A stretch of DNA of 64,000 nucleotides from Microbacterium sp. KUDC0406 (GTDB lineage: Bacteria > Actinomycetota > Actinomycetes > Actinomycetales > Microbacteriaceae), in NCBI RefSeq assembly GCF_021582875.1, contig NZ_CP091138.1, forward strand, positions 1,922,001-1,986,000, in the 5' to 3' direction. The position numbers and the translations under genes are program-made. This document shows positions 1-64,000 of this stretch, one piece after another. The stretch's first letter is position 1; every line of letters begins with the position of its first letter. The notes under the pieces were generated by a model, which was not told the origin of the DNA, did not search any database, and worked only from the letters and a program-made list of their open reading frames with translations.

Positions 1-2296
1 ATGTGCTTGATCTCGGTGGGACCTGCGGCGCCGAACGAGTACACGGTCATGCGGACCCGGTCGTCGTACAGGGCCGCGCGTACGCCGATCGGGTCGGCAC
101 CGCCGATCCCCGCCTCTCCCCAGTCGCCGCTGGGTCCGTACTGCGTCGTCACGGCACCGGTGTTGACCATGGTCAGTCCCTGCGCGTCCGCGGGATCGAT
201 GCGGTGCTCGACGGACCAGTCGTTCAGCTGCGGCGACCAGTGCGTGTGGCTCGTGACCATGATCACGTTCGGGTTCTCCGACATGAGCCGGGTGAACCGT
301 TCGGCGTCGGCGCCGTAGTCGTTCCGGTTGAAGGTGATGTATGTGCCGGACACCGAGTCGGCCAGCGGATGGTGCGTGAACAGCAGCACGGGCTGGTTCT
401 GTCCCTTCCAGTAGGCCAGACGTTCGCGCAGCCACCCGAACTGCTCATCGGAGTAGTCGACGAACGGCCCGCTTCCGGTCTGCTTCGCGTAGTCGTACGC
501 CTCGCTTCCGACCCACAGCAGTGGCAGCCGGCCGTCGACGAGGACCTCGCCCCACAGCCCGCCCTGCCCGCCGACCGTCCGCATGCCGGCCTGGTCGAGG
601 AAGCGGTTGCGGAACACCTCCGAACCGTCGTTGCCGTAGTACTCGTGATTGCCGATCGTCGAGATCGACGTCGGGTAGGAGTCGCCGCCTCCGGCCGTGA
701 ACGCCGCCTTGTAGGCGGCGTAGTTGGCTGTCGACCCGGCGGAGACGAGGTCGCCGTTGGCGACGATGACGTTCGCCTTCTCGGCCATCCCGCGGAATCC
801 CGGGAGCACCTGCTCGCTCAGCCGCGCATTCGAGCCCTGGATGTCGCTGAAGATGTCCACGAGTGCGTCGGCCGTCGCATCCTCCGCGAGTGGCGCGAGC
901 GGGCGCACCAGCAGCACGTTGTCGACCATCCATGATCCGGCTGCGTCCGGCGTCGTGAATCCGAACTCCAGCGTGACGGAGCGGGCGCCCGACGGCACGG
1001 ACAGAGGAAGCCGCAGCTGTGCGGACTCCTGGTCGCCCGCGGCGTGCTCGAACAGGACGGCGGACTCCCCGCTGTCGAAGCGTGCGGTCAGTGTCGCGCT
1101 CTGTGCCGCGCCCCGCACGCGGAGGTGGCTGTCCACGCGCACCTCGAGTTCGTCGCCGGCGCTGACCGGGATCCGCTCCGAGGTCAGCTCGCCGTCGAAC
1201 GCGCCGGTCGACGACTCCGCGACGGCCAGCCTGCCGGTGGCGCGGGTGAACGCCTGACGCCGGTCCGTGCCATAGGCGTCGACCACGTCGTCCCGGGTCG
1301 AGATCGCCCAGTCGCCGCCGGCCGTCCAGTCATCGGCGCCGTCGAAGCCGCCGAACCAGACGATCGGCTCGGTCGTGGCGATGCCGGCCGATTCTCCGCT
1401 GAGCACGGAGATGCTCAGCGCGATCGGGGCGACTCCGTCTCCGGAGATCGCCAGGCGGAGGAACCCCTCCTGCGTGCCGGCCGGGATCGTCACATCGAAG
1501 GTTGTCGTGCCGTCGGCCGCCGCCGCGGGGATGCCGCTGACTGCTGCGCCGTCGAGCTCGGCGGTCACCTGCTGTCCTGCGCGCAGGCCCCCGAGCTTCA
1601 CCCGGGTCGTGCCGCCGGGAGCTGCGACGGGCTTCGTCCCCGAGAGCACGAGGGGGTCACCGGCGCGGGAGCAGACTCGGAGATCTGGACGTTGTCGATC
1701 ATCCAGAACCAGTTGTTCGAGCTCTGCAGGTACGACCAGCCCACCTGCACCGTGTCCGTGCCGGCCGGGACGTCCACCGTGAGGTCCACCGACTCGTCGA
1801 GGCGGTTCGTGGCGAAGCTCTGCACGACCACCGGATCGCCGTCGTCGAACCGCGCGACGAGCTGAGCGGTCTGCGGGGCCTGCCCCTGCTTGTAGTGGCT
1901 GTCGAACCGGACGCGCACGGCGCCGGACTTCTCGATCAGGTCCGTCTGCGGCGCCCACAGCACCGAGTCGAACCTGCCGGTCGCCGGACGGTTGAGGTCG
2001 GATTCCACAACGGCCACCATTCCCTGTCCCTTGCCGAACGACGCGCGATCGCCGCTGTCGCCGAACGCGGAGACGACCTCGGCGGTGGTGTGGAAGGTCC
2101 ACCCCTGCCACCCGTCCCGCATCCCGGCGACGTTCTCGTTGTCGATCGCCCAGCCGCTGGGCACCTGCTGCGCCGAGCCGGTCGAGAAGTCCTCGGTCAG
2201 CAGGGGTTCCGCCGCGACGGCGGGGGCGACGGCGGCAAGGCCCGCCAGGCACGTCGCCGCGATGGCGACGACGCCGATCGAACGTCTGGTTCTCAT
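1..2296 (-). CDS. Secreted calcineurin-like metallophosphoesterase (frameshifted, 3' end outside window)
   Basis: This is an exported phosphoesterase. It starts with a Sec-type signal peptide of about 29 residues (MRTRRS, then a hydrophobic stretch ending AVAA). Two jelly-roll-like modules of about 180 residues follow; they resemble each other and each ends in a W-x-x-D-N-V motif. The C-terminal half carries the calcineurin-like metal-site motifs in order: DIFSD, NGD, GNHEYYG, THHP and SHTHW. The reading frame breaks near 1650 in a run of C; restoring one base joins the two halves. The gene runs off the left edge, so the C-terminus is missing. The ribosome-binding sequence GAAGGGA lies just before the ATG at 2296. 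The substrate is unknown. It lies 59 bases downstream of a secreted hexosaminidase on the same strand, which suggests extracellular polymer or phosphate scavenging; that link is inference. Confidence 0.8.
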
Positions 2297-2355
2297 GCGG
2301 TGGATCCCTTCTCAGCTGCTCTCTGATGGCGCGGTCGGTGTTCAGGTGGTATCGG

Positions 2356-5020
2356 TCAGCCGCAGGCGAGGGCGTCGTACCCGACGTGAGCGCGCTGCGT
2401 GCTGCCGCTGGGGTGTTCCGCGGTGACGATCAGCTCCCCCGCGGGCAGGGTCTTCTCACGGCTGTTGAACGACGTGCTCGCGCTTCTTCCCGGCGCGACC
2501 GCCGGGAACGTCTTCGCGTCGGACGCGGACTCGATCGTGATGTCGACCGGCGCGTCACCGGTGTTCTTCACCGACGCGTACACATACGCCGTGCCGCCGA
2601 TGCACCGCGCCGCGACCGACGCGCTCTGCGCCTCCGCCGCGTCTGCGGGACGGGGAACCGCCACGTCGATGATCGAGAGATAGGGGCTGAGGTTCTTCCC
2701 GGTCACCAGGATGCGCACGAAGCGAGCTTCGGTCCGCTCGATCGTCACCGCGTCCGCACGCGACGATCCGGACGGAGCAGGCATGCCGGACCGCTCGGCG
2801 ACCGTGCGCCACGTGCTGCCGTCGTCGCCGACCTGCACCGCGTACGCGCTCGCGCTCGCGGCTTCCCAGAGGATCGAGACCGCGTCGAACTGCCGCACCG
2901 ATCCGAGGTCGATCGACAGCCACGGCTCGGCGACGTACGACGCCGACCAGCGGGTCGCCGGGTTCCCGTCGACCGCGTTCGACGCGGGCATCGACGCCGC
3001 CTCATCCCCCGACGACGTGGCGATCGCGCCCGCGGTGAGCGGGCTCGGCGCGAACGCCCGCACGGCCCAGGCCGAGATCGGAGCATCCGCCGCCGTGATG
3101 TCCGTGAGGGACACGTAGCGTGCTCGCACGTTGCGCAGGTCGACCGGCGCCCCGGCCTCGGCCGGAACGTCTGCGGACTGCCAGAACACTCCGTCGGCCG
3201 ACGTCGTGGCCCGGTACGACGCCGGCGCCGTGCCCGCCCAGTCGACCTCGAGCCGCCCGACGGCCTGGACCGATCCGAGGTCGAGCGTCACCGACGCCGT
3301 CTGCGCCGAGGTGGTCCACCGGGTCAGGCTCCGGCCGTCGGTGAGGTGAGCCGGATCGCTGCCAGCATCGGTGGACGAGGCGGTGGCGTCGGCGCCGAAG
3401 GACAGCTCGCCGGGGGCTGCGGTGCCGGACTGCTCGATCGTCTTCAGTCCGGGGCCGCGCCCGATCTCGGCAACTGCCGAGCTGAAGTCCGCGTACGTCT
3501 GCTCAGGCGTCTGCGCGGCCCATGTCTTCTGGGCGATGACCGGGAACGAGTCCCTGATCAGCCCGTGCACGTCGAGTTCGGTGTAGTCGCGGTCGACCAG
3601 GTCGTTCCACACCGCGAACATCGCACCCTGCGGTGCTCCCGCGGGGACGTCGTCGGTCGCGGAGCGACGGTTGGGCAGCCAGGACGCGTAGAGCTCTGCG
3701 TTGTTCAGGCCGCTGCCGTGGTAGTAGTCCGCGAAAGGCACGACGTAGAGCGTGCTGTCGTTGGAGTTGACGAAGGGGTACCCGTCGGCATGGGCCGCCG
3801 CCATGCCGTACCAGCCGTCGTTCCAGCTGTTGATGGTGACATCGCGGTCGTATCCGCTCGCGTCGCCGCTCATCACGGTCATGCTGCCCCAGGCGCGAGG
3901 GTGCTTCCCAGAGAGCGCACGTGCTCGGCCATCGCGTTGAAGAAGTCGCGGTACTGCGTCGCGTACTGGCGCGGATACTCATCCGCTCCGAAGTGCACCT
4001 CGGGACCCTGGAACCACGGCGCGAACTCGTCGAAGACGCCCTTGATCGTCTCGGTCGTCCCTGGCTCGGTCAGGTCCAGGTGGTCGGAGTCACCGCCGTC
4101 GAGCCCGAGCTCGGGCTTCCACTGGATGAACGCCAGCGAGTGGGCGGGAACGTCGATCTCGGGCACGATCTGCACCGCGTGCGCGGCCGCGACGTCTTCG
4201 AAGCTCTGCCAGTCCGCACGGTCGTACGCGCCGTCGGCGGACGCGAGGCCGGCGTACTCCGGATCATCGGACCTGAGCCGGAAACCGGCGTACCCGTCCT
4301 GCCAGCCCGTCGCCGGGCGGCCGATCTGATTGTCGTTGAGGTGGATCTGGAAGTTGTTGAGCTTGTACCAGCTCATCATCCGGATGTAATCGCGAACGAA
4401 CCCGGGGTGAAGAAGCGCCGGCCGACGTCGAGCATGAATCCGCGTACGGCGTAGTCCGGCCAGTCCGCGCTCTTGCCACGAGGCAGTGAGGTGCGGGAGT
4501 CGGTGCCGGCGAGGATCTGCAGGATCGTGCGCGTGCCGTAGAAGACGCCGGTCGCGCTCGGCGCGGAGACCTGCACGCGGTCATCGACGGCGAGCGTGTA
4601 GCCCTCCTCGGAGAAGCGCTGTCCTCCGTCGGCACTCGAGAGCGAGCCGTCCTGGGTGAGCACGATGTCGCCGGCCCTGGCCCCGTCCGTCATGACAGCC
4701 GGAGCGATCCCGCTGACGGCATCCAGGTCCGCTGCGAACTGTCGCGCCATGTCGTCCAGTGCCGGAGGGGCGATGATCCGGGTGCTGTCGCTCAGCTCCC
4801 AGTCCCCCTCCCCGCCCGACCAGGTCTTCAGCGCGGGGATCACCGTGGGCTTCGCGTTCGCCACCGTGTCGGTCGCCGATCGCAGCGCGGCGGCAGAGGC
4901 GTCGGCGGGAGCGCCTGCGACGGTCCCCGCAGCCAGCGCCACGGCTGCCAGCCCTACGGCGACCCGTCCCGGACCCCGCAGGGATCTCGAACGCACATCC
5001 ACAAGATTCCTCAGCATCAT
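2356..5020 (-). CDS. Secreted GH20 beta-N-acetylhexosaminidase with discoidin domains (two frameshifts)
   Basis: This enzyme should remove terminal beta-linked GlcNAc or GalNAc outside the cell. The order is: signal peptide (about residues 1-45), a GH20b-type N-terminal domain, the GH20 barrel, two F5/8 type C (discoidin-like) domains, and a C-terminal module of 83 residues. The catalytic Asp-Glu pair is visible in VHFGADEYP. The barrel is split by two one-base deletions near 4395 and 3893. Restoring one G at each gives the expected FVRDYIRMMSWYK and GKHPRAWGSM joins and a protein of about 888 residues. AGGAGAGG precedes the ATG at 5020. The C-terminal module is shared with the next upstream gene (5190-8303). 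A carbohydrate-binding or wall-anchoring role for that module is a guess. Confidence 0.88.
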
Positions 5021-5189
5021 CGCGAGCCTCTCCTGCGCGACGGCCGCACTGCCGTCGCTTCATTTGATTGATTCTGCGTGTCTAGCGCGGAATAGTCACA
5101 CTAACGATCATTTCAAGGCGGGACAAGACCTCTACTGCAGACGACGGCTCCCGCCGGGGCTGCCGGCGAGCCGGCGCCCGCGCGGCGCG

Positions 5190-8100
5190 TCATCGACACG
5201 ACAACGCCCCGTACGGCGCCCTCCCGTCATGCTCGGCCGTGCCGGCCGTCGCGTGCACTCCGACCTCACCCGCAGGCAACTCCGCGAGCCGGGAGTTGAA
5301 GCCGGCGGTGGCGGATGCTCCGGGTTCGACGGCCGCGAAGGAGCGCGCTCCGTACGGGGTGTCCAGGTCGATGTCGACCGGGACGTCATCGTCGTTGCGT
5401 ACCGAGACGTACACGTAGGCCTTGCCTGCGAGGCAACGCGGGGTCACGGTCGGCGCCAGGTCCAGGCCGTCGGACTGCGCGAGCTCGACCGCGAACAGAC
5501 TGAGGCCGGAGCCGGTGACCGGACTGCCCGCCGGCAGCGTCACACTCGCCACGGGCTTGCCCGAGAGCGGGATGCGCTGGGCGAAGATCGACGCCCGCTC
5601 CTGCACATTCTGGATCGTGCCCCCGTTGTAGGGCTTCGTGCGCTGCAGGGAGGATGCGGCGTCGGCGAGCACCTCGGTGTCCGCGGCGGTCGCGGCCCGA
5701 TCGCTCCACAGCGGGAGGGCGATCCGCACCCGCTGAGTGGTGCCGTCCTGGTAGTGCACCGTGGCGGTGCCCTCCGTCTGCGTGCCGGCGGAGAAGCCGG
5801 CGACGACGAGCTGGTCGCCCTCGCCCTCCAGCTTCAGCTGCTGGCCGGCGGCCTTGACCGCATCCGGAGTGCCGACGGCGTTCGGGTGCCAGTCGAGCTC
5901 GGCGCCGAATGCCGACACCTTCTCGCCGACAGCGAGCCCGGCATCCGCCAGCGCCTCCGCCGAGAACGCACGCAGGTCCGCAGTCACCGCTCCGTTGCGC
6001 GGGTTGGCGGCCGAGGCGACGGCGGTCTGATTGACGAGCTCGCGGAACGGCAGCGGTGCGGCAGCGACGCCAGGACCCTGATAGGCGCCGATGTTCGGCG
6101 TCGCGGGGATCGGGTCGCCGAAGAAGTCGCGTTCACCGGCATCCTCGATCGGCGTGCCCGCGCCCAGCAGCGGCGAGCCGACGGCCAGTCGGTAGCCCGG
6201 CAGGGTGCGCGTGGTCTGCCCGCTGCCTGCCGCGATCAGCTGCGGGTCGCCGACGATGGCATCCGCCTCGCCGGCCGCCGGCTGGATGCCGCCGAAGTAC
6301 GCGTTGCTCTCGTACACCGCGTTCGCGGTCTTCAGCGTTCCGCCCTGGGCGATGATGATGTTGTTCCGCACCTCGCGCGGCGCGTTCATGTCGTCCTCGA
6401 ACGGACGGTTGAGGCACGAGAAGGTGTTGTTGTAGATCAGGTGCAGCCCGGGACCGCCGCTGGATCCCGCGAGCCGGCAGTCGTCCTGCGAGACGTTGTA
6501 GCGCAGGATCGTGTTCGTCGTCGTGGAGGCGGTGCCGCAGCCCGAGATGCAGTCCAGGTAGAACCCGCCGGCGTTGCCGTAGGAGTAGTTGTACTGGAAG
6601 GTGCAGCTGCCCTTGATCTTCATGTCGCAGTCCCAGGCCGTCGAGTCGTAGGTCGAGCCCACGCTGTTGCCGACGACGTTGTACTGGAACAGCGGATCCA
6701 CCGAGTTGTACGGCCACATGCCGGCGAAGTTGCCCTTCAGGAAGGGGTACTCGCCGTGCCCGAGATCGATCGCGGAGTTGTACTCGATGACCGGCCTGTC
6801 GGAGTTGTGGATGACGATGCCGTCGCCGCCCACCGCACGGATGTCGTTGCGCGCGACGTACACGTCCTCGTTGTAGTGCGCGGTGCTGTCGGGTGCCGAG
6901 AGCTTGATGCCGCCCGCTGCGGTGTCGTTGATGACGTTGTCGGTCACGGTGATGCCGTCGAACCAGCCGACGCCGTCGCCGAGCACCGAGATGCCTGCTG
7001 AGCGGGAGAACGCGTTCCCGAGGCTGGTCTTGTCCGACCATCCGGCGACCTTCTCGACGTGGTTGCGGGTGAGTACCACACCGCTGCGCTTCGAGCCGTC
7101 GTTGATCTCGTACAGGATGCCGACGCGGCGCTGGTCGGGGGTGCCGGGGTTGATCACGTGCATGCCGTCGACAGTCCAGTTGCTGACGTTCAGCAGGTGG
7201 ATGCCGGCCAGCGCGCCGGCGCCGTCGATCGTGGCCTCCTCGTCGCCGTCACCGTAGGGCGCGACGGTGATCGGCGCCGTGTCGAGTCCTGACCCCTTCG
7301 GGGCGAAGGTCCCGGCGCATTCGGCACCTCGGCGGAACAGCACCTTCTCACCGGGCTGGAACGTCCCGACGGCCGCGGTCAGCTGCGCGAGCGAGGTGTA
7401 GGGCGATGCGACCGAACCGTCGCCCTCCCCCTCGGCCGAGCAGTCGATGTGGTGCACCGCCTCGGACACCGCGACGACGTGCGCGGGCGCCTGCCCGGTC
7501 GCCGTCACACCGAACTTCGCCTCACCCGTGGCGCTGATCTCGTAGTCGCCTCCGGCGATCCCGGCCGGAACGACGAAGGTGGCCGTGGCCCGGCCGTCCT
7601 CGTCGGCGTTCGCCGTCACCGTCACCTCGGCGAAGGTCACCGTGACCGGCGCCTGCGGCAGCACGCCCTCGACGGCGACCTTCGCCGTCGAACCGGGCGA
7701 CAGCAGGGAGAGGTCGGTGTCCTGAGGAGTGATCGTCAGCGGCTGGGCGATGAAGGAGTCGGTGCAGTTGAATCGCAGGTCGGCCCAGTCGGCGTGATCG
7801 TTGCCGTTGCCCTCCGGCCCGGTCTCGGCCCGCAGCTCGATGAGGTCGGCACCGGTGACGTCGAGGTTGAGCCGGCCCGCCGGGCCGGATCCGGTGCGCT
7901 CCATGCGGAACTCCTCGGCCCCGTCGACGGTGACCACGAAGTCGACCCGCCCCTTCCCGCTCTGGCTGTCGTCGATGCCGACGTATCCGAGCAGCTGACG
8001 GCAGTCGCCGCCCAGCGAGTAGACGATGGATGCCGGGGCATGCGTGCCGAGGCCCTTGGGATACTTCGTCCCGCGGATCGACTGGATGCTCCGATCAGCA

Positions 8101-8303
8101 TCCGGCACGGCCTTGGCGCCGTTGTTGTAGTCGAGCTCGACGGGCCCCCAGCCGTTGGTCGCGGAGACCCAGTCGACATCGCTGGCGTAGTGCACATCGC
8201 CGCCGAGGCCTTCGACTGCAGAAGCCGCCGGCGCCATGGCCGTCGCCCCCAGGGCCACGAGTGCGGCGATGACAACACCCATTCGAAGTGAGCTTTTATG
8301 CAC
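5190..8303 (-). CDS. Secreted NPCBM and right-handed beta-helix protein, putative polysaccharide-active enzyme
   Basis: This large exported protein of 1037 residues has an intact frame. A GTG start at 8303 sits behind a strong GAGGAGG ribosome-binding site. After a signal peptide of about 30 residues comes an NPCBM domain (roughly 35-190, with the typical GLGTHA motif) and an Ig-like segment. A long right-handed parallel beta-helix of the pectate-lyase-like type follows (about 290-760, with repeated N-x-I/V turns). Next is a second domain of NPCBM or Ig character, and last an 82-residue module homologous to the C-terminus of the neighbouring GH20. I see no clear catalytic signature that would fix the substrate. 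It may be a polysaccharide lyase or glycosidase acting with the adjacent hexosaminidase. The upstream 203 bases carry its promoter region and a CCCCGCGGGG palindrome at 8362-8371. Confidence 0.75.
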   Translation of the reverse strand: MHKSSLRMGVVIAALVALGATAMAPAASAVEGLGGDVHYASDVDWVSATNGWGPVELDYNNGAKAVPDADRSIQSIRGTKYPKGLGTHAPASIVYSLGGDCRQLLGYVGIDDSQSGKGRVDFVVTVDGAEEFRMERTGSGPAGRLNLDVTGADLIELRAETGPEGNGNDHADWADLRFNCTDSFIAQPLTITPQDTDLSLLSPGSTAKVAVEGVLPQAPVTVTFAEVTVTANADEDGRATATFVVPAGIAGGDYEISATGEAKFGVTATGQAPAHVVAVSEAVHHIDCSAEGEGDGSVASPYTSLAQLTAAVGTFQPGEKVLFRRGAECAGTFAPKGSGLDTAPITVAPYGDGDEEATIDGAGALAGIHLLNVSNWTVDGMHVINPGTPDQRRVGILYEINDGSKRSGVVLTRNHVEKVAGWSDKTSLGNAFSRSAGISVLGDGVGWFDGITVTDNVINDTAAGGIKLSAPDSTAHYNEDVYVARNDIRAVGGDGIVIHNSDRPVIEYNSAIDLGHGEYPFLKGNFAGMWPYNSVDPLFQYNVVGNSVGSTYDSTAWDCDMKIKGSCTFQYNYSYGNAGGFYLDCISGCGTASTTTNTILRYNVSQDDCRLAGSSGGPGLHLIYNNTFSCLNRPFEDDMNAPREVRNNIIIAQGGTLKTANAVYESNAYFGGIQPAAGEADAIVGDPQLIAAGSGQTTRTLPGYRLAVGSPLLGAGTPIEDAGERDFFGDPIPATPNIGAYQGPGVAAAPLPFRELVNQTAVASAANPRNGAVTADLRAFSAEALADAGLAVGEKVSAFGAELDWHPNAVGTPDAVKAAGQQLKLEGEGDQLVVAGFSAGTQTEGTATVHYQDGTTQRVRIALPLWSDRAATAADTEVLADAASSLQRTKPYNGGTIQNVQERASIFAQRIPLSGKPVASVTLPAGSPVTGSGLSLFAVELAQSDGLDLAPTVTPRCLAGKAYVYVSVRNDDDVPVDIDLDTPYGARSFAAVEPGASATAGFNSRLAELPAGEVGVHATAGTAEHDGRAPYGALSCR

Positions 8304-8506
8304 GAATTCCTCCTCGAACCGTCACGACTCAGCATTCTGTGATCCCTGTGAGGCTGACATGCCCCGCGGGGAAAATCTATGATTTGTTCGTGATCGATCT
8401 GATTGGAACGGATTCGAACAGTCCCACCCGCGATGCGGGACTCGAGCTGCCCGAGAACGCCGGGCCCGTGGAATGCTGGACGAATGCGTCCCCTGAGACA
8501 CCTCCG

Positions 8507-9738
8507 ATGACCCGCGGCCCCGCCGCGCTCGGCGATCGCAACTTCCGCTGGTTCTTCCTCGCACGGGCGATCACGCTGATCACGGGCTCGATGTCGTCGA
8601 TCGCGCTGGCGTTCGCCGTGCTGGGGATCGACAACGACCCCGTCAGCCTGTCGCTCGTGCTCGCCGCGTTCACGGTCGCGAACATCGTGTTCGTCCTGTT
8701 CGGCGGGGTCGTCGCGGACCGGCTGCCCCGGGCTCTCGTCATCCAGGCGTGCTACGTGCTCGACATCCTCTCGATCGGCACGATCGCGGCGCTGCTGTTC
8801 ACCGGCACCGCGAGCATCCCGGCGCTGATCGGACTGGCCGCGCTCAACGGCGCGTCGACCGCGTTCGTCATGCCCGCGATGCAGGGCCTCATCCCCCAGC
8901 TGACCACTCCGGCCCACCTGCAGCAGGCGAACGCGATGATCTCCTTCGTCCGCTCCGCGGTCACCATCGGCGGCCCGGTGATCGCCGGCGTACTGGTGGC
9001 AACGGTAGGACCCGCGTGGGCGATGGTGGTGCAGGTGATCGGCTGGCTCGCCGCGATCCCGATCCTGGCGCTGGTGAAGCTCCCTCCGCCCGCGGGTGAC
9101 GGCGAGTTCTCGCTGTTCGCCGATCTGCGCGCCGGCTGGGGGAGTTCTGGAGCCGCTCCTGGCTGTGGACCATCGTGCTCGCCTTCATGATCATGAACGC
9201 GATCCACGTCGGCGCCTGGGGCGTCGTCGGACCGTACATCGCGAAGAACGACGACCGGCTCGGTATCTCCGGCTGGGGCTGGGTGGTCAGCGCGGAGGGG
9301 CTCGGCGTGCTGCTGATGACGCTGATCCTGATGCGCTACCCGCTGCGACGGCCGCTGCGGTTCGGCATGATCGGCATGTCGATCTTCGCGATCCCCCTCA
9401 CGGTGCTCGGCGTGCACCCGGCCGTCGTGCTGCTCGCGATCGCCGCCTTCCTCGCCGGCACAGGTCATGAGATCTTCGGCACCGCCTGGAGCGTCGCAAT
9501 GATGGAGAACATCCCGGGCGACAAGCTCTCCCGTGTCTCCAGCTACGACATGCTCGGCAGCTTCGTCGTGATGCCGATCGGCACGCTCGTCTACGGCTGG
9601 CTGATCACGCGCGCCGACCCGGCGACGGTGCTCGTGACCTCCGGCATCCTGTACGCCGTGATCGCGCTGTCGGCTCTCGCTGTGCCGAGCGTGTGGCGGA
9701 TGGGACGTGCGGAGGGTGCGATCGCGCCACGTTCATAG
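8507..9738 (+). CDS. MFS transporter (frameshifted)
   Basis: This is a major facilitator protein of about 410 residues with some 12 hydrophobic segments, resembling actinobacterial MFS_3/enterobactin-exporter-like permeases. The open frame extends further upstream, but the ATG at 8507 (MTRGPAALGDRNFRW) begins where family members normally start, so I chose it. A one-base deletion in the G run near 9140 breaks the frame after residue 210 or so. Inserting one G restores RAGWGEFWSRSWLW and the second half. It is divergent from the beta-helix gene (203 bases apart). The substrate cannot be told from sequence; export of a small molecule is the usual role in this subfamily. Confidence 0.82.
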
Positions 9739-9804
9739 GTAGCACGCGGGAATCCCAAAGGCCTCCGGGGTGCGATTCATAGCGAGGGCGCGCACACTGA
9801 GTGC

Positions 9805-10524
9805 ATGACCTTCGATGCCCTCCGCCCGCTCGCCGCACGGGCGGCGCTCTTCTCCGCTCTCCGCCAGGACCAGTTCGTCATGGTCGTCGACGCCCTCGGC
9901 GAGCACCGCTGGGATGCGGATCTCCCGGCGGGGACCATCACGTTCGCGTCCGTGGCGGACCCGTCGCGAAGCATCACCGCGACCGCGCATCTGATCGCGT
10001 CGATCGCCCCGGAGGCGCACTCCGTGCTCTGGGGATGGGCGCACCCGATGGGCGCGGTCGACGGCATCGCCGCCAAGCTGCGCGACTACGGGTCGCAGTA
10101 CGGCATGCCTGCACTCTCGGAGGGCGAGACCCCATTTCCCGAGGGCATCGCCGACGTGGACGCCTGGGTGATCGACGCCGCGCACGTCGTGGGCGGTGTC
10201 GCGGGCGAGCTCACCGGTCGCGCGCCGTACTTCGCCGCGGATGCCGGTGGCGGGACCCGCGCGGTCTTCGTCCTGGACGGCGTGCTGGGCCCGCTCACCG
10301 TGGCCGATGCCGTCGTCGCGCTGCCCCGCATCCTCGCCTCCGCCGAGCTGTCCGACCCGCGCACCTCGGTGTGGGATCTCGCCCGGCTCGCCGCCTGGAA
10401 CCTGCAGTGGACGGATGAGGCGTTCACCGGAGCCACGGTGAACGACGCGAGCGGGTCGGCCACGTTCCGCTTCGACGAGTTCGCCCGGATCGCCGGCATC
10501 GAGAGCTCTCTCGCCCCGGCCTGA
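9805..10524 (+). CDS. DUF6882 family protein
   Basis: This is a 239-residue soluble protein with no signal peptide and no membrane segment. It matches the actinobacterial DUF6882 pattern: an N-terminal helical segment, then repeated aromatic and Trp-containing motifs such as VLWGWAHP and WVIDAAHVV. No catalytic motif is recognisable and its role is unknown. The ATG at 9805 has no ribosome-binding site. A weak CACACT hexamer lies six bases upstream, so a leaderless message is possible. It stands alone, followed 37 bases later by a membrane-protein gene on the same strand. Confidence 0.65.
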   Translation: MTFDALRPLAARAALFSALRQDQFVMVVDALGEHRWDADLPAGTITFASVADPSRSITATAHLIASIAPEAHSVLWGWAHPMGAVDGIAAKLRDYGSQYGMPALSEGETPFPEGIADVDAWVIDAAHVVGGVAGELTGRAPYFAADAGGGTRAVFVLDGVLGPLTVADAVVALPRILASAELSDPRTSVWDLARLAAWNLQWTDEAFTGATVNDASGSATFRFDEFARIAGIESSLAPA

Positions 10525-10561
10525 CCTCCCTCGCGAGCACACGGTGTGCGAAGCTGGGCTC

Positions 10562-11113
10562 ATGCGCAACGCCATCGTCCGTTTCGCGGCGCTCTACGTG
10601 TTCAACGTCGCCGTGCTGCTCGTGCTCGGGCTCGTGCTCCGCTCGGTGCACGTCGGGTGGAACGCCTTCTGGGCCGCGATCGTCCTCACCGCGGCCGCAC
10701 TGGCGCTCAAGCCGGCGCTGCTGAAATGGTTCCGCTCCTCGGCGGCGAAGTCGTCCGATGAGCGGTCACGCTTCGGCGAGAAGCTCGTGCAGTACGCGAT
10801 CGTGTTCGTCGTCGAGCTGATCATCTGGGCGGCCACCGTGCTGCTCAGCGGCGTGTCGGTGAGCGGGTTCTTCTGGGGCTGGATCGTGCCCCCGATCGTG
10901 CTGCTGATCGGCTGGGTGATCTACGACCGGTTCGACGACCGGCTGCGCGCGAAGGCGGGACAGGTGTACGACGCGACGTCGTCGAAGGTGACGGGCAGGC
11001 CCGCAGCGGGCTCGCCTGCGCCCGCCCCGGAGTCGCCGGCGACCACGGCCGCCCGCGAGGAGCTGTCCGACGGACTCACCCCGGAACAGCGCAGGATGCT
11101 CGACGACCTCTGA
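10562..11113 (+). CDS. Four-helix integral membrane protein of unknown function
   Basis: The protein has 183 residues and four predicted membrane segments at about residues 4-26, 32-54, 75-97 and 104-124. A Pro/Ala-rich cytoplasmic tail follows and ends in a GLTPEQRRMLDDL-like motif, which is common at the C-terminus of small actinobacterial membrane proteins. The ATG at 10562 is preferred over an in-frame GTG at 10544 because the hydrophobic region begins directly after it. No function can be assigned. It may be co-transcribed with the DUF6882 gene upstream. Confidence 0.7.
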   Translation: MRNAIVRFAALYVFNVAVLLVLGLVLRSVHVGWNAFWAAIVLTAAALALKPALLKWFRSSAAKSSDERSRFGEKLVQYAIVFVVELIIWAATVLLSGVSVSGFFWGWIVPPIVLLIGWVIYDRFDDRLRAKAGQVYDATSSKVTGRPAAGSPAPAPESPATTAAREELSDGLTPEQRRMLDDL

Positions 11114-11125
11114 GCACGACGGCGC

Positions 11126-11622
11126 TCACGACGTCTCCGTCCGGGACGCGCGCCCCAGTCTCTGACGGGCGGTCTTGGCGCCGGGCCCGACCGGCACGTG
11201 CGCCGTCGCGGCCGCCAGGCCGAACACGGGCATGTCGACGTAGACGGCCTCGAGGTCTGCGACGGGAACCTGGTAGGTCTCATGCCAGACGCCCACGCTC
11301 CCCGTGCCCTGCAGGGTGCGCATGAAATCGCGCCAGGGCTGCAGGTGCGGCGCATCGCGGTCCGCGGCGAACCGCTGCAGGTGCTCCGGGCTCTCCCAGT
11401 AGGACAGCAGGAGCGTCGTCCGTCCGAACCAGCTGTGCGCCCGAGCATCCCGGCATCGGGATGCGTGGCGAGATGGCGCAGCATGGGCGCCATCCTGCTC
11501 GCCGTCCACCCGACCCTCCCGACCTGCCACCAGCGGTTGGCACGCATGCCGATCAGGAAGACGGTGACGTCCGTGCGGTCGGGTGCGGCGGTGAATCGAC
11601 CGGGGTGTACCTGCTGAGCCAT
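11126..11622 (-). CDS. DUF4188 family protein (frameshifted), TetR target
   Basis: This is a protein of about 165 residues of the DUF4188 (monooxygenase-like dimeric alpha/beta barrel) family. The N-terminal part reads VTVFLIGMRANRWWQVGRV. After a one-base deletion in a G run near 11445 the frame continues as SWFGRTTLLLSYWESPEHLQ. Restoring one G gives a continuous family member. The ATG at 11622 follows a good GAGGAGAGG site. The gene diverges from a TetR regulator across a 68-base gap holding a near-perfect palindrome, so that repressor very likely controls it. The biochemical role of DUF4188 is not established. Confidence 0.75.
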
Positions 11623-11649
11623 GGGCCTCTCCTCTTCCGAACAAGTTTT

Positions 11650-11675
11650 GTAACGTCGTTATGCAACAACGTTAC
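11650..11675. promoter_or_regulatory. TetR-type operator palindrome between DUF4188 and tetR
   Basis: Eleven-base arms (GTAACGTCGTT and AACAACGTTAC) flank a 4-base centre and differ at one position. The site is midway between two divergent start codons at 11622 and 11691, where a TetR dimer could block both promoters. That the adjacent TetR protein binds it is inferred from location and symmetry. Confidence 0.7.
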
Positions 11676-11690
11676 GGTAACATCGTCACC

Positions 11691-12266
11691 ATGGCAAGAC
11701 CGATCGTCCACACCGCAGAGCTCCGCGACCGACTGCTCGACGTCACCGCCGCCATGGTCGACGCGAAAGGACCCGAACGCATCAGCCTGCGCGAGATCGC
11801 GCAGGCATCCGACACCTCGACCTCGGCGGTCTACGCCCTGTTCGGCGGCAAGGCGCAGCTGCTCGTCGCCGTGATCGATCACGGCTTCACATCGTTCGGC
11901 GCCGCCCAGGCCGAGACCGAGTCCGCCGGACTGCGCGCTCTCGGCCGGGCCTACCGCACGTGGGCGAAGGCGAATCCCGCGCTGTACCGGCTGATGTTCG
12001 GCGGAGCGATCACCGCCGCAGCGGACTGCGCGACCGATGCGGATGTCGCCACGGCTGCGATGACGCCCCTGGTGCGCGCCCTCGCCCTCCGAGTACCGGC
12101 TACGCAGGTGATGCCGGCTGCGATGACGGTGTGGGCCCAGGTGCACGGAGCGGTCAGCCTCGAGCTCGCCGACGTCGCCCCTCAGGTGAGCGATTGGGAC
12201 GCGCTGTACGACGCCGTCCTCGACACCGTCGAGCGCGCGTTCCCGCTGCCCGCGCCCTCCTCCTGA
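11691..12266 (+). CDS. TetR/AcrR family transcriptional regulator
   Basis: This is a 191-residue repressor. Its N-terminal helix-turn-helix is at about residues 10-55 (ISLREIAQASDTSTSAVYALF). The C-terminal ligand-binding domain is of the WHG type (YRTWAKANPALYRLMFGG, AMTVWAQVHGAVSLELA). The ATG at 11691 is chosen over the upstream ATG at 11661 because the latter lies inside the operator palindrome. It probably represses itself and the divergent DUF4188 gene. The inducer is unknown. It converges with folD across a strong bidirectional terminator. Confidence 0.88.
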   Translation: MARPIVHTAELRDRLLDVTAAMVDAKGPERISLREIAQASDTSTSAVYALFGGKAQLLVAVIDHGFTSFGAAQAETESAGLRALGRAYRTWAKANPALYRLMFGGAITAAADCATDADVATAAMTPLVRALALRVPATQVMPAAMTVWAQVHGAVSLELADVAPQVSDWDALYDAVLDTVERAFPLPAPSS

Positions 12267-12353
12267 CCGCTCCCCCGGGAGCGGTCGGCCCGGTTCGGAC
12301 TCAGCCCGGCGGTGCGGTCCCGCCCGCACCACGCATCCGCACGCCTGCCGAAT

Positions 12354-12397
12354 GCCGACGCCCCTCCTGAATCACGTTGTTCAGGAGGGGCGTCGGC
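12354..12397. terminator. Bidirectional terminator between tetR and folD
   Basis: Perfect 18-base arms (12354-12371 and 12380-12397) enclose an 8-base loop in the gap between two converging genes. Confidence 0.8.
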
Positions 12398-12429
12398 GAC
12401 CGAGCGGGGCCTCGACGGTGGAGGTCGCG

Positions 12430-13312
12430 TCAGCCGAGCGTGCGCTCGGCGGCCTCCACCACGTTCGTCATGAGCAGCGCCACGGTCATCGGCCCCACGC
12501 CGCCGGGGTTCGGCGAGAGCCAGCCCGCCACCTCCGCGACATCCGGATGCACGTCGCCGTGGACCCTGTTCTTCCCGGTCTCGGGATCGACCTCGCGCGT
12601 GACGCCGACGTCGAGCACCGCGGCGCCCGGCTTCACGTCCTCGGCCCTGATGAGGTGCTTGACCCCAGCGCCCGCGACGATCACGTCCGCCGTCCGCAGG
12701 TACGGCGACATGTCGGGGGTGCCGGTGTGCACCTGCGTGACCGTCGCGTTGATGTCGCGGCGGGTCAGCAGCAGCCCGATCGGACGACCGATCGTGACGC
12801 CGCGGCCGACGACCACGACGTGCTTGCCCTTGAGGTCGTAGTCGTTGCGCAGCAGCAGCTCGATCACGCCGCGGGGTGTGCACGGCAGCGGCGTGTGGAT
12901 CGGCGCATTGACGTTCAGCACCAGCCGCCCGAGGTTGGTCGGATGCAGGCCGTCGGCGTCCTTGGCAGGATCGATCCGTTCCAGGACGGCGTCGGTGTCG
13001 AGGTGCTTCGGCAGCGGCAGCTGCACGATGTACCCGTGGCAGGCCGGGTCGGCGTTGAGCTCGTCGATCAGCGCCTCGACCTGCTCCTGCGTGGCATCCG
13101 CCGGCAGCTCGCGCTGGATCGAGTTCATCCCGATCGCCTCGGACTGCCTGTGCTTCATCCCCACGTACAGCTGGGATGCCGGGTCGGCCCCCACCAGCAC
13201 GGTTCCGATGCCCGGCACCACACCGCGCTCGCGCAGTGCGGCGACGCGCTCGGCCAGCTCGGTCTTGATCGCCGCCGCCGGCGGCCTTGCCGTCGAGGAT
13301 CTTCGCGGTCAT
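12430..13312 (-). CDS. folD: Bifunctional methylene-THF dehydrogenase/cyclohydrolase (frameshifted near N-terminus)
   Basis: FolD interconverts 5,10-methylene-, methenyl- and 10-formyl-tetrahydrofolate in the cytosol. Family motifs are clear: [16 protein letters not shown] (the catalytic Lys region), the proline-rich QLPLPKHL, and [14 protein letters not shown] of the dinucleotide-binding site. The start [10 protein letters not shown] at 13312 follows AGAGGAAC. After it the frame breaks near 13275, where one extra G in a GC-rich run separates the first dozen residues from [16 protein letters not shown]. An essential gene with a one-base insertion points to a sequencing error. It lies downstream of glyA on the same strand, a natural pairing in one-carbon metabolism, with a large hairpin in the gap. 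Confidence 0.92.
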
Positions 13313-13333
13313 GTCATGTTCCTCTCATCGAGA

Positions 13334-13390
13334 CTGCAGGCCCGCGCCGAGACCGAGGTGCTACGCCCCCGTCTCGGCGCGGGCCTGCAG
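13334..13390. other. Large perfect hairpin between glyA and folD
   Basis: The 20-base arms at 13334-13353 and 13371-13390 are exact complements around a 17-base loop. The hairpin occupies most of the 89-base gap between two co-directional genes. It could be a partial terminator, an RNA-processing or stability element that sets glyA/folD stoichiometry, or a mobile palindromic repeat. There is no T-tract on the folD side. Confidence 0.75.
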
Positions 13391-13401
13391 ATTCGAAACG
13401 A

Positions 13402-14676
13402 TTACTGCTGCAGGTCGGGGTACAGCGGGAACGCGGCGGCGAGCGCGTCGATGCGAGTGCGCAGCGCATCGATGTCGGCACCGGGCTGCAGCGCAAGGGC
13501 GATGACGTCGGCCACCTCGGTGAACTCGGCGTCGCCGAAGCCGCGCGTCGCCAGCGCAGGCGTGCCGATCCGGAGGCCGCTCGTCACCATCGGCGGACGC
13601 GGGTCGTTCGGCACCGCGTTGCGGTTCACCGTGATGTGGATGTCGTGCAGCAGATCCTCGGCCTGCTTGCCGTCGATCTCGGCGTCGCGCAGGTCGACCA
13701 GCACCAGGTGCACGTCCGTGCCGCCCGAGCGCACGGCGATGCCGGCATCCTTCACGTCCTGCTGCGAGAGACGGTCCGCGATGATCGCGGCGCCGCGCAG
13801 CACGCGCTCCTGGCGCTCCTTGAACTCCGGGGTGCCGGCGATCTTGAACGCGGTCGCCTTCGCGGCGATCACGTGCATCAGCGGGCCGCCCTGCTGCCCG
13901 GGGAACACGGCCGAGTTGATCTTCTTCGCGATGTCGGCGTCGTTGGTGAGGATGAAGCCGGAGCGGGGGCCGCCGATGGTCTTGTGCACGGTCGACGAGA
14001 CGACGTGGGCGTGCGGCACCGGGTTCGGGTGCAGACCGGCGGCGACGAGACCGGCGAAGTGCGCCATGTCGACCCAGAGCAGGGCGCCGACCTCGTCGGC
14101 GATCGCGCGGAAGGCGGCGAAGTCGAGGGTGCGGGGGTACGCCGACCAGCCGGCGATGATGACCTTCGGCTTGTGCTCGATGGCCAGGCGGCGCACCTCG
14201 TCCATGTCGATGGTCGACGTCTCGGGGTTCACGCCGTACGCGACGATGTCGTAGAGGCGGCCGGAGAAGTTGATCTTCATGCCGTGCGTGAGGTGACCGC
14301 CCTGGTCGAGCGACAGACCCAGCAGCGTGTCACCGGGGCGGGCGATCGCGTGCAGCACGGCGGCGTTCGCGGTGGCGCCGGAGTGCGGCTGCACGTTGGC
14401 GAACTCGGCGCCGAAAAGGTCCTTCGCCCGCTGGATGGCGAGCTCCTCGGCGACGTCGACCTCTTCGCAGCCGCCGTAGTAACGGCGGCCGGGATAGCCC
14501 TCGGCGTACTTGTTGGTCAGCACCGAGCCCTGCGACTGCAGCACCGAGACGGGCACGAAGTTCTCGGACGCGATCATCTCGAGGAAGGTCTGCTGGCGCT
14601 TCAGCTCACGATCGAGGACCTGAGCGATCTCGGGATCGACCTCGGAGAGGGGTGCGTTGAAGAAGCGGTCGGTCAT
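13402..14676 (-). CDS. glyA: Serine hydroxymethyltransferase
   Basis: GlyA converts serine and THF to glycine and methylene-THF, using PLP, in the cytosol. The frame is intact with 424 residues, the normal family length. Conserved features include IASENFVP, the [15 protein letters not shown] region, HSGATAN, and the PLP-lysine motif [13 protein letters not shown]. The frame is open further upstream, but the ATG at 14676 is chosen because [10 protein letters not shown] matches the family start and follows AGGAAACC. A ZTP riboswitch occupies the 5' leader. folD follows 89 bases downstream. Confidence 0.97.
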
Positions 14677-14718
14677 GGCGGTTTCCTGCTTTCTCACGGG
14701 AAGAGGGGATGGTTTCGC

Positions 14719-14800
14719 ATCGGCCCAGGCGCGCGGTCGATTCCCATGAGAAGTCGCTCCCCGGTGGTGACCCACCCAGACGCCAGTCGCGACGAGGAAG
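14719..14800 (-). ncRNA. ZTP (pfl) riboswitch in the glyA leader
   Basis: Read on the minus strand, the leader contains the conserved pfl elements in order. First comes GCGACTGGCG, then GTGGGTCACCACCGGGGAGCG, quoted here as two parts: a short helix with GTGGG/CCAC and the invariant CCGGGGAGCG. After a variable linker comes GCGCCTGGGC, which supplies the pseudoknot and the ZTP-binding loop. The glyA ATG is about 42 bases downstream. ZTP riboswitches are known to sit ahead of glyA, folD and purH and to turn on one-carbon genes when 10-formyl-THF is short. The expression platform is probably ribosome-site access or termination within the short tail. Recognition is by eye; a covariance-model search against the ZTP family would decide it. 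Confidence 0.85.
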
Positions 14801-14897
14801 AGCCTACCCGATGGGCGCGCGCCGCGGATGCCGAAGATCCGAGCATTACGGGCCTCGGCCCCTCCCCTGCGGCGCGCCATCAGGATAGGTTTTGTTC

Positions 14898-16409
14898 ATG
14901 GCCCTTCCTGATTCCCTGCCACTCGTCCCCTACCCCGTCGATGTCCGCAGAGAAGAGGGTGTGATCCCCCTGGCTTCCGCGCGCATCTCCGGCGACGCCG
15001 CCGTCGCCGGGCAGCTGCGCGACGCGCTGGTCACGCGGACCGGCATCCGGTCGCAGATCGTCGGCGGCGGAACGGATGCCGAGATCGCGCTGTCCGTCGA
15101 TCCCGCCGTCGGCGGCCCCGAGGCGTACCTCCTCGACACGAGGGAGGACCGCGTCCTCATCACCGGCGCGGACGCCGCCGGGCTGTTCTACGGCACCCGC
15201 ACGCTGCTGCAGCTGGTGCATGAATCGGATGCGGGATGGGTCGTCCCCGCGTGCGCATCGAGGATGCTCCGCGCTTCGCGTACCGCGGCGTGATGCTCGA
15301 CGTCGCGCGGCACTTCTTCGGCGTCGACGATGTGAAGGCCTACATCGACCGCGCCGTCGACCTGAAGTTCAACCACCTGCACCTGCACCTCACCGACGAC
15401 CAGGGCTGGCGTCTGGAGATCGACTCCTGGCCGCTGCTCACCGAGCGAGGGTCGGGCAGCGACACCACCGGCGGCGAGGGCGGGTTCTTCACGAAGGACC
15501 AGTACCGCGAGATCCTCGCCTACGCCGCCGACCGCCACGTCACGGTCGTGCCCGAGATCGATCTGCCCGGTCATACGCACGCGGTGGGCGTCGCCTACCC
15601 CGACCTCGTCGAGCAGCCCTGGCTCAGCGAGCAGTCCGTCGCCGAGCAGGCGGCGCTCGGCATCCCGCTGCCGGTTCACGGCGAGTTCTACCGTCGGCGC
15701 CGCGGTGGGGCACTCCTCGGTGCGCATCCACGAGGAGCGCACCTACGACTTCGTGGGCGACGTGCTGAGAGAGGTCGCGGAGATCACCCCCGGCCCGTAC
15801 CTGCACATCGGCGGCGACGAGTGCCTCGGCACGCCCGCCGCGGACTTCGCGCTGTTCTTCGAGCGGGTCAGCCGTATGGCCGCCGACACCGGCAAGATCC
15901 CCGTCGCCTGGCACGAGGCGGGTGCCGTCGCCGGCATCGCCGAGGGCACGATCGGGCAGTACTGGGGCAGCGTCGAGCCGAAGGGCTCGCATGCCGAGGA
16001 AGCCGGGCACTTCGTGGAACGCGGTGGCTCGCTGATCATGTCGCCGTCCGACCGCACCTATCTCGACATGAAGCCCACTGCGGACTTCCCGCTCGGGCTG
16101 GTCTGGGCGGGGATCGTGCCGGTGCGCGCCGCCTACGAGTGGGAGCCGACCGCGGTCGTGCCGGGCCTTCCCGCCGAGGCGATCCTCGGGGTCGAGGCGC
16201 CGCTCTGGACCGAGACCGTCACCACCATCGCCGCGGGCGACGCGCTGGTCTTCCCGCGCATCGCCGCGCACGCCGAGACCGCCTGGTCGCCGAAGGACGG
16301 CGCCGAGCGCAGCTGGGAATCGTTCCGCACCCGAGTCGCGGGCCTGGCTCCCGCGTGGGAGGCTTCCGGTATCGACTTCACCCGTTCTGAGGAGATCGCA
16401 TGGGCATGA
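14898..16409 (+). CDS. Cytosolic GH20 beta-N-acetylhexosaminidase (two frameshifts)
   Basis: This intracellular hexosaminidase of about 504 residues has no signal peptide. It should split GlcNAc from imported chito-oligosaccharides or muropeptides. It has the GH20b domain (residues 1-130), then the barrel with HLHLTDDQGWR, VVPEIDLPGH, and the catalytic HIGGDECLG. The frame shifts twice: a missing C near 15243 and an extra base near 15692. Correcting both gives VVPRVRIEDAPRFAYRG and YVGAAVGHSSVRI. TAGGTT lies exactly six bases before the ATG at 14898, so translation is probably leaderless. It overlaps nagA by 10 bases, so GlcNAc release and deacetylation of its phosphate are co-expressed. Confidence 0.88.
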
Positions 16410-17573
16410 CCGACAGCTCGGCACAGGGTTCCCTGCTGATCCATTCCGCGCGGCTGGTGAACGACGGCCTCATCGTCGACGACGCCTGGGTCCTCATCGA
16501 GGACGGCCGTGTCGCCGAGCTGGGCGTCGGGCAGGACCGGGCCGATGCCGACACGATCGTCGACGCCACCGCCGTCGCCGGCAGCGGCGCGATCCTCACC
16601 CCCGGATTCATCGACATCCACGGTCACGGCGGCGCCGGTGTCGCCTTCGATGACGGCGTCGCCGCCATCCGCACCGCCCGTGACATGCACCGCACCCACG
16701 GCACCACCAGGGCCGTGGTCTCACTGGTGACGGGGTCGCTCGACGCGCTGGCGGCGCGGGTCGCCGAGATCGCGGACCTGCGCGAGACGGATGCCGACAT
16801 CCTGGGCAGCCACCTGGAGGGCCCGTTCCTCGATCCCGGACACAAGGGCGCACACGATCCGGAGCTGCTCCGCGAGCCGACCGGCGGCGACGTCGAGCGA
16901 CTGCTCGAGGCCGGCCGCGGCACCGTGCGGCAGATGACGATCGCGCCGGAGATCCCCGGCGGTCTCGAGGCGGTGCGCATCGTGGTCGCGAGCGGCGCGG
17001 CCGCCGCGATCGGACACACGGACGCCGACGACGACACCGTGCGCGCGGCGTTCGATGCCGGCGCATCGATCCTCACGCACGCATTCAACGCCATGCGGCC
17101 GATCCACCATCGCAACCCGGGGCCGGTGCTCACCGTCGGCGGCCGACCATCGCGTGACGCTGGAGGCGATCGTCGACGACATCCACCTGCATCCGCATGT
17201 GACGAAGCTGCTGTTCGACGAGGCCCCCGGCCGGGTCGCTCTCATCACCGACTCGATGGCGGCCGCCGGATCCGTCGACGGCGAGTACTCGCTGGGCGGG
17301 CTGCATGTGACCGTGCTCGACGGCGTCGCACGCGTCGACTCCGGGTCGATCGCCGGATCGACCCTCACCCAGGATGCCGCGCTGCGCAACGCGGTCGCCG
17401 CCGGCGCCACGCTCTCCGAGGCGGTGCGCGCGCTCACCGAGACCCCGGCGGCGGCGGTCGGATTCGGCGAGGAGCTCGGCGCACTGCGACCGGGGATGCT
17501 CGGCGACGCGGTGCTCCTGAACGCGGACCTGCAGGTCGTGCGGGTCTGGACCGGCGCGCGCACCGCGCGCTGA
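16400..17573 (+). CDS. nagA: N-acetylglucosamine-6-phosphate deacetylase (frameshifted)
   Basis: NagA removes acetate from GlcNAc-6-phosphate to give glucosamine-6-phosphate. The metal and catalytic residues are all visible: IHGHGG, SHLEGPF, IGHTDADD, LTHAFNAM, and the catalytic Asp in ITDSMAAAG. One extra G near 17140 shifts the frame between PVLTV and AADHRVTLEAIV. With the correction the length is about 390, normal for the family. Two starts are possible, ATG 16400 and ATG 16406. GAGGAG lies five bases before the first, and the second would give an ATGA overlap with the GH20 stop. It is followed by a strong terminator. Confidence 0.92.
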
Positions 17574-17591
17574 TCCGCCACAGGACGGAAC

Positions 17592-17620
17592 AGGCCGTCG
17601 CACCCCAGATGCGACGGCCT
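17592..17620 (+). terminator. Terminator after nagA
   Basis: Perfect 11-base arms (AGGCCGTCGCA and its complement) enclose a 7-base loop, starting 19 bases after the nagA stop. Confidence 0.75.
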
Positions 17621-17988
17621 CGGTCCCTGTTTCGGGCAGTTTCCCCAGTTCCAGAGCCGGTGGGGCTCGGGAGCTCCTCCCCCGAGGATCCCGAGCCCAC
17701 CGACCGGCGCATCGCTCTGCACCGGCTGTCGTCCGCGACCGCCCCCCGGTGGCGCGTGCGACATGCTCTACGGATGAGACGACGGTCGTCGTGATTCATT
17801 ACGCGGGTTCTGCAGAAACTTTCCCGAGAGGTTGATCCGCAGTCGCCGGGAGTTGTGCACAGGGGCTTTCCGAATCATGGAGTTGGGGTGAGAATGGATG
17901 AGGCGCGTGACGAATCCGGAGTTCACGCGTCTCTTCTTGTGAGACCGCTCCCGCGGCCCTGGAAGCTCTATCAGCCTGGGAAAGATCT
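17621..17988. other. Non-coding gap before the sigma-factor gene
   Basis: About 370 bases lie between the nagA terminator and the sigma-factor start. They hold no convincing ORF. A GC-rich imperfect inverted stretch is present (GGCTCGGGAGC with CCCGAGCC, about 17666-17698). The last 180 bases are more AT-rich and are the likely promoter region for the downstream gene. I could not identify a definite -35/-10 pair. Confidence 0.5.
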
Positions 17989-20316
17989 GTGCACGACGAC
18001 ACCACCGACGACCTGACGGCAGACGCCGATCTCGTCCTCCGCACCCGCTCGGGTGACGCCGCAGCGTTCGGCGAACTCTGGCGTCGGCACTACCCCTGCG
18101 GGGTCGCGGTCGCCCGCTCGGTCACCTCGACGATCGACGCCGACGATCTCGTGCAGGAGTCGTACGCCCGCATCTACCAGGCGATCCTCAAGGGCGGTGG
18201 CCCGAACGGTTCGTTCCGGGCGTATCTGTTCACCAGCATCCGCAACACCGCCGCCGCCTGGGGCCGTGCCCGCAGGGAGACCGCGATCGACGAGCTGGAC
18301 ACCGTCGTCGACCCGAGCAGCACCGACCAGGCTGCCGAGGAGGCCCTCGACCGGGGTCTGACCGCCCAGGCGTTCCGCAGTCTCCCGTCGCGCTGGCAGG
18401 AGGTGCTCTGGTACTCGGAGATCGAGCAGATGAAGCCGGCCGAGATCGCGCCGCTGCTCGGGATGAAGGCCGGTGCCGTCTCGCAGCTCGCCTTCCGCGC
18501 GCGCGAGGGTCTGCGCGAGGCGTGGATCCAGGCGCATCTGCGCAGCGCTGAGCCGGGCTCGGACTGCCAGTGGACGATCGAGCATCTCGGCGCCTACTCG
18601 CGCGGCAACCTCGGCGTGCGTGACCGCAAGCGCCTCGAAGCCCATCTGGACGACTGCGCGCGATGCATGATCGTCGCCGCGGAGGCGAAGGACGTGTCGA
18701 ACCGGCTCGCCCTGGTACTGCTCCCTCTCGTGCTCGGAGTGGCCGGCGCGGGTGGCTACCTGGCTGCCCTGCAGGGCGGCGGAACCCCGATCGTGGCTCT
18801 CGCTGCGATGCCCTCCGACGTCGTCGAGGGCGCCGTGGTCGCCGGCAGCGCGACGGCCGGCGCCGCCGCAGGTGGCAGCCAGGCGGCAGGATCGGCGGCG
18901 GGCACCGGCGGCACGGCCGGTGGCTCGGCCGGCGGGGCGCTCACGGGTATCGGAGCGCTCGTCGGTGCGGGTTCGGCCGCGCTTCTCGTGGCCGGGGTTG
19001 TGGCCGCCGTCGCGGTCGTCCCCAGCATGCTGAGCGCCGCGCCTGCCACGTCGCAGCCTTCGGCCGGCGACGACGACCCGTCGTCGATCTCGTCGGAGGT
19101 CTCGCCCGACCAGTCGGTGCTCGACCAGCAGCCGGTCGTGATCGAGGTCGAGGACGAGCCGCAGCCGGATGCTCCGCAGCCGGAGGAGCCCCCGGCGACC
19201 GATGCCGATGCGCTGCCCGCTCCGGCGCCCGAGGCATCCTCCGCACCGTCGGCCGATGCGGTGAAGCCCGCTCCGCCGGCCGCTCCGACCGATCCGGGGA
19301 CGGAGCCGGGCACCGATCCGGGGACGGAGCCGGGCACCGACCCCGGAACCGACCCGGGCACCGACCCCGGAACCGACCCCGGAACCGACCCCGGAACCGA
19401 CCCGGGCACCGACCCCGGAACCGACCCGGGCACGAACCCCGGAACAGATCCCGGCACGGACCCCGAAACTGACCCGGGCACAGACCCCGAAACCGACCCC
19501 GGAACAGATCCCGGCACGGACCCCGAAACTGACCCGGGCACAGATCCCGGAACCGACCCCGGCGCCGACCCCGGCACCGACCCCGGCACCGACCCCGGCA
19601 CAGACCCCGGCACAGACCCCGGCACAGACCCGGGAACCGACCCCGGAACGGACCCGGGAAGTGAAGTTCCGGCCGCACCGACGGTGACTTGGGGGCCGGC
19701 GAGCGTCTGGATCGACGGCAACTTGGTGACGCACGTATCGATCCCGCTCAGCGGTACCCCCGGCGCGACGGTCGAAGTGCGGGTCCTGCTGGACGGTGCC
19801 ACGGAAAGCAGCACGGACATCACTCTGGACCAGTCCGGCAAGGGCACCGCCGAGTTGCGCCCCACGCTCGAGCAGATCTTTCGCAATGCGTCAGTGACAT
19901 TCCGCGCCGTGATCGACGGCTCCGCCGGGGATCTGCACACCACGCGGCTGCGCGCCCTGGGTGCCGGATCGACACTGCAGTCCGCTCCAGCGGACACGGC
20001 GGCGCTGGCTGCTGCCACGCAGACCGATGCTCCCGCTGCTTCTGTCGAGTCGAAGGTCCCGGCGAACGAGACGGCGGCACCCGCGGCTCTCCAGTCAGAG
20101 GATGCCGCCGCGCCCGCTTCCAATGCCGAGCCGGCGCCGCCCGCCTCCGCTCCGGCTGCCGCGGCTCCGGCCGTGACCGAGGGATCCGCACCGAAGTCCG
20201 AGCCGTCAGAGGCTCCTGCCCCGTCCGACGCGCCCGAGTCGGACGACGCCACGTCGGCCGACTCGAGCCCCGTCGGCGATACTGCATCGACCGACGGCAC
20301 AGCCGCCCTGGACTGA
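17989..20316 (+). CDS. ECF sigma factor fused to anti-sigma zinc finger, membrane segments and DPGT-repeat tail
   Basis: This 775-residue protein joins parts that are usually separate. Residues about 12-97 are sigma-70 region 2 (DADDLVQESYARIY, FRAYLFTSIRNTAAAW). Residues 125-180 are region 4 (LPSRWQEVLWYSEIEQMKP, LLGMKAGAVSQLAFRAREGL). Residues 193-228 look like a zinc-binding anti-sigma module (H219-x3-C223-x2-C226). Hydrophobic segments lie at about 239-261 and 320-348, separated by a Gly/Ala/Ser-rich stretch. From 435 to 558 come 31 tetrapeptides of DPGT type, then an Ig-like segment of about 90 residues (PTVTWGPASVWIDG), and a Pro/Ala/Ser-rich end. A GTG start follows GGGAAAG. Fused sigma/anti-sigma proteins exist in Actinobacteria. 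Here proteolytic release of the sigma part on an envelope signal is a hypothesis. Whether the tail is outside depends on an odd number of membrane passes, which I cannot settle. Confidence 0.85.
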   Translation: MHDDTTDDLTADADLVLRTRSGDAAAFGELWRRHYPCGVAVARSVTSTIDADDLVQESYARIYQAILKGGGPNGSFRAYLFTSIRNTAAAWGRARRETAIDELDTVVDPSSTDQAAEEALDRGLTAQAFRSLPSRWQEVLWYSEIEQMKPAEIAPLLGMKAGAVSQLAFRAREGLREAWIQAHLRSAEPGSDCQWTIEHLGAYSRGNLGVRDRKRLEAHLDDCARCMIVAAEAKDVSNRLALVLLPLVLGVAGAGGYLAALQGGGTPIVALAAMPSDVVEGAVVAGSATAGAAAGGSQAAGSAAGTGGTAGGSAGGALTGIGALVGAGSAALLVAGVVAAVAVVPSMLSAAPATSQPSAGDDDPSSISSEVSPDQSVLDQQPVVIEVEDEPQPDAPQPEEPPATDADALPAPAPEASSAPSADAVKPAPPAAPTDPGTEPGTDPGTEPGTDPGTDPGTDPGTDPGTDPGTDPGTDPGTDPGTNPGTDPGTDPETDPGTDPETDPGTDPGTDPETDPGTDPGTDPGADPGTDPGTDPGTDPGTDPGTDPGTDPGTDPGSEVPAAPTVTWGPASVWIDGNLVTHVSIPLSGTPGATVEVRVLLDGATESSTDITLDQSGKGTAELRPTLEQIFRNASVTFRAVIDGSAGDLHTTRLRALGAGSTLQSAPADTAALAAATQTDAPAASVESKVPANETAAPAALQSEDAAAPASNAEPAPPASAPAAAAPAVTEGSAPKSEPSEAPAPSDAPESDDATSADSSPVGDTASTDGTAALD
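19291..19662 (+). repeat. 31 tandem 12-bp units encoding (D/E/N)P(G/E)T
   Basis: The stretch is exactly 372 bases, or 31 codon-phased 12-base units with third-position variation. Most encode DPGT; variants are EPGT, NPGT, DPET, DPGA and a final DPGS. The phase-preserving design favours expansion or contraction by recombination without frame loss. In the protein it makes an extended acidic, proline-rich spacer. Confidence 0.95.
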
Positions 20317-20510
20317 TCCGATCGAGGGTCGGCATCCTCCGGACGTCGACGTGATCGTGCCGTACATCGTAGGGCTCCGGCATGAAATGATCGACGGCGC
20401 GTGCGCCTGACGAGCGCATCGAGTCCGCCGTTCGCGCGCGCCGGTGCGACAAGACCCCGCGGCAAACACCCCTGACGGACGGTCGTCCGAGACCCGCCTA
20501 GACTTGAGGC

Positions 20511-20882
20511 ATGCCCCAGGACTCCACCGCCGTTCCGGGCGTGAACCGCCCGAACATCACCCCGCTCGACGTCGTCCGCGCGATCGTGCTGGTCGTCGCC
20601 CTGTTCTCCCTCGGGCTGTGGGGCTTCGTGTCGTGGCCGCTGCCGATGAACATCGTGTTCGGGATCGGCCTGCCTGTGGTCGTGCTGCTGGTGTGGGCGC
20701 TGTTCCTCTCGCCGAGGCCGGTGCTGCGGCTGCATCCGTTCCTGCGCGCCGTCGTCGAGCTGCTGATCTACGTCGGCGTGACCCTCGCCTGGTGGGCGAT
20801 GGGGCAGGGCTGGGCGGGTATCGCCTTCGCCGTCGTCGCGGTGGGCGCGGGTTTGGTGGCCGGGCGCCGTTCGCTCTCATGA
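20511..20882 (+). CDS. YrdB family (DUF2568) membrane protein
   Basis: This protein of 123 residues has four hydrophobic segments (about 24-44, 47-68, 76-98 and 100-118) and the family signature around WPLPMNIVFGIGLPV. Function is unknown. TAGACT lies exactly six bases before the ATG and there is no ribosome-binding site, so the message is probably leaderless. Its stop overlaps the start of the next gene (ATGA at 20879-20882), so the two are translationally coupled. Confidence 0.8.
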   Translation: MPQDSTAVPGVNRPNITPLDVVRAIVLVVALFSLGLWGFVSWPLPMNIVFGIGLPVVVLLVWALFLSPRPVLRLHPFLRAVVELLIYVGVTLAWWAMGQGWAGIAFAVVAVGAGLVAGRRSLS

Positions 20883-22243
20883 CGGTGCTGGAGCGGCTCC
20901 GTGCCGAGCTGGGCGGGCTGGTCGACACCGGCGCCACCGTGCTCGAGGCGGCACGCTCCGATCGTTCCGGCCATGCCGCGCAGGGCCGCCCTCTGGCGGT
21001 GGTGCACGCCGAGACCGTCGAGCACGTGCAGCAGACCATGCGCATCGCCACCGCGACGGGCACGCCCGTCGTCGTCCGCGGCGCGGGCACCGGCCTCGCG
21101 GGCGCGGCGAACGCCGGCACCGGCGAGATCGTGCTCTCCACGGCGCGGATGATCCGCATCCTCGACGTGCGCCCCGATGATCTGCTCGCGGTCGTCGAGC
21201 CCGGCATCCTGAACGCCGATCTCAACGCCGAGCTCGTCCGGCACGGACTGTGGTGGGCGCCCGACCCGGCCAGCCGGGAGATCTCCACCGTCGGCGGCAA
21301 CATCGCCACCGGCGCCGGCGGCCTGCTGTGCGCCAAGTATGGGGTGGTCCGCGACGCGGTGCTGGCCGTGGACGTCGTGCTCGCCGACGGACGTCTGCTG
21401 CACCTCGGGCACCGCTCTGTGAAGGGCGTCACCGGTCTCGACCTCACCTCGCTGGTGATCGGCTCCGAGGGCGTGCTCGGCGTGATCGTGGGGGCCACCC
21501 TGCGCCTGCGTCGCCGCGTCGAGGGCGAGGTCTGCACGCTCGCCGCGATCTTCCCCGGCGTGCGCGCCGCCGCTGCGGCATCGGCCGCAGTGACGGCCGC
21601 CGGCGTGCAGCCCGCGATCATGGAGCTGATGGACGCTGCCAGTCTCGAGGCCGTGCACGCCCTGCTCGCGCTCCCGGCGCCTGCGGATGGCGCCGCGCAG
21701 CTCACGATCCGCACCGACGGCCCCGCAGCCCGCGCCGAGGCCGAGCTCATCGCCGATCTGCTCCGCGCGGCCGGCGGCGAGGTGGCCTGGAGCGCGGATG
21801 CGGAGGAGGGTGAGCGGCTCCTGTCGATCCGCCGCTCGATGCATGCCGCGATGGCGAGCCTGGGCACGACGCTCATCGAGGACGTCTCGGTGCCGCGCAG
21901 CGCGATGCCGGCGATGTTCGACGAGATCGCCCGGATCGAGGCCGCCTACGGCATCCGCATCCCCACCGTGGCGCACGCCGGCGACGGCAACCTGCATCCG
22001 AACTTCATCGTCGACGGCGACGAGGTGCCGCCGCGCATCTGGGACGCCGCAGGAGAGCTGTTCCGCGCTGCGCTCAGCCTCGGCGGCACGCTGACCGGCG
22101 AGCACGGCATCGGCACGCTGAAGAGTCGCTGGCTGGCCGAGGAGCTCGGCGACGACCAGTGGGAGCTGCAGCGGCAGATCGTGCGCGTCTTCGACCCGCA
22201 GGGCATCCTCAATCCAGGAAAGGTGTTCGCTCCCCATGCCTGA
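20879..22243 (+). CDS. FAD-linked oxidase, GlcD/D-lactate dehydrogenase-like
   Basis: This is a 454-residue FAD-binding PCMH-type oxidoreductase. The N-terminal FAD domain shows VVVRGAGTGLAGAA, the PDPAS motif, and STVGGNIATGAGG. The C-terminal FAD-oxidase domain ends with the typical HAGDGNLHPNF, GGTLTGEHGIGTLK and FDPQGILNPGKVF. It most likely oxidises a 2-hydroxy acid such as glycolate or D-lactate and passes electrons to the respiratory chain. The exact substrate cannot be read from sequence. It is coupled to YrdB upstream and overlaps the Nudix gene by 8 bases. Confidence 0.88.
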   Translation: MTVLERLRAELGGLVDTGATVLEAARSDRSGHAAQGRPLAVVHAETVEHVQQTMRIATATGTPVVVRGAGTGLAGAANAGTGEIVLSTARMIRILDVRPDDLLAVVEPGILNADLNAELVRHGLWWAPDPASREISTVGGNIATGAGGLLCAKYGVVRDAVLAVDVVLADGRLLHLGHRSVKGVTGLDLTSLVIGSEGVLGVIVGATLRLRRRVEGEVCTLAAIFPGVRAAAAASAAVTAAGVQPAIMELMDAASLEAVHALLALPAPADGAAQLTIRTDGPAARAEAELIADLLRAAGGEVAWSADAEEGERLLSIRRSMHAAMASLGTTLIEDVSVPRSAMPAMFDEIARIEAAYGIRIPTVAHAGDGNLHPNFIVDGDEVPPRIWDAAGELFRAALSLGGTLTGEHGIGTLKSRWLAEELGDDQWELQRQIVRVFDPQGILNPGKVFAPHA

Positions 22244-22631
22244 CATCCACGTGAGTGCGGCCGTCATCACCGACAGCGAGGGCCGCGCGCTGCTGGTGCG
22301 CAAGAACGGCACCGAGCGCTTCATGCAGCCCGGCGGCAAGCCCGAGACCGGCGAGACCGCCGCCGAGACGCTGGTGCGCGAGCTCCGTGAAGAGCTCGGC
22401 CTCGTCGTGTTCCAGGACCAGCTGCGCCCGCTGGGCACATTCGTGTCGGATGCCGCCAACGAGCCCGGTCACCGCGTCGTCGCGACCGTGTTCGCGATGA
22501 CCGCCGAACCCGAAGAGGTGGTGGTGCAGGCCGAGCTCGCCGAACTGCGCTGGATCGCCGAGTCCGAGCAGGGCTCGCTTCCCCTCGCCCCGCTCAGCGA
22601 GGAGCACCTGCTCCCGATCGCCTGGGCCTGA
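22236..22631 (+). CDS. Nudix hydrolase
   Basis: This is a 131-residue single-domain Nudix enzyme. The full Nudix box is present (residues about 29-51: GGKPETGE, then RELREELGL), with the metal-binding Glu residues intact. It hydrolyses a nucleoside-diphosphate-linked compound that cannot be specified. The start lies within the end of the FAD oxidase gene, so the two form an operon. Its stop is followed by four tandem 22-base repeats. Confidence 0.88.
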   Translation: MPDIHVSAAVITDSEGRALLVRKNGTERFMQPGGKPETGETAAETLVRELREELGLVVFQDQLRPLGTFVSDAANEPGHRVVATVFAMTAEPEEVVVQAELAELRWIAESEQGSLPLAPLSEEHLLPIAWA

Positions 22632-22641
22632 TCCTCCACCC

Positions 22642-22729
22642 CTTCGACAGGCTCAGGGACCCACTTCGACAGGCTCAGGGGCCCACTTCGACAGGCTCAG
22701 GGACCCACTTCGACAGGCTCAGGGGCCCA
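22642..22729. repeat. Four tandem 22-bp repeats (CTTCGACAGGCTCAGGG type)
   Basis: Units begin at 22642, 22664, 22686 and 22708 and alternate between GGGACC and GGGGCC endings. Related single copies occur at 38698-38720 and 50896-50916. They lie in the gap between the convergent Nudix and nagB genes. Confidence 0.9.
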
Positions 22730-22767
22730 CAGGACTGGGTCGCTGGGGCGTGGGGATCGAAGCGTCG

Positions 22768-23546
22768 TCAGATGCCCTGCCAGGCGGGCTTGTTCGCGTA
22801 GGTGTAGCGGTAGTAGTCGGCCAGCTTGAGCTTCGAGGCCGCGGCCTCGTCGACGACGACGGTCGCGTGCTCGTGCAGCTGGATCGCGGAACCGGGAGGA
22901 TGGCCGACAGCGGTCCCTCGACCGCGTCGGCGATCGCCTGCGCCTTGCCCTCGCCGAAGGCGAGCAGCACGAGGTGCCGAGCGCGCAGGATCGTGCCCAG
23001 GCCCTGAGTGATGCAGTGCATCGGCACCTGATCGATCGAGTCGAAGAAGCGCGCGTTGTCCTCACGGGTCTGCTCGGTGAGGGTCTTCACCCGGGTGCGC
23101 GAGGCGAACGACGATCCCGGCTCGTTGAAGCCGATGTGCCCGTCGGTGCCGATGCCGAGGATCTGCAGATCCACTCCGCCGGCGGCGTCGATCGCCGCCT
23201 CGTAGTCGGATCCCGCGTGCTCGATGGTCGCCTCGGCGCCGTTCGGAACGTGCACCCGGGCCGGATCGAGACCGAGAGGCTCGACGACCTCGCGCGTGAT
23301 GACCGACCGGTAGCTCTCGGGGTGCGCCGGGTCGAGACCGACGTACTCGTCGAGCGCGAAGCCGCGCACCTGCGACAGGTCACGGCCACGGACGCGCTCC
23401 GCGAGCGCCTGGTACACGCCGAGCGGCGTGGAGCCGGTCGCGAGCCCGAGCACGGCGTCGGCCTTGCGGTCGAGCAGCTCGACGATCTCCTGGGCGACCA
23501 GCGCGCCGGCGGCGGCCGCGCTCTTGACGATGACGACTTCAGCCAT
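22768..23546 (-). CDS. nagB: Glucosamine-6-phosphate deaminase (frameshifted near C-terminus)
   Basis: NagB converts glucosamine-6-phosphate to fructose-6-phosphate and ammonia, completing GlcNAc entry into glycolysis. Family motifs are present: [25 protein letters not shown] with the catalytic acid, and [14 protein letters not shown]. Near 22895 one C is missing from a C run. With it restored the protein continues [16 protein letters not shown] to the expected end AWQGI, at the stop at 22768. Length is then about 259. It overlaps the ROK kinase by 8 bases and is the last gene of the repressor-kinase-nagB operon. Confidence 0.92.
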
Positions 23547-24516
23547 GAGCGGCGGTCTCCTTCTCGGTGATGGGGTAGCCGGCCGGCGCCGCAGTCAGCA
23601 GGGCGGCGCCGAGGGCCGCGACCGGAGAACCGATCGGCAGCAGTTCGATTCTCTCATCGAGGTGCAGCGATCGCATGAACGGCGAGTTCTCGGCGTCCGC
23701 GCGCAGCGCCCGCACGATGTCGTCCTCGAGGCGTGTTCCCAGCGCCGTCAGCCCGCCGCCGATGACGACGGTCTCGACATCGACCGAGAGCACCAGGATG
23801 CGCACGGCCGCGGCCGCTCCCCTGGCGAGATCGGCGCGGAGGGCCGCGGCCACGGGATCACCGGCCTCGGCGGCGTCGAAGATGTCGCGGACGGGCAGTT
23901 CGCCCGGGCGTCCCCACGCCCGGGCCAGTGCTCCGCCGCCGCACAGCGTCTCGACGCAGCCGCGCTGACCGCAGCCGCACACCCGGCCGTGGGGGTCGAC
24001 CGAGATGTGCCCGACCTCACCGGCGCTGCCGTGGGTCCCGCGCCAGATGCGACCGCCCGCGACGATACCGGCTGCGACGCCTGTGCCGAGGTTGAGGTAG
24101 GCCATCGATGCGTCGTCTCCGCGCAGCGAGGCCGCGCCCAGCGCCGCGGCCTTGACGTCGTTCTCCACGGCGAACGGGGCGTCGATGACCGATCCGGCGC
24201 GTTCCGCGATGTCGAGCGACTCGACGCCGAGGTTCACGGCGTGCAGCACCCGGCCGCTGCCGCTGTCCACCATCCCCGGGATGCCGACACCGACCGAGCG
24301 GATGTCGGCGGTGCCGAAACCGGCCTCACCGGCGAGCGCGAGGGTGGTCTCGACGATGCTCTGCACGACGGCGTCGGGTCCCCAGCCGGTGGGCCGTCTG
24401 ACCCGCCCGAGGATCTCTCCCGAGCCGTCGATCGCGACGGCATCCGTCTTCGTGCCGCCGACGTCCAGGCCCACTCGTATGGCCCGGCCTCCCGACCGGG
24501 CGCTCCCCGCCGTCAT
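23539..24516 (-). CDS. ROK family sugar kinase, probable GlcNAc kinase
   Basis: This is a 325-residue ROK kinase. It has the phosphate-binding GLDVGGTKTDAVAID, the catalytic Asp in AVENDVKAAALG, the GEVGHISVDP sugar-binding motif, and the zinc motif CGCGQRGCVE. ROK kinases phosphorylate glucose, GlcNAc, ManNAc or glucosamine. Its placement between nagB and a ROK repressor makes GlcNAc or glucosamine the likeliest substrate. It would feed NagA with GlcNAc-6-phosphate when the sugar enters unphosphorylated or is released by the cytosolic hexosaminidases. It starts one base after the repressor stop. Confidence 0.85.
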   Translation of the reverse strand: MTAGSARSGGRAIRVGLDVGGTKTDAVAIDGSGEILGRVRRPTGWGPDAVVQSIVETTLALAGEAGFGTADIRSVGVGIPGMVDSGSGRVLHAVNLGVESLDIAERAGSVIDAPFAVENDVKAAALGAASLRGDDASMAYLNLGTGVAAGIVAGGRIWRGTHGSAGEVGHISVDPHGRVCGCGQRGCVETLCGGGALARAWGRPGELPVRDIFDAAEAGDPVAAALRADLARGAAAAVRILVLSVDVETVVIGGGLTALGTRLEDDIVRALRADAENSPFMRSLHLDERIELLPIGSPVAALGAALLTAAPAGYPITEKETAAHG

Positions 24517-25703
24517 CTACGAGACTCCCAGCTGACCGGACAGGACCATCACAGCGGCACCGCGGAGCACGATGTCGTCCTGATGAGTGAGACGGATGGC
24601 GACATCGTCGAAGATCCCCTCCAGTGTGCGGGCGCGCAGCGTGTCGATCGCCGCCCCGATGAGGACGTCTCCGAGCAGCTCCGGCGGACCGGACAGCACG
24701 ATGTCGGACAGGTCGAGCGCGGCGACGATCGGAGCGATGCCGATGGCCATCCGCGCGCCGGCGTCGCGGAGGATGTCGTCACGGTCGGACGGATTCTCCT
24801 CGATCGCGGCGGTGAGTCGCGTGCCGTTCAGCCAGGCCTCCAGGCAGCCGTCCTTGCCGCAGACGCAGCGCGGACCGCCGTCTGTGCCGACCACGACGTG
24901 GCCGATCTCCCCGCGGCGAAACGACTGCCCAGCAGCGGCTGGCTTCCGGTGATCAGCCCGGCGCCCACGCCGCGACCGATCTTGATCAGCATGAAGTCAC
25001 TGCGCTCCTCGCCGAAGGTGTACTCGGCGAGCACTGCGGCGTTGGCGTCGTTGCGGACGATGACCGGCAGGTCGAGCTCCAGGCTGAGGCGCGACTCCAG
25101 GGGGAAGCCGTGCCAGCCGAGGTTGGGCGAGCTGAGCACGACGCCGTCGGGCCGGACGATGCCCTGTGCGCCGATGCCGACGCCGAGCAGCGGCCGGCTG
25201 GACGCGGCGATCAGCTCCCGGACGAGCTGCAGGGTCGCCGCGTAGGACGCATCACCGTCCTTCTGATCGGGCCGGGTGACGGTGCGCCGCTCCACCACGT
25301 CGCCGTCCAGGCCCATCACCGCACCCTCGAAATGGGTGGGTCCGGAGAGGTCGATGCCGATGATCTGATGTCCGCTGCGGTCGATGTCAACGAGGATCGG
25401 CGGCTTGCCCGGTCCGACGGTCTCGCGCACGCCGATCTCGACGACGATGCCGTCCGCGATGAACTCGGCGACGAGGTCGGAGATCGTCACCCTGGTCAGG
25501 CCGGTCTCGCGCGAGAGGTCCGCGCGGCTCATCGCCCCGGAGTGGTACAGGGTCTGCAGGACGAGGGCGCGGTTGTGACCGCGGGCGTGCTCGGGGAGAA
25601 CCTTGGCGCGGGACCTCAGCCGCCGCACGGGTCCGAAGGCGTGCGACGGTGCGCCGATGTGTTCCATCGACGCCGACGCACGCAGTTCATCCGATTCGGA
25701 CAT
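24517..25703 (-). CDS. ROK family transcriptional repressor, NagC-like (frameshifted)
   Basis: This DNA-binding ROK protein has an N-terminal winged helix-turn-helix (about residues 40-95: NRALVLQTL, MSRADLSRETGLTRVTISD). A ROK sugar-sensor domain follows, with GIDLSGPTHFEGAV, RNDANAAVLAE and the zinc motif CVCGKDGCLEAW. One G is missing from a run near 24925. Restoring it gives FAAGEIGHVVVGTDG and a full protein of about 395 residues. It heads the operon with the kinase and nagB. A TTTGTTC/GAACAAA inverted repeat sits immediately before its start, consistent with autoregulation relieved by an amino sugar or its phosphate. Confidence 0.88.
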
Positions 25704-25704
25704 G

Positions 25705-25730
25705 TTTGTTCAGTAGACCTTACGAACAAA
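25705..25730. promoter_or_regulatory. Putative ROK operator upstream of the repressor
   Basis: Perfect 7-base arms TTTGTTC (25705-25711) and GAACAAA (25724-25730) have a 12-base spacer, so arm centres are 19 bases, about two helical turns, apart. It abuts the repressor start codon in an AT-rich patch that stands out from the high-GC surroundings. The pairing with this repressor is inferred. Confidence 0.6.
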
Positions 25731-25783
25731 ATTTATGCAACCCACCCCGCCCTCAAGGGCGACCAGGTTACCGAAACGTTACT

Positions 25784-27400
25784 TTACTCCGCTCCTTCCG
25801 CGCCAGGGGTGCGACCGGCCGACAGACCAGCCACGAGCTCCGCCACGATCGACTCCCTCTGAGTGCGCGTGAGCGGCTTGCCCGGGATGCCGGGACGACG
25901 TTGCGCGGGCATCGGGCCGTCCAGCGGACGGTACCGCACGCCGGCCGTCGCCAGCCGGCGCAGCTGCACGGGGAGTCGCCGCGCGAAGCCGTCGAAAGAC
26001 ATCGCCTCTCCCCGTCCCAGAGTCGCTCCGCGATCGCCGACAGCCGAGGGAAGACGGCGAAGTCCACCCGTTCGCGCGTGGGCAGGTGCTCGCTCCACAC
26101 GTTCGCCTGACCGCCCTCGGCGCCGTCGGGCACGCGCAGTGTGTAGGCGCGCTCGATCGGCAGCGGCGGGCCGACGCGGATCGGCTCGTCCTCGGAATCG
26201 GACTGCGGGTAGTCCAGGTAGACCTCGAGATCGGGGCAGGCGACGACCGGGATGCCCCGTCGCAGCGCCTCCTCCATCGCCACCGTGCCGCGCCAGGCGA
26301 GCAGCCGCACGCCCTCCGGAACGGGACCGGCGAGCGCCTCGTCCCAGGCCAGCGCGGTGCGCCCGCGCGACCGCACATGCGCCACGAACGCGCGCGTGAA
26401 CCACGGCTGCACCTCCTGCGGCGACGACAGTCCGAGCTCCCGCATCCGCACCTGCGCCGCGGGACTCGCAGACCACTCATCGGTCGGCACCTCATCGCCG
26501 CCGATGCCGATCCACTCCGCGTCGAACAGGTCGCACAGCGCATCGATGGCGGCGCGTCCGAAGGCGAGGGACTCCTCCGTGGGCGCGAGCACCCGACGGT
26601 TCACGCCGAACCGCTCCCACGGGCCCGTCGGCGGCGTCGAGACATCGGAGTTGCCGAGCTCGGGATACGCGGCGAGCGCGGCCTGCACGTGCCCCGGCAG
26701 CTCCACCTCGGGCACGATCGTCACGAACCGGTCTGCGGCGTAGGCGACGAGCTCGCGGATCTCATCCGCACGGTAGAAGCCCGCATGCTCGCCCGGCTCG
26801 ACCGTCGCCGTGGGGCCGTGTCCGAGCTGAGTGGCCTGCCGCACCGCCCCCACCTCGGTCAGCCGGGGATACCCCGGCACCTCGAAGCGCCAGCCCTGGT
26901 CGTCGGTGAGGTGCAGGTGCAGCACGTTCAGGTGATGCGTGGCGAGCAGGTCGATCATCCGGCGCACATCGGCCACGGGCCGGAAGTGCCTGGCGACGTC
27001 GAGCATCAGTCCGCGCCACCCGGCGGCCGGCTCGCCCCACCAGGTGCCCGCCGGGATGCGGCTGCCGAGCGGATGCTCCGGATCGCAGAGCTGCCGCAGG
27101 ATCGTCGTCCCGCGGAAGACGCCCTCTGCAGAGCCGCCCGCGACATCGATGCCGGTGGGGCCGACGCGGATGCGGAACGCCTCCGGACCGCCGACCTCGG
27201 ACTCGACGCGCAGCGCGACGGCGGGCGCCGCCGGCATCCGGTTCGCCCAGGGCGAGTGCGCCGCGCAGCAGTGCGGCGACCGATCCCAGCCCCTCCTCCG
27301 CGTGCACGGCGGCGCCCGGGCGCAGCACGAACGGCCCGGCGTCGGAGTCGATCTCACAGGCGGTCCGCGGCACTGTCGCGCGGTGCGGGGGTGGCGACAT
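25784..27400 (-). CDS. GH20 beta-N-acetylhexosaminidase, third copy (two frameshifts)
   Basis: This cytosolic GH20 enzyme of about 538 residues has no signal peptide. Motifs: WRGLMLDVARHFRP, LHLHLTDDQGWRFEVPG, IVPEVELPGHVQAA, and the catalytic IGIGGDEVPTDEW. One extra G near 27250 separates the N-terminal GH20b strands from the rest. One missing base near 26015 separates ERLWDGE from AMSFDGFARRLPVQL and the true C-terminus. The ATG at 27400 overlaps the presumed end of the deacylase gene. With the deacylase and deaminase genes it suggests release of GlcNAc from muropeptide-like substrates. It is the last gene before the ROK operator. Confidence 0.86.
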
Positions 27401-29033
27401 GCGCAGCGCCCGCCCCGGCGTCGCCCCGGTGACCTCGCCGCCCGACAGCACGGGCACGCCCGACACGAGCACGTCGACGATGCCGGTCGGCGCCGCACGC
27501 GGGTCGTCGAACGACGCCGCGCTGCCGATCGTCGCGGGGTCGAACAGTACCAGGTCGGCGGCGGCGCCCTCACGGACCACGCCGCGCGGACGATCGCCGC
27601 GGTGCAGCCCGAGTCTCGCGGCAGGAGTGCCGGACAGGTGCTGCACCGCCTGCTCCAGCGTGAGCACGCCCAGCTCGCGCACGTAGTGCCCGAGATAGTG
27701 CGGGAAAGTGCCGTAGCCGCGCGGATGCGGCTTCCCTCCGACCAGGATCCCGTCGCTGCCGGCCGTGTGCCGGGGGTGGCGCATGATCTGTCGCACGTTG
27801 CCCTCGTCGCCGATGTGCATCAGCACGCCGGTCGCTCCGCCGTCGGCGATCACGGTGTCGAGCACGATGTCGACGGGCCTGCGCCCTTCGGCCTCGGCGA
27901 TCTCAGCGACGGTGCGACCGACCAGAGCGCGCAGCGCCGGGTCGCCGACACCCGAGATCTCGATCAGCGTCCAATCCGCTCGTTCGCCGTGGAACCCGTC
28001 GCAGCCGATCTCCTCGAGCTCGACCCGCACCTTCTCGCGGCCGTCCGCGTCGAGGGCGCGGAGCGCGCCGCCGAGGTCCCCGCCCTCCGCCAGGCGGCTG
28101 GGCAGCAGCGCCGAGAGCGTGGTGGCGCCGGGCAGGTAGGGATAGGTGTCGAGCGTGACCTCGACGCCGTCGGCGAGCGCGGCGTCGACGAGCGCGAGCA
28201 GCTCGCCGGCCCTGCCCCGGTTCGGCGCGAAGTTCATGGTCGCGTGGGTGAGATGGATCGGGCATCCGGTGCGCCGACCGATGTCGAGGGCCTCGCGGAA
28301 CGCGTCGAGGGCGCCGGCACCGTAGCTGCGGGTGTGCGGAGCCCAGTAGCCGCCGCGCTCGGCGACGACCCGGCAGAGCGCCTCGAGCTCGGCCGTGTCG
28401 GCGTACATGCCCGGCGCGTAGGTGAGCCCGCTGGACATGCCCGTCGGCTCCGGCGTCCAGCGCCTCGCCGAGCATCCGCTGCATCTCGGCGATCTCGGCG
28501 GCCGTCGCCCGCCGGTTCGCGTGCCCGATCGCGAGCATGCGCAGATTGCCCTGCGGCACGAGCACGGCGACGTTGGCGACGGTCGCCGCATCGATCGCCG
28601 CGAGGAAGTCGTCCATCGTCCGCCACGGCAGGGCGGTCTCGGGCAGTCCGTTCCATCCGGCGATCTGCACCGGCACGGATGCCGCGATGCGGTCGTCCAG
28701 AGGCGCATAGCCGATGCCGTCCTGGCCGATCACCTCGGTCGTCACGCCCTGACGGATCTTGGCGTCGTGCGCCGCGCCGGTGAGCACGGCGAGATCGGAG
28801 TGCGCGTGCATGTCGATGAACCCCGGTGCGAGCACCAGGCCCGCCGCGGGCACCTCGATCGCCCCGTCGGGCAGCCCGAAGTCGTCGTCGCCCGGCCGGC
28901 GGACTCCGACGACCCGCGGTCCCTCGACCGCGACGTCCGCGACGTAGCGGGGCTGTCCCGTGCCGTCGACGACGGTGGCGTCGCGATACACCCGTACCTG
29001 GCCTTCGGCGGCGAGCGAGGGGCTCAGAAGCAC
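27354..29033 (-). CDS. N-acyl-D-amino-acid deacylase (D-aminoacylase; frameshifted)
   Basis: This amidohydrolase strips the acyl group from N-acyl-D-amino acids. It shows the metal motif PGFIDMHAHSD, SSGLTYAPGMYAD, GGYWAPHTRSYG, HLTHATMNF, and the late GKPHPRGYGTFP and HYVRELGVLTLEQAV typical of the family. One extra G near 28442 splits the frame within GADGMSSGL. A GTG start at 29033 overlaps the upstream gene stop. At the other end the frame runs without a stop from PGRALR straight into the GH20 start. If one base is missing near 27401 the gene would instead end ...DSAADRL at 27354, as listed. The alternative is a genuine deacylase-GH20 fusion. Confidence 0.85.
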
Positions 29034-30253
29034 GTGGCCACCGCTCCGATCACTCGAGGATCGGCGCCATCCGGGTCGTCGATGATCACCGCGACCCGCC
29101 ATTTGTCGAACGCCGTGCACGGGTGCGACAGTCCCAGGCGCACCACCTGCCCGATCGAGACCTCCTGCTCCGGTGCGAGCGTCAGGAACGCGTGCTGATC
29201 GTTCAGCGCCGTGACTTCGCCGCGCACACCCTGCGGCACGGGCAGATCGAGGTCGAACGGCGCGTCCCTGCGGCCGGCGTCGAGCAGAGCGAGCGTGGGC
29301 TCCGGGTGCGAGACCACCCGCGCCCAGACATGCATCGCCGAGCGCAGCGGCCCGGTGCCGAGCACCTCTCCGAACGGCGAGATCCGACTGTAGAAGCCGT
29401 CGTCGTGGATCTGGAATGCACCCGAGCGCAGCACCACCTCGGCGCGCTCGCGCCGGGTCGCCAGCACGGCGGCCGCGCGGTCCGGGAAGGCGCTCCCCCG
29501 GCGCTCAGCACGGGGCGGAGGCCCGCCGCCTCGAGCTCCGGGTACTGCAGCAGGTCGTGCAGGGCGACGAGCGTGCCGAGATAGGCGTCCACCCGGGCGA
29601 TCGACTCCTCGCCGCGTCCGGATCCGATCGCGCCCTCGTAGCCCGCGACACCGGCGAGCCGCAGCCCGTCCGTCGCCGCGATCGCGTCGGCGATCGCCTG
29701 TCCCTCCCCGACGGTGCGCGCACCGGTCCGACCACCGTGACCGCCGAGCTCGACGAGCACGTCCAGCGTCGCCCCCGAGCTGCGGAGGGCGCCGCCCAGC
29801 AGCTGCACCGTGTCGACGGAGTCCGCCCAGCACAGCACGCGCAGTCCGGCGTCGCGCGCCAGCGCGGCCCCGAGATCGGCCGCCGCCGCGGCATCCGTGA
29901 CCGCGTTGGCGATGAGCACCCGCCGCACCCCGGCCTCGATGGCGACGCCCGCCTGCCACGGCGTGGCCACCGAGATTCCCCAGGCCCCGGCGTCCAGCAG
30001 CCGCTGCCAGAGCGCCGGCGCCATCGTCGTCTTGCCGTGCGGTGCGACCTGCACACCCTGCTCGCGCGGCCCATTCGAACATCGTGCGCTCGTTGTGGCT
30101 CAGCGCGTCGTGATGCAGGGTGAAAGCCGGTGTCGGCAGGTCGGAGAGATGCAGTCCGGCGCCGTCCAGCTCGGACAGCCGCAGGCCGTGCGCACGTGCC
30201 GGCAGGCCCTTCGTCCAGGCGCCGATGACCGGATCGGGGATAAGGAGAGGCAT
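29024..30253 (-). CDS. DSD1-like PLP D-amino acid dehydratase/aldolase (two frameshifts)
   Basis: This is a fold-type III PLP enzyme of the alanine racemase N-terminal type with a C-terminal D-serine dehydratase-like domain. The PLP lysine is in QVAPHGKTTMAP. The C-terminal zinc ligands are in GLSHPCTAFDKW (His-Pro-Cys). Relatives deaminate D-serine or D-threonine or cleave 3-hydroxy-D-amino acids. An extra G near 30065 and a missing G near 29500 break the frame; with both corrected the length is about 410. TAGCTT lies six bases before the ATG at 30253. It is the first gene of the deaminase-deacylase-GH20 operon, and RidA diverges from it only 25 bases away. Confidence 0.83.
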   Translation of the reverse strand: MPLLIPDPVIGAWTKGLPARAHGLRLSELDGAGLHLSDLPTPAFTLHHDALSHNERTMFEWAARAGCAGRTARQDDDGAGALAAAAGRRGLGNLGGHAVAGGRRHRGRGAAGAHRQRGHGCRGGGRSRGRAGARRRTARAVLGGLRRHGAAAGRRPPQLGGDAGRARRARRSRWSDRCAHRRGGTGDRRRDRGDGRAAARRCRGLRGRDRIRTRRGVDRPGGRLSRHARRPARPAAVPGARGGGPPPRAERRGSAFPDRAAAVLATRRERAEVVLRSGAFQIHDDGFYSRISPFGEVLGTGPLRSAMHVWARVVSHPEPTLALLDAGRRDAPFDLDLPVPQGVRGEVTALNDQHAFLTLAPEQEVSIGQVVRLGLSHPCTAFDKWRVAVIIDDPDGADPRVIGAVATCF

Positions 30254-30278
30254 CTGACAAAGCTACGAGGGTGAACGC

Positions 30279-30686
30279 ATGAGCCAGAAGACCCGCGTCG
30301 TCACCGACGCCGCCCCCGCACCCGCTCACACCTTCTCGCAGGGCGTGCGTCGCGGACCCCTCGTGCAGGTGTCAGGGCAGGGCCCCGTCGACCCGGTCAC
30401 CGGTGAGTACCTGCACCCCGGCGACGTGGCCGCGCAGACCACGCGCGTGCTGGAGAATGTGAAGGCGATCGTCGAGGCCTCCGGAGCGACCTTCGACGAC
30501 GTCGTGATGCTCCGCGTGTACCTCGCCAGCCGTGACGACTTCGGCACCATGAACGACGCCTACGGCGCTTTCGTCACAGCGAACACGCCGAGCGGCGTGC
30601 TGCCCTCGCGCACCACGGTCATCACCGGGCTCCCCCGCGAGGAGATGCTGGTCGAGATCGACGCTCTGGCCTTCATCGCCGACTGA
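30279..30686 (+). CDS. ridA: RidA family reactive imine/enamine deaminase
   Basis: This is a 135-residue YjgF/RidA protein. Conserved pieces include VQVSGQGPVDPVTGEY, the TTRVLENVKAIVEASGA helix, and the Arg-containing LRVYLAS. RidA hydrolyses 2-aminoacrylate and related imines made by PLP-dependent serine/threonine dehydratases. It lies divergently 25 bases from a DSD1-like dehydratase gene, which fits a detoxifying partner. The ATG at 30279 follows GAGGGTG. Confidence 0.88.
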   Translation: MSQKTRVVTDAAPAPAHTFSQGVRRGPLVQVSGQGPVDPVTGEYLHPGDVAAQTTRVLENVKAIVEASGATFDDVVMLRVYLASRDDFGTMNDAYGAFVTANTPSGVLPSRTTVITGLPREEMLVEIDALAFIAD

Positions 30687-30748
30687 CCGGCGTCGCGTCC
30701 GGTTCTCGTTTCCCGCGCCTCCTGTGCTTGACTTGGCGCCGTTCGTTT

Positions 30749-30769
30749 TCGCGGGGAAGCGCCCCGCGA
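30749..30769 (+). other. Small hairpin in the lipoprotein-gene leader
   Basis: Eight-base arms TCGCGGGG and CCCCGCGA surround AAGCG. The hairpin ends just before the GAGGGAGGG ribosome-binding site of the next gene. A TTGACT hexamer at 30728-30733 is a candidate -35 element for this unit. Confidence 0.45.
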
Positions 30770-30786
30770 GGGAGGGAAACGTACAG

Positions 30787-31266
30787 ATGAACCGCCGTAT
30801 CGCCGCCATCACCATCGCCGCCGTCGCGATCCTGGGCCTCAGCGCCTGCTCCGGCCCCGCGTCCAGCGACTCGTCCGGTTCCGACACGTCGAATTCGGCG
30901 TCGAAGGATGCTCCGAAGACGTCCGAACAGTCGGTCGCGGACGCCTGCAAGGTCGCCGGAGAGAAGGTCTCCGCCGCCACCGGCGAACTGCAGAACATCG
31001 ACATGTCGAAGGCCGCCAGTGACCCGCAGGGCACGATCGACGCGCTCAGCGCGCTCGTCGACGGTCTCGGCGAGGCGTCCGACACCGTGAGCAACGCCGA
31101 CGTCAAGGCCGCTCTGACCGACTTCCACGACGACTACGCGAAGCTGCGCGACGTCTTCAAGAAGGTCGTCGTCGACGGCGACACCTCGGCCGCGTCCGAC
31201 ATCGGCACACTGACCTCCGACATGAACGACTCGGTGAAGGCGTTCACGAAGCTCTGCACGGCCTGA
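30787..31266 (+). CDS. Small secreted lipoprotein of unknown function
   Basis: The protein has 159 residues with a lipoprotein signal: positively charged MNRR, a hydrophobic core, and the lipobox LSAC with Cys at about residue 21. A Ser/Asp/Thr-rich linker follows, then a helical domain with two cysteines (VADACKVAG and TKLC at the end) that could form a disulfide. ATG 30787 is chosen over an upstream in-frame start because it begins the signal peptide and follows GGGAGGG. No enzymatic motif is visible. It is probably anchored to the outer face of the membrane. Confidence 0.8.
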
Positions 31267-31279
31267 GCCGCCGGATCCC

Positions 31280-31318
31280 TCGAGGGCGGGCGTCGCACTG
31301 CGCGGCGCCCGCCCTCGA
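31280..31318 (+). terminator. Terminator after the lipoprotein gene
   Basis: Perfect 13-base arms (TCGAGGGCGGGCG and its complement) flank a 13-base loop, 13 bases after the stop codon. Confidence 0.75.
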
Positions 31319-31390
31319 CCGTTGCCCGCTCGTTATCAACCATCCTTTACCATGGAGTACGGAGGGTTCTTCGAAGACCGGGGTGAGTTC

Positions 31391-32860
31391 GTGACCGATC
31401 TCGTTTCTGCGCCGAACACAGGCGCGCAGGACGCGGTGACCGACGGCGCTGCGCCGACGGTGCCGCTGAGCGGTGCCCTGCCGCCGTCCGACGGCGGCCA
31501 GCCCCTGGCCTGGGCGCCCATGGAGCCCGCGCCGAAGAAGAAGCACCACGTCGGGCTGTGGATCGGCATCGGCGCCGGTGCGCTGCTGCTCGCCGCGGCC
31601 GGTGCGTCGACCATCCTCATCGCACCCGGCACCACCGTCGCCGGCATCCCGGTCGGCGGGATGACCGCGGGTATGGCGGCCGATGCGATCAGCACGCACC
31701 TCGCCGAGACCGAGATCGTGCTCGCCGGCGCCGGATCGGATGTCACGGTCAACGGCGCGTCCCTGGGCGTGACGGCCGATGCGAAGGCCCTCGCCGACGC
31801 GGCGTTCGCCGCGCACCCGATGTGGAACCTCGGCTCCTGGATGGGCGAGCCCCTGAAGGCCGACATCACCCTCGATCCCGTCGCGGCCGACCGCTCGCTG
31901 CGCGCCGCTGTGCCCGCGAGCTACAAGGACGGAGTCGACGCGGTCGTCGCCTTCGACGCGAAGACCGGCACCTACGCAGTCACCCCCGCGGTCGACGGAA
32001 CCGGCCTCGACCTCGACGCGCTGAGCAAGACGTTCGTCGCCGCGGTCGCCGACGGCAAGCCCTCCGCGCAGTTCGACGCCACCGGCATCCCGACCGCAGC
32101 AGACATCACCACCGACGAGGCGAACGCCGCAGCCGAGAAGCTCAACACCATGCTCGGCACCATCGGCTTCTACGTGGGCAAGGAGCGCACCGTCCCGGTC
32201 GCACCCGCCGTCGCCGCCACCTGGCTGACCGTGGCGCCGGTCGACGGCGACCTGGTCATCGACGCCGACGCCGGCGCCATCCAGAAGACCGTCGCGACCC
32301 TGCCTGAAGCAGTGAACCGAGCGCCGGTCAATGCCACCACCGTCGTGGACTCCGACGGCAAGGTGCTGCGCACCGAGACCGCAGGGCGCACCGGTCGTGC
32401 ACTCGGCGACACCGCCGGCATCGCCGCGGCATTCGCGGCCCAGCTCGGCCAGGGCGACAGCGCCTTCGCGCTGACGGTCGACGAGACCCCGTTCACGACC
32501 ACGCCGCTGTACCGGCACGCGGTCGTCGACCTGTCGAAGCAGCACGCCTACTTCTACGAGAACGGCAGGCTCGTCCGCGACTGGGCGGTCTCGACCGGAC
32601 GGCCCGGATTCGACACGCGCCAGGGCCACTTCCGGATCCGCGCGCACGTGGCGAAGCAGGACATGGTCGGTGAGACCTACGTCACGAAGGACGTGCCCTG
32701 GGTCACGTACTTCAACGGCAACCAGGCCTTCCACGGCACCTACTGGCACAGCAACTTCGGTCATGTCATGAGCCACGGCTGCGTGAACATGCCGATCTCG
32801 GCGGCCAAGTGGGTGTACAACTGGGCGCCGGACGGCTTCCAGGTCACTGTCCAGCAGTAG
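31391..32860 (+). CDS. Membrane-anchored L,D-transpeptidase (YkuD) with PG_binding_4 domain
   Basis: This enzyme makes 3-3 cross-links in peptidoglycan. From the GTG start the order is: a cytoplasmic segment of about 55 residues ending PKKKHH, one membrane helix (about 58-80), VanW/YoaR-like putative peptidoglycan-binding domains (starting [17 protein letters not shown]), and a C-terminal YkuD domain. The YkuD domain has the catalytic [11 protein letters not shown] and SHGCVNMP with the active-site Cys. I list GTG 31391, which follows GGGGTGAG closely. An ATG at 31352 would add 13 residues but lacks a ribosome-binding site. The frame is intact. A shared hairpin terminator separates it from icd. 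Confidence 0.9.
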
Positions 32861-33009
32861 CCCCGGCAGCGTCCGTCCCGTTCGAGCGGACCGGCTGCTG
32901 GTGTGTGCTCGGCCGCCGTGCGCATCTCCGGATGCCGCGCGCGACGCGCCGCTGCATCCGGCCTGCTTGCGGCGTGTCGCGCCGCGCGCTCCGAAGCCGA
33001 GTACGGAGA

Positions 33010-33038
33010 AGGGCGGGGATGCCTGGCATCCCCGCCCT
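33010..33038. terminator. Bidirectional terminator between the L,D-transpeptidase and icd
   Basis: Fourteen-base arms (AGGGCGGGGATGCC and its complement) are separated by one base, followed by TTTCTCCT on the plus strand. The site is between converging genes. The 190-base gap holds nothing else I recognise. Confidence 0.8.
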
Positions 33039-33051
33039 TTCTCCTCTGCGA

Positions 33052-35268
<2,217 letters not shown>

Positions 35269-35324
35269 CGCATGCCTCTTCGTTCGTCACTGGTATGGGT
35301 CGATTCAGCTTACCGTGTGCGGAG

Positions 35325-35348
35325 AGATATCTTGATATCGAGATATCT
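35325..35348. promoter_or_regulatory. Triple GATATC operator-like element between icd and a GNAT gene
   Basis: Three octamers in tandem, AGATATCT, TGATATCG and AGATATCT, give GATATC every 8 bases. Each outer octamer is a perfect palindrome and the 24 bases together are nearly palindromic. The location is between divergent icd and the acetyltransferase gene. The pattern resembles PadR-type operators, but no PadR gene is in the window. Confidence 0.6.
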
Positions 35349-35420
35349 GGGCCTGTGGCCGCGAGCATGGACCTGCCCCGATTCTGCCGAGGAGCAGACG
35401 AATGGGACTAGCCTGGGGTC

Positions 35421-35879
35421 ATGTCGGAACTGAGCCTGGTCGAACTCTCGGCCGCGACGATCGTCGCGGTCAACAACCTGTCCCTCAAGCCCGGGCAGGA
35501 GCAGTTCCTCGCGCCTGTCTCGTACGGCATCGCAGCAACCGTCATCAACCCGCAGACCTCATGGCAGCGGGTGGTCCTCGATGGCGATCAGGTCGTCGGT
35601 TTCGTGAGCGCGAGCTTCGACCCCGAAGCTCCCGAGGAGCACTTCCGCAGCGTTCTCTGGCGGATCAACGTCGACGCCGACGACCAGGGTCGCGGCGTCG
35701 GCCGATTCGCCGTCGAGGCGCTTCTCGAAGAAGCGCGAAACCGTGGCGTGGATCACCTGGATGTGATCTATGAAGCCGGAGAAGAGGGCCCGGAGGCGTT
35801 CTTCCGCCGGGTGGGCTTCCTCCCCGTCGGCGAGACCGAGTACTCCGAGGTCATCGCCGAGATCCGGATCGCCGACTAG
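35421..35879 (+). CDS. GNAT family N-acetyltransferase
   Basis: This is a 152-residue GNAT enzyme, similar in layout to spermidine/diamine acetyltransferases. The acetyl-CoA site is at DQGRGVGRFAVEALLEEA, and the late FFRRVGFLPVGE motif is typical. The acceptor substrate is unknown. TAGCCT lies exactly six bases before the ATG at 35421, and there is no ribosome-binding site. It diverges from icd. Confidence 0.82.
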   Translation: MSELSLVELSAATIVAVNNLSLKPGQEQFLAPVSYGIAATVINPQTSWQRVVLDGDQVVGFVSASFDPEAPEEHFRSVLWRINVDADDQGRGVGRFAVEALLEEARNRGVDHLDVIYEAGEEGPEAFFRRVGFLPVGETEYSEVIAEIRIAD

Positions 35880-35976
35880 AACGGCGGCGGGGCCTCGAAT
35901 CCCCTCCCCCATCGAGGTCTCGTCGCCCCCTTCTCCGGTCGGCGCAGCGGTCGGCGCGCGCTCTGCGGTGTACGGA

Positions 35977-36723
35977 TCAGCGCGGGTCCTCACGGCGGCG
36001 GGCCGTGCGATCGGTCACGGAGCGGATGGCCTCGGCGCCGAGCTCGATGACCTGATGCGCGGTGTCCTGCCAGGCCGGGCGGGGTTCGCGCACGGCGCCC
36101 GCCGCACGCTCGGCGTCGACGAACGCGCGCTCCAGCTCGGTCACGGCATCGCGGTAGGCCGCGAACTCGGCGGGCGTCACGCGTCTGGCATCCGCCGCAG
36201 GTCTGGCATCCCTCGCCCGCAGCTGCGCGGCGAAGAACGCCGCGGTCGCGGGCGCTTCGACATCGCTCATCTGCGGGAAGGCGATCGCTCGCGCCGGATC
36301 GGTCTCGTACTCCATCCACCGCACGTTCAGCGCATCGTGCGCAGCCCACAGCCGCTCGAGCGGGTCGCCCGGTGCGGCGAGCTCGGCGCGTGACGCCGCG
36401 ACGCGTGCGCGCCGAGCGCGCACCAGAGCGGATGCCGCCTTGGCGTGCTGCTCGGCCTCGCGCAGCGCGCGTCGTGCGCGGGTGACGTCGATGTCCGACG
36501 CGCGTCCCGCCCCGCGCTCCGCGTTGGCGTGCGCGACCTCCGCCCTGGCCGCCTTCAGCGCTGCAGTCGTCGCGACGGCCGCGTTGCGGGCCTCGGCGAG
36601 CTGCATCCGGGCGGCGTCGAAGCCGAGGCGCCTGCGGCGGCGACCACCGCTGCGCGCGCCGATCACGGCCGCGCCCGCCCCGCCGGCCACGACCGGCAGG
36701 ACCCACCAGAGCTCGAGGAGCAT
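35977..36723 (-). CDS. Single-pass membrane protein with coiled coil, unknown function
   Basis: The protein has about 248 residues. It has one N-terminal membrane helix (residues 1-24), a basic GGRRRRR stretch, then a long Ala/Arg/Glu-rich coiled coil (about 40-125) and a helical C-terminal domain with YETDPARAIAFPQMSD. I chose ATG 36723 over the in-frame GTG at 36729 because GAAGGAG lies five bases before the ATG but overlaps the GTG. Similar proteins occur in Microbacteriaceae without a known role. Confidence 0.7.
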   Translation of the reverse strand: MLLELWWVLPVVAGGAGAAVIGARSGGRRRRRLGFDAARMQLAEARNAAVATTAALKAARAEVAHANAERGAGRASDIDVTRARRALREAEQHAKAASALVRARRARVAASRAELAAPGDPLERLWAAHDALNVRWMEYETDPARAIAFPQMSDVEAPATAAFFAAQLRARDARPAADARRVTPAEFAAYRDAVTELERAFVDAERAAGAVREPRPAWQDTAHQVIELGAEAIRSVTDRTARRREDPR

Positions 36724-36769
36724 GTCCACTCCTTCATGCTAGATCTCCGCCGCCGAGAAACCACGTCCC

Positions 36770-36804
36770 GCTCGAGGAACCACGTGTGCGATGGTTCCTC
36801 GAGC
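36770..36804 (-). terminator. Terminator downstream of the ABC exporter operon
   Basis: Perfect 13-base arms GCTCGAGGAACCA and its complement flank a 9-base loop. The hairpin begins 26 bases after the stop of the second exporter gene. Confidence 0.75.
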
Positions 36805-36829
36805 AGGAGATGATGTCTCGCTGAGGAGG

Positions 36830-38638
36830 TCAGACCAGCGTCTCCTGCCAGGCGGCATGCAGCTGGGCGAACTTGCCCGTGCCGCCGATGAGAGCGGCCG
36901 GGGTGTCGTCCTCGATGATGCGGCCGTGCTCCATCACCAGCACCCGGTCGGCGATCGCGACCGTCGACAGGCGGTGCGCGATGATGATCGCGGTGCGGTC
37001 GGCGAGCAGAGTCTGCAGCGCGTCCTGGATCAGCCGCTCCGAGGGGATGTCCAGCGACGCGGTGGCCTCGTCGAGGATCAGCACCGCCGGATCGGCGAGG
37101 AAGGCGCGCGCGAACGAGATCAGCTGACGCTGACCCGCCGAGACGCGACCGCCGCGCTTGTTCACGTCGGTGGCGTAGCCGTCCGGCAGGGACTCGATGA
37201 ACCCGTCTGCGCCGACCGCACGCGCGGCGGAGCGGATCTCCTCGAGGGTGGCATCCGGCCTGCCCAGCGCGATGTTGTCGGCGACCGTGCCGCTGAACAG
37301 GTAGGCCTCCTGCGTGACCATCACGATCGCGCGGCGGAGGTCCTTCGGATGCAGCATCCGCAGATCGACGCCGTCCAGCGTGACCCGACCCTCGGTCGGG
37401 TCGTAGAACCGCGAGACGAGCTTGGCCAGCGTGGACTTGCCGGCACCGGTGGTGCCGACCAGCGCGATCGTCTGCCCGGCGGGGATGTCGAGCGAGAAAT
37501 TCGGCAGGATCGTCTTCTCGCCGTTGTACCCGAAGGTCACCTCGTCGAAGCGGATGCCGCCGCGCGACTCCCACAGATCGACCGGCTTCGCGGGGTCGGG
37601 CACCGTCGGCACCTCTTCGAGGACGCCCGACACCTTCTCCAGCGCCGCCGTGGCGGACTGATAGGAGTTCAGGAACATCGCGATCTCCTGCATCGGCGCG
37701 AAGAAGTTGCGCACGTAGAGCACCGCGCTGAGCAGCACGCCGACGCCGAGAGCGCCGGTCGAGACCCTGATGCCGCCCCACAGCACGACGAACGTGGTGG
37801 TGAGCGCCGCGACCGCCATGAGCCCCGGCTCGAACGTGCCGAACAGCACCATCGAACGGCGGTTCACGTCGCGGTAGTCACCGGCGAGCTTCTGGAACGT
37901 CTCGTCGTTGCGCGGCTCCTTGCGGAACGACTTCACGGCGCGGATGCCGGTCATCGTCTCGACGAACTGCACGATCACCTTCGCGCTGATCACGCGCGAC
38001 TCGCGGTACACCAGCTGTGAGCGCTGGTAGAACCAGCGCATCAGGAACGCCAGCGGGACTCCCGCGATCAGCAGGATCACACCGGACTGCCAGTCCGCGA
38101 TCACGAGTGCGATGAACGTGAAGATGCCGAACAGCACTCCGGAGACGAGGTTGTTCAGACCGCCGTCGAGCAGCTCGCGGATGGAGTCCAGGTCGCTGGT
38201 CTGCCGCGAGATGATGCGGCCCGACGTGTACGACTCGTGGAACTCGAGGCTGAGCCGCTGAGTGTGCAGGAAGATGCGCTTGCGCAGGTCGAGCAGCACC
38301 GCCTGGGTGATGCGGGCCGCGACGACGACGTACCAGCCGATCAGGGCCGCGGCCGTCGCACCGGCCAGAAGGTAGACCGCGCTGACCATCAGCGCCGGCA
38401 TCCAGTCGCCCTGTTCGAGCAGCACCGGCAGCGCCCTGTCGATCGCCACGCCGATGAGGATCGGGCCGGCGACCTGCAGCGCGGTCGAGACGACCAGCAC
38501 CACCGCGGCGAGCGCGATGCGCGCGCGCAGCGGCGAGATCAGTGAGCCGAGCAGCCGCAGCGAGCGCTGCCGGATGGCACGGCTCTCCTCGCGGGTGTAG
38601 TTCGAGCGGTCCTCGCCCTGGGTTCCCGTGATGGTCAT
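36830..38638 (-). CDS. ABC exporter half-transporter, catalytic subunit of a heterodimer
   Basis: This protein of 602 residues has six membrane helices (about 35-320) followed by an ATPase domain. Walker A is GTTGAGKST, the Q-loop region is [15 protein letters not shown], the signature is VSAGQRQL (changed from LSGGQ), Walker B is [12 protein letters not shown] with the catalytic Glu, and the switch His is in IIAHRLST. It starts within the last codons of the partner gene (ATGA at 38635-38638) behind GGAGG. The pair fits the heterodimeric multidrug type in which one of the two ATP sites is degenerate. The substrate is unknown; the upstream leader hints at drug-responsive control. Confidence 0.9.
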
Positions 38639-40551
38639 GCCTGCACCTCCTCTTCCTCTCCCCGGGTCGCTGAGTCCGTCGAAGCGTCGTCCGGCGGCCC
38701 TTCGACGGGCTCAGGGTCCCATCCGCTGTCGGTGATCACCGGGATCGCACCCGTGCGCGCCGCTTCCTCGGCCTCGAGGCTCGAGATCACGTGGCGGTAG
38801 TGGCTGCTGGTCTTCAGCAGCTCGGTGTGGGTGCCGACCGCGGTGACCCGCCCGCCCTCGAGCAGCGCCACCCGGTCGGCGAGCGCGACGGTGGACGGCC
38901 GGTGCGCCACGATCAGCGCCGTGGTCTCGGCGAGGACGTGCCGCAGCGCCTCCTCGACGAGAGCCTCGGTGTCGACGTCCAGCGCCGACAGCGGGTCGTC
39001 CAGCACGAGCACCTTCGGCGCGGCGGCGACCGCACGGGCCAGCGCCAGGCGCTGCCGCTGGCCGCCGGAGAGACTCAGCCCCTCCTCGCCGATGATCGTC
39101 TCGGTGCCCTCCGGCAGCGAGTCGACGAAACCGGCCTGCGCCACGTCGAGCGCCTCCCGCATGACGCGCTCGCCCTCTTCGCTGTGCAGGTCGAGGTCGG
39201 CGCGGCCGAGCAGCACGTTCTCGCGCACGGTCGCGGAGAACAGCGTGGCGTCCTCGAAGGCCATCGCGACGTGCCGGCGCAGCTCCGCCAGGGGCAGGTC
39301 GCGCACGTCGACACCGTCGAGGGTGACACGACCGCCGGTGACGTCGTACAGACGCGCGGGAAGCGTGGTGAGCGTCGTCTTGCCGCTGCCGGTCAGGCCG
39401 ACGAGGGCCATGGTCTCGCCGGGGCGCAGCACCAGGTCGATGCCGTCCAGCAGATCGCGCTCCGCCGCACCGGCATCCTGATACCGGAAGTGCGCGCCCT
39501 CGAAGGCGAGCTCGCCGCGCGGCTCTGCGATGTGCAGCGGCTTCTCGGGATCGGTGATGCTGTTCGTCTCCTGGAAGATGTCGAACACGCGGTCGGTCGC
39601 GGTGCGGGCGTCCAGCATGAACGAGAACAGGAACCCGATCGACTCGATCGGCCAGCGCAGCACGGTCGCCATCGCGAAGAACGCGAACAGCTGGGCCTCG
39701 TCGATCGCCCCCTGCCAGATCAGCCAGATGCCGGTGAGCAGGCTGAGGCCGAACGCGATCTGCGGCATGAGGTCGAGCCAGAACCAGATGGTCCCGACCG
39801 CGCGGGCCTTGCTCAGCTCGGTCTCGCGCAGCGTCTCGGCCTGCGAGCTGAAACGCCGCAGGGCGTGCTTGCCGCGCCCGAAGGCCTTCAGCACGCGGAT
39901 GCCGTGCACGCTCTCCTCGACGCTGGTGGCGAGGTCTCCGGCCTGGTCCTGGCTCTGCCTGGCCAGCACGCCGTAGCGCTTCTCGAAGAGGTAGCCCTGG
40001 ATCCACATCGGCACGCCGGTGACGAGGAAGATCGTGCCAAGCATCCAGTGCCACTGGAACAGCAGCACCGCACCGATGATGATGGTCAGCAGGTTGACGA
40101 CGAGCAGGATCAGGCCGAACGCGATCCAGCGGCGGATGAGGCCGATGTCCTGCATCATGCGGCTGAGCAGCTGGCCCGAGCCCCAGCGGTCGTGGAAGGC
40201 GACGGGCAGGGTCTGCAGACGCGAGTAGATGTCGGCGCGCATGCGGTACTCGACCTCGGTGGCCGGGGTGAGCACGAACCAGCGCCGCAGCCACACCATG
40301 GCGGCCTCACCGAGTCCGAGCAGCAGCACGATGGCCGCGCCGCCGACGATCGCAGTGATGTCACCGGACTTGATCGGGCCGCGGATGATCTGCTCGAGCA
40401 CGATGGGCACCATCAGGGCGAGCACCGCGGCGGCGAGCGCGCTGGCGGCGCCGCCGGCGAGGCGGCCGATGATCGGCTGGACGAACGGCTTCAGCCGCCA
40501 CAGCGCGGCAGGAGTGGAGAGAGACGAGGAAGGAGTGGGGGACGCAGACAT
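38635..40551 (-). CDS. ABC exporter half-transporter, degenerate-site subunit
   Basis: This protein of 638 residues has six membrane helices (about 25-310) then an ATPase domain. Walker [10 protein letters not shown] and signature [10 protein letters not shown] are normal. Walker B reads [12 protein letters not shown], with Asp where the catalytic Glu should be. With the altered signature in the partner this gives one non-hydrolysing composite site, as in BmrCD- or TM287/288-type exporters. The last 25 residues include DPEPVEG, encoded by a dispersed repeat that has entered the gene. It is the first gene of the operon, behind a leader with a small ORF. The ribosome-binding site is weak. Confidence 0.9.
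38698..38720. repeat. Dispersed repeat inside the exporter gene (DPEPVEG-encoding)
   Basis: A copy of the CTTCGACRGGCTCAGGG family lies in-frame near the 3' end of the exporter gene and encodes WDPEPVEG. It is related to the tandem copies at 22642-22729. Confidence 0.75.
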
Positions 40552-40599
40552 GTGAGGTATCGATGATTCTCGAGAGAGGGTGGAACGGCGACGATGAGG

Positions 40600-40623
40600 G
40601 GCGGATGCCCAGGGGCACCCGCC
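40600..40623 (-). promoter_or_regulatory. Hairpin in the ABC exporter leader
   Basis: On the minus strand GGCGGGTGCCC pairs with GGGCATCCGCC (one G-T pair) around a 2-base loop. It lies between the small leader ORF and the exporter start, where an attenuator or a ribosome-site-masking stem would be. Confidence 0.55.
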
Positions 40624-40651
40624 GGTCGGTAGACGGTGACTGCGGTGTGGA

Positions 40652-40723
40652 CTAGCTCAGACGAGGAGCGTAGACCGAGCCGGGGACATCCGTGACGGCC
40701 GGCAGTGCGGTGGTCGTGAACAT
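40652..40723 (-). CDS. 23-residue leader peptide ORF upstream of the ABC exporter
   Basis: This is a 23-codon ORF beginning [10 protein letters not shown] and ending RLS, with the strongest ribosome-binding site of the region (GAGGAGG) six bases before its ATG. It sits about 30 bases downstream of a good promoter, and about 100 bases before the exporter gene with a hairpin between. Its sequence has Thr-rich and Pro-Val features but no signal peptide. I infer a regulatory upstream ORF: ribosome stalling on it would change folding of the hairpin. It is too short for homology evidence. Confidence 0.55.
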
Positions 40724-40775
40724 GGCGTCCTCCTCGAAACTCGGCGATGTCGGCCGATCGGCGCGACAGCCCACC

Positions 40776-40805
40776 AGCCTATTCCTGTGAACCAGCTGAT
40801 TGCAA
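40776..40805 (-). promoter_or_regulatory. Promoter of the ABC exporter operon
   Basis: On the minus strand TTGCAA (40805-40800) and TAGGCT (40781-40776) are separated by 18 bases. The expected start of transcription gives about 45 bases of leader before the 23-codon ORF. Confidence 0.6.
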
Positions 40806-40828
40806 GCGTATTCCCGAACGTCGTGGTC

Positions 40829-40944
40829 GTCGAGCGAGCGATGGTCGTTGCGCGAGCGGAGCGAGACGAAACGCCTTCCGCCATCCGGGGCATTCGTCTG
40901 CGTTCCGTCTCAGTCGCTCCGCTCCCTCGCTCAACGACCGGGGA
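40829..40944. repeat. Dispersed palindromic repeat (GGTCGTTGAGCGAG family), copy 1
   Basis: This intergenic element contains GAGCGAGACGAAACG-type sequence facing its rough complement and ends CTCGCTCAACGACC. The edge at 40931-40944 overlaps the ogt stop codon, so ogt ends in PGR-stop encoded by the repeat. It may act as a transcription terminator. Confidence 0.75.
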
Positions 40945-41434
40945 CGGCGGCCTCCCGCGCGAGCAGCGACTTCTTGACGTCGACACCCCACGCGAAGCCG
41001 CCCATGCTGCCGTCACCGCGCAGCACCCGATGGCACGGCACGAACAGCGCCGGTGCGTTGCGCGCGCAGACGGATGCCGCCGCGCGCACCGCCCTCGGAT
41101 TGCCGAGCTCGATCGCGAACTCGGAGTAGGTCAGCGGTTCTCCCGGGGTGATCCGCCGCAGCGCGTCCCATCCGCTGCGCTGCCGGTCGGTGCCGAACTG
41201 ACGCACGGGAACGCTGTCGATGGCGGCGAGGTCGCCGTCGTAGTACGCGAGCACGGCGGATGCCGCATCCGTCTCTCCCTCGGCGATGTCGGCCGGACGG
41301 TGCGCTGGAGCCAGCCGCGCGATGATCTCGTCGCGGGAGTCGGTCCAGCCGGATGCCAGCACGCGCTGCTCATCGTCGGCAAGGATCGTGAACGGTCCGT
41401 CAGGGGTCTGGACGGTCTGGATTGTGGCGGTCAT
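40931..41434 (-). CDS. ogt: Methylated-DNA-[protein]-cysteine S-methyltransferase
   Basis: This suicide DNA-repair protein of 167 residues transfers the methyl group from O6-methylguanine to its own Cys. The active-site motif is [20 protein letters not shown], preceded by [13 protein letters not shown] and [17 protein letters not shown] (RNP-type). The ATG at 41434 overlaps the alkA stop (ATGA) and also has AAGGAGAA eight bases upstream. It forms an alkylation-repair operon with alkA. Confidence 0.95.
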
Positions 41435-42981
41435 GATGCGCGTTCTCCTTCTCGTTCTTCTTCGAAGTTTGGGGCGGATCCTCGCGTTCGGGGCGCCACT
41501 TTCCCGCCCCGAACGCGGGAAGACGCCCCAAACGCGGCGTTGCGCCACAGGTGCGCGGTGAGGTAGCTGCGCCAGGGGGCGGTGCGCGCCGCCCAGGAGT
41601 CCAGCGGGCGGGCGTCGGCGGGCAGACCCGCGGCGGCCGCACCGGCGCGGGCCGCGACATCGCCGGGAAGGAACACGTCGGGGTCGCCGATCACGCGCAT
41701 CCGCACGTAGTCTGCGGTCCACGGCCCGATGCCCGGCATCGCCAATAGCGCTGCCCGCTGGTCGACGGCGTCATCCCCCACGGTGAGCGTCAGCTCGCCG
41801 CTGGCGAGTGCGGCGGCGGCCCCGGTGATCGCCCGGATGCGGGCGGCGGGGCCGCGCAGCACATCCGCGCCGTGCTCGGCGATCGCCGTCATGGTCGGGA
41901 ACAGCACTCCCCGGTCTGCGGTGCGCTCGCCGAGCGCGTCGGCGAGCGCGGCGAGCGCGGTGCGTGCCGCGACCACCGTGATCTGCTGGCCCACCATCGC
42001 CCGGATCAGCATCTCGTGCGGGTCGACGGCGCCCGGCACGCGGATGCCGGGCACCCGAGCCACGAGTGGTGCGAGCTCCGGATGCGCGGCGAGCGCGGCA
42101 TCCACCGCGTCCGGATCCGCATCGAGGTCGAACAGCCGTCGCGACCGCGTCACCAGCGGGGCGAGATCGCCGAGCCTGGCGAGCCGCGCGCGCAGGTGCA
42201 GTCGGGTGCCGTCGTGCCGCAGCCGGAACCAGGCCGGTCCGCCGTCCAGGCGCAGGTGTCGCTCGAAGAACCGCTCGCCGGCGGCCTCGACCCCGGGAAG
42301 CGCGCGGGCGGCCATCCAGTCGAACAGCCCGTCCAGGTCGATCGGGGCGCGGTACGGCAGCACCAGGTCGATCGTGCCGGGGACGGCCTCGCCGACCGGG
42401 GTCGCGCCGGCGCGGCGCCGCGCGCGCAGCTCGGTCGGGGTCATGCCGAACACCTCGCGCACGGTGTCGTTGAACTGCCGCAGGCTGGCGAAGCCGGCCG
42501 AGAACGCGGCATCCGCGACCGGCAGATCGGTGCCGACGAGCAGCATCCGAGCCGTGTGCGCGCGGTGCGCGCGGGACAGTGCGAGCGGACCGGCGCCGAG
42601 TTCGGCGACCAGCATCCGGTTCAGATGCCGCGGCGAGTACCCGAGCCGGCGTGCGAGACCGGGGACGCCCTCACGATCGACGACGCCGTCGCCGATCAGG
42701 CGCATGGCCCTGGCCGCCGCATCGCCGCGCAGGTTCCAGTCCGGCGAACCGGGTGCCGCCTCGGGCAGGCACCGCTTGCACGCCCGGTACCCCGCCTCGT
42801 GCGCGGCGGCGCTGGTCGGGTAGAACGTGACGTTCGCGGGCTTCGGCGTGCGGGCGGGGCAACTCGGCCGGCAGTAGATGCCGGTCGAACTCACCGCGGT
42901 CACGAACTGCCCGTCGAAGCGGGTGTCCCGCGCACTGATCGCGCGGTACCGCTCGTCGAAGGTCATCGTGGGGCTGCTCAT
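41431..42981 (-). CDS. alkA: Ada-AlkA fusion: methyl-phosphotriester sensor with 3-methyladenine DNA glycosylase
   Basis: This is a fusion protein of 516 residues. The N-terminal Ada zinc domain has four Cys (GIYCRPSC and YRACKRC). An AraC-type DNA-binding domain follows (about 85-185, [13 protein letters not shown] and [16 protein letters not shown]). Then come an AlkA N-terminal domain and an HhH-GPD glycosylase ([18 protein letters not shown], catalytic Asp in FLPGDVAAR). The protein can sense methylated phosphotriesters, probably activating its own operon, and excise alkylated bases. The last 30 or so residues derive from a palindromic repeat and are unlike the family. ogt follows with a 4-base overlap. 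Confidence 0.92.
41467..41533. repeat. Nested palindromic element inside the 3' end of alkA
   Basis: Outer arms GTTTGGGGCG (41467-41476) and CGCCCCAAAC (41524-41533) enclose inner arms GCGTTCGGGGCG (41484-41495) and CGCCCCGAACGC (41505-41516), all perfect. The element is translated in-frame and replaces the normal AlkA C-terminus. Confidence 0.8.
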
Positions 42982-43039
42982 GCCCCTACTCTGTCACGCC
43001 CCCGAGCACCGGGCTCGCGGAAATCGGACATGACCCTCA

Positions 43040-43072
43040 GGTCGTTGAGCGAGCGGAACTCGCTCAACGACC
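43040..43072. repeat. Dispersed palindromic repeat, copy 2 (minimal hairpin), downstream of purH
   Basis: Perfect arms GGTCGTTGAGCGAG and its complement flank a 5-base loop, starting 12 bases beyond the purH stop and between it and alkA. It probably terminates purH transcripts. The 103-base gap holds nothing else. Confidence 0.8.
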
Positions 43073-43084
43073 GGGACACCCGGG

Positions 43085-44692
43085 TCAGTGGAAGAAGTGG
43101 CGCTCCCCGGTGAAGAACATCGTCACGCCGGCCTTGCGGGCCGCATCGACGACCTCGCCGTCGCGCACCGATCCGCCCGGCTGCACGATCGCCGTGACAC
43201 CGGCGTCGATGAGCACCTGCGCGCCGTCGGCGAACGGGAAGAACGCGTCGGATGCCGCGACCGATCCGGCCGCGCGGTCACCGGCGCGCTCCACGGCGAG
43301 GCGGCACGAGTCCACCCTGTTGACCTGGCCCATGCCGACGCCGACCGTGGCGTTGTCCTTGGCCAGCACGATCGCGTTCGACTTCACGGCGCGGCACGCC
43401 TTCCACGCGAAGATGAGGTTCTCCATCGCGGCCTCGTCGGGGCGCTCGCCGGAGACGAGCTCCCAGTCCTTCGCGACCGAGACGATGTCGTCCGGGAAGC
43501 GGTCCGCATCCTGCAGCAGCAGGCCGCCCGACACCAGGCGCACGTCCATGCGCTCCTGCTGCCAGTCCTCGGGAAGCTTCAGCAGGCGCAGGTTCTTCTT
43601 CGCCCTGAACACCTCGAGCGCGGCGGGCTCGAAGTCGGGGGCGACGATGACCTCGGTGAAGATGTCCTTCAGGTTCTCGGCCATCTTCAGCGTGACGGTG
43701 CCGTTCGCGGCGATCACTCCGCCGTATGCCGAGACCGGGTCGCACTCATGTGCACGAAGGTGCGCGCTGGCGATCGGATCGAGGGCGTTCGGCGCGGTGG
43801 TGGCGATGCCGCACGGGTTGGCGTGCTTGATGATCGCGACCGACGGCAGCACCATGTCGTAGGCGGCGCGCAGCGCGGCATCCGCGTCGACGTAGTTGTT
43901 GTACGACATCTCCTTGCCCTGCAGCTGCGTCGCCTGTGCGATGCCGTGGCCCCCGGCGCGGGTGTAGATCGCCGCGCGCTGGTGCGAGTTCTCGCCGTAG
44001 CGCAGGGTCTCCAGGCGCTCCGCCTTGATGGTCAGGTGCGCGGGCAGGTCCTCGCCTTCGCTGAGGGTGCCCTCGGCGAACCATGCCGCCACGGCGGTGT
44101 CGTAGGCGGCGGTGTGCGCGAAGGCGCGGGCGGCGAGTTCGCGACGCTGCACCAGCGTCGTGCCGCCGGCGCGCACGGCGTCGATGACCGCCGGGTACGA
44201 CTCCGGCGAGACGACGATCGCGACGTTCGCGTGGTTCTTCGCCGCTGCGCGCACCATGGCGGGGCCGCCGATGTCGATCTGCTCGACGATGTCGTCGCCC
44301 TCGGCACCGGATGCCACGGTCTCGACGAACGGATACAGGTTGACGACGACGAGCTCGAACGGCTCGATGCCGAGGTCCTGCAGCTGGCGCTCGTGGTCCT
44401 CCAGGCGCAGGTCGGCGAGCAGGCCGCCGTGGATCTTCGGATGCAGCGTCTTGACGCGTCCGTCGAGCATCTCTGCGACGCCGGTGACGGCGGCGACATC
44501 GGTCACCGCGTGTCCGGCGTCGCGGATGGTGGCGGCGGTGGACCCCGTCGAGACGATCTCGACGCCGGCTTCGACGAGCGCCGAGGCGAGCTCGAGCAGG
44601 CCCGACTTGTCGCTGACGGAGACGAGCGCACGGCGGATCGGGACCGTGTCGCGGTGGCGGTAGAGCGAGGGGTCCTGACGGGGGCCGGCCAT
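43085..44692 (-). CDS. purH: Bifunctional AICAR formyltransferase/IMP cyclohydrolase
   Basis: PurH carries out the last two steps of IMP synthesis. It has 535 residues with an intact frame. The N-terminal cyclohydrolase domain begins [15 protein letters not shown] and has [13 protein letters not shown] and [14 protein letters not shown]. The C-terminal transformylase shows [21 protein letters not shown] and [21 protein letters not shown] precedes the ATG at 44692. It lies 45 bases downstream of purN; both use 10-formyl-THF, linking them to glyA and folD. Confidence 0.97.
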
Positions 44693-44737
44693 GATGATGC
44701 TCCTTGGGGGTGCGGTGTCGGGTATCGGAGAGGTGGT

Positions 44738-45319
44738 TCAGGGCGTGAGTGAGAGCTCGCCTGTGGCGATGCGGTGCACGACGTCGATGAGCAGCCGGCG
44801 CTCCACGGGCTTGATGCGCTCGTGCAGGCTGTGCTCGGTGTCGCCCGGCAGCACGGGTACGCGCTCCTGAGCGAGGATCGGTCCGGAGTCGACCCCGTCG
44901 TCGACCACGATGACACTGGCTCCGGTCTGGGGGACACCCGCCGCGAGCGCGGCGCGCACGCCGTGCGCGCCGGGGAACTCGGGCAGGTAGGCCGGATGCG
45001 TGTTGATGATGTGGGGCGCGTACTGCGCGACCAGTGCGGCGGGCAGCAGACGCATGAGGCCGCTGAGCACGATCAGGTCGGGCGACCAGACCGCCAGCTG
45101 GCGGCCGAGCTCCGCCCCCCAGGCATCCCGGTTCTCGTGCTCGTGCCAGGGCACGGTGAAAGTGGGGACGCCGAACTCCTCGGCATGCGCGAGGCCGTCG
45201 GCATCGCGATCGGCGCCCACGACGACCACCCGAGCCGGGAAGTCGGGGTGGCGGGCGGCTTCGAGCAGGGCACGGAGGTTCGAGCCTGTGCCCGAGATCA
45301 GAACGGCGACCGTCAGCAC
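44738..45319 (-). CDS. purN: Phosphoribosylglycinamide formyltransferase
   Basis: PurN formylates GAR with 10-formyl-THF in purine synthesis. It has 193 residues. Motifs: [24 protein letters not shown], the catalytic [20 protein letters not shown] (Asn-x-His), and [13 protein letters not shown]. It has a GTG start at 45319 with TAGACT exactly six bases upstream, so it may be leaderless although it lies 4 bases after the DUF6350 gene. It is followed by purH. Confidence 0.96.
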
Positions 45320-45323
45320 CCGG

Positions 45324-46637
45324 TCAGTCTACTGGGGTGCGCGGGGTGTCCTGACCCGATGACCGCTCATCCTCCAGCGAGGCTCCGAGTCCTGCCATCC
45401 GCTCGTTCCAGCGATCGGTGCGCTCCTCGGCGAGTTCGTCGCGGTGCCGCGGTGCGAGCAGCAGGATGGCGGCGCCCACGAGCACCTCGAGGCCGATCGC
45501 GAGCGCGAGCGCCCCCGGCTGCGGACCGGTCTCGGCGAGCCGTCCCGGTCCGATCGACCCGGAGGCCAGCACCGCCGCGAGAGCGGCGACCCCGGCGGAG
45601 AGCAGTGCGATGCCGGCGGCGATCACGATGCGAGGGCCGTACCCCTTCGCCGTGCCCTCCCAGACCAGCTTTGATCGCACCATCCAGCCGGCGAACGCAC
45701 CCACCGCGATCGGGACCAGCACCACGACGAGCATCCAGAACGAGTCGACCGGCGGCAGCAGCCCGAGCACGGGGATGCCGGGCACCACGCCCAGCTGGGT
45801 GCCCGCGGGCGAGACCGCGGTGCCCGCGCCGACGGCGAACCCTGGACCGGCGATCCAGGCCACTGCCCAGACCACGAGCGTCGGCAGATAGGCGAGCTGA
45901 CCGAGCGTGATCACCGTCGCCCCGAGCGCGTCGACGTGCGCGCTCTCGAACAGCGCGATCACCTCTCCCCCGCGCAGAACGGTCATGACCGCCAGGCCGA
46001 GCGCGCCTGATGCGGTGAGTGCCAGCACCACGACGGCCGTGCCGCGAAGCGCCTCGGCCGGAACCGGCGCCCAGTCGCCCCAGCCGTCCACGGCGTCCTG
46101 CACGCGGTCGACCAGTCCGCCGTCGCCCTCGGACCAGGCGTGCCGGACGGCGCCCGCGAGCAGGCCGGCGAGATAGACGGCGACGGGCAGCAGCGCCCCG
46201 GCCCAGAAGGGGACTCGGGCCGCCGTCGTGGCCGCGGTGACGGCGACCAGCAGCGAGATCGCTGCGAACGAGACCGCACCTCCGATGACGCCGGAGAGCC
46301 AGGCGCCGGCCGCAGAGGCGCGTCGTCCCGATCGCACCGCGAAGAGCAGAGTGAAGAGCAGCAGCGCGAGTGGTGTCAGCGAGAGCACGAACCGCGCAGC
46401 GTCGGGGGCGATGCCGGTCGCGCGGACGACCTGGTCGGGGATCTCGATCTGCATCGCGGCGCCGTGTCCGAACTGCCAGAGCGTGCCGCTGGCCGGCCAC
46501 AGGGAGCCCCAGTCCGCGGCGGCGCCGAACGCGATGGTCCACAGCAGTGTCAGCGGCGCCAGAAGCACCGCGAGCCCGACGGCAGCGGCGATCGCGGCGT
46601 CGAGTGCGGCGAGAAGGGCGACGGTGAGGCGTTGCAT
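45324..46637 (-). CDS. DUF6350 multi-pass membrane protein
   Basis: This protein of 437 residues has about 9-10 hydrophobic segments. It matches the actinobacterial DUF6350 protein that is commonly found just before purN. The usual SGRR and LW-x-FG stretches are visible ([11 protein letters not shown]). The C-terminal cytoplasmic tail is acidic. Function is unknown; family members have been linked to cell-division membrane proteins. TAGGCT lies nine bases before the ATG. Confidence 0.78.
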
Positions 46638-46718
46638 GTCGTGAAAAGCCTACGATGCCGCTCGATCGCGCCCGCGCACCCGCCCGGCACACGATAGATT
46701 CTCCTGCGGAGGTCCACG

Positions 46719-48185
46719 ATGACTACAGCCCCTGCAACCCCCGGCACCGAGCAGAAGGAGCCGACGAACGCCGTCGATCGCTTCTTCGAGATCACCAAGC
46801 GCGGATCCACCTTCGGCGCGGAGATCCGCGGCGGCGTGGTCACGTTCGTGACGATGGCGTACATCGTCATCCTCAACCCGATCATCCTCTCGTCCAGTCC
46901 GGACATCGCGGGGAACGTGCTCGACTTCGCTCAGCTGAGCGCCGTCACCGGCCTCACAGCCGCTGTGATGACGGTGCTGTTCGGCCTGGTCGCCCGCCTG
47001 CCGTTCGGCTTCGCGGCGGGCCTCGGCATCAACGCCTTCCTGGCGTTCTCCGTGGTCGGCGAGGTCACCTGGCCCGAGGCGATGGGCCTGGTCATCATCA
47101 ACGGCCTCATCATCGTGCTCCTGAGCGCCACCGGTCTGCGGCGGATGATCTTCGACGCGGTGCCGATGCAGCTGAAGATCGCGATCACGGTCGGTATCGG
47201 TCTCTTCATCGCCTTCATCGGAATGGTCAACGCCGGGTTCGTGACCTCCACCAAGAGCGACTCCCCGCCGGTGGGCCTCGGCATCGCCGGCTCGGTCGCG
47301 ACCGTGCCGACGCTGATCTTCGTGTTCACCCTGCTGCTGACGGCGGTGCTCGTGGCCAAGAAGGTCAAGGGCGGCATCCTGATCGGGCTGGTCACCGGCA
47401 CGGTCGTCGCGGTCATCGTCGAGGCGATCTGGCACATCGGGCCGAAGGTCGCCGGCGACACGATCAACCCCGGAGGATGGGGCCTGACCGAGCCGAAGCT
47501 GCCCGAACAGCTCATCGCGGTGCCCGATCTCTCCCTGGTCGGCCAGTTCGATCTGTTCGGCGCATTCGGGCGCATCGGCGCGCTGGCCGCGCTGATGCTG
47601 GTCTTCACCCTCGTCTTCACGAACTTCTTCGACGCGATGGGCACGATGACCGGTCTCGCCAAGGAGTCCGGCCTCGCCGACGACCACGGCAACTTCCCGC
47701 GGCTGAAGTCCGCGCTGATCGTCGAGGGCGTCGGCGCCGTCGTCGGCGGAGCGACCTCCGGGTCCTCCAACACGGTGTTCATCGAGTCCGGCGCCGGCAT
47801 CGGCGAAGGCGCCCGCACCGGATTCGCCAACCTCATCACCGGTGCGCTGTTCCTGATCGCGATGTTCTTCACGCCACTGGTCTCGATCGTGCCGACTGAG
47901 GTCGCCGCCGCGGCTCTGGTCATCGTCGGGGCACTGATGATGAGCCAGATCCGGTTCATCGACCTCACCGACTTCTCGGCGCTGTTCCCGGTGTTCGTCA
48001 CCGTCACGGTGATGCCGATGACCTACTCGATCGCCAACGGCATCGGCGCCGGCTTCATCAGCTGGGTGGTCGTGCGGGCACTCTCGGGCAAGGCCCGCGA
48101 GATCAGCCCGCTGCTCTGGGTCGTCACGGCCGGCTTCGTGGTCTACTTCGCCCGCGGTCCGATCGAGGCGCTGCTGGGCGGCTGA
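46719..48185 (+). CDS. NCS2 family purine permease (AzgA-like)
   Basis: This proton-driven nucleobase transporter has 488 residues and about 12-14 membrane segments. The AzgA-type signatures are FVTMAYIVILNP, RLPFGFAAGLGINAFLAF, FTNFFDAMGTMTGLAKE, and GGATSGSSNTVFIESGAGI. The likely substrate is adenine, guanine or hypoxanthine. GCGGAGG precedes the ATG. The neighbouring purN/purH genes on the other strand fit a purine theme. It ends at a strong terminator. Confidence 0.93.
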   Translation: MTTAPATPGTEQKEPTNAVDRFFEITKRGSTFGAEIRGGVVTFVTMAYIVILNPIILSSSPDIAGNVLDFAQLSAVTGLTAAVMTVLFGLVARLPFGFAAGLGINAFLAFSVVGEVTWPEAMGLVIINGLIIVLLSATGLRRMIFDAVPMQLKIAITVGIGLFIAFIGMVNAGFVTSTKSDSPPVGLGIAGSVATVPTLIFVFTLLLTAVLVAKKVKGGILIGLVTGTVVAVIVEAIWHIGPKVAGDTINPGGWGLTEPKLPEQLIAVPDLSLVGQFDLFGAFGRIGALAALMLVFTLVFTNFFDAMGTMTGLAKESGLADDHGNFPRLKSALIVEGVGAVVGGATSGSSNTVFIESGAGIGEGARTGFANLITGALFLIAMFFTPLVSIVPTEVAAAALVIVGALMMSQIRFIDLTDFSALFPVFVTVTVMPMTYSIANGIGAGFISWVVVRALSGKAREISPLLWVVTAGFVVYFARGPIEALLGG

Positions 48186-48195
48186 GCCCCGCCAT

Positions 48196-48236
48196 GCCGA
48201 AGGGGATGGATGCCGCCGGCATCCGTCCCCTTCGGC
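48196..48236 (+). terminator. Terminator after the purine permease
   Basis: Nineteen-base arms (48196-48214 and 48218-48236) have one G-T pair and a 3-base loop, ten bases after the stop. Confidence 0.8.
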
Positions 48237-48375
48237 GTCCCAGGCTCGTTGTGCCCACACGTGGCGGACGAATCGACGCATGGCGGCGGGTTCATCGGCG
48301 TGTCGTCCCCCATCTGCAGATCCGTCCGCCAGGTGCGACGAATGCCGCACAGCTGGATGCCGGTCAGGCGTAGGC

Positions 48376-48785
48376 TCAGCGAACTCCGCCGACGGCTCGA
48401 TCGGTTCGATCACGTCGAAAAGCACTCCGCCGGGCGCCTCGACGATGAAGTGACGCTGCCCGAAGGCCTCGTCGCGCAGAGCGAGACGCTCCGACAGTCG
48501 GAGGTCGCCGACGAGACGTGCGTGCTCGGCCGCGGCATCGGCCACCTCGACGTTCAGCAGCAGACCGGTGACCGGCCTGCGGAAGCCGTGCGGGATCGTC
48601 TCGTGCATGCTGTCCAGGATGGCCAGCTCGCCACCGTCGAACCGCAGACTGACGCACCAGCCCGCCTCGAAGGCGGTCTCGAAGCCCAGCGCCTCGGAGC
48701 GGCCGGACGACGAGGCAGCGCGCCGGACGGTGCACCAGGTGCTCGACCGGCACCTGGACGCGGTCGCGGTCGCGCTCCCGTGCAT
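48376..48785 (-). CDS. VOC/glyoxalase-fold protein, disrupted or mis-sequenced
   Basis: A stretch of about 130 residues has the glyoxalase/bleomycin-resistance pattern: SEALGFETAFEAGWCVSLRFDGGELAILD, then TGLLLNVEVADAAAEHARL, and HFIVEAPGGVLFDVIEPI (quoted in parts). The usual first strand (RVQVPVEHLV) appears in a different frame near 48725-48760. The frame that carries the body has no stop at the expected end; a neighbouring frame stops at 48376. I therefore infer at least one, probably two, indels. Substrate and metal binding cannot be judged. It follows a methyltransferase gene on the same strand. Confidence 0.55.
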
Positions 48786-48809
48786 CCGCTCGGGTACGGG
48801 CCGCAGCGG

Positions 48810-49388
48810 TCAGGCGATCGCGCGGCCTTCGATGAGCGGCTCGACGGTGCCGAGCACGCCCGGCGCCTCCATCCGCCGCACCTCGACGGACGCGAAGCCG
48901 GCGGAGCGGATCGAGACTGCGGTGTCGCGGTGCGGATCGCATCCGTGGTCGATCATCCGCGAGATCGGCGCGTAGGCGGCCTGCAGCGCCGAGGTCCAGG
49001 TGCCGCGCTCTGCGGCGACGTGCTCGAAGAACACCAGGATGCCGCCGGGGCGCAGCACCCGCCGTGCCTCGGACAGCGCCAGGGCGGGGCGCCGCACCGA
49101 GCAGAGCACGGTCGAGGCGATCACGGCGTCGACGGATGCTGCTTCGAGCGGGATCGACTCAGCGGGCGCGGTGAGCAGCCGGGAGCCTGGGCGCCGATCG
49201 AGACGCTCGTGCAATGCAGGTTCGATGCGCCGCCGCGGCTCCAGTGCCATCCATTCGACGCCCGCGGCCAGATGGTCGGCGGCGATCCCCGACCCGGCGC
49301 CGAGGTCGAGGACGGCGCCGCGCAGATCCGGCAGCACCGAGGCGCGCCAGCGTCGGCGCAGCTCCATCGTCGACACGTCACCGGGCAT
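48810..49388 (-). CDS. Class I SAM-dependent methyltransferase
   Basis: This is a 192-residue methyltransferase with the SAM-binding motif AVLDLGAGSGIAADHLA, the acidic residue in VEWMALEP, and the motif IV/V region (ASVDAVIASTVLCSV, RVLRPGGILVFFEH). It resembles UbiE/Methyltransf_11 proteins, and the substrate is unknown. TACCCT lies six bases before the ATG at 49388, giving a probable leaderless start. Confidence 0.85.
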   Translation of the reverse strand: MPGDVSTMELRRRWRASVLPDLRGAVLDLGAGSGIAADHLAAGVEWMALEPRRRIEPALHERLDRRPGSRLLTAPAESIPLEAASVDAVIASTVLCSVRRPALALSEARRVLRPGGILVFFEHVAAERGTWTSALQAAYAPISRMIDHGCDPHRDTAVSIRSAGFASVEVRRMEAPGVLGTVEPLIEGRAIA

Positions 49389-49432
49389 CCGCCCAGGGTA
49401 GGTCCGATCCGAGGATCGCGGAAGGCCCCGGC

Positions 49433-49867
49433 TCAGCGGCGCTCGAGCAGGAACAGCGCGATCAAGCGGTCGGTTCGGGTCTGGTAGTCCGCGTACGCCG
49501 GCCAGGCCTCGACCGCGCGGTCCCACCACACGGCGCGCTCGTCGCCGGTCAGCTCGCGAGCTGTGTAGTCGTGGCGCTCCGGACCGTCCTGCAGCTCGAC
49601 GTGCGGCTGGCGGCGCATATTGCCGGCCCACTTCGGCTCGTCGGGCGCACCGCCCTTCGACGCCACGACTACGTAGTCGCCGTCGTGCTCGACGCGCATC
49701 AGCGCGGTCTTGCGCAGTGCGCCGGTCTTCGTGCCGACCGTGGTCAGCACGATGATCGGCTTGCCCTGCATGTCGTTGGCCTCGGCGCCGGCCGTGGCCT
49801 CGAACCTCTCGGCCTGTTCGCGGGCCCAGGACGACGTGGACGGAAGATACTCTCCGGTAAGCGGCAT
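49433..49867 (-). CDS. Deazaflavin (F420)-dependent nitroreductase family protein
   Basis: This is a 144-residue split-barrel protein of the Ddn/AclJ family that binds cofactor F420. Diagnostic parts are [40 protein letters not shown], and a late [13 protein letters not shown]. These reductases act on quinones or xenobiotics; the substrate here is unknown. TAGGGT is six bases before the ATG and GGAG also lies in that gap. Confidence 0.85.
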
Positions 49868-49929
49868 GACTCCACCCTAAGCGCGCTCGGCGGGTGGCGG
49901 ACCGATCTGCAGATGGCGACCGGACACGA

Positions 49930-49964
49930 CGAAGGGCTCGGATGCCGGGCATCCGAGCCCTTCG
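49930..49964 (-). terminator. Terminator after sucD
   Basis: Perfect 17-base arms (49930-49946 and 49948-49964) have a one-base centre, directly after the sucD stop. Confidence 0.8.
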
Positions 49965-49974
49965 AGGGCAGTGC

Positions 49975-52085
<2,111 letters not shown>

Positions 52086-52214
52086 AGTGCAGTCCTTCGC
52101 TGGTTGCGGCGGTTGGGACGCGACAAGATTGTCGGGTGTCGATATCATTCGACCCGGTTGACAAGCGTACTACCGCGGAACACGGCCCCCTGACCGCGGC
52201 GTTAGGCTCTCGCT

Positions 52215-52874
52215 ATGCACGAATCGGTACAGCCCCCCAACGGCGTCGTCGGGGCAGCGCTCGAGCTGTTCGCACAGCAGGGCTTCGAGCAGACCTCGGT
52301 CGAGCAGATCGCCAAGGCCGCCGGAGTCTCGCGCTCGACGTTCTTCCGCCAGTTCGGCGGCAAGGAGGACGTGGTCTTCGCCGACCACGAAGCGCTGATC
52401 GAGCAGCTGCGCTCGTTCCTCGACGAGCCGCACGACGACCCCTGGCAGGCGGTGTGCGAGGCATCCGAGCGGGTCTTCTCGTACTTCGCGCGGGATCCCG
52501 AGCTCGCGCGCCGCCGGTACCAGATCGTGCGCGACGTGCCCGTGCTGCGCGAGCGCGAGATCATCACGGTGTTCCGCTACGAGCGGCTGTTCGACGACTA
52601 CCTGCGGCAGTCGCTGCCCGGCATCGACCCGCTGGATGCCGTCGGCTTCGCCGCCCTGGTCACCGCCGTGCACAACCACGTGCTGCGCCAGCTGCTGCGC
52701 GGCAGGAAGGTGCCGGTGTCGGTGCTGCAGAAGGCGCTCGCCGACGTGCGACGCCGGTACGGCGTGCTGGAGGACGCGACGGATGCGGCATCCGACGATG
52801 TGGTCGTCGCGGTCTTCCCGCGCTCGATGCCGATCGCCGAGATCACCCGGAGGATGCAGGCCGAGCTGAGCTGA
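52215..52874 (+). CDS. TetR family transcriptional regulator
   Basis: This 219-residue regulator has its helix-turn-helix at about residues 10-58 (FEQTSVEQIAKAAGVSRSTFFRQFGGKEDVV). The C-terminal effector domain is hydrophobic and helical (YLRQSLPGIDPLDAVGFAALVTAVHNH). TAGGCT lies exactly six bases before the ATG, so it is probably leaderless. It is divergent from sucC, but no clear palindrome lies in the gap, so control of sucCD is only a possibility. Confidence 0.86.
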   Translation: MHESVQPPNGVVGAALELFAQQGFEQTSVEQIAKAAGVSRSTFFRQFGGKEDVVFADHEALIEQLRSFLDEPHDDPWQAVCEASERVFSYFARDPELARRRYQIVRDVPVLREREIITVFRYERLFDDYLRQSLPGIDPLDAVGFAALVTAVHNHVLRQLLRGRKVPVSVLQKALADVRRRYGVLEDATDAASDDVVVAVFPRSMPIAEITRRMQAELS

Positions 52875-52904
52875 GATGGATGCCTCATGGTCGCCCCGCG
52901 AGGG

Positions 52905-52990
52905 AGCCTGCGACCGAGACGAAACGCCCACAGGTCCGCCAAGAACATCACGACGTTTCGTCTCGCTCCTTCGTCGCTCGCTCAACGACC
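52905..52990. repeat. Dispersed palindromic repeat, copy 3
   Basis: Arms GAGACGAAACG (52916-52926) and CGTTTCGTCTC (52954-52964) are perfect. The element ends CGCTCGCTCAACGACC. It lies between the converging TetR gene and a minus-strand hypothetical gene. Confidence 0.75.
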
Positions 52991-53021
52991 GAGATGCGCG
53001 CCCGTCGCGCAGCGCTTTCGC

Positions 53022-53516
53022 TCAGTCGCAGCCGCAGCCGCCGGAGGGCGTCCTGACCATGAAGCAGACGTCGCAGACGCCGTAGTCGCGATCCTCCTTC
53101 GGGGTGACCTTCGGAGCCTTGGGCGCGGCGGGAGCCGAGCTGCGCGGGGTCGTGCTGCGCTTGGCCTTCGCCGGAGCGAGCGGAACGTACTCGCTCGGAT
53201 GCACGACGTAGAAGTACGGCGGTCGTCCCTCGCTGGGCTGCAGTCGCTGCGGGGCGGATCCCACGACGACGATCTCGTCCTCGGTGAAGCCGTTGGTGTA
53301 GGTGCGGCCGATGTGCAGCGCGGCACCCGGCCCGCGACGGATCGCCTCGATGTACCGGCCGCGGTCGATGAAGCTCGAGATGCCGACCGCCTCGACGATT
53401 TGAGTGATGAACGCGTGGTTCTCCTCTGGGATGCGCTGCGCGCGGAGCGCTTCGGCGAGATTGCGGTAGGGGCGGGAGGTTCCGGCCGGCGTGGGGCCCT
53501 GCACTTCGTTCATCAC
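53022..53516 (-). CDS. Hypothetical protein with C-terminal cysteine cluster
   Basis: This is a 164-residue soluble protein. The N-terminal 115 residues form a folded region (ALRAQRIPEENHAFITQIVEA, RYIEAIRRGPGAALHIGRTYTNGF, PPYFYVVHPSEYVPLAP). An Ala/Pro/Lys linker follows, then a short tail with CDVCFM and GGCGCD that could bind a metal. I do not recognise the family. ATG 53516 and 53513 are both possible starts. Confidence 0.65.
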   Translation of the reverse strand: MMNEVQGPTPAGTSRPYRNLAEALRAQRIPEENHAFITQIVEAVGISSFIDRGRYIEAIRRGPGAALHIGRTYTNGFTEDEIVVVGSAPQRLQPSEGRPPYFYVVHPSEYVPLAPAKAKRSTTPRSSAPAAPKAPKVTPKEDRDYGVCDVCFMVRTPSGGCGCD

Positions 53517-53572
53517 TTCAAGGATCCCACGGCTCGGCTATGGCCGGGATGCAGCTTCAGTAGGCTGGCCGC

Positions 53573-55039
53573 ATGGCGCGCGCGACGGTGATCGGAAGCG
53601 GACCCAACGGTCTCGCCGCCGCGGTGGCCCTGGCCCGCGCGGGCTACGCCGTCGAGGTGATCGAGGCCGCCGAGACGGTGGGCGGCGGCGTGCGCACGCT
53701 CGACGGCCCGCTGCCCGGATACCGGTACGACGTGTGCTCGGCCGTGCATCCGGCGGCGCTGACCTCTCCCTTCTTCCGGGCGTTCGGGATGGCCGACCGG
53801 GTGGACTGGATCCGCCCGGAGATCTCGTACGCGCATCCCCTCGACGGCGGATGCGCGGGCATCGCCTGGCACGACCTGGAGCGCACGGCCGACGGCCTCG
53901 GCGCCGACGCCCGCGCCTGGAACGCGCTGCTGCGCCCGCTGGTGCGCCGACTCGACGAGGTGGTCGAGTTCACCGGCGGGTCGATGCTGCGCGTGCCGCG
54001 GCATCCGGTCACCGGCATCCGTTTCGGGCTGCGGATGCTGGAGCAGGGCTCCGCCCTCGGTCCGCGCGCGTTCCGCAGCGACGAGGCGAACGCGCTGCTG
54101 GCGGGGGTGCTCGCGCATGCGAACACGCCGCTCCCCTCACCGTCGTCCGCCGCGGCAGGGCTGCTGCTGGCGGCTCAGGCGCACGGAGAGGAGGGCTGGG
54201 CGTATCCTCGGGGCGGCGCGCAGCGCATCGCCGACGCCCTGCAGGCCGATCTGGAGGCGCACGGCGGAACCGTCCGCACCGGCGAGCACGTGCACGACCT
54301 GGCCGACCTCGACTGGGGCGATCCGGCCCGCGGCGACCTGCTGGTGCTGAACAGCTCCCCTCGGCTGGCACTCACTCACCCCGGCATCCCCTCCGGCTAC
54401 GCCAGAGCGCTGACCGCCTACCGGTACGGTCCTGCGGCGGCGAAGGTCGACTTCGCGCTGAGCGGCCCGGTGCCGTGGACGAACCAGACGGTCGCCCTGT
54501 CACCGACCGTGCATCTGGGCGGCACCCGGGCCGAGATCGCCGAGAGCGAGAACGCGGTGGCGCGCGGCGCGGTGTCTGATCACCCCTACGTTCTCACTGT
54601 GCAGCCGTCGGTGCTGGATGACACCAGGGCGCCGGACGGCGGAGCCGCGCTGTGGGCGTACATCCACGTTCCCGCAGGATCGGATCTCGACCCCACCGAG
54701 CTGGTCACCCGGCAGGTGGAGCGCTTCGCCCCGGGATTCCGCGACCTGATCCTGGGCAGTCGTGCCGTGCCGGCATCCGCTCGCGAGGCGCTGAACCCGG
54801 CCGAGATCGGCGGCGACATCTTCGGCGGCTCGTTCACGATCGCGCAGGCGCTCCGTCGCCCGGTGCTGGCGGCGGCCCCGTGGCGCACGCCGATGAGCGG
54901 GGTGTACCTCGCTTCGGCGTCGACGCCGCCGGGCCCCGGCGTGAACGGCATGGCCGGCTGGCATGCCGCTCGCACGGCGCTGGAGGATGCCGGCGCCCCG
55001 GCGTCCCTGGATGAGCTGTTCCCCGCTTCCGGTCGTTGA
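53573..55039 (+). CDS. NAD(P)/FAD-dependent oxidoreductase, phytoene-desaturase-like
   Basis: This flavoprotein has 488 residues. The FAD-binding motif is at the very N-terminus (VIGSGPNGLAAAVALARAG, then VIEAAETVGGGVRT). The middle has AYPRGGAQRIADALQADLEAHGG, and the C-terminal motif PPGPGVNGMAGWHAA is typical of the CrtI-like/NAD(P)-binding amine oxidoreductase group. The substrate is unknown. TAGGCT is six bases before the ATG. The last codons and stop (SGR-stop) are supplied by a dispersed repeat. Confidence 0.85.
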   Translation: MARATVIGSGPNGLAAAVALARAGYAVEVIEAAETVGGGVRTLDGPLPGYRYDVCSAVHPAALTSPFFRAFGMADRVDWIRPEISYAHPLDGGCAGIAWHDLERTADGLGADARAWNALLRPLVRRLDEVVEFTGGSMLRVPRHPVTGIRFGLRMLEQGSALGPRAFRSDEANALLAGVLAHANTPLPSPSSAAAGLLLAAQAHGEEGWAYPRGGAQRIADALQADLEAHGGTVRTGEHVHDLADLDWGDPARGDLLVLNSSPRLALTHPGIPSGYARALTAYRYGPAAAKVDFALSGPVPWTNQTVALSPTVHLGGTRAEIAESENAVARGAVSDHPYVLTVQPSVLDDTRAPDGGAALWAYIHVPAGSDLDPTELVTRQVERFAPGFRDLILGSRAVPASAREALNPAEIGGDIFGGSFTIAQALRRPVLAAAPWRTPMSGVYLASASTPPGPGVNGMAGWHAARTALEDAGAPASLDELFPASGR

Positions 55040-55150
55040 GCGAGCTCCTCCGGTCGCCCCGCGAGCGACGAAGGAGCGAGACGAAACGCCCCGAGGTCCG
55101 CCACGCAGGTCGCCCCGTTTCGTCTCGCTTCGCTCGCTCAACGACCACGG
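55031..55150. repeat. Dispersed palindromic repeat, copy 4
   Basis: The element starts GGTCGTTGAGCGAGC, with its TGA being the stop of the preceding oxidoreductase. It contains GAGCGAGACGAAACG and its inverse GTTTCGTCTCGC, and ends CTCGCTCAACGACC at about 55145. It fills most of the gap before the ligase gene. Confidence 0.8.
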
Positions 55151-55213
55151 AGCGCTCGCTCAACGACCCGAATGGCGCTCGCGGGGCGACCGCGGGACGA
55201 GCAGGATGGACCC

Positions 55214-56248
55214 ATGTACGACATTCCCGCGCCGATGCTCGCCAAGGCCGCTGCGGCCATCCCCGATCCGGCCAAGACGCCGATGCTGTTCGAGCCGAAG
55301 TGGGACGGATTCCGCGGGCTCATCGCCTGGGACGGCGAGAGCCTCGAGATCGGATCACGCGGGGCGAAGCCGCTCACGCGCTACTTCCCCGAGCTGGTCG
55401 AGCAGCTCCCCGGCATCCTGCCCGGCCCCTGTCTGCTCGACGGCGAGATCGTCGTGGCGACCGGACCAGCCGGCGCGCAGCGCCTGGACTGGGAGGCGCT
55501 CAGCCAGCGCATCCACCCCGCGGCTTCGCGGGTCGCCAGGCTCTCCGTGGAGACCCCGGCGATGTTCATCGCCTTCGACCTGCTCGCCGAGGGCGATGAC
55601 GATCTGCAGCAGCTGCCGTTCCGTGAGCGCCGCTCCCGGCTCGAGCGGATGCTGGCGGATGCCGCGCATCCGCTGCACCTCACCCGCGCCACGGACGACC
55701 GGGCGACCGCGCAGCGCTGGCTCGCCGAGTTCGAGGGGGCCGGGCTCGACGGCGTCGTCGCCAAGCCTTTGGAGGACCCGTACGCTCCGGGCAGGCGCAC
55801 CCTGATCAAGATCAAGCACGCCCGCACGGCCGATGTGGTCGCGCTCGGGTACCGGGTGCACAAGAGCGGATCGGGCGTCGGCTCGCTGCTCGTCGGGCTG
55901 TACTCGGATGACGGCGTGCTGCGCCAGGTCGGCGGCGTGGCCGCCTGGAGCGATGCCATGCGCCAGCAGCTGGTCGAGGACCTCGATCCGCTGGTCGAGC
56001 GGGATGCCGACGGTGCGGCGGTCACCGCGGAGGGCGAGCGCTCCCGGTTCAGTGGTGCGAAGGACGTGTCGTTCGTGCGGCTTCGTCCCGAGCGCGTGCT
56101 CGAGGTGAGATACGACCAGCTCGAGGGCGCCCGATTCCGGCACACCGTGCAGTTCGCGCGCTGGCGCCCCGACAGGGACGCCCGCTCCTGCACGTACGAT
56201 CAGCTGGACACCGTCGCCGGTTACGACCTGGCCGACGTGCTGACCTGA
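55214..56248 (+). CDS. ATP-dependent DNA ligase, LigC/LigD-ligase type
   Basis: This DNA ligase has 344 residues. The adenylation lysine is in FEPKWDGFRGLI. Further nucleotidyltransferase motifs are GSRGAKPLTRYFPE, LLDGEIVV, FIAFDLLA, GLDGVVAKPLEDPYAPG and LIKIKHARTADVVALG. A C-terminal OB-fold follows, with RFRHTVQFARWRPDR. ATP-dependent ligases of this size in Actinobacteria are usually LigC, which backs up end joining or base-excision repair. The ATG at 55214 was chosen because MYDIPAPMLAKAA matches the family start. A LigD-type polymerase gene lies 5 kb away; no Ku gene is in the window. Confidence 0.92.
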   Translation: MYDIPAPMLAKAAAAIPDPAKTPMLFEPKWDGFRGLIAWDGESLEIGSRGAKPLTRYFPELVEQLPGILPGPCLLDGEIVVATGPAGAQRLDWEALSQRIHPAASRVARLSVETPAMFIAFDLLAEGDDDLQQLPFRERRSRLERMLADAAHPLHLTRATDDRATAQRWLAEFEGAGLDGVVAKPLEDPYAPGRRTLIKIKHARTADVVALGYRVHKSGSGVGSLLVGLYSDDGVLRQVGGVAAWSDAMRQQLVEDLDPLVERDADGAAVTAEGERSRFSGAKDVSFVRLRPERVLEVRYDQLEGARFRHTVQFARWRPDRDARSCTYDQLDTVAGYDLADVLT

Positions 56249-56267
56249 GCGGCGGCGGCCGCACCGG

Positions 56268-58021
56268 TCACACGGCGTCGACGGGCTCCGCGCCCAGCCG
56301 CCATCCCGCCGCCGCACGCTGCTGCGCATGGAACTCGGCGAAGCGCCCGCCGGCCGCCAGCAGTTCGTCGTAACCGCCCTGCTCCACCGCTTCTCCGTCG
56401 TCGATGAAGATCACACGATCTGCTGCGCGGATGCTGCTGAGCCGGTGCGCCACGATCACCCGGGTGCGGCTGACCGGATCACCGGACAGCGCCGCCGCGA
56501 CGGCGGCCTCGTTCTCGGTGTCCAGCGCGCTGGTCGCCTCGTCGACCAGCAGCAGCGGCGCCGGCTTCAGCAGCGCCCTCGCGATGGACACGCGCTGCCG
56601 CTCGCCGCCGGACAGCGCTGCCCCGCCCTCCCCGCTCTGCTGGACCATCCGTCGGGGAGCCTCTCGACGATCCGGTCGGCCCTGGCGAGCGCGGCCGCCG
56701 CCGTGACGGCATCGTCGGTCGCCTCGGGATCGCCGACCAGCAGATTGTCCCGCAGCGTGGTGTCGAACAGATACGGCTGCTGGAACACGAAGGTCGACAG
56801 GCGACGCCGGGCCTCGGGGTCGAGCATCGCGGCATCCGCCCCGTCGATCTCGACGGTTCCCTCCGTCGGGTGATGCAGGCCCGCGAGCAGGGCGAGGATC
56901 GTGCTCTTCCCGGATCCCGACGGCCCCACGATCGCGGTGGTCGTGCCCGGCTCGAACACGAGGTCGAGGTTCCGCAGCACGTTCCTGCCGCCCGGGCCGT
57001 CGTAGCCGAACCGCACGCCGCGCAGCGCGACGCGCGGGGCTCCCGAGGCCGACCGCACGGCCGCACCGGAGGGCACGGTCGGCGCATCGAGCACGGTGCG
57101 CACCCGCCGCAGCGTGGTCAGTGTGCTCTCCATTCCCGCGGCGAGACCGGCCAGGGCGGTGAACGGCTCCAGGTAGCGCGCGATCACGACGATGAGCGCG
57201 ATCGCCTCGGGAGCCGAGACCTCGCCGCGCACCGCCAGCCACACGGTCGTGCCCGCCAGCAGCACCAGCGCGACCTGACTGGCCAGGCTGAAGATGATCT
57301 GGCCGGGCACCTGCATGCTCAGCAGCCGCAGCGTCGCGCCGTGCTGGGCCTCCAGTGCTGCGCCGACGTGACTGCGCTCCGGCTCGACCCGGCGGGCGGA
57401 GCGCAGCGCCTGCTGCGTGCGGGCGAACTCCAGCACACGCTCGGTGAGCAGGCTGTTCGCATCACTCGCCTCCCGATCGGCCGCGCGGCCGATCCTGCTC
57501 GAGAGGGCGTACGCGCCGAGCAGCACGGGCACGCCCGCGAGCGCGGCCAGTCCGAGCAGCGGCGAGATCGGGATCAGCGCGAGCGCGATCATCACCGGCA
57601 GCAGGAGGCCGGTCAGCACCGGGGTGGCCAGGTAGACGATGAGGCCGACCAGTTCGGGCCCGATCGCGGCCACTGCCTGACGTGCGTCCGCAGTGCGGTC
57701 CGCGTCGAACCAGGTGAGACGAATGCGGTCGATGCGCTCGGCGACCCCGCGCTGCCCGGTGCGCAGCAGCCCGAAGCCCAGGTCGAACGCGATGCGGGCG
57801 ACCAGCCAGTCGACCAGCCAGCCGGCGGCGACCACGAGGACCAGCGTCCATGTCCAGGGCCATGCCGCGGACGGATCGTCGCTGAACAGTGCCGCGACGA
57901 GGGGCACGAGCAGCACGGCGCTCGCGGCGCGGAGCACGACGCTCACGAACGTCAGCGCGAGGTGGGCGACGACACGCGGACGGCTGCCTGCCGGCAGCAG
58001 CGCGAGAACAGTTCCGATCAC
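56268..58021 (-). CDS. irtB: ABC transporter IrtB-like subunit (frameshifted)
   Basis: This half-transporter of about 585 residues has six membrane helices (about 15-300) and an ATPase domain. Walker A is [10 protein letters not shown], the signature is [10 protein letters not shown], and Walker B is [12 protein letters not shown]. One G is missing near 56651; restoring it gives [19 protein letters not shown]. It overlaps the SIP-ABC fusion gene by 4 bases. The pairing of an ABC half bearing a siderophore-interacting domain with a second half matches IrtA/IrtB, which in mycobacteria imports and reduces ferric (carboxy)mycobactin despite an exporter-like fold. The siderophore here is unknown. 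Confidence 0.83.
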
Positions 58022-60673
58022 CGAGCATCCTCCGTCTCGATCGCGCTTTCGCCGGACGGATGACCGCCCGCCTCCCAGAGCTGCCGATAGCGGCCGTCGC
58101 GGGAGAGGAGCTCGTCGTGCGCGCCGGACTCGACGACCTCGCCGTGATCGAGGACCACGATCCGGTCCACCCCCGTGACGGTGTGCAGCCGATGCGCGAT
58201 GACGAGCACGGTTCGCCCCTCGGTCAGCCGGCTCAACGCGCGCTGCACGAGGAACTCGGATTCGGGATCGGCGAAGGCCGTCGCCTCGTCGAGGACGAGC
58301 ACGGGTGTGTCGGCGAGGATCGCACGGGCGATCGTGAGGCGCTGCCGTTCTCCGCCCGACAGCGCGGCATCCGGCCCGAGCACCGTGTCGTACCCGTCCG
58401 GCATGCGAACGATGCGGTCGTGGATCTGCGCGGCACGCGCCGCCTGCTCGATCCGGGCGTCATCGGCGCCCGGAACGGCCAGTGCGATGTTCTCCCGAAC
58501 GGTGCCCCGCACGAGCTGGGTCTCCTGGAACACGAAACCGACCCTGGCGTACAGTTCATCGGCTGTCAGGTCGCGGATGTCGTCGCCGCCGATGCGGATC
58601 GTGCCGCGCTGCACGTCGTGGAACCTCGCGAGCAGCGCCGCGAGGGTCGACTTGCCGGAACCGGATGGCCCGACCAGAGCGGTCACCGTGCCGGGCGCGA
58701 GTGCGAGCGACAGATCGGTGAAGACCGGGGAGCCGGGGCGGTAGGCGAACTCGACGTGCTCGAACCGCACGTGCCCGTCGCCCTCCGTCTCGCGCCGCGG
58801 TTCCGGCTGCGGCGCAGACGGTTCGAGCTCATCCTCCTCGAGGACGACCTGCACCCGCCGGGCGGCGAGCAGGCCGTCGCGCAGACCGGAGAGGCCGTAC
58901 CCGATGCCCAGCAGCCGGGAGCCGAATGTCGTTCCGAGCAGCAGGAACGCCAGCAGATCGACCGGCTCCATCGATCCGCCGGTGATCCACAGGGTGCCGA
59001 AGACGCAGATGAGCACGAGGAACGTGGCGGGCCTGGTCGCCAGGTCCATGAACGTCTTCAATCCCGTGAACGGCCGCTGCCAACCGTCCAGGAACCGCAC
59101 GTACTCATCAAGGCGGCTGCGGAACGTGGACGCGGCGGCACCGCCGAACACGCGCACGACCGGCTGGCCCTCGAGGTAGGCGCCCGCCTCGGTCTGCATC
59201 CGCTCGGCCCATTTCAGCGCCTTCGGTGTCGCATCGTACGACCGCAGGATCATCAGGTACATGGTGACCGCGTAGACGAGCACCGGCAGCAGCATGAGCA
59301 GCGCCATCCGCCAGTCGACCGCGAACAGGTAGACGAGCACGGCGACCGGTGCGACCACCGCGGCCACCGCATCGCCGACGGCGTGCGTGACCAGGTAGTG
59401 CAGGGCCAGGGTGTCGTCCTGCACCACCTGCTTGACCTGCGCGGATCCGCGGGCGCCGAACCACCCGAGCGGCAGGCTCGCCATCTTCGTCAGGAGCCGT
59501 CGGCGCAGATCGCGTTCGAAGCGGGCGTCCACGGCATGCAGCCAGAGCAGCAGCAGCGCGCCGAGCAGCGCCCCGACTCCCACGAGGACGATCGCCCAGA
59601 CACCGAGCGGCCACAGCTGCTGCCCGGTCGCGCTGCCCGAGACCAGTCGCCGCGCCAGCTCGACAAGCAGGAAGTACGGCGCGAGCTCGATCAGCGTGAC
59701 GATGCCCTGCAGGATGCCCGCGACGATGAACGTCGGCTTCAGCCGGGCGAGCAGGCGAGATCCCGCGGCTGCCTTCCATGCGCCGCGTGAGGACGCGGTG
59801 TCCGACGCGGCTGCAGTCGCGGCGACCCGCGGGCCCGGATCGTCCGAGGCGGATGCTGTCGCGCCGGATGCTTCCGGTGCGGCATGCTCCTCCGGCGGCA
59901 TCCGCCGACGCCTGCTCGCCGCGGTGCTTTCCCATCGCCTTGCCCTCGACCCAGTACGCCTGTGCGTGGATCTCGCTGCGCGGGAAGCCGAAGTCGTCGC
60001 GCAGACGAGTGCGCAGGCGCTTGAGCGACGCGCTCTCGGGCGTCATCCAGACGTACCAGTCCGACCAGTCGCGATCCTCGATCGCGCCGGCGAGCGATTC
60101 GGGGCCGCTGCGCGGCACCCAGTGCGTGGTCATCATCGGATGCTCGGGGAACGGGATGAGGCGGTCGTCGGGCTGATGCTCCTCGAGGTAGAGCTCGACG
60201 GGGACGTCGGCCGGGAGCGCCTCGATCAGCCCGGCCAGGCCGGGGATGCCGGCGGAGTCGCCGACGAGCAGATACCCGGCCGGACGCTCCTCGGGAAGCT
60301 CGAACTTCGATGAGCCCAGTGTGTTGACGGAGAGCTCATCGCCGGGCTCGCAGCGCTGCGCCCAGGCCGACGCCGGACCGGCCGGTTCATGCAGCACGAA
60401 GTCCAGCGAGAACTCGCCGTCCTCAGGGGTGCCGCCGCTCAGCGTGTACCCGCGCTGGTGCTCGGTGACGCCGTCCTCGTCGGGGAACCATCCGCGCAGC
60501 CAGGAGGTCGGCGCGAACTCGGCGTCGTCGAAGAACGTGTCGGACGAGAAGTGCACCCGCAGGAACTGCGGCGCCAGCAGCTCTTTGGAACGGACCACCG
60601 CAGTGTGATCGCGTGCCTGCGTCATGCGCATCATCGCGCCCTTGAGACCGCGCTTGGCCAAAACCGTCCTCAC
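58018..60673 (-). CDS. irtA: IrtA-like siderophore-interacting domain fused to ABC half-transporter (frameshifted at the junction)
   Basis: The N-terminal part (about 255 residues) is a siderophore-interacting FAD-binding reductase domain: [40 protein letters not shown], and the final [13 protein letters not shown]. The C-terminal part (about 625 residues) is an ABC half-transporter with [20 protein letters not shown] and [12 protein letters not shown]. The frames join near 59915 with one extra base; neither frame has a stop there. The total of about 885 residues is close to mycobacterial IrtA. The GTG start at 60673 overlaps the stop of a 6-codon ORF (MASPGR) begun at 60690, suggesting coupling; other starts are possible. 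An iron box lies upstream. Confidence 0.84.
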
Positions 60674-60696
60674 CGTCCGGGCGACGCCATGACGCC

Positions 60697-60715
60697 CTAG
60701 GTAAGGATAGCCTCA
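60697..60715. promoter_or_regulatory. IdeR/DtxR iron box upstream of irtAB
   Basis: CTAGGTAAGGATAGCCTCA closely matches the DtxR/IdeR consensus TTAGGTTAGGCTAACCTAA. It overlaps TATCCT on the minus strand, a candidate -10. Iron-loaded repressor would block irtAB. Confidence 0.78.
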
Positions 60716-60717
60716 CT

Positions 60718-61191
60718 TCATCTCAGAGTGCGCGGCGGGGTGAACTCGACGATCGGGATCTCGGCGCCTCCCCCGGCGGCGAAGTCCATCGCCGCGCTGA
60801 GATGCTTCCACGCCTCCGGATGCTCGGACGCGTAGACCTTCAGCCGCGCGGCGGACTCCTCGGCATCCAGCATCCGGACGGCCGCGCGCGCCCGGCGCGC
60901 GTGTCCGGTGCTGAGGTACGCAACGCCGTTCGCCTCCAGATTGCGGTACCACTGCGCCTTCCTGCCGAACCCGGATGCCACGCGGATCACGTTGCGCTCG
61001 CGCTCCGCCACCTCGACGACGACGAACCGTCGCTCGTGCGACTTCCGTCCGAGATGCTCGATCATCACGAGGCGGTCGCCGAAGATCCAGCCGAAGCCCG
61101 CGCGGTAGAGTCCGATCGGCGCGCGGACCAGCCACGGCGTGGCCAGCAGACGGGCGACGAGCCGGTCGACGAGTCCGGTGCGCTCAGTCAT
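60718..61191 (-). CDS. F420-type nitroreductase/deazaflavin-dependent oxidoreductase family protein
   Basis: This is a 157-residue split-barrel protein. Family motifs are VMIEHLGRKSHERRFVVVEV, GFGRKAQWYRNLEA, and a final AEIPIVEFTPP. It overlaps the LigD-polymerase gene by 8 bases, so the two are co-transcribed. The substrate is unknown. It ends just before the irtAB iron box. Confidence 0.8.
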   Translation of the reverse strand: MTERTGLVDRLVARLLATPWLVRAPIGLYRAGFGWIFGDRLVMIEHLGRKSHERRFVVVEVAERERNVIRVASGFGRKAQWYRNLEANGVAYLSTGHARRARAAVRMLDAEESAARLKVYASEHPEAWKHLSAAMDFAAGGGAEIPIVEFTPPRTLR

Positions 61192-62239
61192 CGTTCTCCC
61201 AGTTCGCCGCCACCTTCTTGCTCGGCTGAACCCGTGGCGGCTCTCCGGGCATCTTGGGGAACTCCGGCGGGAACGGCAGCTCGCCGAGCCCGTTCTCCAC
61301 GTCGCGCTCCCACCACTCGAGCAGTTCGTCGATCCTGCCGGGTGCGTCCTGCATCCCGGCCCACGGGTCGCCGATCTCCGCCAGCCGGGCGGGGATGCTG
61401 CGCACGGTGAAGCGTTTCGGATCGAGGTCGTCCAGCTCGTCCCAGTGCACCGGGGTCGACACCGGCGCTCCCGGAAGGGCGCGCGGACTGTACGCGCCGG
61501 CCATGGTGCGGTCGCGGTTGGCCTGGTTGAAGTCTACGAAGATGCGCTCGCCACGCTCCTCCTTCCACCAGTTCGTGGTCACCGCGTCCGGCATCCGCCG
61601 TTCGAGTTCGCGTCCGGCGGCGATCACCGCGTGCCGCACCGTGAGGAACTCCCAGACCGGAACGATCGGGCAGAACACGTGCAGACCGCGGTTGCCGCTG
61701 GTCTTGATGAACGGCTCGAGCCCGGCCTCCCGCAGCACCGAGCGCAGCTCCCGAGCGGCCGGGATCGCCTGCGCCATGCCGGTGCCCGGCTGCGGATCCA
61801 GGTCGATGCGCAGCTCGACGGGGTTGTCGGTGTCGGCGGCGAGCGAGGCCCACGGGTGGAACACGATCGTGTTCATCTGCACGGCCCAGACGATCGCACT
61901 GGTGCGGTTCAGCACGATCTGCGGATGCTTGCGGCCGCTGTTGTACGTGCACATCACGGAGTCCACGAAGTCGGGGGTGCCCTTCGGCGGGTTCTTCGAG
62001 AAGAAGCCCTCCCCGCCGATGCCGTCGCGGAACCGCTCCAGCGACACCGGACGGTGACCGTTCGCCGCCAGGAACGGCGTCGACACGGTCTGCGCGTATT
62101 CGGCGTACTCCGCCTTCGTGATGCCGCCGCCGTCGGCCGGCCAGACGACGCGATTCGGGCTGGACAGCCCGATCTCGCGTTCGACGTCCTCGCCGGAGTC
62201 GGTGTCGGTCACGGTCAGCGTCACGCGCTCAGAGGCCAT
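61184..62239 (-). CDS. LigD-type DNA polymerase/primase domain protein (stand-alone)
   Basis: This archaeo-eukaryotic primase-like polymerase has 351 residues and corresponds to the PolDom of LigD without ligase or nuclease domains. Motifs: catalytic Asp pair in ELRIDLDPQPG, KTSGNRGLHVFCPI, IFVDFNQANRDRTMAGAYSPR, and the late ELDDLDPKRFTV. It can fill gaps at double-strand breaks in Ku-dependent end joining. TACGCT is six bases before the ATG at 62239, giving a likely leaderless start. The partner ligase may be the one at 55214. Confidence 0.9.
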   Translation of the reverse strand: MASERVTLTVTDTDSGEDVEREIGLSSPNRVVWPADGGGITKAEYAEYAQTVSTPFLAANGHRPVSLERFRDGIGGEGFFSKNPPKGTPDFVDSVMCTYNSGRKHPQIVLNRTSAIVWAVQMNTIVFHPWASLAADTDNPVELRIDLDPQPGTGMAQAIPAARELRSVLREAGLEPFIKTSGNRGLHVFCPIVPVWEFLTVRHAVIAAGRELERRMPDAVTTNWWKEERGERIFVDFNQANRDRTMAGAYSPRALPGAPVSTPVHWDELDDLDPKRFTVRSIPARLAEIGDPWAGMQDAPGRIDELLEWWERDVENGLGELPFPPEFPKMPGEPPRVQPSKKVAANWENDD

Positions 62240-62294
62240 GCTTCGAGCGTAGGCGGTCCGTGTGCCGAGGCACAGGCCCCTTCGACGCGCGGTC

Positions 62295-63290
62295 TCAGAC
62301 GGCCGCGCGCTCCCGGTCGAGGTCGACGAAGACCGCGGTGTTGTGGTGGTATGCGGCGCGCACCTCGTCCAGCATCCGCTGCTGCTCGTCGGCCGTCAGC
62401 ATCGCGCCGAACGCGTCGAGCACCTCTCGGTAGCGGTTCTTGAACGCGTCGATCCCGCCGAGGCCGGAGAAGTCGTAGAACGCCACCCCGTCCGCGTCGA
62501 ATCCGAACTGCTTCGCAACCCGCCTGGCGATCACCTGTCCACCGGAGAGGTCGCCGAGATAGCGCGTGTAGTGGTGCGCGATGATGCCGGCGACCCAGCG
62601 CTCTCGGGCGATCTCGTTGATGCGGGCCGCGTACGCGGCCGTCGCCGGGGTCGCGCCGGCGGTGTCCCGCCAGGCCGGGCCGCTCAGGTGCACCAGATCC
62701 TGTTCGAGAGCCGCCATGCGCCGGAGGGCCTCCGGATGCAGCTCTGCCAGGACCGGATCCTCGAGCAGCTGCGCCGATGCCGCTTCGAGCGCCTCGTACA
62801 TGAAGTAGTGCTGGATGACGAGGGCGGTGTAGTCGAGGATGGTGCCCTTGCCCCGCATGATGTCGGCCATGAACGACGCGCCCTCGCTGTCGCCATGGTC
62901 GCCCCAGGTCGCCTCGCGGAGTCGCCGTGCGAAGCTCTCGTCGTCGGTCGCGTGCGCACCGTGAGCACCGTGAGGGCCGTTGCCCGCCGGTGCATGCTCC
63001 TGACGCGCCGGCACGCCGAGCTGCTCACAGGCCTGGCGGTAGAGCATCACGACGGCCCGGCGGATCTGCGGGCGCTCGGTGACCTCGCCTCCCGGCCAGA
63101 GCAGTGTCAGATCGTGGACGCCCGAGTCATCCGTGACCCGCCAGGTTCCTCCGCGCGCGTCGAGCGAGCTCATCACGACGGCGGTCGCGCCCGGGTGGCC
63201 GAAGGCGCGTGCGATGAGCAGATTGTCGTCGGTGTGGTCGCCGTTCATGTGCGCGGTGACCGCGCCGATCACAGTGTCGTCGATGATCAT
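62295..63290 (-). CDS. DUF2470-heme oxygenase fusion
   Basis: This protein of 331 residues should free iron from heme, giving biliverdin and CO. The N-terminal 85 or so residues are a DUF2470 domain (AVTAHMNGDHTDDNLLIARAF). A His/Gly-rich linker follows, then a bacterial heme oxygenase domain (FARRLREATWGDH with the proximal His region, YFMYEALEAA, HHYTRYLGDLSGGQVIA). The ATG at 63290 lies 17 bases from an iron box, so it is very likely iron-repressed. The open frame extends through that box to a TTG, which is unlikely to be a start. Confidence 0.9.
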   Translation of the reverse strand: MIIDDTVIGAVTAHMNGDHTDDNLLIARAFGHPGATAVVMSSLDARGGTWRVTDDSGVHDLTLLWPGGEVTERPQIRRAVVMLYRQACEQLGVPARQEHAPAGNGPHGAHGAHATDDESFARRLREATWGDHGDSEGASFMADIMRGKGTILDYTALVIQHYFMYEALEAASAQLLEDPVLAELHPEALRRMAALEQDLVHLSGPAWRDTAGATPATAAYAARINEIARERWVAGIIAHHYTRYLGDLSGGQVIARRVAKQFGFDADGVAFYDFSGLGGIDAFKNRYREVLDAFGAMLTADEQQRMLDEVRAAYHHNTAVFVDLDRERAAV

Positions 63291-63307
63291 GGGTCCGCCG
63301 TTCGGGT

Positions 63308-63325
63308 TTAGGTAAGGCTGACCTA
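63308..63325. promoter_or_regulatory. IdeR/DtxR iron box upstream of the heme oxygenase
   Basis: TTAGGTAAGGCTGACCTA matches the DtxR/IdeR consensus at nearly every position and lies 17 bases before the heme oxygenase start. Confidence 0.85.
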
Positions 63326-63363
63326 CATTCAACCATGCGTGAGCGGCGATGTCGCCCTCTCGA

Positions 63364-64000
63364 TCAGTCCTCCAGGTCGACGGCGAGCACCATCACCGGC
63401 GCGAGCGCGTCCCGCTCCACCGCGATCGAGGGACCGGCGGAGTCCACGATCACTCCGGCCAGCTCAGAGTGGCTGCTCAGCACCTTCGCGAGCTGCTCGG
63501 GCTCGAACGGCATCGGCCGGTCGTCCCGGCCGAGGGCGACGACCTCGAGCGGGTGCGAGAACACCTGCAGGAACCGCTTGCCGTCGGCGGTGTGCGCCTC
63601 GGCGATGCCGACCGGTGCTCCCGTGCTGCCGTCGCTCACCGCGACCCACACCTTCTTCTTCGCGAGCACCTCGCCGATGCGCGCCGCGGTGTCGGACTGA
63701 CGGGGCGCGGAGACGAGGCCCTTGATCGTCATCTCGGAATCGCCCTGATCGAGGGCCTGCTGCAGCAGCTCGGTGGGGAAGACGACCCGATGGGGCGCGG
63801 ACGCGTTGTCGATGATGATGCCGGTGAAGCCGCCGTCGATGACCTGCTGGTAGATGAGACCGACGGGCTGTGCCATCGCCGACGTCGCGGCCGGGTCCTC
63901 CTCGGCATCGACTGCGGCACGCAGCGCCGCCCCCGAACTGAAGGCGAGCAGGAAAGACTTCTCGTCCTCGCGGATGACGGCGACCGACAGCGCCTGCCCG
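63364..64000 (-). CDS. SseB family protein (5' end outside window)
   Basis: At least 212 residues are open to the right edge, so the N-terminus is missing. The visible part has the SseB-like pattern (QALSVAVIREDEKSFLLAFS, VVFPTELLQQALDQG, GLVSAPRQSDTAARIGEVLA). A C-terminal enhanced-serine-sensitivity-type domain follows, with VWVAVSDGSTGAPVGIAEAH. In actinobacteria these are cytosolic proteins without a defined role. Assignment is from overall pattern only. Confidence 0.7.
   Translation of the reverse strand, partial: GQALSVAVIREDEKSFLLAFSSGAALRAAVDAEEDPAATSAMAQPVGLIYQQVIDGGFTGIIIDNASAPHRVVFPTELLQQALDQGDSEMTIKGLVSAPRQSDTAARIGEVLAKKKVWVAVSDGSTGAPVGIAEAHTADGKRFLQVFSHPLEVVALGRDDRPMPFEPEQLAKVLSSHSELAGVIVDSAGPSIAVERDALAPVMVLAVDLED

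Follow-up and report, generated by a model that had tools for sequence, protein, structure and literature searches.

ECF sigma factors that are fused to their own anti-sigma factor and bound to the membrane have been described for the groups ECF48, ECF52 and ECF53, and SCO4117 of Streptomyces coelicolor, which belongs to ECF52, is the best understood of the actinobacterial fused factors (PMC8999054). For the ECF52 group, a membrane tether and proteolytic release of the sigma factor have already been proposed (PMC5826349). The protein examined in the present study is encoded in a 64,000-nucleotide stretch of the genome of Microbacterium sp. KUDC0406, here referred to as the window, and like the members of ECF48, ECF52 and ECF53 it is a single polypeptide in which an ECF sigma factor is combined with a zinc-finger anti-sigma domain and with a long tail that follows one or two membrane helices (PMC5826349, PMC8999054). 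With ECF52 it shares a zinc-finger anti-sigma domain C-terminal to the sigma part (PF13490, residues 193-226), and one or more membrane segments that are followed by a Pro-rich extension. Unlike ECF52, it has an Ig-like domain and a hypervariable stalk, whereas a carbohydrate-binding domain, which the accessible parts of the sources ascribe to ECF52, was absent from its extension in a Pfam search at E≤1. The only Streptomyces locus that we found (L123) was not used as a yardstick for ECF52, as no fused architecture was apparent there. A further relative by design is IutY of Pseudomonas putida (ECF243), in which a sigma factor fused to a membrane anti-sigma factor is freed by regulated proteolysis; unlike the present protein, IutY is from a Gram-negative bacterium and answers the siderophore aerobactin, and the accessible part of its description mentions no stalk or Ig-like tail (PMC8999054). 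Since fused membrane-bound factors of ECF48, ECF52 and ECF53 had already been described, the protein belongs to a known type and differs in its tail, and the novelty of the locus is the promoter pair and the RNA upstream of it, not the fused protein itself. The linked RNA and the sortase-type targets described below are not mentioned for ECF52 in the parts of the sources that were accessible, and no prior description of the linked RNA, the promoter pair or the surface-protein targets was found in the open literature library. The features of the locus are listed in Table 1.

Table 1. Features of the fused sigma factor locus, with positions in the window.
Feature	Position	Strand	Details
Gene for the fused factor (ECF sigma, anti-sigma, membrane part, stalk, Ig-like domain)	17989..20316	+	775 aa, GTG start, homologues
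ECF sigma domain	18076..18507	+	region 2 = residues 30-93, region 4 = residues 127-173; Pfam PF04542, PF08281
zf-HC2 / ZAS anti-sigma domain	18565..18666	+	residues 193-226; PF13490 3.3e-7, above cut-off
Membrane part	18706..19032	+	hydrophobic 240-258, weak 268-286, Gly/Ala/Ser loop, hydrophobic 330-348
Tetrapeptide stalk	19291..19662	+	31 in-phase units, of which 23 are exactly DPGT; residues 435-558
Ig-like beta sandwich (predicted)	19654..19992	+	residues 556-668; AF2 and 28-row alignment
ECF-type promoter of sigma gene	17905..17933	+	GCGTGAC-N16-CGTCTC, 29 nt
Second ECF-type promoter, divergent from the first	17776..17804	-	GCGTAAT-N16-CGTCTC
Candidate small RNA	17592..17775	-	four conserved hairpins, G-run loops

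The preliminary description of this DNA had recognised sigma regions 2 and 4, an HxxxCxxC motif, hydrophobic segments and an Ig-like end within one frame, and this was borne out by Pfam, hydrophobicity analysis and AF2. The frame is without internal stop codons. Sigma70_r2 (3.4e-8) and Sigma70_r4_2 (5.6e-7) were both found above the curated Pfam cut-offs, and the presence of regions 2 and 4 only, together with a TIGR02937 match at 1.1e-20 (74 bits versus a cut-off of 42.9), identifies the N-terminal part as an ECF sigma factor. The AF2 block means of pLDDT were at least 90 over the sigma domain, except for residues 91-120, and the top Foldseek matches of the model were the sigmaE-RseA structure 1or7 and AlgU-MucA, with a TM of 0.22 across the entire query. 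It should be noted that the model of residues 1-365 had a pTM of 0.48 and low confidence at residues 267-351, and that the packing of the sigma and anti-sigma domains against each other, in which a class I zinc anti-sigma (ZAS) domain would form a clamp between sigma regions 2 and 4, is unreliable in it. Class I ZAS domains are recognised by an HxxxCxxC motif with a Cys or His ligand upstream. In our protein this motif reads HLDDCARC (residues 219-226), its H, C and C are present in all of 121 related proteins, and C193 is located upstream of it. The zinc ligands of the anti-sigma domain are likely to be C193, H219, C223 and C226.

The repeat region had been described as 31 exact tetrapeptide units. 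All 31 units are indeed in phase, but the eight that deviate from DPGT read DPET (three), EPGT (two), NPGT, DPGA and DPGS. At the DNA level, TRF scored the array at 372 (threshold 50), with a period of 12, 28.9 copies and 80% matches, and the stalk repeat varies from one relative to another. Structure prediction had been suggested for residues 560-655 and 190-350; the former are contained in a region that AF2 models as an eight-stranded Ig-like sandwich (pLDDT 88.5, pTM 0.77), and the latter overlap the aforementioned stretch of low confidence. A structural search with the Ig-like domain gave nothing at E≤0.001 and generic neighbours only; among the best of these were glycosidase accessory parts, UNC119, CARDB and GbpA. 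Beyond this domain, the C-terminal end of the protein is Pro/Ala-rich.

On which side of the membrane the tail resides had been left undecided in the preliminary description, and this question can now be answered to a large extent. In the set of 121 proteins, which are mutually related and in part incomplete, the tail contains no Cys in 63 cases (including our protein), two in 56 and one in only two, and in the 40 of the 56 two-Cys tails for which spacings were listed these are near 94 or near 36, as would be expected for disulphides. Parsing succeeded for 119 of the 121 proteins; in these, the 15 residues preceding the first membrane segment contain on average 3.3 K/R, while the 30 residues following the last segment contain 0.18 K/R and 4.9 D/E. 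A comparable asymmetry was observed across the retrieved loci, which yielded 43 close and distant family members once nine loci had been excluded as duplicates or because they were split, truncated or tail-less: the 20 residues before the last membrane segment contain two D/E in total and those after it 94, and K/R flanking this segment amount to 21 before and eight after (equal in 31 proteins, fewer after in 10 and more after in two). The tails of relatives point in the same direction. In the distant relative L053, which is 28% identical across residues 11-226 and whose sigma matches are under the Pfam cut-offs, the tail ends in a SpaA domain and, after it, LSMTG, a run of hydrophobic residues and KRQRK, an arrangement that resembles a sortase signal; this protein (L053:1294-3030) may therefore be anchored to the wall as well as in the membrane. 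Because 119 of the 121 tails have either no Cys or two, we conclude that the tail of the fused sigma factor is very probably located outside the cell. The proposal of a tethered sigma/anti-sigma fusion with an exterior tail thus finds support in the domains, the tail Cys counts, the D/E asymmetry and the tails of the relatives. Either one or three segments may cross the membrane, AF2 being uninformative on this point owing to its low confidence at 267-351; by hydrophobicity, three windows above 1.6 were found in 35 of the first 60 proteins, two in 22 and four in three.

A search for the same architecture in other genomes gave matches in many Microbacterium genomes and beyond. At E≤1e-3 the protein search returned 1731 homologues among 7992 scored proteins, and the best 120 of these, which were examined, come mainly from Microbacterium as far as their source is named. 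At E≤1e-20, matches to residues 1-364 of the query were present in 71 of 99 Microbacterium genomes and in 83 of 248 sampled genomes of the order, and at E≤1e-15 in 75 of 199 genomes of the family, with our own genome counted in each case; some of these matches cover the sigma part alone. On this basis, fused ECF/anti-sigma factors with extracellular tails appear to be common in the order. The stop-to-stop frames of relatives reach up to 1638 codons. Pfam analysis of the tails of four relatives detected SpaA above the cut-off in L053 and fn3 in L016 (26.5 bits, cut-off 25), and Big_13 and CARDB below the cut-off in L026 and L050. In one genome of the family (G101) the query has 10 matches, the tails of which differ from each other; seven of these loci (L041-L047) were read. 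In L036 the sigma gene is about 50% identical and the tail is missing, and L039:638-1333 encodes a protein of 231 residues with a sigma factor and a zinc anti-sigma motif, and without membrane part or tail. Sigma and tail parts in separate genes were not seen among the close relatives, aside from two genomes (G091 and G232) in which the match is divided between frames at residues 173-176. We read these two cases as frame breaks and not as truly separate genes, although without certainty; in G091, the assembly of which is 68% complete, the tail is apparently shifted again downstream.

The sigma gene is preceded by frames for a hexosaminidase and for nagA, and the preliminary description had proposed from this vicinity that the protein may sense amino-sugar polymers. 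Our analysis does not support this idea. In 54 of 55 named loci nagA is located directly upstream, and in the same 55 loci glyA and folD are conserved in 51 and 48 cases, respectively. As glyA and folD are conserved along with nagA, the entire block represents synteny, and we do not consider the gene neighbourhood as evidence for amino-sugar sensing; moreover, the extension lacks a recognisable carbohydrate-binding domain and the Ig-like domain has generic matches only. The regulatory link that was seen in this analysis is to surface proteins. Both the hexosaminidase and the nagA genes are broken into several frames in the assembly: changes of frame occur within the hexosaminidase gene (window 14892-16409), nagA (16400-17573), probably nagB (22719-23546) and the surface-protein gene at L170 that is described below. 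At these places the assembly therefore has either frame errors or real breaks; the sigma gene is intact. A 22-nt unit (ACCCACTTCGACAGGCTCAGGG) is repeated 4.3 times at window 22638-22730, downstream of a nudix gene.

The region upstream of the sigma gene contains two divergent copies of the promoter consensus CGTRAY-N16-CGTCTC, one facing the sigma gene and the other the minus-strand RNA. A CGTC at -10 combined with such a spacing is typical of ECF promoters. In a 260-nt alignment of 33 rows, comprising the window and 32 named Microbacterium loci, the block CGCGTGAT...CGCGTCTC is conserved upstream of the sigma gene in most rows. The sigma-gene promoter pattern was found in the window and 45 of the 55 named loci, always with a length of 29 nt except in L104 (30 nt), and the minus-strand copy in the window and 34 of the 55. 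Both copies are present in 31 of these 56 loci, at a spacing of 95-156 nt. We also considered that the window might contain a palindromic operator (CGCGTGA..TCACGCG) in place of a promoter, but dropped this reading because the arms vary while both boxes stay constant. Our own 3.6 Mb genome contains three matches to the consensus and the reversed control none; two are the divergent copies at the sigma locus, and the third is located at G000:C1:2680007-2680034. The motif that has been proposed for SCO4117 in the source as far as it was accessible (CSGYN-17bps-SRHA) differs from this consensus.

Downstream of the minus-strand promoter, the alignment reveals consecutive hairpins in which runs of G are invariant, and no conserved reading frame was seen in it. 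The RNAalifold consensus has 36 pairs, which form in 93.8% of the cells of 27 sequences. Changes on both sides of a pair were counted in 66 cells versus 20.8 +/- 4.1 upon shuffling, a number that was reached in none of 500 shuffles, and slid versions of the structure gave at most 26; the number of pair types was less striking, being reached by 28 of 500 shuffles. The transcript is likely to be the minus strand, because G-U cells outnumber A-C cells by 85 to 11 and the mean folding energy is lower on the minus strand (-109.0 versus -97.3 kcal/mol). No credible Rfam match was obtained; the near-matches, with E-values of 0.044 to 3.3, were far under the gathering scores and were regarded as chance. 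The RNA thus appears, as judged from its sequence, to represent an undescribed actinobacterial family.

To follow this RNA in other genomes, a covariance model (R1) was used that excludes the promoter and was built from 27 rows of the 32-row alignment A1. It yielded one match in our own genome and 42 matches in 37 of 99 Microbacterium genomes and, with stricter filters, matches in two of 150 genomes of the family, both of them Microbacterium. Of the 42 matches, 40 (in 35 of the 37 genomes) are located upstream of the sigma gene and divergent from it, at 145-504 nt, and the two that are elsewhere are among the four weakest. When the main sigma place or places of 62 genomes were considered, with the weaker paralogue rows excluded, 27 genomes had no RNA match beside the sigma gene. 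Since the training sequences had been taken from sigma loci, we checked their overlap with the 35 linked genomes: seven contain a training sequence, so that their linkage follows from the way the model was built, and 28 contain none. In these 28 genomes the promoter pattern ends at the base directly before the RNA model for 24 of 33 matches, and the same holds for 31 of all 40 linked matches, the exact pattern being missing in nine. Tandem copies of the RNA were found in five genomes, and both copies have their own promoter in four of them (G002, G021, G023 and G060, not G029).

Of the three promoter sites in our own genome, the third lies 60 nt upstream of a gene whose secreted product contains the domains Big_8 and DUF5979. 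This gene loses its frame near the end in the assembly, and a sorting-signal-like stretch is found further downstream in a different frame. Within the genus, the pattern had 337 matches and its reversed control 58 (both being sums over a table); 150 of the 337, from 43 genomes, were examined. Among these 150, an extended motif was present in 48, with 30 at the sigma locus and 18 elsewhere. We then inspected 19 sites, namely the extended-motif sites off the sigma locus, including the one in our own genome, and one loose match (L178). Genes for surface proteins follow five of the 19 (L170, L171, L175, L176 and L188): the third site of our own genome and four of the 18 extended-motif sites elsewhere precede genes with Big_8, SpaA or DUF5979 domains or sorting signals. 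UGGGG occurs within 100 nt at all five of these sites versus two of the other 14, the background of TGGGG in the window being about 0.06 per 100 nt. At the latter 14 sites no surface protein was seen, and many of them are inside long frames; 11 of the 19 lie in frames of at least 250 codons. At L177, L178 and L179 (in the Microbacterium genomes G028, G065 and G074), the promoter motif is followed by another conserved G-C-rich stretch, which may represent a further family of RNAs controlled by this sigma factor.

Three other explanations deserve attention. The conserved promoter could be read by another sigma factor, either a further ECF factor or the housekeeping one, with the fused sigma factor being merely a target. 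This would account for the observation that the loose pattern occurs in 96 of 99 Microbacterium genomes and a match to the fused gene is missing from 28 of the 99. However, 17 of the 18 listed off-locus rows with the extended motif are in genomes with the fused gene, which make up 32 of the 43 genomes listed, and the position of 11 of the 19 inspected sites within long frames is what would be expected of chance matches. That the RNA and the sigma gene have one promoter in common is consistent with autoregulation. Control by another sigma factor is a possibility that we take seriously while judging it rather unlikely. The upstream hairpins might also be no more than the plus-strand terminator region of nagA, with the minus-strand motif being incidental. 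G-C-rich hairpins are indeed frequent as terminators, the last hairpin is found shortly after the nagA stop codon (17573), and nagA precedes nearly all of the named loci. Against this stand the excess of G-U over A-C cells and the folding energies, both of which favour the minus strand, as well as the promoters that abut the RNA and accompany most of its tandem copies. As the promoter abuts the RNA also outside the training-set genomes, the probability of a terminator is slightly lowered, and we consider it improbable.

The remaining explanation concerns the protein itself: with two membrane passes, the sigma factor could be constitutively tethered and the tail cytoplasmic, serving as a passive linker, in which case activity would be set by zinc or redox chemistry of the anti-sigma domain, as in factors of the RsrA type. 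The two strong hydrophobic segments of our protein, with a weak third, and the invariance of HxxxCxxC are compatible with this. Nevertheless, the parity of the tail Cys, the number of acidic residues before and after the last segment, and the SpaA, fn3 and Ig-like tails and sortase-like end of relatives all argue against a cytoplasmic tail, and we give this arrangement little credence.

We consider it probable, with appreciable room for doubt, that the locus encodes an envelope-sensing, self-inhibited sigma factor with itself, a partner RNA and surface proteins under its control. In such a system, the ECF sigma factor would be tethered to the membrane and carry its own zinc anti-sigma domain, and the variable stalk and Ig-like domain would be exposed on the outside, either within the cell wall or past it. 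A cue at the surface that acts on the tail would then release or unlock the sigma part, presumably through proteolysis by analogy with ECF52 and IutY. The freed sigma factor would read CGTRAY-N16-CGTCTC at its own gene, at the divergent structured RNA and at genes for sortase-type surface proteins elsewhere. Lastly, the RNA shares UGGGG with the mRNA leaders of surface proteins and probably tunes their translation. The sequence itself shows the domain architecture, the asymmetry on either side of the membrane part, the two promoters, the conservation and covariation of the RNA and its linkage to the sigma gene, whereas we infer the use of these promoters by this sigma factor, the cleavage, the signal and the way in which the RNA acts.

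Sponge RNAs of the CsrB/RsmZ type have several hairpins that expose a short G-rich motif, which is also found near the start codons of their targets. The candidate RNA is similar in that a G-run motif is present in several hairpin loops and UGGGG in all five surface-protein leaders, but its loops are mostly GGGG or UGGGG instead of the strict GGA of RNAs that partner with CsrA, and it has no credible match in Rfam; in the fold of the window RNA, one of the UGGGG runs is located in an unpaired segment and not in a loop. The 6C RNA (RF01066) is a small actinobacterial RNA with homopolymer loops, from which the candidate differs by having G and not C loops on the transcribed strand. The candidate did not match RF01066, and 6C was not found in our own genome, for which reason we rejected the idea of a sponge for 6C RNA. 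In Streptomyces coelicolor, the small RNA scr4677 is likewise encoded beside an anti-sigma gene, but, as far as the accessible part of the source describes it, that gene is separate and the layout is another (PMC3896431). A tentative and rather doubtful extension of our reading is that a membrane protein reaching across the wall senses contact or the state of the wall and, once released, switches adhesins twice, by transcription and by means of a four-hairpin RNA that copies the UGGGG of their leaders and would mop up a UGGGG-binding repressor, either a protein or a C-rich RNA, in the manner of a Csr-like sponge within an ECF circuit.

Altogether, the promoter, the linked RNA and the class of targets can be read from the sequence, and this makes the output of the fused sigma factor directly testable in Microbacterium. 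In addition, the UGGGG motif of the RNA points to an RNA-binding partner.
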